This document shows, piece by piece, positions 1-34,580 of a stretch of DNA of 34,580 nucleotides (position 1 is its first letter; the number at the start of each line of letters is the position of its first letter). The DNA comes from Oscillospiraceae bacterium (GTDB lineage Bacteria > Bacillota > Clostridia > Oscillospirales > Ruminococcaceae). The notes beneath the pieces are model-generated. The model was not told where the DNA came from, did not search any database, and saw nothing but the letters and a program-made list of their open reading frames with translations. The translations under genes were made by a program, and so were the position numbers. The stretch covers positions 1 to 34,580 of the forward strand of contig JAIRWC010000004.1 of assembly GCA_031253495.1 (NCBI GenBank). The letters run 5' to 3'.

Positions 1-70
1 GGCGGATATTGGGCGGTATCAGCGCAAATTCGGCGGTAAAAGCGGCGGCGTAAACCGCGACAGGGGGTTT

Positions 71-169
71 CGCTCCCGCGGGAGCGACCGGCGACCCCGC
101 CGGCTCGGGCAAGCGCACGTGCGCTTGACCGCGGGAATGGTTGGCTTGTCGCCGACAAAAATATTTGTC
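71..169. repeat. cluster of short palindromes left of asd, function unknown
   Basis: This gene-free stretch upstream of the asd promoter holds consecutive inverted repeats: a perfect 16-bp palindrome at 71-86, a 5-bp stem at 88-92/99-103, a perfect 18-bp palindrome at 110-127, and a stem at 154-159/164-169 with an alternative at 146-150/154-158. The region is very GC-rich up to about 140 and turns AT-rich afterwards. It could be the 3' end or terminator region of an upstream gene, a structured RNA, or a degenerate intergenic repeat. I recognise no RNA family. Confidence 0.4.
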
Positions 170-228
170 AGGTAGAGCGGACAATTAAAGTTACAACTAA
201 TCAAAAATCAAAAAATCGACGATATTTC

Positions 229-257
229 TTGACATAACGCCTTAACTGTGGTAATAT
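229..257 (+). promoter_or_regulatory. sigma-A-type promoter of the asd-dap operon
   Basis: A perfect -35 TTGACA lies at 229-234 and a -10 TAATAT at 252-257, separated by exactly 17 bases. The predicted transcript starts near 264, just before a long palindrome. This rules out the in-frame ATG at 256 as the asd start, because it lies inside the -10 box. Confidence 0.85.
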
Positions 258-270
258 GTCCTGTGTGCGG

Positions 271-312
271 TCGTTTAAAATGAAAACTCCCGGGAGTTTT
301 CATTTTAAACGA
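271..312. repeat. 42-bp perfect palindrome in the asd leader
   Basis: Bases 271-291 are the exact reverse complement of 292-312 with no spacer; the centre reads actcccgggagt. It begins a few bases after the predicted transcription start and ends 33 bases before the asd start codon, so the mRNA would carry a very stable hairpin at its extreme 5' end. There is no U-tract after it, so it is not a standard terminator. It could be an mRNA-stabilising hairpin, a regulator site or a small palindromic insertion. Confidence 0.8.
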
Positions 313-345
313 TTATACGGAACAAAAACGGGGCGGTGCAAGAGC

Positions 346-1419
346 ATGAAAAAATATAACGCGGGCATTATCGGCGCTACGGGAATGGTCGGGCAGAGGT
401 TCGTTCTGCTGCTGGCGGAACACCCGTGGTTTAACGTAACCGTTCTCGCGGCTTCGCCCCGTTCGGCGGGGAAAAAATACGGCGAGGTCGTAAAAGACCG
501 CTGGCTTATGAGCGCGCCTGTCCCCGAAAAATACGCGAATATGGTAATCGCGGACGCTCACGATGTTGAAACGGTCGCCGGGAATACCGATTTCATATTC
601 TGCGCGGTGGATATGGACAAAGGGGAAACCAAAAAGTTGGAGGAAGCCTACGCAAAGGCGGAACGCCCCGTAATGTCGAATAATTCGGCGCACAGGCATA
701 CCCCGGACGTTCCCATGCTCATTCCGGAGGTTAACCCCGAACACGCCGAAATTGTGAAAGCCCAGCGCGTTCGTCTCGGCACAAAGAGGGGGTTCGTCGC
801 CGTCAAGTCGAACTGTTCGATACAAAGTTACGTCCCCGCCTTGCACCCGTTGATGAAATTCGGCGTGAACGAGGTCGTCGTCTGCACGTATCAAGCTATT
901 TCGGGCGCGGGCAAGAACTTCGGCACATGGCCCGAAATGGCGGATAACGTCATACCTTTTATCGGCGGCGAGGAGGAAAAATCCGAGAAAGAGCCGCTTA
1001 AAATTTGGGGTAAAATCAGGGACGGGATTATCGTCGACGCGGAAAAGCCCGTTATAACGGCACAGTGTATCCGCGTTCCGGTAACCGACGGGCATATGGC
1101 GGCGGTGTTCGTAAAATTCGACGGCAAGCCGTCCAAGGAGGAAATTATAAATCTGTGGAACCGTTACGGTTCGGACGGAGATTTGCGGTTGCCGTCCGCC
1201 CCCGAAAAGTTTCTGACGTACTTCGGCGAGGATAGCTTCCCGCAGACCAAACTCCACCGCGACTTATACGGGGGGATGGGCGTTTCAATCGGGCGGTTGA
1301 GAGAAGACGCGTTGTACGATTACAAGTTTGTCTGCCTTTCGCATAACACGCTGAGGGGCGCGGCGGGCGGCGCGGTTTTAATGGCGGAGCTGTTCGCGGA
1401 CAAGGGGTATTTTGATTGA
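346..1419 (+). CDS. asd: aspartate-semialdehyde dehydrogenase
   Basis: It reduces aspartyl-4-phosphate to aspartate semialdehyde, the branch point to lysine/diaminopimelate, threonine and methionine. The 357-residue product starts with a Rossmann motif (GATGMVGQ, residues 10-17). The catalytic cysteine is C157 in KSNCSIQ, and the later DGHMAAV segment carries the substrate-side histidine region. This motif pattern resembles the archaeal/fungal branch of the family rather than the E. coli type (inference). The start at 346 is chosen because an earlier in-frame ATG at 256 sits in the -10 box. The ribosome binding site is weak. It is the first gene of a lysine operon, 58 bases before dapA. Confidence 0.93.
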   Translation: MKKYNAGIIGATGMVGQRFVLLLAEHPWFNVTVLAASPRSAGKKYGEVVKDRWLMSAPVPEKYANMVIADAHDVETVAGNTDFIFCAVDMDKGETKKLEEAYAKAERPVMSNNSAHRHTPDVPMLIPEVNPEHAEIVKAQRVRLGTKRGFVAVKSNCSIQSYVPALHPLMKFGVNEVVVCTYQAISGAGKNFGTWPEMADNVIPFIGGEEEKSEKEPLKIWGKIRDGIIVDAEKPVITAQCIRVPVTDGHMAAVFVKFDGKPSKEEIINLWNRYGSDGDLRLPSAPEKFLTYFGEDSFPQTKLHRDLYGGMGVSIGRLREDALYDYKFVCLSHNTLRGAAGGAVLMAELFADKGYFD

Positions 1420-1477
1420 TACGCCGATAAGGATTAACGCGGGTTTGACCGCCCGCGCGCTTTAAGGAGAAACATCC

Positions 1478-2365
1478 ATGGAAAATACTATCTTCACCGG
1501 TTCGGGCGTGGCGATTATCACCCCTATGAACCCTGATTTGAGTATAAATTATGAGTTGTTCGGCGCGCTGATTGAAGAGCAAATAACGAAAGGCACTTCC
1601 GCGTTGATAGTCTGCGGAACAACGGGCGAGGCTTCCACCATGACCGACGAGGAGCATAATGAATGTATCCGTTTCGCGGTTGAAAAAACCGCCAAACGGA
1701 TACCCGTTATCGCGGGCACGGGCAGCAACGACACCGCTTATATGGTCGAGCTGTCGGTCGAAGCGGAAAAACTCGGCGCGGACGCGTTGCTGATTATGAC
1801 GCCCTATTACAATAAAACCTCGCAAAGAGGGCTCGTGAAACATTTCGGAGCGGTCGCCGAAAAGGTCGGAATCCCCATTATGCTTTATAACATCCCCTCA
1901 AGGACGAACATGAATATCGAACTTAACACTTTCAAGGAGCTTGCGGAATATCCGAACATACGCGCCGTTAAAGAATCGGGGCAGAGGGTTGACGGCTTTT
2001 CCGCTTTGATAAACGAAAGCGGGCTTGACGTTTACAGCGGCGACGACTTTATGACCGTCCCCGTAATGTCGCTCGGCGCGAAGGGCGTCGTTTCCGTTCT
2101 CGCGAACGTGGTTCCCGAAGTGGTGGGTAAAATATGCGCGCTTTGTCTTGAGAACAATTTCCGTGAAGCGGGCAGGCTTCAGCAGAAATACGCGAGATTT
2201 ATGGGGAGCGGGGGATTGTTCATTGACGTGAACCCGATTCCCGTAAAAGCCGCGATGAACCTTATGGGCAAGAATGTGGGCGGTTGCCGTTTGCCGCTTT
2301 GCGATATGGAAAGCGCGAAACTTGAAAAACTTCAAATCGAAATGATAAACGTCGGAATATTGTAA
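1478..2365 (+). CDS. dapA: 4-hydroxy-tetrahydrodipicolinate synthase
   Basis: It condenses pyruvate with aspartate semialdehyde in the first committed step to diaminopimelate and lysine, in the cytoplasm. The 295-residue TIM-barrel protein has family-typical length. GTTGEAST (47-54) binds the pyruvate carboxylate, Y137 in YNIPSRT is the proton relay, and K165 in AVKESG is the Schiff-base lysine. The start has a good AAGGAGA site about 8 bases upstream. A small GC-rich hairpin lies in the gap after asd but without a U-run, so readthrough from asd is expected. The substrate comes from the preceding gene and the product goes to the next one. Confidence 0.95.
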   Translation: MENTIFTGSGVAIITPMNPDLSINYELFGALIEEQITKGTSALIVCGTTGEASTMTDEEHNECIRFAVEKTAKRIPVIAGTGSNDTAYMVELSVEAEKLGADALLIMTPYYNKTSQRGLVKHFGAVAEKVGIPIMLYNIPSRTNMNIELNTFKELAEYPNIRAVKESGQRVDGFSALINESGLDVYSGDDFMTVPVMSLGAKGVVSVLANVVPEVVGKICALCLENNFREAGRLQQKYARFMGSGGLFIDVNPIPVKAAMNLMGKNVGGCRLPLCDMESAKLEKLQIEMINVGIL

Positions 2366-2395
2366 GCGGGACCGGCAAAGGGGTGAACTTTAACC

Positions 2396-3166
2396 ATGAC
2401 GAGAATGGTCTTGTCGGGCGCGTGCGGTAAAATGGGCAGGGTTATCGCGGAACTGACGGTCGCCGAACGTCCCGGGCTTCAAAATTGCTCCGTCTGCGCG
2501 GGAGTAGACGTTTCCGGCGTTAAATACGCGGATTTTCCCGTTTACGCGAAAATGTCCGATTTACGCGAAGACGCCGACGTCGTCGTCGACTTCTCCCATC
2601 CGTCGGCGTTGCCCGATTTGCTTTCTTACTGTGAAAACAAAAATATCCCCGCCGTTATCGCCACCACGGGATATGAAAGGGACGAGGTTCGGCGCATTGA
2701 AAGCGCGGCGGAAAAAATTCCAGTGTTTTTCACGTTTAATATGTCGCTGGGGATTAACCTGCTTACCGATTTGGCGAAACGCGCCGCGCGGGTTCTCGGG
2801 GCGCAGTTTGACGTTGAAATCATTGAAAGGCACCACAATCTGAAAAAAGACGCCCCTTCCGGAACGGCGCTCATGCTTGCCGAGGCGGTAAACGGGGAGT
2901 TCGGCGGACAAAAGAGATACGTTTACGACCGGCACGCCGTTCGCGGGGCGCGGGAAAAAGACGAAATAGGTATTCACGCTTTGAGGGGCGGCACAATAGT
3001 GGGCGAACACGAAATAGTTTTCGCGGGGCACGACGAGGTGGTCGCCTTATCGCACTCGGCCCTATCAAAAGAGGTGTTCGCGGTTGGCGCGATTAACGCC
3101 GCGCTGTTCTTGAAAAATCAAAAAAAAGGTCTGTACGGCATGTGTGATTTATTGGCAGACGCTTGA
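2396..3166 (+). CDS. dapB: 4-hydroxy-tetrahydrodipicolinate reductase
   Basis: It reduces the DapA product to tetrahydrodipicolinate with NAD(P)H. The 256-residue protein has the N-terminal nucleotide-binding GACGKMG (8-14), a GTTG-like ATTGY segment near residue 90, and the catalytic signature ERHHNLKKDAPSGTA at 144-158, containing the His pair and the Lys that protonate the substrate. Length is normal for the family. It lies 30 bases after dapA and 16 bases before the ACT protein, in one operon. The full DAP branch (dapH/dapL, dapF, lysA) is not in this window. Confidence 0.95.
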   Translation: MTRMVLSGACGKMGRVIAELTVAERPGLQNCSVCAGVDVSGVKYADFPVYAKMSDLREDADVVVDFSHPSALPDLLSYCENKNIPAVIATTGYERDEVRRIESAAEKIPVFFTFNMSLGINLLTDLAKRAARVLGAQFDVEIIERHHNLKKDAPSGTALMLAEAVNGEFGGQKRYVYDRHAVRGAREKDEIGIHALRGGTIVGEHEIVFAGHDEVVALSHSALSKEVFAVGAINAALFLKNQKKGLYGMCDLLADA

Positions 3167-3182
3167 GTTGAAGGAGGAAAAA

Positions 3183-3641
3183 ATGAGAACGGAAATCATT
3201 ATAGCCGAAGGTCAGTCGATAGTAACTTTCAACAACGTTCCCGCTTCTTACCAAAGTTCGTTTATACACGACGCGTTTGACGAGGCGGCCCGCGCCGGGA
3301 TAAACATAGACATGATTGCCCAGTCGCCGGCCACGTCGGATAAAATCAGTTTCGGTTTTACATTTTCCGATAACGACATGCCGAAACTGCTGACCATCAT
3401 AAACGCGCGCGGCGGAGATAAATCCCCGCCCCTGATTAACTGCGGGAACGTGAAAATCACCGTTAAATCGCGGGATATGGTTTCTTCGACAGGTTTCGCC
3501 TCGCGTGTTTTCGACATCCTGCGGGAGTTGGATTGTCTGCCCCTTCTCGTAACCACCGGCTTGGATGAAATTTCGCTGTTGGTTTACGAAAGCGCCCGCG
3601 CGGATTTGGAAAGGGAGTTGACAAAAGCTTTCGCGCCTTGA
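3183..3641 (+). CDS. ACT-domain protein resembling the aspartokinase regulatory half
   Basis: The 152-residue product looks like the tandem ACT region found at the C-terminus of aspartate kinases, without any kinase domain. An N-terminal strand containing GQSIVTFNNVP leads into the first ACT fold, and residues from about 80 on (INCGNVKITVKSRDM) form the second. ACT pairs bind amino acids such as lysine or threonine, so it may sense end product for the lysine pathway or regulate a separate aspartokinase (inference). The start at 3183 follows AAGGAGG at 3171-3177; an earlier ATG at 3144 lies within dapB and is rejected. It is the last gene of the operon and is followed by a terminator. Confidence 0.8.
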   Translation: MRTEIIIAEGQSIVTFNNVPASYQSSFIHDAFDEAARAGINIDMIAQSPATSDKISFGFTFSDNDMPKLLTIINARGGDKSPPLINCGNVKITVKSRDMVSSTGFASRVFDILRELDCLPLLVTTGLDEISLLVYESARADLERELTKAFAP

Positions 3642-3658
3642 CGGGCGGCGCTCCGCCG

Positions 3659-3686
3659 AGTCGCCGCGGTATCGGCGACTGTTTTT
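3659..3686 (+). terminator. rho-independent terminator of the lysine operon
   Basis: An 8-bp stem agtcgccg (3659-3666) pairs with cggcgact (3673-3680) around a 6-base loop and is followed directly by gttttt. It lies 18 bases after the ACT gene stop and separates the operon from the tRNA gene. Confidence 0.85.
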
Positions 3687-3701
3687 CCGACTGCTATAAG
3701 T

Positions 3702-3774
3702 CTGCTCGTAGCACAACGGATAATGCACCGGACTCCGACTCCGGGGATTGCGCGTTCAAATCGCGCCGAGCAGA
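3702..3774 (+). tRNA. tRNA-Arg (anticodon CCG)
   Basis: This 73-base cloverleaf has the acceptor stem CTGCTCG (3702-3708) paired with CGAGCAG (3767-3773) and discriminator A at 3774. The anticodon stem CCGGA/TCCGG holds the loop CTCCGAC, so the anticodon is CCG, reading CGG arginine codons. The T arm is GCGCG/CGCGC around TTCAAAT. The D stem has one mismatch, as is common in tRNA-Arg. CCA is not encoded. Confidence 0.93.
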
Positions 3775-3853
3775 GTGATTTTGAATAAATTCCGCAAAGG
3801 CGGCGCGGTGCGGGCGGTCGTTACGGTTATGACCGTCGGGACGTTCGCGCCGC

Positions 3854-3882
3854 TTGCATTTTACAAATTTTTATGTTATAAT
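3854..3882 (+). promoter_or_regulatory. promoter for the cvpA-like/clpE group
   Basis: TTGCAT at 3854-3859 and a perfect TATAAT at 3877-3882 are separated by 17 bases, 33 bases before the start at 3916. Confidence 0.8.
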
Positions 3883-3915
3883 GTCGCATATATATTACAA
3901 TGACGGAGGTTCATT

Positions 3916-4932
3916 ATGGGCGAACAGTTTTTTTGGTTTTACGACATATTGATAGCGGGAACGTTTCTCGGCGTCGCGTATAAGTGTACGCGGCAGGGGT
4001 TCGCCTCCTCAGCCGCGGGATTTGTCGGGATTTTGCTTTCTTTCGCGGCGGCGTTGGGATTAAGCGCCGGGTTATCCGAATACGCCTACGAAAACTGGAT
4101 AGGCCCCGGCATTTCCGAAAAGATAAATTATTCCGTGAATGACGGTCACGTTAAATCGACGTTCGATTCCCTGCGCACGATTGATATGTCAAAAGCGAAG
4201 ATTTCCGGAAAAAACCTAAGCGAAATCAACCTTAATCCCGATAACGCCGGAAAGGTTACCCTTGATTTGACAAACGTTGACTTAAGCGCGACGGGACTGG
4301 AAAAATCGGATTTGTCTTTTTTCCGGATAGATTCAAATATGTTCTTTTTCGGTAAAATAGACTTGGGCAAGGTGAACATAAGCGCTTCGGAACTCGCCGA
4401 AACCGACATAGGCACAATAATACTGTCAAGGACGCTGTCTGCGACCCTGGCGAAATCGTCGGACGGCGTTTATGACCAGCTTTCGGGTATCATGGAAAAC
4501 GTAATCCCCGGATTTTCAAAGGCGTCGGAGGGCAGCACGGATTTAGTGGCGAAGCTCATAGCGAACATCATCAAAACCGATTCCGCCACCCTTGAAGAAG
4601 CCATAAATGATAATTTGGTGAAACCCGTATTGATAATTCCCGTAAGGGCATTGATTTTCTCAATAATTTTTGCTATAATCAGCGTAGTGTGTTCAATCTT
4701 GGCTAAGTCGCTCAGACTCGTAAACAGCATACCCGTCGTCGGAAAACTCAATACCTTTCTCGGCGCTTTGCTCGGCGTAGTCGAAGCCGCGGTAGCCGTT
4801 TTCATGGTGTGTATAGGCGTTGGATTGCTTATATCGCTTACGGGGGACAACATAACGTTCTTAAATACGCCGACCGTGAACGAGACGAAATTGTTCAAAC
4901 ACATCTATTTTCTGGATTTTCTGAAGTTCTAA
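3916..4932 (+). CDS. CvpA-family-like membrane protein with large insert
   Basis: The 338-residue membrane protein has two hydrophobic segments at the N-terminus (about 8-30 and 36-56), a polar central part, and two more near the C-terminus (about 240-262 and 280-305). The ends resemble the CvpA family (colicin V production / cell-division-associated membrane proteins), which normally is about half this length. The central part, about residues 85-160, has a DL/NL-rich periodic pattern (LDLTNVDLSATGLEKSDL and similar) reminiscent of pentapeptide repeats. GGAGG precedes the ATG. It has its own promoter and is followed closely by the ClpE-like gene. Function is not known; the family assignment is moderate. 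Confidence 0.65.
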   Translation: MGEQFFWFYDILIAGTFLGVAYKCTRQGFASSAAGFVGILLSFAAALGLSAGLSEYAYENWIGPGISEKINYSVNDGHVKSTFDSLRTIDMSKAKISGKNLSEINLNPDNAGKVTLDLTNVDLSATGLEKSDLSFFRIDSNMFFFGKIDLGKVNISASELAETDIGTIILSRTLSATLAKSSDGVYDQLSGIMENVIPGFSKASEGSTDLVAKLIANIIKTDSATLEEAINDNLVKPVLIIPVRALIFSIIFAIISVVCSILAKSLRLVNSIPVVGKLNTFLGALLGVVEAAVAVFMVCIGVGLLISLTGDNITFLNTPTVNETKLFKHIYFLDFLKF

Positions 4933-4967
4933 GTATGCAGGTTTACGCACCGAAAGGAAACAATCGT

Positions 4968-7265
4968 ATGAAATGCACCAGATGCAAAAAAAGGATGGCG
5001 GTCGTCTTTATAACGACCATGCAGGGCGACGAAAAGCATAACGAGGGTCTTTGCCTTGTCTGCGCCAGAGAACTGGGCGTTCCGCAGGTCGGCGAATATA
5101 TGAAGCAAATGGGGCTTTCCGAGGATGACTTTGAAGAAAGCTACAAAGCGATTTTCGGCGACGACGACGATTTCGACGACGACGACGACGGTGTGGACGC
5201 TTTCAGACCCGGCGGAGCGGGAACGATGCCCAAATTTTTGCAGAACCTTTTTAAGGACGGCGGCGCGCTCCCTCCTCCCAATAAAGAGAAGCCGAAAGAA
5301 AAATCCAAGGAGAAAACCGTCAAAAAAGGCAAGGACGATAAAAAACGCAAATTCCTTGACACTTTCTGCACGAACATCACCGAAAAAGCGAAAAAAGGCG
5401 AACTTGACCGCATAATCGGCAGAGAGAAAGAAATTGAGCGCGTCATACAAATCCTTTCCCGCCGCACGAAAAACAACCCCTGTTTAATCGGCGAGCCGGG
5501 CGTGGGCAAAACGGCCATAGCCGAGGGCATAGCGCAAAAACTCGCGGCGGACGACGTGCCTTTCCGGTTATTGGGAAAAGAATTATATTTGTTGGATTTA
5601 ACCGTTCTGATTGCGGGAACGCAATTCAGGGGGCAGTTTGAAAGCAGGGTTAAGTCGCTTATCGAGGAAATCAAGTCGGCGGGCAATATTATCATATTTA
5701 TAGACGAGGTGCATAACCTTGTGGGAACCGGCGACAGCGACGGCACCATGAACGCCGCGAATATGTTCAAACCCGCGCTTTCACGCGGGGAAATGCAGGT
5801 AATCGGCGCAACGACGTTCGGCGAGTATCGTAAGCACATTGAAAAAGACGGCGCTTTGGAGCGCCGCTTTCAGCCCGTTACAATCACCGAACCCACAATC
5901 GGGGAGACGGTCGAACTGCTCAAAGGCATTAAAAACTATTATGAAGAGCATCATAAAATCAGGGTTTCGGACGATATCCTCCGTTCTTGCGCGGTTCTTT
6001 CGGAAAGGTACATAAACGACAGATTTCTTCCCGACAAAGCGATAGACCTGCTTGACGAGGCGGCGGCTTGCGCGAGCATAAGGAGCGCGGATTTATCGCT
6101 TTATGAAAGGCTGAAATCCGAGATTTTTGAGCTGGAAAAGGAAGAGAATGAAATTATGTCGGCGGGCGACGCCGTAGATTATGCGAAAATCGCGGAATTG
6201 AAAACGCGAATTGCGCGCAATCAAGAGCAAATCGCGGTTTTGGAGCCGACGATTACGAATTTGGAAATAACCGATTTGGATTTATCCTCGGTTATTGAGT
6301 TGTGGACGGGAATCCCCGCCGCTAAAATCATGGAAACCGAATTTAAAAAAATCGGCAGGTTAGAGGAAATTCTCAAACGGAAAATTATCGGGCAAGACGA
6401 GGCGTGCGAACACGTCGCCGCGGCGATAAGGCGCTCGAGGGTGCGTCTTTCGACAAGGAAACGCCCCTCGTCGTTTATTTTTGTGGGACCGACGGGCGTG
6501 GGAAAAACCGAGCTTGTCAAGGTTCTCGCCGGCGAATTATTCGATTCGGTAGACCCGCTGATACGGCTTGATATGTCCGAGTTTATGGAAAAGTTCAGCG
6601 TTTCGCGGATAATCGGCTCCCCTCCGGGTTACGTCGGATACGACGAAGCGGGGCAGCTTACCGAGAAAGTGCGCCGCAAGCCCTATTCCGTGGTGCTTTT
6701 CGACGAAATCGAAAAGGCGCATCCCGACGTTATGAACATTCTTCTGCAAATTCTCGACGAGGGCAAGGTGAACGACGCGCACGGGCGCACGATTTCTTTT
6801 GAAAACACCGTGATAGCCATGACGAGCAACGCGGGTTCCGCCGATAAATCCACGGGGGTGGGATTCGCCAAGACGGCGGGGGATATTTCCAAGGAAAAAG
6901 CGTTAAAAGCGCTTAAGGACTTCCTGCGTCCGGAATTTATCAGCCGCGTGGATGAAATTATCGTGTTTAAGCCGTTAAAAGAGGAGCATTACGCCAAAAT
7001 ATCCGAATTGATGATTGATGAAATGCGGGAACCTCTCAAAGAAAAGGAAATAGGGTTAGACGTTTCCGGCGAGGTTTACGCTTACATTGCGAAAAAGGCG
7101 TTCGGCGGCAAATACGGCGGACGTGATATAAGGCGGGTTATCCGCGACGAAATAGAAGACGCCGTCGCTTCGCTCATTGTGGAGAAGGGGGCGAAAAGCG
7201 AGGGCGGCTTGTCGGCTGTGCGCGTTTGTGTAAAGGATGATAAAATCAATGTCGCAGAACAGTAA
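4968..7265 (+). CDS. clpE: ClpE-type AAA+ unfoldase (Clp protease ATPase subunit)
   Basis: A 765-residue two-ring Clp ATPase that would feed unfolded proteins to ClpP. The N-terminus is a zinc finger CX2CX22CX2C (C3, C6, C29, C32), the hallmark of ClpE rather than ClpC. An Asp-rich run (65-74) and a Lys-rich linker (105-127) follow. AAA1 has Walker A GEPGVGKT (175-182) and Walker B IIIFIDEVH; a short coiled middle domain lies at about 380-430. AAA2 has GPTGVGKT (507-514) and VVLFDEIEKAHP, and VGF at 631-633 is the ClpP-docking loop. The start at 4968 begins exactly at the zinc finger; longer in-frame starts lie inside the upstream gene. No clpP is present here. Confidence 0.88.
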   Translation: MKCTRCKKRMAVVFITTMQGDEKHNEGLCLVCARELGVPQVGEYMKQMGLSEDDFEESYKAIFGDDDDFDDDDDGVDAFRPGGAGTMPKFLQNLFKDGGALPPPNKEKPKEKSKEKTVKKGKDDKKRKFLDTFCTNITEKAKKGELDRIIGREKEIERVIQILSRRTKNNPCLIGEPGVGKTAIAEGIAQKLAADDVPFRLLGKELYLLDLTVLIAGTQFRGQFESRVKSLIEEIKSAGNIIIFIDEVHNLVGTGDSDGTMNAANMFKPALSRGEMQVIGATTFGEYRKHIEKDGALERRFQPVTITEPTIGETVELLKGIKNYYEEHHKIRVSDDILRSCAVLSERYINDRFLPDKAIDLLDEAAACASIRSADLSLYERLKSEIFELEKEENEIMSAGDAVDYAKIAELKTRIARNQEQIAVLEPTITNLEITDLDLSSVIELWTGIPAAKIMETEFKKIGRLEEILKRKIIGQDEACEHVAAAIRRSRVRLSTRKRPSSFIFVGPTGVGKTELVKVLAGELFDSVDPLIRLDMSEFMEKFSVSRIIGSPPGYVGYDEAGQLTEKVRRKPYSVVLFDEIEKAHPDVMNILLQILDEGKVNDAHGRTISFENTVIAMTSNAGSADKSTGVGFAKTAGDISKEKALKALKDFLRPEFISRVDEIIVFKPLKEEHYAKISELMIDEMREPLKEKEIGLDVSGEVYAYIAKKAFGGKYGGRDIRRVIRDEIEDAVASLIVEKGAKSEGGLSAVRVCVKDDKINVAEQ

Positions 7266-7965
7266 CGCCGTCAGAAAATCGGCGGTGATAACCGGCGGAA
7301 CGGGTACGATAGGCTCGGCTTTGGTCGAGGTTTTGTCCAAGCGGTATAACGTGGTTTTCACCTATCTTTCCAATAAAGACAGGGCGTCCGAGCTTGAGTA
7401 CGAGTTCGGCGCGAAGGGCTACCGCTGCGATATAACCGACGGCAACGTCGCGGTGAGATTAGCGGAGAAGCATAGTTGCGACTTGTTGGTCAACAACGCG
7501 GGAATATCGCAAATCAAGCTGTTCACGGACATAACGGAGCTTGACTGGTATCGCATGATGGATATTCATCTGACCGGCGCGTTCAATTTTACGCAGGCGT
7601 TTTTGCCCGCCATGATTAGCGGGAAAAGCGGCTGTATCATTAACATCTCGTCCGTTTGGGGAGTGGTCGGCGCGTCCTGCGAGGTTCATTACTCCACCGC
7701 CAAGGCGGGGTTAATCGGGTTCACGAAGGCGTTGGCCAAAGAGGCGGGGCCTTCGGGGGTGAGGGTGAACTGTATCGCTCCCGGCGTTATCGCGGGGGAT
7801 ATGAACCGCAGTTTCGGCGACGATGAAATCAACTCGTTAAAAGAAAACACCCCGCTCGGGAGGTTGGGTTCGGCGAAAGAGGTCGCCGTCGCCGCGCTTT
7901 ATTTGGCGGGAGCGGAGTTTGTAACGGGGCAGGTTTTGGGGGTGGACGGCGGGTTCGGGCTTTGA
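7249..7965 (+). CDS. short-chain dehydrogenase/reductase, FabG-like
   Basis: A 238-residue classical SDR. The NAD(P)-binding motif TGGTGTIG is at 15-22, NNAG at 82-85, and the catalytic Ser-Tyr-Lys set is S134/S135, Y148 and K152. The C-terminal GQVLGVDGGF is typical of 3-oxoacyl-ACP reductases. No other fatty acid synthesis gene is nearby, so the substrate is uncertain. The start at 7249 is preferred because AAGGA lies about 11 bases upstream; the ATG at 7237 directly abuts that site. The reading frame overlaps the end of clpE by 17 bases, implying translational coupling. Confidence 0.85.
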   Translation: MSQNSNAVRKSAVITGGTGTIGSALVEVLSKRYNVVFTYLSNKDRASELEYEFGAKGYRCDITDGNVAVRLAEKHSCDLLVNNAGISQIKLFTDITELDWYRMMDIHLTGAFNFTQAFLPAMISGKSGCIINISSVWGVVGASCEVHYSTAKAGLIGFTKALAKEAGPSGVRVNCIAPGVIAGDMNRSFGDDEINSLKENTPLGRLGSAKEVAVAALYLAGAEFVTGQVLGVDGGFGL

Positions 7966-8005
7966 AACAGCTTTAATTTTGTATGCGGGGGCTTAAAAGG
8001 TTTTT

Positions 8006-9118
8006 ATGAAAATAATGAATGAATTTTTTGCGGGGGTAAAACCGCCGCGATACGGTTTCCGAGGAGGTCTGGTATATTCCCGAAAATCGGCTCTTTGCGG
8101 CTTGGTCATATTTGCGGCGCTTTTGTTTTTTGTCGCCGGGTGCGGCTCGAAATCCGGCGAAACCGCGGACGGCGCTTCGTTCCATAACAGCGAGGGTATA
8201 GACGAAAACGGGTTTTGGAAAGGTGTGCGCGCCCTTGATTATGTCGAAATGTTCGATTATCACGCCATACCGGTTCCCGCCGACGCTTTCGAGGTTTCGG
8301 AAAACGAGGTTCGGTCGCGGATAGAAAACTCGCTGTATTCCCCGGACAATTCTTACGGAGAGGTTGCCGGGCGCGCGGTAATCGACGGCGACGCGGTCAA
8401 TATTGACTATGTCGGAAGCGTGGACGGCGTAGAATTCGACAACGGCTCCACCGAAGGCGGGGGGGTCTTTGTCATTGTCGGGTACACAAGTTACGTCGAC
8501 GGTTTTCTTGAGCAGCTAATAGGGCATACGCCGGGTGAAACGTTCGATGTTAAGGTTACTTTTCCCGAAGATTATCACACCGAGGGTTTGCGCGGAAAAG
8601 ACGCCGTGTTCGTTACGACCGTAAACTATATCGCCGACGTCGGCGATATGGACGCCATGAAAGAAAACACGAGGGCTGAAATCCGAAAATCCGCCGTAAC
8701 GTGGTATGTTCGGCAGTATTTGGCCGACGAAACGGTCATACGGTCCGTCCCCGACTTGATAACGGAATATCAAAAGAGGGAGATGATAAACTGGTACCGG
8801 GAAAGGGCCGACGAGAGCAATATGGAATTGGAAGAGTTTCTAAGCGCGCAGGCGGGTTATTCCGGGGTGGACGAGTTGTTGGAGGACAATAAGGAAAGTA
8901 TCGAGGAAAGCGCGAGATATTACCTTGTCGTCCAGGCAATAGCGGAAGACGCGGGATTTTCGGTCAGCGACGAAGATTTGGCGGATTATTTCAGCGAATA
9001 CTACGGTTCAAGCGATTATTCCTATTATGAGGAACTGTTCGGCGTACCTTTTTTGAAGCAATACGTCCTTGTTAAAAAGGTTCTTGACTACGCCGTTGAA
9101 AACGCCGTTCCGGCGTAA
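8006..9118 (+). CDS. FKBP/trigger-factor-like peptidyl-prolyl isomerase lipoprotein
   Basis: The 370-residue product has a signal sequence ending in a lipobox (FVAGC, Cys46), so it is likely anchored outside the membrane. Residues about 110-215 form an FKBP-type fold of the trigger-factor kind (DGDAVNIDYVGSVDG, then DGFLEQLIGHTPGETFDVKVTFPEDY). The C-terminal 150 residues are acidic and helical, like the trigger-factor or SurA chaperone arm. It probably folds exported proteins. The n-region is unusually long because a 31-bp dispersed repeat (8041-8071) lies in frame and encodes about residues 12-22. AAAAGG precedes the ATG. A start downstream of the repeat was considered, but no good codon exists before the hydrophobic core. 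Confidence 0.8.
   Translation: MKIMNEFFAGVKPPRYGFRGGLVYSRKSALCGLVIFAALLFFVAGCGSKSGETADGASFHNSEGIDENGFWKGVRALDYVEMFDYHAIPVPADAFEVSENEVRSRIENSLYSPDNSYGEVAGRAVIDGDAVNIDYVGSVDGVEFDNGSTEGGGVFVIVGYTSYVDGFLEQLIGHTPGETFDVKVTFPEDYHTEGLRGKDAVFVTTVNYIADVGDMDAMKENTRAEIRKSAVTWYVRQYLADETVIRSVPDLITEYQKREMINWYRERADESNMELEEFLSAQAGYSGVDELLEDNKESIEESARYYLVVQAIAEDAGFSVSDEDLADYFSEYYGSSDYSYYEELFGVPFLKQYVLVKKVLDYAVENAVPA
8041..8071 (+). repeat. 31-bp dispersed repeat, copy 1
   Basis: The copy begins accgccgcgatacggttt and ends gaggaggtctg. It is identical over 31 bases to the copy at 26730-26760 (minus strand) and similar to 22241-22270. This copy lies inside the coding sequence of the lipoprotein, in its signal-peptide n-region. 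Confidence 0.85.
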
Positions 9119-9159
9119 AACGGCGGGAATACCCCGAATGTTCGCCGAAACTTTCTTTT

Positions 9160-9714
9160 TCACCGTTTTTCTCCTCCGTATGAGCGCGCGGAGGACACGT
9201 CCGCTTTCTTCAGCGCCGGAATGACCGAAAGCGCGAACGCGCCGCCGATTGACGCCGTAACGAACTGCGGGAACGAAAACATCGCCGATATCGCCGGAGG
9301 GGCTTGCGGAATCAATAGAGGTATCGCGAGTTTAGCCGCGCACAGCCAAAGGAAGGCGCATTTAACCGATGCGGCGGACAAAAGCGCGATTACGCGCCAT
9401 ACTTCCGGCGGCTTTATATTCCCGACGAAGCGCCACGTCAACACGAGCAAAACGTTTCCCGCGACTATAAAGGGGAGCAACACGGGGAACTTAGGACCCA
9501 GCCCGAACAGGAAAGCCACCGCGGGGGAAACCGCCGCCACGCAAAGCCCGGGCGCCGTCCCGCAGACCATAACCGTGATAACCAATATCATATTAACGCC
9601 CGACCCGGTAAGAATCTGGTTGCCCAACGGCGCGGAACCAACTTGCCATCCGATTAAAACGGCCGTCAGCAAAGCGGTTTGCGTTAAGGTCAATACGGTT
9701 TTTTTCGTCTTCAA
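9160..9714 (-). CDS. ECF-transporter-like substrate-binding (S) membrane protein
   Basis: The 184-residue, very hydrophobic protein has about five to six membrane segments. The pattern TAVLIGWQ...GNQILTGSGVN, then GTAPGLCVAAVSPAVAFLFGLGP, then FIVAGNVLLVL matches what is known of S components of energy-coupling-factor vitamin transporters. The substrate cannot be told and no ECF ATPase genes are nearby, which fits group II systems with shared energising modules. The TTG at 9714 is chosen because AAGGGG lies 8 bases upstream; an ATG at 9783 would precede this site and overlap the divergent promoter. It is transcribed away from the Crp/Fnr gene, a possible regulator. Confidence 0.65.
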   Translation of the reverse strand: MKTKKTVLTLTQTALLTAVLIGWQVGSAPLGNQILTGSGVNMILVITVMVCGTAPGLCVAAVSPAVAFLFGLGPKFPVLLPFIVAGNVLLVLTWRFVGNIKPPEVWRVIALLSAASVKCAFLWLCAAKLAIPLLIPQAPPAISAMFSFPQFVTASIGGAFALSVIPALKKADVSSARSYGGEKR

Positions 9715-9726
9715 ACCAATCACCCC

Positions 9727-9755
9727 TTGCGTTTTTCTTGTTATTGTAGTATAAT
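9727..9755 (+). promoter_or_regulatory. promoter of the Crp/Fnr regulator gene
   Basis: TTGCGT at 9727-9732 and TATAAT at 9750-9755 with 17 bases between, 46 bases before the start at 9801. It overlaps the leader of the divergent S-component gene, so the regulator could control both. Confidence 0.75.
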
Positions 9756-9800
9756 TCCAAAAACAAGTATGTTGCCGGCGCAACGAACGGAGAAAATATT

Positions 9801-10463
9801 ATGGATTTCGGCAGTTTGGAACGGCTCGACCTGTTTCGCGGGGTGAGCCGCGCGGAAATAACGCGGGTTTGCGGCTGTTTGAGGGGGGAAGTCCGCAACT
9901 ACGCCAAGGGCGAAGCCGTCATACGCGAGGGGGATTCGGTCAGGCGCGTCGGCGTGGTTCTGAAAGGGCGCGCGCGTTCCGTAAAAACCGGCGTTTCGGG
10001 ACGGAACTTTACCGTCGCGCTTCTTAACGAGGGCAGTTACATAGGGGTGTTGCTCGCTTTTTCCTCGGAAAGGAAGAGCCATGTTACCGTCGAGGCGACG
10101 GAGCGGCTTTCCGTGCTGTTTTTACCGGCGAGCAAACTCATAGGCAAATGCGAGAAATCATGCCCCGCGCATGACCGCGTAATTTATAACGTCATCGAAG
10201 CCGTTTCCGAAAAAGCGCTGTTGCTCCATGAACGTAACGATTGCCTGATAAAAAACACCGTCCGGGAAAAAACGCTGACTTTCTTGACGCGGTATTCCGA
10301 AAAAGAGGGCGCGGGCGCTTTTGAAATCCCTTTCGACAGGGAGGGGATGGCGGAATACTTAAACGTGGACAGGAGCGCGTTATCTCGGGAGCTTTCGAGA
10401 ATGAAAAAAGAAAAAATTATTGATTTTTACAAAAATACATTTAAAATTTTGACTAAAATTTAG
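9801..10463 (+). CDS. Crp/Fnr-family transcriptional regulator
   Basis: A 220-residue regulator with an N-terminal cyclic-nucleotide-binding-like beta barrel (about 1-125), a dimerisation helix (about 125-155) and a C-terminal winged helix-turn-helix (FDREGMAEYLNVDRSALSREL, about 174-195). The barrel begins LERLDLFRGVS, as in many clostridial Crp-like regulators. The N-terminus lacks the four-Cys cluster of Fnr, so oxygen sensing by an Fe-S cluster is unlikely; the effector is unknown. A purine-rich ribosome binding site precedes the ATG. It is divergent from the S-component gene and upstream of the signalling operon, which has its own promoter. Confidence 0.85.
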   Translation: MDFGSLERLDLFRGVSRAEITRVCGCLRGEVRNYAKGEAVIREGDSVRRVGVVLKGRARSVKTGVSGRNFTVALLNEGSYIGVLLAFSSERKSHVTVEATERLSVLFLPASKLIGKCEKSCPAHDRVIYNVIEAVSEKALLLHERNDCLIKNTVREKTLTFLTRYSEKEGAGAFEIPFDREGMAEYLNVDRSALSRELSRMKKEKIIDFYKNTFKILTKI

Positions 10464-10545
10464 TGATTTTCGCCAATAAGACGATGAAGTTTTTACTTAA
10501 TATCGGAAATTATTGAAAAATGTTTTAATTTTTCTTAAAACGTGG

Positions 10546-10551
10546 TATAAT
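10546..10551 (+). promoter_or_regulatory. extended -10 promoter of the signalling operon
   Basis: TATAAT at 10546-10551 is preceded by TGG, giving an extended -10. The -35 region 17 bases upstream (ttttaa) is poor, which suggests dependence on the extended element or an activator. It lies 49 bases before the start at 10601, in an AT-rich 137-base gap. Confidence 0.65.
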
Positions 10552-10600
10552 GACCGTAGTCGTTTGCGCGATATCTCATCGGCTGAAAGGATGCGCTTTT

Positions 10601-11677
10601 ATGGACAAAAAGAAGAAAACCATATTTTTGGTGGACGACAACGTTACGAATTTAAATATAGGCAAGGACATCCTTACGGAAAAATACAACGTCGTTACCA
10701 TTCCGTCCGCCAGAAAAATGTTCGATATGCTTTTAAGGATTATACCAGACTTGATTTTGCTTGATATAGAAATGCCGGAATTGAACGGGTACGAAGCGAT
10801 AAAGCTGTTAAAGTCCAACGAAGCCACTTGCGATATACCCGTGATATTCCTCACGGTTTTGGGCGACAGCTCGAGCGAGCTTGCCGGGCTCACGCTCGGC
10901 GCGGTGGATTATATATCGAAGCCGTTTTCCCCCCAACTCCTCGCAAAGCGGATTGAAGTCCATATGACAATCGAAAGCCAGAAGGAAAAGCTGAAGAATT
11001 ATAACGAAAACCTGCTCGGGATGGTTCACGAGAAAACCAAGACCGTAATGGATTTGCAAAACGCCATACTCCGCACCATAGCCGAACTTGTGGAATGTCG
11101 CGACTATACGACGGGGGGGCATATCGAGCGCACGCAGAATTATCTGCAAATCCTCATTGACGCGCTGGGGAAAAGCGGCTTGTACAAGAGCGAAATAAAA
11201 GACTGGAACATAGACTTTTTCCTCCAGTCCTCCCAGCTCCACGACGTGGGGAAAATCGGGGTTAAGGACAGTATTCTCAATAAGCCCGACAAGCTGACGG
11301 CGGAAGAATTTGACGAGATGAAAACGCACACCACGTTCGGCGTGGAAGTGATAGAAAAAATACAAAAAAGCACCGTCGAGGAGGCTTTTCTTGAACACGC
11401 CAAGATTTTCGCGGGGACGCACCACGAAAAATGGGACGGAACGGGCTATCCCAAGGGGCTGTCGGGGAGGGATATCCCGCTTCAAGGCAGGTTAATGGCA
11501 ATCGCGGACGTTTACGACGCGCTTATATCCGAACGCCCGTACAAAAAAGCGTTCTCCCACGAGGACGCCGTAAAAATCATAGCCAACGGAAAAGGAACGC
11601 ATTTCGACCCCATGCTTGTGGATGTGTTCATGCAGAACGAGCGGGAATTTAAACGGGTGGCGAACGAGGTTAAATAA
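10601..11677 (+). CDS. response regulator with HD-GYP c-di-GMP phosphodiesterase domain
   Basis: A 358-residue REC-HD-GYP protein. The receiver (about 6-122) has the acidic pair D12/D13, phosphoacceptor D55, T85 and K107. After a helical linker (about 125-160) the HD-GYP domain carries H214-D215 (HDVGK), HHEKWDG from 274 and GYP at 282-284, so all metal and signature residues are present. By family knowledge it hydrolyses cyclic di-GMP when phosphorylated. The start at 10601 has AAAGGA upstream; an earlier ATG at 10550 overlaps the -10. It is the first gene of an operon with a FIST protein and a hybrid kinase, its probable phosphodonor (inference). Confidence 0.9.
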   Translation: MDKKKKTIFLVDDNVTNLNIGKDILTEKYNVVTIPSARKMFDMLLRIIPDLILLDIEMPELNGYEAIKLLKSNEATCDIPVIFLTVLGDSSSELAGLTLGAVDYISKPFSPQLLAKRIEVHMTIESQKEKLKNYNENLLGMVHEKTKTVMDLQNAILRTIAELVECRDYTTGGHIERTQNYLQILIDALGKSGLYKSEIKDWNIDFFLQSSQLHDVGKIGVKDSILNKPDKLTAEEFDEMKTHTTFGVEVIEKIQKSTVEEAFLEHAKIFAGTHHEKWDGTGYPKGLSGRDIPLQGRLMAIADVYDALISERPYKKAFSHEDAVKIIANGKGTHFDPMLVDVFMQNEREFKRVANEVK

Positions 11678-11700
11678 CCGTTCGCGGAAAGGTTAACGTC

Positions 11701-12888
11701 ATGATTAAATCTTATGTAATCACGGTATCGGAAATAGACGAGCCCAAAGACGCCGTGGCGGAGGTCCGCGAAAAGTTGGCGGACGTCAAACTTTTAAAAA
11801 ACACGGTCGGAATTGTTTCGGTTCACGCCGAGTATTTCCAATCGGGGGTTTACGGGGCCGTGGCCGACTGTCTGCCGTTTGAGCTGGCGGGGATATCGAC
11901 CACGTCGCTGTCCGCGAACGGGGATGCGGGGACGTATATGTTTTCGATATTGATTCTCACTTCCGACGATTGCCGGTTTTCATGCGGTCATACCGATTCG
12001 CTCGCCGAAGGCGACGACGTTTTCCCCGCCGTTAAGAAGTGCTACGGCGATTTAAGGGAGCGGTTGGGCGAACAGCCCAAACTCGCGCTTATGTACGCGC
12101 CGCTTATGGCGACGCATATTCCCGGGGAATACATGGGCGCCATCGCCGAAATCGACCCTAAAGTTCCGATATTCGGCGCGGTCGCCAACAGCGGTCAGAC
12201 AATGGACGAAATCCTGTCGTATTGCCGCGTCCTTTGCGGAAACGAGATTTTGTACCCCGCCGTCGCCTTTGTTCTTATCGCCGGCGAGTTCACGCCTGAA
12301 TTTTTCGTGGGTTCCCTCACGGAAGACGCGGTGATTATGCCTAACGTCGGCGAAATTACCAAAGCGAACAAAAACGTCCTCGTTGAAATAAACGGCGTTA
12401 AATCAGCCGATTTCTTTGAAAAAATCGGGTTCGGTTCCGAGGGGGGCACAAGCGCGGGTCTGTTAACCTCGACGTTTATACTCGACTTTAACAAAAAGCC
12501 GGCATACGGCCAGGGCGTCGTTTCGAGGGCGCCGCTGATGATTGACGGCGAAAACGGAATTTTATGCGCGGGCAGCCTGCACGAAGGCGCTATTTTGTCC
12601 GTCGCTTTCTCGACGCCGGACGTCGTCATTCAAACGGCGAACGGCGTTATCGAAAAAATAAAAGAAAAAGAAGATATAAGCGCCGTCTTGATATACTCTT
12701 GCATAGGGAGGCGCCTCGGGCTGATGAGCGAACACATGAAAGAGATTGAAAGCGTCAACGACAATATGCCCGAGGGGGTAAATTATACGCTGTGTTATGT
12801 GAGCGGCGAATTGTGCCCTATCGCGGTCGCTCCGGAAAAGGCCTATAACCACGAGCACAACCAGACGATAATCGCCTGCGCGTTTTGA
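11701..12888 (+). CDS. FIST-domain sensory protein
   Basis: A 395-residue soluble protein with FIST_N (about 25-215) followed by FIST_C (about 230-380). FIST proteins are ligand-sensing signal-transduction modules, thought to bind small molecules such as amino acids, and occur beside histidine kinases and chemotaxis proteins. Visible signatures are GISTTSLSANG early, FGAVANSG in the middle, and SCIGRR with GFGSEGG in the second half. There is no signal peptide or membrane segment, so it acts in the cytoplasm. It lies 23 bases after the REC-HD-GYP gene and 43 bases before the hybrid kinase, likely acting as the kinase's sensor (inference). Confidence 0.85.
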   Translation: MIKSYVITVSEIDEPKDAVAEVREKLADVKLLKNTVGIVSVHAEYFQSGVYGAVADCLPFELAGISTTSLSANGDAGTYMFSILILTSDDCRFSCGHTDSLAEGDDVFPAVKKCYGDLRERLGEQPKLALMYAPLMATHIPGEYMGAIAEIDPKVPIFGAVANSGQTMDEILSYCRVLCGNEILYPAVAFVLIAGEFTPEFFVGSLTEDAVIMPNVGEITKANKNVLVEINGVKSADFFEKIGFGSEGGTSAGLLTSTFILDFNKKPAYGQGVVSRAPLMIDGENGILCAGSLHEGAILSVAFSTPDVVIQTANGVIEKIKEKEDISAVLIYSCIGRRLGLMSEHMKEIESVNDNMPEGVNYTLCYVSGELCPIAVAPEKAYNHEHNQTIIACAF

Positions 12889-12931
12889 CTTGTATCGTAT
12901 TAGCGCCGTTTTATAAGGAGGTCGCCCAATC

Positions 12932-15661
12932 GTGAACGACAACAACGCGAGCGTTTCCGCGGAAAGCCCGGCGGAGGACAAATTAAAGTCGGCGAATAAA
13001 GAAATCCGCAAACTGGAGCGGAAAATCAAAGAGATGGAATATATCATCTCGTCTTATAAGCAAAGTTCGCTTTTCCAAAAGAATATATACGAAAAGATAA
13101 AAAGCCAAAAAGACCGGCAGGATATTTTTTTGCGGTTGATGTTTGAATACACGCCGGACACGATTATTATAATGGACAACAATTTCAAATACATCTTGGG
13201 CACGAAGAAAACTCTCGAGAAAATAGGGATAAACCCCGACGCCCTTTCGGGGAAAACTTTCGGGGAATTTACCGCCCCCATTATGTCGCCGGAAAGGCTG
13301 TCGCGCGTAACGGACGCCTTAGACAGGGTCGTAAAAAAAGGGGAAGCGGTAAAGTACGACAATTATGAGCTCCCGGTCGGCGGCAAAACTTATATTTTTG
13401 AAATATTCGTTATCCCGCTGAAAAACGACGACGGCGAAGTGGTCGGCATAATGCTGGCTATGCACAACACCACCGAGCTTAACCACGCCATCGAGGTCGC
13501 CGAACGCTCCAGCAGGGCGAAATCCAATTTTTTGGCTAAGATGAGCCATGAAATCCGCACCCCCATGAACGCCATAATGGGGATGTCGGAGTTGATTTTG
13601 CGCGACGATATTTCAAAAGACGCGCGCGAACACGTCTTGGGGATAAAAAACGCGAGCGTCAATTTGATGGCGATAATTAACGACATCCTTGACTTTTCCA
13701 AGATAGAATCGGGCAAGATGGAGATTATCCCCGTCAACTATTCGTTTACCGCGATGATTAACGACGTTATCGGAATCATCCGCACAAGGGTGTTGGACAG
13801 ACCGATTTTGTTTGCCGTCAACGTGAACTGCGATATCCCCGACGCGCTGAACGGCGACGAGGTTCGCGTTAAGCAAATGCTACTGAATTTGCTTTCCAAC
13901 GCCTGCAAATATTGCGACAGCGGGTTCATCAAACTTTCGATAGATTGCAAGTTTATCGACGACGACACGGTTTTGCTGATTTCGGAGGTCGCGGACAGCG
14001 GGATAGGGATAAAGGAAGAGGATATCAAAAGTCTGTTCGGCGATTTTGTTCAGATTGATATGGTAAAAAACAGGAGCGTCGAAGGCACGGGGTTGGGATT
14101 GGCGATAACGCGCAGTTTCTGCCGGGCCATGGGCGGCGACGTTACGGTTACGAGCGTTTACGGCGAGGGCAGCGTCTTTAAATTGACCGTTCCGCAAAAA
14201 TACGAAAATATGGACGGCTATAAACGTTTCGCGCTGGTCGAGGATAAGGAAAAAGCCGTACTCATTTATGAAACGAGAGAGATTTTCGCGGAATCGATTT
14301 CCGCGGCGATGGAAAACCTCGGCGTCGGGTATAAGCTGGTGAACAATCAGTCGCGTTTCCTCGCCGAAATGGAGAAATACAATTATGATTTCTTTTTCGT
14401 TTCGTCTTTTTTGCTTGACAGCGCGGGAAAGATTATAAAGAAACTGGAGCGCGACATTAAAATCGCGCTGATTTCCGAATACGGGGAGAATTCCATTGAA
14501 ACCGAAAGCGTTAAAACGCTGTTTATGCCCGCGCACGCCGCCGATATCGCCGACATTTTGAACAACCGCGAAAAAAGCGACAAGTACAGGTATAAGCGCC
14601 ATGGAGCGCGGTTCGTGGCGCCGTCCGCGAAAATTCTCATAGTTGACGATATTACCACGAATTTGGTGGTGGCGGAGGGTCTTTTGCTCCCGTATAAAAT
14701 GCGGATTGACCTTTGTAAAAGCGGCAAAGAGTCAATCGAAATGGTAAAGGCCAATAGATACGACATAGTTTTCATGGACCACATGATGCCGGAAATGGAC
14801 GGCATCGAGGCGACCATCAAAATAAGGGGCTTGAAAGACGGCGACGGCGAGAATACCGGCGAGTATTATAAAAATCTGCCTTTTGTCGCGCTTACCGCGA
14901 ACGCCGTTTCGGGAATGAAGGAAATGTTCCTTGAAAACGGATTTCAGGATTTCCTCGCCAAACCCATTGACATAAACAAACTGGAAACCGTTCTCGAAAC
15001 GTGGCTGCCGGAGGAAAAGCGCGAATTTTTTGAGGAAACCGACGGCGACGCCGGCGCGGACGACGTTCCCGCGTTCAGAATCGAGGGAATTGACGTCGAG
15101 GCGGGGGTGTACATGACCGGGGGGAGCGCGAATAATTATTTGAAAACGCTCGGCATTTTCCGCGACGACGGGATTGAGAAAATCAAGACCATAAGGAACT
15201 GCGTCGAAATGAACGACCTGCCGCTTTACGCGACGCACGTCCACGCGCTGAAGAGCGCGTCGGCGAGCATAGGCGCGTCGCATATTTCAAGTATGGCGCG
15301 GTCGCTTGAATCAGCCGCGAAAAACGACGACAAGGATTTTGTGTTAAAAAATACCGAGAAGTTTATCGACGAGTTGAACCTTTTATTTGAAAGTATCCGT
15401 TTGGCGGTTTCAGCCGCGCTTAAAGAAAAAAAGCAAACCGGCGAGGCAAACGCGGAACTGATAACGAAAGCGGCGGCAAAACTGAAAAGCGCGCTGGAAA
15501 ATCTCCGTATGGAGGATGTGGATTCGGCGCTTTTTACTCTCAGGAACGAGGCGGGCGACGGGGAATTAAGCAAGATGGTCGAGGATATTTCAAACAACGT
15601 GCTGATTTGCGAGTATGATACGGCGGCGGAGTTGACGGAAAGACTGTTCGCGATGATATGA
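12932..15661 (+). CDS. soluble PAS hybrid histidine kinase with pseudo-receiver, receiver and HPt
   Basis: A 909-residue kinase with a GTG start after AAGGAGGT (12915-12922). In order: a coiled coil (about 14-62), a PAS domain (about 65-180), HisKA with H206 in MSHEIRTPMN, HATPase (about 310-425, with ADSGIGI and GTGLGL), a degenerate receiver (about 428-545) lacking a recognisable phosphoacceptor, a complete receiver (D572/D573, phosphoacceptor D616, Lys in LAKPID), and an HPt domain with H771 in HALKSASAS. No membrane segment is visible, so the signal is cytoplasmic, perhaps delivered by the adjacent FIST protein. The HPt may pass phosphate to the REC-HD-GYP protein upstream (inference). 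Confidence 0.9.
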   Translation: MNDNNASVSAESPAEDKLKSANKEIRKLERKIKEMEYIISSYKQSSLFQKNIYEKIKSQKDRQDIFLRLMFEYTPDTIIIMDNNFKYILGTKKTLEKIGINPDALSGKTFGEFTAPIMSPERLSRVTDALDRVVKKGEAVKYDNYELPVGGKTYIFEIFVIPLKNDDGEVVGIMLAMHNTTELNHAIEVAERSSRAKSNFLAKMSHEIRTPMNAIMGMSELILRDDISKDAREHVLGIKNASVNLMAIINDILDFSKIESGKMEIIPVNYSFTAMINDVIGIIRTRVLDRPILFAVNVNCDIPDALNGDEVRVKQMLLNLLSNACKYCDSGFIKLSIDCKFIDDDTVLLISEVADSGIGIKEEDIKSLFGDFVQIDMVKNRSVEGTGLGLAITRSFCRAMGGDVTVTSVYGEGSVFKLTVPQKYENMDGYKRFALVEDKEKAVLIYETREIFAESISAAMENLGVGYKLVNNQSRFLAEMEKYNYDFFFVSSFLLDSAGKIIKKLERDIKIALISEYGENSIETESVKTLFMPAHAADIADILNNREKSDKYRYKRHGARFVAPSAKILIVDDITTNLVVAEGLLLPYKMRIDLCKSGKESIEMVKANRYDIVFMDHMMPEMDGIEATIKIRGLKDGDGENTGEYYKNLPFVALTANAVSGMKEMFLENGFQDFLAKPIDINKLETVLETWLPEEKREFFEETDGDAGADDVPAFRIEGIDVEAGVYMTGGSANNYLKTLGIFRDDGIEKIKTIRNCVEMNDLPLYATHVHALKSASASIGASHISSMARSLESAAKNDDKDFVLKNTEKFIDELNLLFESIRLAVSAALKEKKQTGEANAELITKAAAKLKSALENLRMEDVDSALFTLRNEAGDGELSKMVEDISNNVLICEYDTAAELTERLFAMI

Positions 15662-15683
15662 GAAAGATTATAGGGGAAACAGC

Positions 15684-17423
15684 TTGAAAACACTGGCCAA
15701 AATCTATGGAAAAGCGGGAAAGTACAAACTTCATATCATAATCGCGGCAATCTCCACCCTAATCGTTACCGCCGCCAACCTTATCGCTCCGAGAGTTACC
15801 CAAAGCATGATAAAAATTTTAGAAGAGCGAAGCGCCGAGTCCGGCGGCGATGTGTCGAGGCTTATAAACATCGCCGCGATTTTGTTTGTCATATTCGTCG
15901 TCCGCGCCGTTTGCCAGTTCTTGGCGAGTTATGTGGGGCATTACGCGGCGTGGAACTATGTTTCGGAAATACGCGCGGAAATTTATTCCCATTTGCAAAA
16001 GCTCTCAATCGGATATTACGGGGATAAGCAAACGGGGCAGCTTATGTCGCGGGTAATCAACGACACCTCGAATTTCGAGACCTTGATAGCCCACGCCGTT
16101 CCCGAACTGACGTCGGGTATAATCCTGTTCGTCGGCGTGAGCGTCATATTGTTTGCCACAAACGCCACGCTGGCGCTTTTGACCTTTATTCCCGTGCCGT
16201 TTATAATATTCGCGTTCCCCGTATTTAAAAAATCCCGCGCCCGCCACAGGGAGGCGCAGGAGCATATGGGGCGGTTAAACGCGACGCTTCAGGACAACCT
16301 TTCGGGAATAAAGGAAATACAGATTTTCAACCGCCAAGAAGACGAGTATAAAAAGGTTTTCGACAATTCCCGCAGACACGCCGAATCGCTTATCCGCGCT
16401 TTGTTCTATTCGGCGGTGATGCACCCGCTAATCGGCTTCGCCACTTCGGCGGGCAACGTAATCGTCGTGGGCGCGGGCGGGTATCTCGTGCTTAACAACC
16501 TCGGCATGAGCTTGGATGAAATCGTGGCGTTCCTTTTGTATTTAAGCGTGTTCTACGGACCGGTAGGGACGATGGCGCGGCTGATTGAAGATATGCAGTC
16601 GGGGATAGCCGGGGGCGAACGGGTTTTTGAAATTTTTGAAACCGCCCCCGATATAAAAGACTCGCCCGACGCCGTACACGTCGGCGTTTTGAAGGGCGAC
16701 ATCGAGTTCAGGGACGTGGAGTTCAGCTACGGCGACGACAGCTACGCCCTAAAGAACATAAGCTTCACCGTTCCGCGAAAAAATATGTTCGCGGTCATCG
16801 GTCCGACGGGCGTGGGGAAAACGACGCTCGCCGCCTTGCTTCCGAGGTTTTACGACGCTACGGGCGGGGAAATATTTATCGACGGAATCGACATAAAAGA
16901 AATGACCCTGCAAAGTCTGCGAAAAAATATCAGCATGGTTTTGCAGGACGTGTTTTTATTCAACGGCACGATAGGGGACAATATCCGTTACGGAAATTCC
17001 CTCGCCTCGGACGGCGAGATTATGGCGGCGGCGCAAACCGCCTGCATCCACGATTTTATAAGCGGGCTTCCGCTCGGTTACGACACGGTGGTGGGGGAAC
17101 GCGGGATTCGCCTTTCCGGCGGGCAAAAACAACGGATTTCCATAGCGAGGAGCCTTTTGTGCAACGCGCCGATTTTGATTTTGGACGAGGCCACTTCGGC
17201 GGTGGACGCCGAAACCGAACGGGAAATCCAAGAAGCCATTCAGAAAATCGCGGGGTCGAGGACCATGATTGTAATAGCGCACAGGCTGTCCACGGTTAAG
17301 CGGGCGGACTGTATAATCGTTCTCAAAGACGGCATGGTCGCGGAACAAGGAACCCATTCCGAGTTAATGGAAAAAGGCGGGTTGTATAAGCATTTAGTGG
17401 AAATACAAAGGATAAAGGAGTAA
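15684..17423 (+). CDS. ABC exporter, fused permease and ATPase
   Basis: A 579-residue half-transporter that would work as a dimer. The six-helix membrane domain covers about 15-305. The ATPase has Walker A GPTGVGKT (373-380), signature LSGGQKQR (from 477), Walker B ILILDEATSA (about 495-504) and switch AHRLST. It resembles the MsbA/LmrA multidrug or lipid exporter group; the substrate is unknown. The TTG start at 15684 follows AGGGG and lies 22 bases after the kinase gene, so it is probably co-transcribed with the signalling genes and may export or respond to the sensed compound (inference). A 64-bp palindrome begins at its stop codon. Confidence 0.87.
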   Translation: MKTLAKIYGKAGKYKLHIIIAAISTLIVTAANLIAPRVTQSMIKILEERSAESGGDVSRLINIAAILFVIFVVRAVCQFLASYVGHYAAWNYVSEIRAEIYSHLQKLSIGYYGDKQTGQLMSRVINDTSNFETLIAHAVPELTSGIILFVGVSVILFATNATLALLTFIPVPFIIFAFPVFKKSRARHREAQEHMGRLNATLQDNLSGIKEIQIFNRQEDEYKKVFDNSRRHAESLIRALFYSAVMHPLIGFATSAGNVIVVGAGGYLVLNNLGMSLDEIVAFLLYLSVFYGPVGTMARLIEDMQSGIAGGERVFEIFETAPDIKDSPDAVHVGVLKGDIEFRDVEFSYGDDSYALKNISFTVPRKNMFAVIGPTGVGKTTLAALLPRFYDATGGEIFIDGIDIKEMTLQSLRKNISMVLQDVFLFNGTIGDNIRYGNSLASDGEIMAAAQTACIHDFISGLPLGYDTVVGERGIRLSGGQKQRISIARSLLCNAPILILDEATSAVDAETEREIQEAIQKIAGSRTMIVIAHRLSTVKRADCIIVLKDGMVAEQGTHSELMEKGGLYKHLVEIQRIKE

Positions 17424-17485
17424 CTATGAAAAGTCAACCCTTTTCCGAAAAATATTTTTCAGAAAAGGGTTGACTTTTCATAGTT
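17422..17485. terminator. 64-bp near-perfect palindrome between convergent genes
   Basis: Bases 17422-17445 are the exact reverse complement of 17462-17485, and the centre 17447-17460 is itself a perfect 14-bp palindrome; only the pair 17446/17461 mismatches. It overlaps the stop codon of the ABC exporter and lies 8 bases beyond the stop of metH, so it probably terminates both convergent transcripts. The hairpin is far longer than normal terminators, and neither side has a clean U-run immediately after the stem. Confidence 0.7.
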
Positions 17486-17493
17486 GGTCTTTC

Positions 17494-19899
17494 TTATTTT
17501 TCAACCTTTTCTCCGAAGACTTTCTTCGCTATATCGACGGCGCCTTTCGCGTCCTTCGCGTAATAGTCCGCCCCAATGCCGCCCGAAGAGGGGCTTGACA
17601 GCGCGTAATCGGCGTTCAGCACCGCCCCGCCGACCATTACCGCGCAACGAAGCCCGCGTTCTTTGATAAGCGCGACGGTTTCGGCCATCGCGGGCGTCGT
17701 CGTCGTCATAAGCGCGCTTAACCCCACCAGCCCCGCCCCCGTTGAAGCCGCCGCGTCCGCCGCCGTTTCCGGCGGGACGTCTTTGCCCAAGTCGATGATT
17801 TCATACCCGTAATTTTCCAATAAAACCTTTACTATGTTCTTGCCTATGTCGTGAATATCGCCCTTGACCGTGGCGAGGATAATTTTGCCTTTGCTTTTCG
17901 GGGCGGCGCGTTCGCCTTTGGAATTTATTTTTTTCTTGATAACGTCAAAGCACGCCCCTGCCGTCTCCGCCGAGAGAATTAACTGCGGGAGAAAAATCAA
18001 GCCGCTTTCAAAACCGTCGCCCGCCTTGTCCAGCGCGGGGATTAAATGCCCGTCAATTACGTCCATGGCGGGGATATTCTCCAAAAGACGCGCCGTTATC
18101 AAAGCGCCGTCTTTTTTCATCCCGTTTAAAACGGCTTCGCTTAACGTAAGCTCTTTGTTTCCCGAGGCGGCGGTTTCCGCGGCTTTCCCGGAATAAGCGG
18201 ATATATATTCGGCGGCGTTTTTGTCATAACCGTTAAGCAGGTTATACGCTCTTACCGCCCCCATAACCGCGGGGGAATTAGGGTTGATTATCGGCAAATC
18301 CAAACCGCCGTTCAACGCCGCCGTCAAGAAAGCGGCGTTGATAACGTCGCGTTCCGGCAGACCGAACGAAACATTCGACACGCCGAGCGCGGTTTTTAAG
18401 CCGAGCCGGTCTTTTACCATTTTTACGGCGTTAAGCGCCGTAACCGCCGCCCCGGCTTCGGTCGAGACCGTAAGCGTCAGGCAGTCGATAAACACGTCCT
18501 CTTTCCTTATACCCAGCGATAGAGCGCGGTCAAGTATGTATTTCGCTATTTCAAAGCGTTCTTCGGCCGTTTCCGGGACGCCTTTTTCATCAAGGGTCAG
18601 ACCGATTACCGCCGCGCCGTATTTTTTCACGAGGGGGAGAACCGACGAAAGACTTTCCTCCTTGCCGTTGACGGAATTTACAATCGGCTTTCCGCCGCAA
18701 CGCCTCAAAGCGGCTTCGATAACGTCCGGGTCCGTGCCGTCAATCTGGAGCGGAAGGTCGCAAACGCCTTGAAGCGGTTCGATAACGCGGAGCATCATGG
18801 CTTTTTCGTCTGTTTCGGGCAATCCCACGTTTACGTCGAGGATATCGGCCCCCGCCTTTACCTGTTCGAGCGCCCGCCCCAAAATATAATCAACGTCGGA
18901 GTTCTTCAACGCTTCTTTGAAAGCGCGCTTGCCCGTCGGGTTAATCCGCTCCCCGACGACGCGGGGGCGGTCGATTACGACGGTTTTCACCCCCGAACAA
19001 ACGGCGGAAATTTTTTTGCGTTCCGTAAATTCCGGATAATTCACGGAATCAACCGTTTCCTTAAGCAACCTTATATATTCGGGGGAAGTGCCGCAACACC
19101 CGCCCAAGATTTTCACCCCCGCCGAAGCGTGTTCTCTCATATCGGCGGCGAAATCCTCCGCGCTTAACCCGTACGCGCCCGTTACGGGGTCGGGAAGCCC
19201 GGCGTTGGGTTTCGCCATAATCGGCAAATCGGTATATTTTCTGAATTCCCGGACGACGGGCAACAGTTCGCGCGGGTCGAGCGAACAGTTCACTCCTATA
19301 ACGTCGGCTCCCAATCCCGAAGCCGTTAAGGCGAACGCCGAAGCGGGGCACCCCGTGAACGTCCTGCCGTTCGCCTCAAAAGTCATGGAACAAATCGCGG
19401 GCAGCCTCGAGTTTTCCTTAACCGCCAAAAGGGCGCACTTCAATTCAAGCAAGTCCGAAAAAGTCTGCAAAACGAACAAGTCCGCGCCCCCGTTAACCCC
19501 CGCCTTTATCTGTTCGGCGAACATTTCATACGCTTCGTCAAACCCGAGCGTTCCCGCCGGGCGAAGCAGACGCCCCGCGGGACCGACGTCCTGCGCGATT
19601 AAAATATCGGGGAAATCCCCAACCGCTTCCCTTGCCGCTTCCAAAGCGCGGGAAACCGTTTCCCCGACGGTTTTGCCCGTTTCGCTCAATTTATATCTGT
19701 TCGCGCCGAAAGTATTGGCGGTTACTATGTCCGAACCCGATTCGGCGTAGGCGCGGATTACCTCCCTTACCTTTTCGGGCGCGGTAAAGTTAAGGCTTTC
19801 GGGGGGTTCGCCCGCTTTTAATCCCCTTTTTTGCAATTCCGTACCCATCGCCCCGTCGAAGAGGATATAATTTTTTTCGCAAAGTCGGCTGAATGTCAT
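17494..19899 (-). CDS. metH: cobalamin-dependent methionine synthase without reactivation domain
   Basis: An 801-residue MetH that transfers methyl from methyl-tetrahydrofolate via cobalamin to homocysteine. Domains in order: homocysteine-binding barrel with zinc cysteines C205, C268 and C269 (GGCCG); pterin-binding barrel (about 310-565, GERINPTG); cobalamin cap (about 580-660); and the B12 Rossmann domain with H683 in DIHDIGKN. The protein ends there, about 400 residues shorter than E. coli MetH, so the S-adenosylmethionine reactivation domain is missing. That domain is encoded by the gene directly upstream, whose end overlaps this start by 4 bases. Confidence 0.94.
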   Translation of the reverse strand: MTFSRLCEKNYILFDGAMGTELQKRGLKAGEPPESLNFTAPEKVREVIRAYAESGSDIVTANTFGANRYKLSETGKTVGETVSRALEAAREAVGDFPDILIAQDVGPAGRLLRPAGTLGFDEAYEMFAEQIKAGVNGGADLFVLQTFSDLLELKCALLAVKENSRLPAICSMTFEANGRTFTGCPASAFALTASGLGADVIGVNCSLDPRELLPVVREFRKYTDLPIMAKPNAGLPDPVTGAYGLSAEDFAADMREHASAGVKILGGCCGTSPEYIRLLKETVDSVNYPEFTERKKISAVCSGVKTVVIDRPRVVGERINPTGKRAFKEALKNSDVDYILGRALEQVKAGADILDVNVGLPETDEKAMMLRVIEPLQGVCDLPLQIDGTDPDVIEAALRRCGGKPIVNSVNGKEESLSSVLPLVKKYGAAVIGLTLDEKGVPETAEERFEIAKYILDRALSLGIRKEDVFIDCLTLTVSTEAGAAVTALNAVKMVKDRLGLKTALGVSNVSFGLPERDVINAAFLTAALNGGLDLPIINPNSPAVMGAVRAYNLLNGYDKNAAEYISAYSGKAAETAASGNKELTLSEAVLNGMKKDGALITARLLENIPAMDVIDGHLIPALDKAGDGFESGLIFLPQLILSAETAGACFDVIKKKINSKGERAAPKSKGKIILATVKGDIHDIGKNIVKVLLENYGYEIIDLGKDVPPETAADAAASTGAGLVGLSALMTTTTPAMAETVALIKERGLRCAVMVGGAVLNADYALSSPSSGGIGADYYAKDAKGAVDIAKKVFGEKVEK

Positions 19900-20390
19900 T
19901 TTATGCCGGTAACTCCTGTGATTGATTTTTGCGGGGTTAATATAAAATTATCCGTAACGCACAACCCTATTTTGTTTTGCGCGTTCAGCGCGTTAAGGAT
20001 ATCGCGGCTGACGCTCAGCGGGAAATCGCCGTAACCGGGCGAAAAACGGCGGTTCCCCGTAACTTCGCCGGAAACGCCTTTGCCTGAAGTTTCGCGCCTT
20101 ATAATTATTTCCCCGTCTTTTTCATCGCAAAAATTTTCGATATATTCCCCCGCGAGCCTGTCGAGGATAATCGCGCCCGATATGTCCGTCAACTGGGCTT
20201 GTCGCAGCAAGCGGTCAAATTCCTCCCCTAACGTGGCGCAGGAGACCAAAACATATTTACAGCCGTCGAGGTGTTTTCCGACGCTTTCCCCGACAAGCGG
20301 CACGGGGCAATCGTTTATCGGGAACGCCGCGCCGACGTGCCTCGGGGTTATGTCGTATAAAATCCGTTTGTATTTATCATAGTCTATCAT
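19896..20390 (-). CDS. methionine synthase activation-domain protein
   Basis: A 164-residue protein matching the MetH C-terminal reactivation domain, which uses S-adenosylmethionine to re-methylate oxidised cob(II)alamin. The key segment is RRFSPGYGDFPLS (about 118-130), containing the AdoMet-binding RxxxGYG pattern. The segment VSCATLGEEFDRLL and the DRLAGEYIE helix are family-typical. It is short compared with stand-alone activation proteins and with the fused domain. It overlaps metF upstream and metH downstream by 4 bases each (ATGA), so the three are translationally coupled and it almost certainly serves the adjacent MetH. Confidence 0.87.
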   Translation of the reverse strand: MIDYDKYKRILYDITPRHVGAAFPINDCPVPLVGESVGKHLDGCKYVLVSCATLGEEFDRLLRQAQLTDISGAIILDRLAGEYIENFCDEKDGEIIIRRETSGKGVSGEVTGNRRFSPGYGDFPLSVSRDILNALNAQNKIGLCVTDNFILTPQKSITGVTGIK

Positions 20391-21253
20391 AACAGTTTCG
20401 ACACGCTTCCGAAGATTTTTTCGGCGACGTAAGGGCTGTTCATGGCGTACAGATGTATCCCGTCGACGCCGTTCGAGATTAAATCCACAATTTGTTCGCC
20501 GGCATAGACAATCCCCGCGTCGCGCAACGCTTCGGGGTTGTTTTCATAACGCGCTATCATCTTCGCGAACTTAGGCGGCAGACTCGCCCCGCACATCGCT
20601 ACCATGCGCTCAATCTGCTTTTTACTTGTAACGGGCATAATTCCCGCCGAAACCGGCGCGTCTATTCCGATAAGGCGAACCTTTTCCATAAACGAATAAA
20701 ACGGAGAATTGTCAAAAAACAACTGCGTAATCAGGACGGAAACGCCCGCGTCAACCTTCTTTTTCAAGTTTTTCAAGTCGGAGTTAAGGTTCCCGGCTTC
20801 GACGTGCCCCTCGGGATAGCACGCCCCCGAAACGCCGAAATCCCCGTTCGCCTTTATAAACTCGGTTAGGTCGCTCGCGTGCGTAAAATCGTTTTTCCGC
20901 GGAATATCGGGGTTGACGTCCCCGCGAAGCGCGAGTATGTTCTCAACGCCGCGTTCTCGCAGCGCGCCGAGAATACGCCCTACGTCCGCCTTGGAAGAAT
21001 TTACGCAGGTGAGGTGCGCCATCGCTTCCACCCCGCATTTATTCTTAATGAACGAAGCCGTTTCAAGCGTGTTGTCGCCGCCCGCGGATTCGCTTCCGCC
21101 CGCGCCGCAGGTTACGCTTATAAAATCGGGGCGCAGGTCGCTCAACCTTTCGAGCGTCGGAAAAACGCCTTCGGGGGGGGCGCCTTTTTTCGGGGGGAAC
21201 ACCTCGATTGAAAACACGGTTTTGCCCTTGTCGAACATCCGCGATACTTTCAC
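20387..21253 (-). CDS. metF: 5,10-methylenetetrahydrofolate reductase
   Basis: It reduces methylene-tetrahydrofolate to methyl-tetrahydrofolate, the methyl donor for the MetH encoded downstream. The 288-residue flavin-dependent TIM barrel begins FSIEVFPPKKG; LALRGD and VLITQLFFD are the characteristic flavin- and folate-site strands. Length matches bacterial MetF. It starts with GTG at 21253 after a GAGGTG ribosome binding site. It is the first gene of the metF-activation-metH operon. No riboswitch was recognised in the leader. Confidence 0.93.
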   Translation of the reverse strand: MKVSRMFDKGKTVFSIEVFPPKKGAPPEGVFPTLERLSDLRPDFISVTCGAGGSESAGGDNTLETASFIKNKCGVEAMAHLTCVNSSKADVGRILGALRERGVENILALRGDVNPDIPRKNDFTHASDLTEFIKANGDFGVSGACYPEGHVEAGNLNSDLKNLKKKVDAGVSVLITQLFFDNSPFYSFMEKVRLIGIDAPVSAGIMPVTSKKQIERMVAMCGASLPPKFAKMIARYENNPEALRDAGIVYAGEQIVDLISNGVDGIHLYAMNSPYVAEKIFGSVSKLL

Positions 21254-21545
21254 AAAAACACCTCGTTTTCATTCCGTCTGCGACCGCCAAAACACAGCCT
21301 GTTTCCGGCAATGTCAGAAATATCGCCGTTAACGTCAAGCGGAATTGCCGTATAACTAAAGTTTAGCGAACAAACGACGATATATAGAGTATGGTCGTTT
21401 ATGCCATTCACCGTTTAAAAACGGCGAATCGGGGTCGCCCGCCGCGCTTGAAAAATTGTAACAGTTACGATATTCGGGTGAAACCGACGGGGGCGGTTTG
21501 TAAAACATAACCGCCCCGCGTGTGTCGTCGATTTTCGTCAAAAGC
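21254..21545 (-). other. metF leader / gap of 292 bases
   Basis: This gap between rpmF and metF is open on the minus strand for a 61-residue ORF with no family resemblance. It contains a hairpin with arms ggggcggtt and aaccgcccc (about 21495-21525) that may end the rpmF transcript, though it lacks a U-run, and a second stem near 21407-21430. I searched by eye for SAM, cobalamin and THF riboswitch cores and saw none. No convincing promoter for metF was found. Confidence 0.35.
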
Positions 21546-21731
21546 CTAACTCTCTTTTTGAGCGACGATTTCCCTGCCCTTATAATGACCGCAATTCAAG
21601 CAGACCCTGTGCGGAACTTTTAATTCGCCGCATTTTTCGCAGACTGAAAAAGCGGGCGAGGACAGCTTCCAGGCGTTAAAACGCCTTTTATCCCGCCTTG
21701 CTTTCGAGACTTTCCTTTTCGGAACCGCCAT
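21546..21731 (-). CDS. rpmF: 50S ribosomal protein L32
   Basis: A 61-residue basic protein with the L32 start MAVPKRKVSKARRDKRR and a zinc-ribbon CX2C-CX2C (C31, C34, C44, C47). GGAGG lies upstream of the ATG. The usual neighbour encoding a YceD/DUF177 protein is absent; the gene stands alone with its own promoter. Presence of all four cysteines indicates the zinc-bound form. Confidence 0.96.
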   Translation of the reverse strand: MAVPKRKVSKARRDKRRFNAWKLSSPAFSVCEKCGELKVPHRVCLNCGHYKGREIVAQKES

Positions 21732-21789
21732 GACCGGTACCTCCGTTCAAAATTCTTAACAAATCGCTCCTTTGGCTTACGCAAGGAGA

Positions 21790-21818
21790 ATTCTATCATA
21801 AAATTAAAAATTTGTCAA
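21790..21818 (-). promoter_or_regulatory. rpmF promoter
   Basis: On the minus strand, TTGACA (21818-21813) and TAGAAT (21795-21790) are 17 bases apart. The leader that follows contains an inverted repeat ctcctt/aaggag near 21767-21788. Confidence 0.85.
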
Positions 21819-21901
21819 CCGTTTTTTATTTTTATCCCGCAATTTTTTCCGTGCGGGAACGCCCCGAACAACAAACACACAACCAAAAAGGAGAAAGCGA
21901 T

Positions 21902-22225
21902 ATGGCGAAATTTCAAGACATACTCGGCGAATTAAAAGACAAGACCGCGTCTTTTGACGCAAAAAGTTACAAGGATTTTTTAGCGGTACAAATAACGTTG
22001 AAGGATTTAAACGAGGTTTTCTATATGGAAATCAAGGACGGGGAACTGGCAATCGAGCCTTTTGAATACAACGACCGCCAAGCGAACATTATCATTTCTT
22101 CCGATGATTTCGTCAAGATGATGAACGGAAAGCTGAATTCCTTAATCGCCTTTACGACGGGAAAACTCAAAATCGAGGGGAATGTCGGCAAAGCCTCCGA
22201 ACTGTCAAAGATTTTCAAGCGATAA
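21902..22225 (+). CDS. SCP2 sterol-carrier-domain protein
   Basis: A 107-residue single-domain protein with the SCP2 lipid-binding fold: FLAVQITLKDLNEVFYMEIKDG, then ANIIISSDDFVKMMNGKLN, then FTTGKLKIEGNVGKASEL. Such stand-alone domains bind hydrophobic ligands; the ligand here is unknown. The ATG at 21902 follows AAAGGAGA; an upstream in-frame ATG at 21812 lies in the divergent promoter region. It faces the glycosylase gene tail to tail, with one copy of the dispersed repeat between them. Confidence 0.83.
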   Translation: MAKFQDILGELKDKTASFDAKSYKDFLAVQITLKDLNEVFYMEIKDGELAIEPFEYNDRQANIIISSDDFVKMMNGKLNSLIAFTTGKLKIEGNVGKASELSKIFKR

Positions 22226-22240
22226 AGCCGAACCGCGTAA

Positions 22241-22270
22241 ACCGCCGCGATACGGTTTTAGAGGGGTCTG
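22241..22270 (+). repeat. 31-bp dispersed repeat, copy 2 (diverged)
   Basis: It starts with the same 18 bases accgccgcgatacggttt as the other two copies, then has ta in place of cc and a one-base deletion in the 3' part (gaggggtctg). It fills the gap between the SCP2 gene and the convergent glycosylase gene. Confidence 0.8.
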
Positions 22271-22271
22271 T

Positions 22272-22907
22272 CTACAGTCGTTTTTCGCACTCGCGGTCAA
22301 GGGGGCAGCCGCCGCATAACGGTTTCTTTCGGCAGTGTTCCTTGGCGTTAATCACGATTAGCGCGTGGAGACTGTTATAGATTTGCGCGCTTTTGGGCAA
22401 TTCGCGCTCGAAATACGTTTTGACGGCGGAATAATTTTTGCCCGCTTCAACCGGGTAACGTTCGCAAAGACGGAGGGTGTAAGCGTCAACCACGAATGTC
22501 GGAAACCCGAAAGCATAGAGAAGTATTGAATCCGCCGTTTCCCGCCCGATGCCTTTTGTCGCGAGCAGTTCGGCGCGGAGTTTATCGAGCGGCTGTTTTC
22601 GGACCGTCGGCGCGTCGCAGTTATATTCGGCGAACCACGCGGTCGCGGTTTTTAAGTAAGCCGCCTTTTGATTAAAGAACCCGGCGGGGCGAATTATATC
22701 CGCCAACGCCCCGATATCCATCGCCGCCACGGCTTCGGGTATTAGACCGCCGCCGAAGTTGGCAATCGCCTTTTCCACGTTGCTCCAAGCGGTGTTTTGC
22801 GTCAAAACGGCGCCGACGACGACTTCATACGGCGTTTTCGCCGGCCACCAGTGTAAATCGCCGTATCGGGCAAGCAGCGTTTCATATATTTTTATCGGCT
22901 TATTCAA
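22272..22907 (-). CDS. HhH-GPD DNA glycosylase, endonuclease III-related
   Basis: A 211-residue base-excision enzyme of the endonuclease III-like group. [20 protein letters not shown] is the N-terminal signature, the helix-hairpin-helix is [13 protein letters not shown], the catalytic aspartate is in VVDAYTLRL, and four C-terminal cysteines (CX5CX2CX5C) would hold a 4Fe-4S cluster. The lysine that gives endonuclease III its lyase activity (GRKTA) is Glu here (GRETA), so this is probably a monofunctional glycosylase, perhaps for alkylated bases as in the MagIII branch (inference). It overlaps the end of guaB by 8 bases. Confidence 0.82.
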
Positions 22908-24408
22908 CCCGTCCCGCTCTGCTTTCTTTCAATATAACGTCGTGCGCGCCGCCCTCAATGATGCTCGTTGACGAAACCCGCGTCAACTTCGCGTCCCTGT
23001 GGAGTTCGGAAAGCGTCAGGCAACCGCAGTTGCACATGGTGGAACGAACCTTTGAAAGGGAGCGGATTACGTTATCCTTAAGCGACCCGGCGTAAGGAAC
23101 ATAGCTGTCCACGCCCTCTTCAAACGCCAGCGCGGAATCGCCCCCCATATCGTATCTTTGCCAGTTGCGCGCCCGGTTGGAACCCTCCCCCCAATATTCT
23201 TTGACATAAGTGCCGTTAATCATCAGCTTGTTCGTCGGCGATTCGTCAAACCTCGCGAAGTACCGCCCCAGCATAATGAAGTCCGCCCCCATCGCCAAAG
23301 CTAACGTCATGTGATAGTCGTGAACTATTCCGCCGTCGGAGCATATGGGGATGTAAATCCCCGTTTCCTCATAATAGGCGTCGCGTTCCCCGCAAACCTC
23401 GATTAAAGCCGTGGCCTGCCCTCTGCCTATACCTTTTTGTTCGCGGGTAATGCAAATAGAGCCGCCGCCTATCCCTACTTTTACGAAATCCGCGCCGCAA
23501 TCCGCCAAAAAGCGAAATCCGTCTTTATCGACAACGTTTCCCGCGCCGACTTTCACCCTTTCGCCGTAACGGCTTTTTATCCAGTCAAGGGTGATTTTCT
23601 GCCACTCGGTGAACCCCTCGGAACTGTCTATGCAAAACAAATCCGCTCCCGCTTCGTAAAGCGCGGGAACCCTGTCGGCATAATCGCGGGAGTTTATTCC
23701 CGCCCCGACCATATACCGTTTTTGCGAGTCGAGCATTTCATATTGGTTTTCCTTGTGTTGTTCGTAGTCTTTGCGGAAAACGAAATACTTCAGCCTTTGC
23801 TCTTCGTCGATAATGGGCAGGGTGTTCAGTTTGTGTTCCCAAATAATGTCGTTGGCTTCCGAAAGCGTGGTGCCGACGGGGGCGGTTCGCAGTTTGTCAA
23901 AAGGCGTCATAAACGTATGAACGGGCGTATCCGTTGACATTCTCGAAACGCGATAATCGCGGCCGGTTACGATTCCGAGCAATTTTGAGCCGCAGGTGCC
24001 GTCCTCGGTAACGGCCATGGTGGAATGTCCCGTCTGTTCTTTCAGCGTTAAAACATCCGCGAGCGTCATGTCCGGGCGCAAATTTGAATCGCTTTGCACA
24101 TACCCCGCTTTATATCCTTTCACGCGGGAAACCATATCCGCTTCGTCCTCTATGCTTTGCGAAGAGTAGATGAACGACATTCCGCCCTCCCGCGCCAAAG
24201 CCACCGCCATTCTGTCGTTTGAAACCGACTGCATAATCGCCGAAACCAACGGAATGTTGAGGCTAATCGCGGACGGTTCGCCTTTTTTGAATTTAACGGC
24301 GGGCGTTACCAGCGAAACGTTTTCGGGGACGCAGTTCTTTGAGGAATATCCGGGCACCACCAAATATTCCCCGAAAGTGTGCGAATATTCCGGATAAATC
24401 TTAGCCAT
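22900..24408 (-). CDS. guaB: IMP dehydrogenase
   Basis: It oxidises IMP to XMP with NAD, the committed step of GTP synthesis. The 502-residue protein has the barrel start (residues 1-95), two CBS domains (about 105-220) and the catalytic loop [10 protein letters not shown] with C319. The loop reads GGGSICIT instead of the common GPGSICTT. It continues IGRGQATA, and the mobile flap around [12 protein letters not shown] carries the catalytic Arg. Length and sequence fit the long clostridial form. An AAGGAG site precedes the ATG. It is followed by the overlapping glycosylase gene and preceded 34 bases upstream by the zinc-ribbon membrane protein gene. Confidence 0.93.
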
Positions 24409-24442
24409 CGAAACATTCTCCTTTTTGTTTCTCCGCTTTGTT

Positions 24443-24925
24443 TTAACTCAATATTTTCATCCCGCCGATGACGGGCAATTTTTTTGCCCTGCCGTTAGCG
24501 GCGTTGACAATCCCCGCCACGACAAACGCGATTATCAAAAACCCGAATACCGCCCCGACTATCCAAGCGAGCAAACCGCCTATCCACGGGATGACGCCGA
24601 GTATAAACTTAACCGTCCCGAAAATTAACCCGAAAACAATTTCAAAGATAAAAAGGACAATCCCCTGATTGGCGTGAAACCTCGCGAATTTCGAGTCGGG
24701 CGCCATCGCGAGCGGAATTATGAAAAGTATCGGCAAATACGAAACCGCGGCGACGCCGTAATTGCTTTTAATATCGTCCGCGGAAAATTCGCCCGTGCTG
24801 TCCTCCGTATTCATAAAATTGTCGAACGCCCGGTTAAAATTAACGCCTCCGGCAACAGAACCGCATTCGCGGCAGACGGTTTCCCCCTCGCTCAGATGTT
24901 TGCCGCATTTGTCGCAAAAAGCCAT
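24443..24925 (-). CDS. zinc-ribbon membrane protein, DUF4870/Tic20-like
   Basis: A 160-residue protein with an N-terminal zinc ribbon (C4, C7, C18, C21), an acidic linker, and a membrane part resembling DUF4870: [12 protein letters not shown], then [21 protein letters not shown] and two more hydrophobic segments. FHANQG is the characteristic turn of this family. Function unknown. It sits 16 bases after the epimerase gene and 34 bases before guaB on the minus strand, apparently in one transcript. Confidence 0.72.
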
Positions 24926-24941
24926 TTCAAAACCCTCCCGT

Positions 24942-26009
24942 TTATTTAATCGGCGGAATCGTTCGGTTATAAACCGCCGCCGTCCGTGCTTTCAGTTTAA
25001 TCTGTTCGACCGCCGCGTCCATCGCGGCTATAACGCCGTCGCACCATTCGTCGAACTCGGGGTCCTCAATCTGCAATTCCTTACGCGCCAAAATGTTTTC
25101 AACCGTTTCCCGAACGCCTTGGTCAAACCGCTTCACCGCCGTGAAGCCGGGAACAAGCCGCTTCAATTTCGCGTTGTCAAAAACGACGGAATTGGATTTA
25201 TCGCCAATCAACGACCCGGTGAAATCGTACTCCGAACACTTGGCGAGGAAATCGCTCGGCGCGTAATAAGGCTTAAACTCGACGTTCAAAGCGTCGGCGA
25301 TTGCTTTGTAAATCCGATTCCAGGTCAAGGCTTCGTCGGAGGTAATCTGCACTGCTTCCCCAACCGCGCGAAGGTTGCCCATTAACCCGACAAAGGCGCG
25401 GGCAAAATCGGAATTGTGCGTCATAGTCCAAAGCGACGTCCCATCCCCGTGGACTATTACGGGTTTTCCGTCGAGCATACGCTTGGCTGTCTGCCAACTC
25501 CCTTTCGCGCCGTGAACGCCCAAAGGAACGTACCTTTCGTCATATGTGTGGGAAGGGCGCACAATCGTAACGGGAAACCCCTCTTCCCCGTACTTTTTCA
25601 TCAGATAATCCTCGCAGGCGATTTTATCGCGGGAATATCTCCAATACGGGTTGGAAAGCGGGGTCGCCTCGCTCACCCGATAATCCGGCAAGGGCTTTTG
25701 GTAAGCCGAAGCGGAACTGATAAAAATAAATTGCCCCGTTTTGTCCTTGAAAAGACGGTAATCCCGTTCAAGCTGCTCCGGAACAAACGCGATAAAATCC
25801 GCGACGACGTCGAAACTCGTTCCCCCAATCAACTCCGAAACGGCTTTTTCGTCGTTTATGTCGGCTTTGATGTGCTTGAACCCGTCCGGCAACTCGTCGT
25901 TGCGGCTCCCTTTATTAAGCAGGTAAAGCTCCCATTCGCCACGCCTTATCACTTCCCGCGAAATCGCCGCGCTTATTACGCCCGTTCCGCCGATAAACAA
26001 CGCTTTCAT
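24942..26009 (-). CDS. NAD-dependent epimerase/dehydratase family protein
   Basis: A 355-residue extended SDR. The nucleotide-binding segment is IGGTGVIS (6-13), SS at 99-100 and Y125-xxx-K129 (YSRDK) form the catalytic set, and GDGTSLWTMTHNSDFARAFVGL is the family's substrate-domain strand. It resembles nucleoside-sugar epimerases related to the chloroplast RNA-binding CSP41-like group, but the substrate is not known. The ATG at 26009 starts directly before the fold; an ATG at 26045 overlaps the promoter. First gene of the minus-strand group ending with the glycosylase. Confidence 0.8.
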   Translation of the reverse strand: MKALFIGGTGVISAAISREVIRRGEWELYLLNKGSRNDELPDGFKHIKADINDEKAVSELIGGTSFDVVADFIAFVPEQLERDYRLFKDKTGQFIFISSASAYQKPLPDYRVSEATPLSNPYWRYSRDKIACEDYLMKKYGEEGFPVTIVRPSHTYDERYVPLGVHGAKGSWQTAKRMLDGKPVIVHGDGTSLWTMTHNSDFARAFVGLMGNLRAVGEAVQITSDEALTWNRIYKAIADALNVEFKPYYAPSDFLAKCSEYDFTGSLIGDKSNSVVFDNAKLKRLVPGFTAVKRFDQGVRETVENILARKELQIEDPEFDEWCDGVIAAMDAAVEQIKLKARTAAVYNRTIPPIK

Positions 26010-26028
26010 CAAACCGCGCCCCCCGAAA

Positions 26029-26034
26029 ATTATA
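26029..26034 (-). promoter_or_regulatory. promoter of the epimerase-guaB group
   Basis: On the minus strand a TATAAT (26034-26029) is preceded by TGG, an extended -10, with TTGCGA 16 bases further upstream. It lies in the last codons of the preceding lipoprotein gene, 20 bases before the start at 26009. Confidence 0.65.
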
Positions 26035-26041
26035 CCATATT

Positions 26042-26707
26042 TCAACGAAATCGCAAAGCCTCGGTAAAATCCGGTCTTTCGATAACATCGACGGCGTTCA
26101 TGTCGGTTACTTCGATTAAATACGCGTATTCCTCGCCGCCTTCAAGCGCGTGAACGCGCTCGAATTTCCTGATGTAACCGAAACCGTCAAGCCAAAACTC
26201 CGCCGTTAACCGCGAAAATTTCTCCTTATCGCTTCTTTTATTAAGTTTTTCGGCGCTGTATTCGACGACGGTGCCGTCCGCGTCCCTGTAAACCACGTTT
26301 GAAACGCTCGGTTCGTCAAGGAAAAACAGCGTTTTTTTCGTATAACGATGCTTAATCGCTTTGGTGTAACTGTAAAAATCCGAATCCGAAACCGTAACCT
26401 CCGTCCAGTCCGCGTCCCCTTCGTACCCGTAACAAAGACGGCTCCCGTTGTTGTACTCGGCATAAACCGTTTCCCCGTCGGTCGCCCGGTACAGATACGT
26501 CAGCGTGTCCCCTTCGTACCTGAAACAAAAATTTTCCGTCACCGCCCCCGTGAGACTGTCCGTAATAACAACGCGGGCGGATTCAAGCTCCTCGTATTTT
26601 TTTCGCGCCGCCGAAAACTCTTTCAGCGCCTCGCTGAATTCGCCGGTCGCGCAGGAAGCGAGAAACGCGACCGCAACCGCCGTTACGCGGAATTTTATAA
26701 ATTTCAT
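26042..26707 (-). CDS. putative lipoprotein of unknown function
   Basis: A 221-residue product with a short signal peptide and lipobox LASC (Cys19), followed by a helical segment and a beta-rich domain with many Tyr residues (YEGDTLTYLY, VYAEYNNGSRLCYGYEG). The overall character recalls LolA/LppX-like single-domain lipoproteins, but I cannot assign a family. A weak GGGG site precedes the ATG. Upstream are one dispersed repeat copy and the ptsH terminator, so it must have its own promoter, which I could not identify. Confidence 0.6.
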   Translation of the reverse strand: MKFIKFRVTAVAVAFLASCATGEFSEALKEFSAARKKYEELESARVVITDSLTGAVTENFCFRYEGDTLTYLYRATDGETVYAEYNNGSRLCYGYEGDADWTEVTVSDSDFYSYTKAIKHRYTKKTLFFLDEPSVSNVVYRDADGTVVEYSAEKLNKRSDKEKFSRLTAEFWLDGFGYIRKFERVHALEGGEEYAYLIEVTDMNAVDVIERPDFTEALRFR

Positions 26708-26729
26708 TCACCGTTTCCCCGTCGAACAA

Positions 26730-26760
26730 CAGACCTCCTCGGAAACCGTATCGCGGCGGT
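26730..26760 (-). repeat. 31-bp dispersed repeat, copy 3
   Basis: On the minus strand this copy is identical over 31 bases to 8041-8071. With one flanking base pair its ends (agacc and ggtct) can pair, giving a small hairpin. It lies in the gap between the ptsH terminator and the lipoprotein start. Confidence 0.85.
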
Positions 26761-26763
26761 CTA

Positions 26764-26796
26764 ATGAAAATACCGTCCGCTCTTTATACGGACGGC
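26764..26796 (-). terminator. terminator of ptsH
   Basis: On the minus strand ccgtccg (26795-26789) pairs with cggacgg (26779-26773) around a 9-base loop and is followed by tattttcatt. It lies about 20 bases after the ptsH stop codon. Confidence 0.75.
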
Positions 26797-26814
26797 ATTA
26801 AACAATACCGCTGT

Positions 26815-27078
26815 CTATTCCGCGAAACCGCTTTCAACAAGTTTAATCAGCCCTTCCACGGCAAGCTGCTCGTCCGTCCCGTCGGCTATTATCCTTATGC
26901 AAGTCTCGCCGACGATTCCGAGCGAAAGAATACCGAGCAAACTTTTCGCGTTCACTCTGCGTTCCTCTTTCTCGACCCAAATCGAGGATTTATATTCATT
27001 GGCTTTCTGGATAAAAAAAGTCGCGGGCCTCGCGTGCAACCCTACTTGATTTGTAACTTTCACCTCTTTAACGAACAT
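26815..27078 (-). CDS. ptsH: phosphocarrier protein HPr
   Basis: An 87-residue HPr. His15 in GLHARPA is the phosphorylation site of the sugar phosphotransferase system, and Ser46 in NAKSLLGIL is the regulatory site for HPr kinase in Gram-positive bacteria; both fall at the canonical positions. It is a single-gene unit with a strong promoter and terminator. Enzyme I is not beside it, unlike the usual ptsHI order. Confidence 0.92.
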   Translation of the reverse strand: MFVKEVKVTNQVGLHARPATFFIQKANEYKSSIWVEKEERRVNAKSLLGILSLGIVGETCIRIIADGTDEQLAVEGLIKLVESGFAE

Positions 27079-27153
27079 GGCAACCCCCTCCTACAACTGC
27101 GCGGAAAGCCGAAAGGTCGAAGCCCCCGCCCCCGTCTTTTGGTCTACGGTACT

Positions 27154-27182
27154 ATTATAGCCGTTAAATATTGCTAAGTCAA
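27154..27182 (-). promoter_or_regulatory. ptsH promoter
   Basis: On the minus strand TTGACT (27182-27177) and TATAAT (27159-27154) are exactly 17 bases apart. The flanking 27180-27316 is strongly AT-rich, contains an inverted repeat cttttga/ttcaaaag at about 27187-27206, and holds no gene. Confidence 0.85.
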
Positions 27183-27316
27183 TATTCTTTTGATTATTTT
27201 CAAAAGATTATATGTTTTTATTAAATATGAAAAATTATAAACGATTTGTTTGTACAATATTCATAAATATTTTACTCGTTCATAAACAAGATAAACACAA
27301 CTTTTCAACACACCCG

Positions 27317-28015
27317 CTATTTTGAAAGCAAATCGGGACGTTTTAACCCCGTAACCTTAGCGGCTTCCTCCTCTTTCCATCTCGCGATATTCCCGTGATG
27401 CCCCGACAACAGTATTCCGGGAACGCTCCTGCCCCGCCAAATTTCGGGACGGGTGTAAAGAGGGTGTTCAAGCGCGCCGTTCCAGTGGCTGTCGTCGGTA
27501 AACGCGCTGTCGTCCGGCAAGACCCCTTTTTGCAGCCTTGTAACCGCGTCCGTAAGAATAAGGGCGGGTAACTCTCCCCCCGTAACAACGTAATCGCCCA
27601 CGCTTATTTCCGTAAAGCCCAGTTCTTCCGTAACGCGGCAATCCACCCCCTCGTAATGCCCGCACAGGATAACCAGCCATTCCTCGCGGGCAAGCTCTTT
27701 GACAAACCCCTGCGTGAGGGTTCTCCCCTGCGGCGACATATAAATCAATTTCGGCGGCGATTTAAGACCCTTGCGTATTATATCCGTCACACAGGCGTAA
27801 ACGGGTTCGGCTCGGATAACCATGCCGATTCCGCCGCCGTAAGCCTTGTCGTCCACGCGATTGTGCCGGTTCCCCGCGTAATCGCGTATGTTGAAGCAGT
27901 TGATTTCAACCGGGGCCGTTCCCGTAGCGGACGGGGTTCGCGCCCTGCCGACGACGCTTTCGGAAAGGAAAGACTCGCACATTTCGGGGAACAGTGTCGC
28001 AATGTCAATTTTCAT
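27317..28015 (-). CDS. trmD: tRNA (guanine37-N1)-methyltransferase
   Basis: It methylates G37 next to the anticodon in tRNAs reading CNN codons, preventing frameshifts. The 232-residue SPOUT enzyme has RVDDKAYGGGIGMV (53-66), the trefoil-knot segment GDYVVTGGELPAL (about 138-150), and the C-terminal GHHGNIARWK. The start overlaps the rimM stop by 4 bases (ATGA), giving translational coupling. The order rimM-trmD is the normal one, although rpsP and rplS, the usual partners, are not present on either side. Confidence 0.95.
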   Translation of the reverse strand: MKIDIATLFPEMCESFLSESVVGRARTPSATGTAPVEINCFNIRDYAGNRHNRVDDKAYGGGIGMVIRAEPVYACVTDIIRKGLKSPPKLIYMSPQGRTLTQGFVKELAREEWLVILCGHYEGVDCRVTEELGFTEISVGDYVVTGGELPALILTDAVTRLQKGVLPDDSAFTDDSHWNGALEHPLYTRPEIWRGRSVPGILLSGHHGNIARWKEEEAAKVTGLKRPDLLSK

Positions 28016-28521
28016 ATGTCGAACAGCCCCTCCAACGGGCGGATTGATATTTTCCCCGCCGAAACGTCGACGTCAACCAAGACCTCGGGGATGGCGGGGA
28101 ATAACAATTGCTTCCCGTCCGCCGCCCTCACGGAGTAAACGTCTTTGGGGGCGTTTTGCAGAATTTCCTCAACCTTTCCGTAAATCCGCCCCGAGTCGGC
28201 GTCAACCACATCCAACCCTATCAGGTCGCCGACAAACCACGTGTTTTCCGGCAGCGCGTAATCCCCGCGGTTTATATAAAGTATTTCGCCCGCGAGTTTT
28301 CGTGCCGCTTCAACGCCGTTTACGCCGGATATCCTCATTATGACGAAACCCTTGCGTATTTCTGACAACTCCGCTTTAACGGGGATTTTGCCTTCGCCGA
28401 GATAAAAACGCTCGAAACGGTTGAGAACGTCCGGGCTGTCGCAATAAACCGCCGCCCGAAGCTCGCCTTTCAGCCCCTGCGGCTTTGTAAAACGGGCTAT
28501 TTCCAAATATTCTTTTTCCAT
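28012..28521 (-). CDS. rimM: 16S rRNA processing protein RimM
   Basis: A 169-residue maturation factor for the 30S head domain. The N-terminal RimM domain begins YLEIARFTKPQGLKGELR, and the C-terminal PRC-barrel is marked by WFVGDLIGLDVVD and ending LFPAIPEVLVDVD. No Shine-Dalgarno sequence is visible; the 25 bases before the ATG are AT-rich with a tattat just upstream, so translation may depend on an unstructured or very short leader. It is coupled to trmD. Confidence 0.92.
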   Translation of the reverse strand: MEKEYLEIARFTKPQGLKGELRAAVYCDSPDVLNRFERFYLGEGKIPVKAELSEIRKGFVIMRISGVNGVEAARKLAGEILYINRGDYALPENTWFVGDLIGLDVVDADSGRIYGKVEEILQNAPKDVYSVRAADGKQLLFPAIPEVLVDVDVSAGKISIRPLEGLFDI

Positions 28522-28587
28522 ATAATAAAGTAATAACTATTTTTGTGAAAATCAGATGATGATAATGTGATAAAATTGTGAATTTGG

Positions 28588-28616
28588 TTGACAAATTCGT
28601 GATTTTGTCGTATAAT
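28588..28616 (+). promoter_or_regulatory. promoter of the HD-GYP gene
   Basis: A consensus TTGACA (28588-28593) and TATAAT (28611-28616) are separated by 17 bases, 44 bases before the start at 28660. This is one of the strongest-looking promoters in the window. Confidence 0.88.
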
Positions 28617-28659
28617 ATGCTATTATTACCGCGCCGCTTTCAAAAATAAGGAGAAATAT

Positions 28660-29832
28660 ATGGCGAACACCGCTTACGACAACGTTCCCGTGAGAATAGA
28701 CAATCTGCCTGTCGGCGTATATCTGGAATGTAAAATCTATTTTCTGAAATCCGGAGAGCTTTCTTTGTTAAGTGAAAACCAAGTCTTGGATGAAGCGCTT
28801 ATAGAAAGGTTCAGAAAAATAATATCGCCCGAAATTAACGTATATATCCCGAAAAAATATGTCGCCGGGTTTTTCGACAAGGGGATTTATCTCGGTTTCA
28901 ACGAGGACGAGGCGCGGAAAATCAAAGAGAGCGGCGGTTCCGCCACCTCCGCCGAAACGGCGGCGACCGTTTCGGAAAAAGCGAAACTGCGGGTCGTTAT
29001 GGAAAACCATGACGGGATTAAGCGCGAAACGTCGGGTTTATTGGACGACGCCGCGAAAAACGGAAGAATAAACGAAAAGCGAAGGGCGCAAATTTCCGAA
29101 GATATACAAGAACAACTTGAAATCTCCGACATTTCGCACATTATCCAGAGCATAAACAGAATCCGCGCCGCGGATGAATATCTGTACTCCCACAGTGTGA
29201 ACGTGGCTTTTCTCAACGGTTTGATGGGTAAATGGCTGAAGCTGGACAAAAAACGTTTCGACGAGCTGGTTGAAATCGGGTTGCTTCACGATGTGGGCAA
29301 GCTGAGGATTCCGCCGGAAATAATCAATAAGCCCGCGAAGCTTAACCCCGACGAGTTTGAGGAGATAAAGAAGCATCCCGTCTACTCGCTCGATATGCTC
29401 GTTAAATCCGGCGTGAAGAACCGCGCTTTGCTGACGGGCGTGGTTCAGCACCACGAAAAAGTGAACGGAACGGGCTATCCTTCGGGTCTGCCTTCGGATA
29501 AGATAACGGAGTTCGCGAAAATCACCGCCATTTCCGATATGTACGACGCGATGGTCACCAAACGCGTCTATAAGGAACCTCATTCGCCTTTCGTGATTTT
29601 GGAGGCGTTTTCGCACGAGGGTTATTCCGAGCTTGATATTACCTATGTCAAAATGTTTATTGACTGCATGATAGAGGAATTAAAAGGCAAGAAAATTTTG
29701 CTTTCGGACGGAACCGTCGCCACGGTTATGTTGGTAAACCCGCGTAACCTTTTGTATCCGATTGTCGAGGTAAACGGAAATATTCTCGCGACGTCGAGGG
29801 ACGTTTATTGTGAGAGGATGTATTACGCGTGA
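28660..29832 (+). CDS. HD-GYP domain protein, probable c-di-GMP phosphodiesterase
   Basis: A 390-residue soluble protein. The N-terminal part (1-150) is a small beta-rich region plus helices, as in DUF3391-like HD-GYP proteins, without a receiver. The HD-GYP domain has H210-D211 (HDVGK), HHE at 264-266 and GYP at 272-274. The usual DG after HHEKx is NG here (N269), a change at a conserved position that could affect activity. A C-terminal extension (about 345-390) follows. AAGGAG precedes the ATG. It stands alone with a strong promoter, divergent from rimM, and is the second HD-GYP protein in the window. Confidence 0.87.
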   Translation: MANTAYDNVPVRIDNLPVGVYLECKIYFLKSGELSLLSENQVLDEALIERFRKIISPEINVYIPKKYVAGFFDKGIYLGFNEDEARKIKESGGSATSAETAATVSEKAKLRVVMENHDGIKRETSGLLDDAAKNGRINEKRRAQISEDIQEQLEISDISHIIQSINRIRAADEYLYSHSVNVAFLNGLMGKWLKLDKKRFDELVEIGLLHDVGKLRIPPEIINKPAKLNPDEFEEIKKHPVYSLDMLVKSGVKNRALLTGVVQHHEKVNGTGYPSGLPSDKITEFAKITAISDMYDAMVTKRVYKEPHSPFVILEAFSHEGYSELDITYVKMFIDCMIEELKGKKILLSDGTVATVMLVNPRNLLYPIVEVNGNILATSRDVYCERMYYA

Positions 29833-30320
29833 ATGTTTTTGGCGATAGTCGGAAATAGTATTGATTTCACACAGTCAACAAATTTTCAGATTGCGTATAT
29901 GCAATAGTGTTAAACGTACCGCTATGAGCGGTCATAAGCTCATAAATTTCATCGCCGCCCGCATGGATTTTTTTGGAAAGGCTTGCCGTATTTTCGTTTT
30001 CGCGGGGCGCGAAATATATCTTACATGAAAACTTTCCCCCGCCGTTTTCGCGGGAAAGATTGCGTTTTCGCTTGTTGGGGCTTCCCGCCCCAAACCCCGT
30101 TACGGGAAAATCCTCGCGGATTTCCCCGCACTCGAACGGTTACACCGTTCTCGGTTTCACTTGAAGCGAAACAGGCTACGCCGAGGAACGATGAACGGGT
30201 AAGTCTATCGACAGCGGCTTGAATGTTGCCGACATCGCGGACGGGAATGCCCCTTGCAAAATTCACGTAAACATGATATAATTGACATAAAGCCAACAAA
30301 GTGATTAAGGAGCCGGTTTT
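29833..30320. other. 488-base intergenic region with a hairpin array
   Basis: No convincing gene is present; short ORFs on the plus strand have Arg/Pro-rich shadow-like translations. The left part (29833-30020) is AT-rich, with a small stem accgct/agcggt near 29917-29931. From 30032 to 30185 there are five consecutive inverted repeats: 30032-30038/30052-30058, 30075-30081/30087-30093, 30104-30126 with one bulged base, 30134-30140/30144-30150, and ctcgg/ccgag at 30149-30185. This could be a structured RNA or an intergenic repeat element. The hsdM promoter follows. Confidence 0.5.
30254..30282 (+). promoter_or_regulatory. hsdM promoter
   Basis: TTGCAA (30254-30259) and TATAAT (30277-30282) are 17 bases apart, with TG before the -10 (extended). 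It lies 38 bases upstream of the start at 30321. Confidence 0.8.
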
Positions 30321-31892
30321 ATGACCGATAACCGAAAAGAACAAGAACGGGCGGAACTCCACCGCACAATTTGGGGCATCGCCAATGACCTGCGCGGAAG
30401 CGTGGACGGTTGGGATTTCAAGCAGTATGTCCTTGGCATACTGTTTTATCGCTATATTTCCGAGAATATTACGGGTTATATCAACGACGGCGAACGCGAA
30501 GCGGGCAACGCCGCGTTTGATTACGCCAAGCTGTCCGACAAGGATGCGGAACAAGCCCGCGAGGATTTGGTGACCACAAAAGGATTTTTTGTCTTGCCTT
30601 CCGAGTTGTTCGAGAATGTCCGCTCCAAAGCCGCCGCAGACGAGAACCTTAATGAAACGCTCGAAACGGTGTTTAAGAATATAGAGGCGTCCGCGCAAGG
30701 AACGCCGTCTGAAGATAACTTCAAAGGGCTGTTCGACGATATCGACGTCAACAGCAATAAACTCGGCGGCACTGTCGCCAAACGAAACGAACGGCTCGTC
30801 AAGTTGCTGAACGGCGTGGGCGGGATGAACCTCGGCGCGTATCAAGACAACACCATCGACGCTTTCGGCGACGCTTACGAGTTCCTTATGGGTATGTATG
30901 CCTCCAACGCCGGAAAATCCGGCGGCGAGTATTACACGCCGCAAGAAGTTTCCGAACTGCTGACGCGCATCGCATTAGTCGGTAAAACCGAAGTCAACAA
31001 AGTATACGACCCCGCCTGCGGTTCAGGCTCACTGCTGTTGAAATTCGCTAAAATTCTCGGCAAAGAGAATGTCCGCAACGGATTCTTCGGGCAGGAAATC
31101 AACATCACCACCTACAACCTTTGCCGAATCAATATGTTCCTGCACGACATTGACTACGACAAGTTCGACATCGGACACGGCGACACGCTGACCGACCCGC
31201 TTCACTGGGACGACGAGCCGTTTGAGGCGATTGTCTCAAATCCGCCGTACTCCATCAAATGGGCGGGCGACGGCGATTCCCTCCTGATAAACGACCCGCG
31301 ATTCTCGCCTGCGGGAGTGCTTGCGCCGAAATCCAAAGCCGACCTCGCGTTTATCATGCACGCGCTCTCATGGCTCGCCACGAGCGGAACGGCGGCGATT
31401 GTCTGTTTCCCCGGCATATTCTATCGCGGCGGCGCGGAGCAAAAAATACGCCGATATCTCATCGACAATAACTTCGTGGATTGCGTGATTCAACTGCCGG
31501 ACAATCTTTTCTACGGCACGAGCATCGCCACTTGCATTATGGCTTTGAAAAAATCCAAGAGCGAAAACTCCACGCTGTTCATCGACGCTTCCCGCGAATG
31601 TGTGAAAGTCACGAACAACAATAAATTGACGCCGACTAACATCGATAAAATCGTCAAAACATATACCGACCGCGTCGACGTGGACTACACCGCCAAAGTC
31701 GTGCCGAACGGCGAAATCGCCGAACAAGGCTACAACCTCTCGGTATCTACATACGTCGAGCAGGAGGACAAGCGCGAAGCCGTGGACATTAAGGCGCTCA
31801 ACGCCGAAATTGACCGCATAGTCGCCCGTGAGGACGTTCTGCGCCGCGAGATTAACGCGATTATCGCCGAGATTGAGGGCGATGTGAATTGA
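30321..31892 (+). CDS. hsdM: type I restriction-modification methyltransferase subunit
   Basis: A 523-residue N6-adenine methyltransferase subunit. The N-terminal HsdM helical domain (about 10-150) includes WDFKQYVLGILFYRYIS. The AdoMet-binding motif is DPACGSGS (230-237) and the catalytic motif is NPPY (307-310). The C-terminal coiled tail contacts HsdS. AAGGAG precedes the ATG. Family knowledge: two HsdM and one HsdS form the methyltransferase. The gene is followed by a HEPN protein and an HsdS fused to a nucleotidyltransferase rather than by a plain hsdS. Confidence 0.95.
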   Translation: MTDNRKEQERAELHRTIWGIANDLRGSVDGWDFKQYVLGILFYRYISENITGYINDGEREAGNAAFDYAKLSDKDAEQAREDLVTTKGFFVLPSELFENVRSKAAADENLNETLETVFKNIEASAQGTPSEDNFKGLFDDIDVNSNKLGGTVAKRNERLVKLLNGVGGMNLGAYQDNTIDAFGDAYEFLMGMYASNAGKSGGEYYTPQEVSELLTRIALVGKTEVNKVYDPACGSGSLLLKFAKILGKENVRNGFFGQEINITTYNLCRINMFLHDIDYDKFDIGHGDTLTDPLHWDDEPFEAIVSNPPYSIKWAGDGDSLLINDPRFSPAGVLAPKSKADLAFIMHALSWLATSGTAAIVCFPGIFYRGGAEQKIRRYLIDNNFVDCVIQLPDNLFYGTSIATCIMALKKSKSENSTLFIDASRECVKVTNNNKLTPTNIDKIVKTYTDRVDVDYTAKVVPNGEIAEQGYNLSVSTYVEQEDKREAVDIKALNAEIDRIVAREDVLRREINAIIAEIEGDVN

Positions 31893-31934
31893 CTACGATT
31901 TGTTGTCAGTTAGAATCTGCCACCGTTAGTGGCA
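31889..31934 (+). promoter_or_regulatory. candidate internal promoter and inverted repeat before the HEPN gene
   Basis: TTGACT (31889-31894, overlapping the hsdM stop) and TAGAAT (31911-31916) are 16 bases apart. Directly downstream lies a 6-bp inverted repeat tgccac/gtggca with a 5-base spacer (31918-31934), a possible operator or 5' hairpin. The arrangement would let the HEPN and hsdS/hsdR part be transcribed independently of hsdM. Confidence 0.5.
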
Positions 31935-31958
31935 TAAAATAAGATAAGGAGCGAAAAC

Positions 31959-32369
31959 ATGGAAAACAAAGATATTAGATGGTTGCAACGCTTTGAGAAC
32001 TTTTCAAAAGCGTGCAGGCTTTTATCCGAAATTGGCGGTTATGAGTTTGACCAAACGCCGCCCATTATCCGCGAAGGATTTATCCAACGCTTTGAAATAA
32101 CCTTTGATTTGGCTTGGAAAACTATTAACGATTATTTGCGTTTTCTTGGTCATGATGTTCAGCCATCGCCGCGCCCTGTTATCAAAGAGGCGTTTGCGGC
32201 GAAAATCATCGCGAACGGCGAAGCGTTTATTGATATGCTCGAAGCGCGCAACGAAATGTCGCATAAGTATGACGAAGAAACTTTCAATAAAGTGTTTAAG
32301 CGGATTAAGAACGAATTTTACCCCGCACTTGAAGAATTACGCATTTATTTGGAGAGGAACAAAGAATGA
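31959..32369 (+). CDS. HEPN protein, HI0074-like partner of a nucleotidyltransferase
   Basis: A 136-residue all-helical protein of the HI0074 / nucleotidyltransferase substrate-binding family, part of the HEPN superfamily. EITFDLAWKTINDYL is the family signature helix. R97-NEMS-H102-K-Y104 is a complete RX4HXY motif, the ribonuclease active site in HepT-type toxins; the Tyr is the residue modified by partner nucleotidyltransferases in studied HepT/MntA systems. It is therefore probably a toxin-like RNase or its regulatory relative (inference). AAGGAG at 31946-31951 precedes the ATG. Its stop overlaps the next start by 4 bases (ATGA), and that next gene begins with the matching nucleotidyltransferase. 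Confidence 0.85.
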   Translation: MENKDIRWLQRFENFSKACRLLSEIGGYEFDQTPPIIREGFIQRFEITFDLAWKTINDYLRFLGHDVQPSPRPVIKEAFAAKIIANGEAFIDMLEARNEMSHKYDEETFNKVFKRIKNEFYPALEELRIYLERNKE

Positions 32370-33946
32370 ACATCGGGCTTTCGGATAAACACACGGTGCT
32401 TATAATTGATACATTAAAAAACTGCGGGGTTCGGCGGGCGGTTATATTCGGCTCACGCGCAAAAGGTAACTGGCGCAATAATTCCGACATAGATATAGCC
32501 GTGTTCGGCGGCTGTGTTCCAGAATTGCTTGCGCGGCTTGATGAACTGCCTATGCCGTATAAATTTGATGTGGTGGACTATGAAACAATAAATCATGAAC
32601 CGCTACGCGAACATATTGACCGTGTTGGGATTGAGTTGTTTTCACGCAAAAGCAGCAAGTTACAGCGACTTCTACAAGAACATTGCCCGGATGGGGTGGA
32701 GTATGTGCCGTTATGGAGCGTTACAGCGTGGGATAAACGATTTAACGCAGTTGAAAACAGCAAACAAACGAAAATAATCAGATACCCGTATCTCTTAGCA
32801 AACGACCTTAAAAAACTTGTTGTAAAAGAAGGTGGAACTGTCTATTTACTTTCAACGGGCGATTATTACGGATATACTACCGAAGAAAAAGCTGGTAATT
32901 ATATCAGTGAGGGTGAAGTTGTGACAATACCTTGGGGCGGGGTTGCTAATGTTCAATACTACAATGGTAAATTTGTTACCTCAGATAACCGTCTTGCAAC
33001 TGCTCTTGATACAATGGTTTTGAGTAACAAATTTTTATACTACTTTATGCAAAATAAGCAAAGAGAGATTCAGTCGTTTTATCGTGGTTCAGGTATTCAA
33101 CATCCAAATATGGCGGCTGTCCTTGATATGCAAATCCCCCTCCCCCCGCTCCCCGTCCAAGCCGAAATTGTCCGTATTTTGGACAATTTCGCGGAGCTTA
33201 CAGCGGAGCTTACAGCGGAGCTTACAGCGCGGAAGAAGCAGTATGAGTATTATCGGGATGAGTTGCTTTCGTTTGGTTGTTCACATACTGTTAACGTAGA
33301 GAGAGAGAGAGAGAGAGAGAGACGAGCGGCGCGATGGGTGACTTTGGGCGAGGTGATAATCTCTCTGAAAACAGGTCTGAACCCGAGGAAAAACTTTAGC
33401 TTGAACTCGGATAAGGCAACCAACTATTACGTTACCGTTCGCGAGATTATTGACGGCAACATCGTTTTTCTCGATAAAACTGACCGTGTTGACGATGAGG
33501 CATTAAGGCTGATAAACAGGCGCTCTAACCTTGAAGCGGGAGACGTACTGTTTTCCGGGACTGGAACAATCGGGAGGATTGCGGTGATAAAGGAAACGCC
33601 GACGAACTGGGGCATTAAAGAAGGCGTATATGTCATCAAGCCGAAACAGGGCGAGATTATGTCACGCTATCTTGCTCACATTCTTAATTCGAGCGAAGTG
33701 GTCAACCGCTATGCAAAGAAGATAGTCGGTTCGCCTGTGGCAAGTCTGCCTATGGCTGACCTCAATCGTTTAGAAATCCCCCTCCCCTCCCTCGATGAGC
33801 AAGCCCGCATTGTGGAAATTCTCGACAAGTTCGACGCGCTGACCACCGACATAGCCGCAGGGCTTCCCGCCGAGATTGCGGCGAGGCAGAAGCAGTACGA
33901 GTATTACCGTGACAAATTGCTCACGTTTAAGGAGACGGTTGCATGA
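32366..33946 (+). CDS. hsdS: fusion: MNT nucleotidyltransferase (antitoxin-type) + HsdS specificity subunit
   Basis: One 526-residue frame joins two families. Residues 1-95 are a minimal nucleotidyltransferase with GSX10DXD (G29-S30, D41, D43) and a third acid at D68; this type pairs with HEPN proteins. From about residue 97 (SKLQRLLQEHCPDGVEY) a typical HsdS begins: first target-recognition domain to about 260, central conserved helix with three TAEL repeats, an Glu-Arg run from a (GA)12 tract (codons 312-319), second recognition domain (about 325-480), and a C-terminal helix ending KQYEYYRDKLLTF that mirrors the central one. No internal start for HsdS alone is evident. It overlaps hsdR by 4 bases. 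The first recognition domain is more AT-rich than its surroundings, suggesting exchange. Confidence 0.9.
   Translation: MNIGLSDKHTVLIIDTLKNCGVRRAVIFGSRAKGNWRNNSDIDIAVFGGCVPELLARLDELPMPYKFDVVDYETINHEPLREHIDRVGIELFSRKSSKLQRLLQEHCPDGVEYVPLWSVTAWDKRFNAVENSKQTKIIRYPYLLANDLKKLVVKEGGTVYLLSTGDYYGYTTEEKAGNYISEGEVVTIPWGGVANVQYYNGKFVTSDNRLATALDTMVLSNKFLYYFMQNKQREIQSFYRGSGIQHPNMAAVLDMQIPLPPLPVQAEIVRILDNFAELTAELTAELTARKKQYEYYRDELLSFGCSHTVNVERERERERRAARWVTLGEVIISLKTGLNPRKNFSLNSDKATNYYVTVREIIDGNIVFLDKTDRVDDEALRLINRRSNLEAGDVLFSGTGTIGRIAVIKETPTNWGIKEGVYVIKPKQGEIMSRYLAHILNSSEVVNRYAKKIVGSPVASLPMADLNRLEIPLPSLDEQARIVEILDKFDALTTDIAAGLPAEIAARQKQYEYYRDKLLTFKETVA
33191..33226 (+). repeat. three perfect 12-bp tandem repeats (TAEL region) in hsdS
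   Basis: The unit gcggagcttaca occurs three times without mismatch and encodes the repeating Ala-Glu-Leu-Thr in the helix that separates the two recognition domains. In the EcoR124 family, two versus three such TAEL units change the spacing of the recognised bipartite site by one base. Confidence 0.92.
33299..33322 (+). repeat. (GA)12 simple-sequence tract in hsdS
   Basis: Twelve uninterrupted GA units lie in frame between the central helix and the second recognition domain, encoding alternating Glu-Arg. Gain of one unit puts the ribosome in a frame with a TGA six codons after the tract; loss of one leads to a TAG about 25 codons on. Both truncate HsdS after its first half. Confidence 0.92.
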
Positions 33947-34580
33947 GTACCTACAACATCGTGTCAAGCGACAACGATTCGACCGTCGTCGCCGAATATA
34001 TCCCGGAAGACCGTACCGCCGTAGCTTATCAGTCCGAGGCGGACTTGGAGCGCGATTTTATCAAGCGGCTTTCCGGGCAGGGCTACGAATACATCAGCGT
34101 CACCGACGAGGCGGGGTTGATTGCCAATCTGCGCCGCCGGCTTGAAACATTGAACGGGTACGCATTCACCGATTCCGAGTGGTCGCGGTTCTTCGCCGAC
34201 AGCATCGCCAACAAGAATGATAGCATCGTGGAGAAAACCAGAAAAATTCAAGACGACTATGTGCAAATCCTCAAACGGGACGACGGCACGACCAAGAATA
34301 TCTACCTCATAGACAAGAAGAATATCCACAACAACCGCCTGCAAGTACTGAACCAATACGAGACCGCCGACGGCGTCCATGCCAACCGTTACGACGTGAC
34401 GGTTCTCGTGAATGGTTTGCCGCTTGTGCATATCGAACTCAAACGGCGCGGCGTAGCCATCCGCGAGGCGTTCAACCAAATCAACCGCTACCAGCGCGAG
34501 AGTTTTTGGGCGGCGAGCGGATTGTTTGAGTATGTGCAAATTTTTGTCATCAGCAACGGAACGCATACGAAGTATTACAG
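33943..34580 (+). CDS. hsdR: type I restriction endonuclease subunit R (partial, runs off the window)
   Basis: The first 212 residues of an HsdR are present. The N-terminal nuclease domain is visible: D151 in NRYDVTVLVNG, and E165-L-K167 in VHIELKRRG form the PD-(D/E)xK active site, followed by AFNQINRY. The helicase motor and C-terminal parts lie beyond the right edge. The ATG overlaps the hsdS stop (ATGA), and AAGGAG lies 9 bases upstream inside hsdS. With hsdM and hsdS it would make a complete restriction complex. Confidence 0.93.
   Translation, partial: MSTYNIVSSDNDSTVVAEYIPEDRTAVAYQSEADLERDFIKRLSGQGYEYISVTDEAGLIANLRRRLETLNGYAFTDSEWSRFFADSIANKNDSIVEKTRKIQDDYVQILKRDDGTTKNIYLIDKKNIHNNRLQVLNQYETADGVHANRYDVTVLVNGLPLVHIELKRRGVAIREAFNQINRYQRESFWAASGLFEYVQIFVISNGTHTKYY

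Follow-up and report, generated by a model that had tools for sequence, protein, structure and literature searches.

Pairs of HEPN and MNT proteins are mobile toxin-antitoxin modules (as stated in sections of PMC2701414), and passages of PMC11586414 describe the type VII pair with solved chains 8xdj and 8xeh as a characterised HEPN RNase toxin with an adenylylating MNT antitoxin. There is also a precedent for a restriction-modification (R-M) system that restrains a HEPN RNase: PrrC, a latent HEPN-type anticodon nuclease encoded in a type IC hsd operon, carries an ABC-type NTPase, is kept sequestered by the restriction enzyme EcoprrI and acts as a second line of defence beside it (excerpts of PMC3710099 and PMC3874165). 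Parts of PMC3710099 propose that R-M-linked HEPN RNases are released once the R-M system is neutralised, and its row for PF08780/DUF86 records occasional fusions to MNT and to nucleic acid methylases; the words HsdS and S subunit are absent from its main text, where no MNT-HsdS fusion was seen. No description of such a fusion was found in the literature searched. In the Cmr1-MntA fusion (PDB 9z7q, 9z7v and 9z7x), an MntA antitoxin domain is joined to an apparent subunit of an immune complex, as in the locus described below, but the subunit, judged by the name Cmr1, belongs to a type III CRISPR system, and the MNT match lies at the C-terminus.

We analyzed a stretch of 34,580 nucleotides from an Oscillospiraceae bacterium (hereafter the window), in which an hsd operon is arranged as hsdM, an HI0074-type HEPN gene, one 526-codon reading frame joining MNT to HsdS (MNT::HsdS), and hsdR, which is partial at the contig end. 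The features, all on the forward strand, are as follows.

30321..31892, +, hsdM, type I DNA adenine methyltransferase subunit (PF02384 376 bits, PF12161 74 bits, TIGR00497 757 bits, over cut-off)
31918..31934, +, hairpin UGCCAC-CGUUA-GUGGCA inside the 66-base hsdM-HEPN gap
31959..32369, +, HEPN of the HI0074/PF08780 family, predicted RNase toxin, 136 aa (PF08780, TIGR01987)
32366..33946, +, MNT::HsdS, single reading frame, 526 aa (Polbeta and two Methylase_S matches)
32366..32650, +, MNT domain, residues 1-95, predicted adenylyltransferase antitoxin (PF18765 50.4 bits; Foldseek)
32642..32653, +, joint, residues 93-96, short weakly predicted hinge (codons; pLDDT <50 at 93-95)
32654..33946, +, HsdS, complete, EcoR124 type, two target recognition domains (TRDs), residues 97-526 and stop (PDLC03144 299.5 bits; 7bst)
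33191..33229, +, 12-base repeat, 3.2 copies, encoding the TAEL repeats of the central HsdS spacer
33298..33322, +, (AG)12.5 simple repeat between the HsdS halves, 3' of MNT
33943..34578, +, hsdR, first 212 codons (PF04313 165 bits)

Results

A HEPN gene overlaps a single MNT::HsdS reading frame

With hsdM, a two-TRD hsdS and hsdR in a single operon, the window carries a type I R-M system, although hsdR, which starts at 33943 and overlaps the end of MNT::HsdS by a second ATGA, is interrupted by the end of the 34,580-base contig; its remainder was not found elsewhere in the genome. The HEPN protein scored above cut-off with PF08780 (111.5 bits) and TIGR01987 HI0074 (92.8 bits), its motif R97-NEMS-H102-K-Y104 corresponds to RX4HXY, and its reading frame shares an ATGA overlap with MNT::HsdS. 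The latter matches Polbeta over residues 13-96 and Methylase_S in two stretches, and the MNT motif G29-S30-X10-D41-X-D43 is an intact GSX10DXD. Motif, overlap and domain matches thus bear out the original prediction of an RX4HXY protein overlapping by 4 bases one frame that encodes both MNT and HsdS. In the hsdM-HEPN gap, the 86-base stretch around the hairpin folds at -18.4 kcal/mol (z -2.09, equalled by 5 of 200 shuffles), a weak signal.

The solved chains nearest to the window HEPN are 8yuf and 8xdj, and Foldseek aligned the window MNT with the MNT chains 8xeo and 8xeh at TMt 0.72-0.75, so that the type VII pair 8xdj/8xeh is the best match to HEPN-MNT in both sequence and fold. Like the type VII HI0074/HI0073 pair, the window has a short MNT (about 100 aa) lacking a long C-terminal helix, together with RX4HXY in HEPN and GSX10DXD in the neighbouring MNT; the MNT part reached 35 bits with the narrower NCBI MntA model NF047752, whose cut-off is 60. 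The R, H and Y of RX4HXY and the Glu corresponding to Glu47 in the solved HEPN were kept in all 21 undamaged HEPN rows from fused loci, window included. The earlier view of HEPN and MNT as a toxin-antitoxin-like pair is supported, in that the nearest solved relatives form a characterised adenylylating pair and the key residues are kept, and the window HEPN is predicted to be a toxic RNase. Unlike the type VII pair, the window MNT is the N-terminal domain of an HsdS within a type I R-M operon, and toxicity and modification are predictions here.

The two parts are joined without a stop or start codon

At the joint, the MNT stop codon and the hsdS start codon are both missing. The first ATG, GTG or TTG codon after it is the GTG of 'GVE', with none earlier at the joint, which makes a separate full HsdS unlikely, and we rejected translation of one from an internal start in the window. 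Of the 232 listed fusions, 52 retain a Met somewhere from residue 97 to residue 122, and for these an internal HsdS start is possible. The AlphaFold2 model of MNT::HsdS (mean pLDDT 88.5, 54 sequences) consists of two well-folded modules connected through a short weak stretch (pLDDT <50 at residues 93-95). The fusion had been described as lacking both stop and linker; the stop is indeed absent, but a short, weakly predicted hinge is present.

The HsdS part was correctly taken to be full length. Its best relatives mostly start MSKL...CPDGVEY, and it differs from them there solely by the missing initiator Met; none of the 120 listed carries an MNT domain. The best solved sequence match is EcoR124II HsdS (7bst, E 6.8e-39; TMt 0.78), and, as in the type IC HsdS of EcoR124I/II, the spacer contains TAEL repeats; what their number means in EcoR124I/II is covered in sections of PMC3874165. 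The window HsdS is accordingly type IC-like, but unlike its EcoR124I/II counterparts it has the extra N-terminal MNT, and its two halves flank an (AG)n tract. The other two frames beyond this tract stop after 5 and 24 codons, and the tract may serve phase variation.

MNT::HsdS recurs across genomes

Two protein searches listed at least 232 MNT::HsdS proteins (120 + 112), which excludes chance and makes a hidden stop or frameshift at the joint very unlikely. GSX10DXD was exact in 232 of 232, a count favouring intact MNTs because candidates were chosen by shared exact words covering the catalytic motif (0.55-1.75 times query length, best 120 listed). HsdS was the partner in 112 of 120 listed MNT fusions; five of the others were MurC-type ligases, and a methylase, an exosortase and an unassigned protein occurred once each. 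A genome search with patterns from the MNT motif and the MNT C-terminal end, which likewise favour intact MNTs, confirmed at least 519 loci. Among the best 80, 21 were fused, all with hsdM upstream. A fusion unique to the window is thereby rejected, and the proposal that the architecture might be absent elsewhere is answered.

It had been asked whether HEPN always precedes the fusion, and nearly always it does: 18 of these 21 loci encode a full-length HEPN with RX4HXY, while HEPN is absent in L022, truncated in L027 and internally deleted in L036. HEPN is therefore dispensable, since the operon persists in these 3 of 21 fused loci that lack an intact copy. MNT-anchored counts such as these select for MNT and do not register MNT loss where HEPN is kept. 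Anchoring on hsdM instead (60 of 72 hsdM places) gave plain hsdS in 52 loci, MNT::HsdS in 5 (seed included), unfused MNT in none and undetected hsdS in 3.

Fusions are a minority among MNT-bearing genomes, with 3 of 74 by open frame in the first Bacteroidota sample; among 47 from the window's phylum, only the window's own frame exceeded 400 aa. In these and one further MNT sample, locus reading covered all but the lowest-scoring MNT places. No HsdS was found on the long MNT frames of G654 (314 aa) and G507 (241 aa) in the sequences inspected. L144 was rejected as a type I neighbour, since its MNT sits between BrxC-like and PglX-like frames, which we take to be BREX components.

Among 398 sampled Pseudomonadota genomes, 11 carry HsdS fusions of a diverged HEPN/MNT subfamily, one of them a remnant, with matching gene order, HEPN being undetected solely in L322; in L319, MNT is fused to HsdM. 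A fusion of this subfamily to HsdS also occurs on the Zymomonas mobilis plasmid pZMOB01, a complete circular record, where the HEPN gene is ZMOB_RS09975. An Acetobacter plasmid carries an unfused hsdM-HEPN-MNT-hsdS operon, so fusion is not required, and two other Zymomonas plasmids carry HEPN/MNT pairs outside R-M. The window MNT matched 83 plasmid records, all below 60% identity, and none of the 30 listed has an S-subunit annotation. Viral contigs yielded no relative when scanned with the window MNT and one weak locus with an alignment, phage records gave one unannotated match (MT836473, 43% identity), and the fusion was not seen in these collections at the search sensitivity used.

Repeated origin and purifying selection

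Fused MNTs did not form one clade, with 8 changes on 171 rows and 17 on 290 rows. A single clade of the 54 fused rows in the first tree, as expected from a single origin followed by spread, was rejected (p-AU 0.0053); this quick tree has only about 100 columns, and where hsdM lineages are related, swaps of whole HEPN-MNT cassettes between operons that were fused beforehand could look like several origins. Three lines agree that the window fusion is independent: the sister of its MNT in both trees is an unfused Oscillospiraceae (clostridial) MNT, none of its 120 listed best HsdS relatives carries an MNT, and its HsdM is only 28-31% identical to those of the compared fused loci. MNT dN/dS was 0.04-0.17 in 18 pairs, which are not independent and 12 of which have MNT dS >1; in 16 of these pairs, the adjoining HsdS share 31-41% identity. 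MNT and HEPN are thus both under purifying selection, while the recognition domains next to them are swapped.

Discussion

We consider it about an even bet that the locus is a type I operon with an embedded type VII pair whose antitoxin rides on HsdS and whose toxin is freed when the complex fails. The architecture, the retention of catalytic residues, several independent fusion events, purifying selection on MNT and HEPN, and homology to a proven pair are established by the comparisons above; that HEPN is toxic, that the fusion adenylylates it and what triggers its release are inferences. A HEPN-MNT pair would have been taken up between hsdM and hsdS, and the antitoxin would then have been joined to HsdS at its N-terminus. 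HEPN would be an RNase able to stop growth, and MNT::HsdS would be translated directly after it from the common message through the ATGA overlap. MNT::HsdS likely adenylylates HEPN and thereby silences it, in which case the M2S or R2M2S restriction complex would carry the antitoxin. If HsdS or the complex then disappeared, was sequestered or was broken down, freshly translated HEPN would escape modification and arrest the cell, as a back-up to DNA cleavage working like PrrC beside EcoprrI. The trigger may be anti-restriction, as for PrrC, or operon loss. The earlier interpretation is thus partly supported: the comparisons bear out the pair and its recurring fusion, and the restriction complex would be the neutraliser of an RNase that is freed when the complex fails.

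The locus resembles PrrC/EcoprrI in that a HEPN-superfamily gene, predicted to encode an RNase, lies inside a type IC-like hsd operon. Unlike PrrC, however, the HEPN is minimal (136 aa, matching PF08780 only), has no ABC-type NTPase and is accompanied by a nucleotidyltransferase fused to HsdS, and its gene is placed between hsdM and hsdS. HEPN may thus work like PrrC/RloC without being a member. A more specific version, which we consider less likely than not, makes the type I enzyme a guard as well as a carrier: MNT would be active only with free M2S, so that an anti-restriction protein such as a phage DNA mimic, by gripping M2S, would stop adenylylation and let HEPN cut RNA. Exchange of TRDs and slippage in the AG tract would change or halve specificity but leave the antitoxin untouched, and the suicide switch would therefore survive specificity changes; such a switch would have evolved repeatedly in unrelated HEPN/MNT subfamilies and phyla.

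The fused antitoxin could instead merely make the R-M operon hard to lose, with leftover HEPN poisoning any cell from which hsdS or the operon has gone and with no phage trigger. This explanation, which we regard as rather doubtful, fits the mobility of HEPN-MNT modules, the occurrence of at least one fusion on a plasmid (pZMOB01), and the fact that an HsdS fused to the antitoxin cannot be lost alone. Yet other fusions are found on multi-megabase contigs (P0256, P0257 and P0290), operons are retained after HEPN loss or damage, and addiction needs no physical fusion, whereas fusion arose repeatedly. A neutral origin is unlikely, in which HEPN-MNT modules insert into operons, occasional loss of the MNT stop joins MNT to any gene downstream, and HsdS puts up with the added domain. 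Such neutral joining would account for the few MNT fusions to ligases, methylase, exosortase and the unassigned protein and for the HsdM fusion in L319, and EcoKI HsdS activity is unaltered by C-terminal GFP, a joined HsdM-HsdS EcoKI having also been made (sections of PMC2914225 and PMC3510504). Against it stand the predominance of HsdS among partners, the retained MNT motif (word bias notwithstanding), purifying selection on MNT, and the finding that embedded MNTs were fused in 5 of 5 hsdM-anchored cases, though unfused ones occur elsewhere.

The family name 'nucleotidyltransferase substrate binding' and the MNT-HsdM fusion in L319 would suit a pair that controls restriction by nucleotidylating HsdM, HsdR or some other target, HEPN being a substrate-binding partner and not a toxin. 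We find this improbable: RX4HXY is conserved, the closest characterised pair comprises a toxin and an adenylylating antitoxin (passages of PMC11586414), and R-M operons persist without intact HEPN. That assembly or sequencing error joined two genes scarcely deserves consideration, even though the genome is a 45-contig draft with the locus at the end of a contig; the 232 listed proteins sharing the architecture and its presence in a complete circular plasmid record refute it as a general explanation.

The pZMOB01 fusion has natural unfused comparators in the Acetobacter operon and the pairs outside R-M on the two other Zymomonas plasmids, and HsdS annotations are worth checking for MNT domains, because most listed fusions for which sources gave a name are called restriction enzyme S subunit. 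If a toxin restrained by MNT::HsdS is indeed released upon failure of the complex, a recurring class of type I systems would carry a covalent-modification antitoxin on the DNA-reading subunit. This would explain how a second-line RNase could sense restriction failure without a dedicated sensor and would generalise the PrrC case, and knockout or inhibition of hsdS in such strains should be toxic.

Organization of the fused locus

A type I restriction-modification (R-M) operon occupies the final 4.3 kb of the window, where the gene for a HEPN protein, a predicted RNase toxin, precedes a single ORF that joins a minimal nucleotidyltransferase (MNT), its predicted antitoxin, to HsdS:

30321-31892, hsdM
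31959-32369, HEPN gene, HI0074 family (PF08780 111.5 bits, TIGR01987 92.8 bits)
32366-33946, MNT::HsdS, 526 aa, with a Polbeta domain spanning residues 13-96 and two matches to Methylase_S
33298-33322, (AG)12.5 dinucleotide tract between the HsdS halves, behind MNT and the first target recognition domain (TRD1)
33943 to contig end, hsdR, partial

The HEPN/fusion and fusion/hsdR junctions are both ATGA overlaps. As the window is the entire contig (34580 bases), hsdR is incomplete, and searches of the same genome found neither another hsdR fragment nor a second PF08780 protein. The hsdM-HEPN gap contains a small hairpin (31918-31934; z -2.09 for the surrounding stretch), possibly a control element.

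Most HsdS relatives start with MSKL-x-x-L...CPDGVEY; set against them, the fusion joint, ...GIELFSRK-SSKLQRLLQEHCPDGVEY, lacks nothing but a stop codon for MNT and a start codon for hsdS. Among the best 120 of 7999 scored relatives of the HsdS part, precomputed Pfam domains revealed no MNT. AlphaFold2 modeled the fusion from 54 sequences with a mean pLDDT of 88.5 and a pTM of 0.67, residues 93-95 and 306-310 being weakly predicted. For the HsdS part of the model, Foldseek gave a match to EcoR124 (7bst, TMt 0.78), and for the MNT part one to a solved MNT antitoxin (8xeo/8xeh, TMt 0.72-0.75); the best solved sequence match of the HsdS part is EcoR124II HsdS (E 6.8e-39).

After the AG tract the other two frames reach a stop at 5 or 24 codons, so that slippage would yield MNT plus half of HsdS, leaving the antitoxin intact and losing TRD2. 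Separate proteins composed of MNT and a half-length HsdS were also found (P0268, P0304, P0328, and P0356; 310-330 aa). Two HsdS relatives (P0121 and P0122) carry short repeats, NRTEQNRTEQ and RQTDRQTDRQT, in extended C-terminal parts.

Recurrence of the fusion

The original observation of a single MNT-HsdS ORF was borne out, and the architecture is recurrent: 232 MNT::HsdS proteins occur among the database matches listed, and 21 of the best 80 genome loci are fused. Residues 1-125 of the fusion retrieved 209 proteins, with MNT and Methylase_S both present in all 120 listed; a second-lineage MNT retrieved 160, with MNT::HsdS in 112 of the 120 listed and the remainder joined to a MurC-type ligase (5), a methylase (1), an exosortase (1), or an unassigned protein (1). 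The same-family MNTs with MurC-type ligase domains are P0260, P0262, P0265, P0281, and P0296, one of these proteins being named UDP-N-acetylmuramate--L-alanine ligase (Saprospiraceae); P0301 carries the methylase and P0314 the exosortase. All 232 listed MNT::HsdS proteins (310 to 542 aa) contain the exact GSX10DXD motif, a count that is biased because candidates were gathered through exact shared words and no stretch is more conserved than this motif. Source names of the listed fusions include Bacteroidota, Verrucomicrobiota, Planctomycetes, and several proteobacterial groups.

We searched named genome contigs with an MNT alignment and retained the best 80 of 519 confirmed loci. In all 21 with MNT and HsdS in one ORF, hsdM lies upstream; in two (L032 and L033) the HsdS within the fused ORF is about half length. 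An intact HEPN gene does not precede every fusion: 18 of the 21 loci have a full-length copy bearing RX4HXY, but L022 has no HEPN, its gap being occupied by a transposase-like ORF (identity by reading), the L027 copy is truncated, and the L036 copy has lost its middle. Among the 59 unfused loci, hsdM is nearby in one (L031, without hsdS). Three fused loci carry extra genes, ATPase-like and others by reading, between MNT::HsdS and hsdR (L017 8514-11832, L030 8509-11242, and L037 6563-9123), which suggests that some such operons gather additional defence-like genes.

A Bacteroidota sample gave matches in 74 of 395 genomes, with a fused-length frame in three (the seed locus included), and a sample of the window's phylum gave matches in 47 of 199, with a frame above 400 aa in the window's own genome only. 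Excluding window and seed, the 120 MNT loci examined in these samples (one place entered twice, L141 being L160) were two fused and 118 unfused. R-M genes were flagged near four of the 118. At L158, HEPN-MNT lies upstream of another hsdM, and at L171 MNT overlaps a broken hsdS by ATGA. At L144 (1489-3310), MNT stands between BrxC-like and PglX-like ORFs in what resembles a BREX operon, and HEPN was not detected beside it. At L159 (382-1427), a HEPN-MNT pair lies within a truncated hsdS remnant in the same frame, possibly a fresh insertion into an R-M locus.

One hsdM used as query matched at 72 places, spread over 66 of 395 genomes. At 60 of these, hsdM had plain hsdS downstream in 52, MNT::HsdS in five (seed included), and unfused MNT in none; no hsdS was seen at the other three, two at short contig ends and the third L268, whose 704-aa hsdM frame apparently continues into hsdS. 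Two of the five fused loci, L276 and L277, have diverged MNT and HEPN, both HEPNs scoring above the PF08780 cut-off; that of L277 keeps RX4HXY, while that of L276 has RX4H without the Tyr.

The L276 MNT, which represents this second subfamily, matched 54 of 398 Pseudomonadota genomes. Of 12 regions taken for longer open frames, 11, from 11 genomes, join MNT to HsdS, including a remnant below Pfam scoring as HsdS (L319) and a half-length copy (L329). Ten of the 11 fusions have a HEPN detected upstream, all with RX4HXY, and eight a separate hsdM. L319 also encodes a 687-aa MNT::HsdM (3632-5695; NTP_transf_2, HsdM_N, and N6_Mtase by Pfam), preceded by a HEPN gene of its own; after it come another HEPN and the MNT joined to the HsdS remnant. 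In L325 (3040-3860), tandem HEPN genes stand ahead of MNT::HsdS, with RX4HXY in the second only. Unfused orders are HEPN-MNT-hsdS in L296, hsdM-HEPN-MNT-hsdS in L297, and a complete operon on an Acetobacter plasmid (L288). The complete circular plasmid pZMOB01 of Zymomonas mobilis ATCC 10988 carries a DNA methyltransferase gene, which we read as hsdM, then HEPN, a fused S gene, and hsdR across the origin; two other Z. mobilis plasmids have a HEPN-MNT pair outside R-M.

Selection and origins

We compared 18 non-independent pairs of fused loci, taking every pair with MNTs at least 72% identical and dS below 2.5. MNT dN/dS was 0.040-0.173, single values being rough because MNT dS exceeds 1 in 12 of the 18 pairs; the least diverged trio (L036, L037, and L039) gave 0.040-0.075. 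HsdM dN/dS was 0.021-0.059 in 13 computable pairs. HEPN dN/dS was 0.016-0.154 in ten of 11 computable pairs, three of the ten including the deleted L036 copy, and 0.284 in the pair with the truncated L027 copy. In 16 pairs HsdS was 31-41% identical, against an MNT identity of 72-97% in all 18, which shows exchange of recognition domains directly behind a conserved MNT.

More than one origin of the fusion is well supported. The fused label changes eight times on a 171-row MNT tree, at least four changes being forced by well-supported branches, and 17 times on a 290-row tree, at least five being forced; the number of origins is uncertain, given the shortness of MNT and the many poorly resolved forks. 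In both trees the partner of the window MNT is an unfused MNT from Oscillospiraceae (support 95 and 98, respectively), and the window HsdM is 28-31% identical to that of the fused loci compared. A single clade of 54 fused rows was rejected (p-AU 0.0053).

A proposed restriction-guarded HEPN toxin

By sequence match, the closest solved HEPN and MNT are members of one characterized pair, shown to be an RNase toxin and an adenylylating antitoxin (PMC11586414). Every undamaged HEPN row in the alignment (21 of 21) retains the R, H, and Y of the motif and the Glu corresponding to Glu47; three have Lys in place of the Gln corresponding to Gln44. Given this homology and conservation, we read HEPN as a latent RNase that MNT::HsdS would neutralize, a predicted toxin-antitoxin relationship that is well supported. 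Two features speak against this plain interpretation: HEPN precedes MNT at this locus, whereas a 2013 HEPN survey places MNT almost always first (PMC3710099), and the NCBI MntA model matched only below its cut-off. Like the window MNT, the MNT of the solved pair lacks the long C-terminal helix used by other MNTs (PMC11586414), which fits fusion at that end.

In PDB entries 9z7q, 9z7v, and 9z7x a chain is named Cmr1-MntA, which suggests that MNT is joined to a CRISPR subunit too; we found no paper describing these structures among openly licensed PMC papers. A 2026 BREX survey lists HEPN-MNT fusions as BREX accessory genes (PMC12839542). The terms "HsdS" and "S subunit" are absent from the main text of PMC3710099, and among openly licensed PMC papers no title or abstract described MNT joined to HsdS, which does not prove novelty.

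The nearest logic is that of PrrC/EcoprrI, in which a type IC enzyme keeps a HEPN-superfamily nuclease in check until a phage peptide disables that enzyme and sets the nuclease free (PMC3710099, PMC3874165); the 2013 survey proposed the same release logic generally for R-M-linked HEPN genes (PMC3710099). In our reading, the HEPN RNase would be guarded by the R-M system through a covalent antitoxin fused to HsdS, and a putative trigger would free it.
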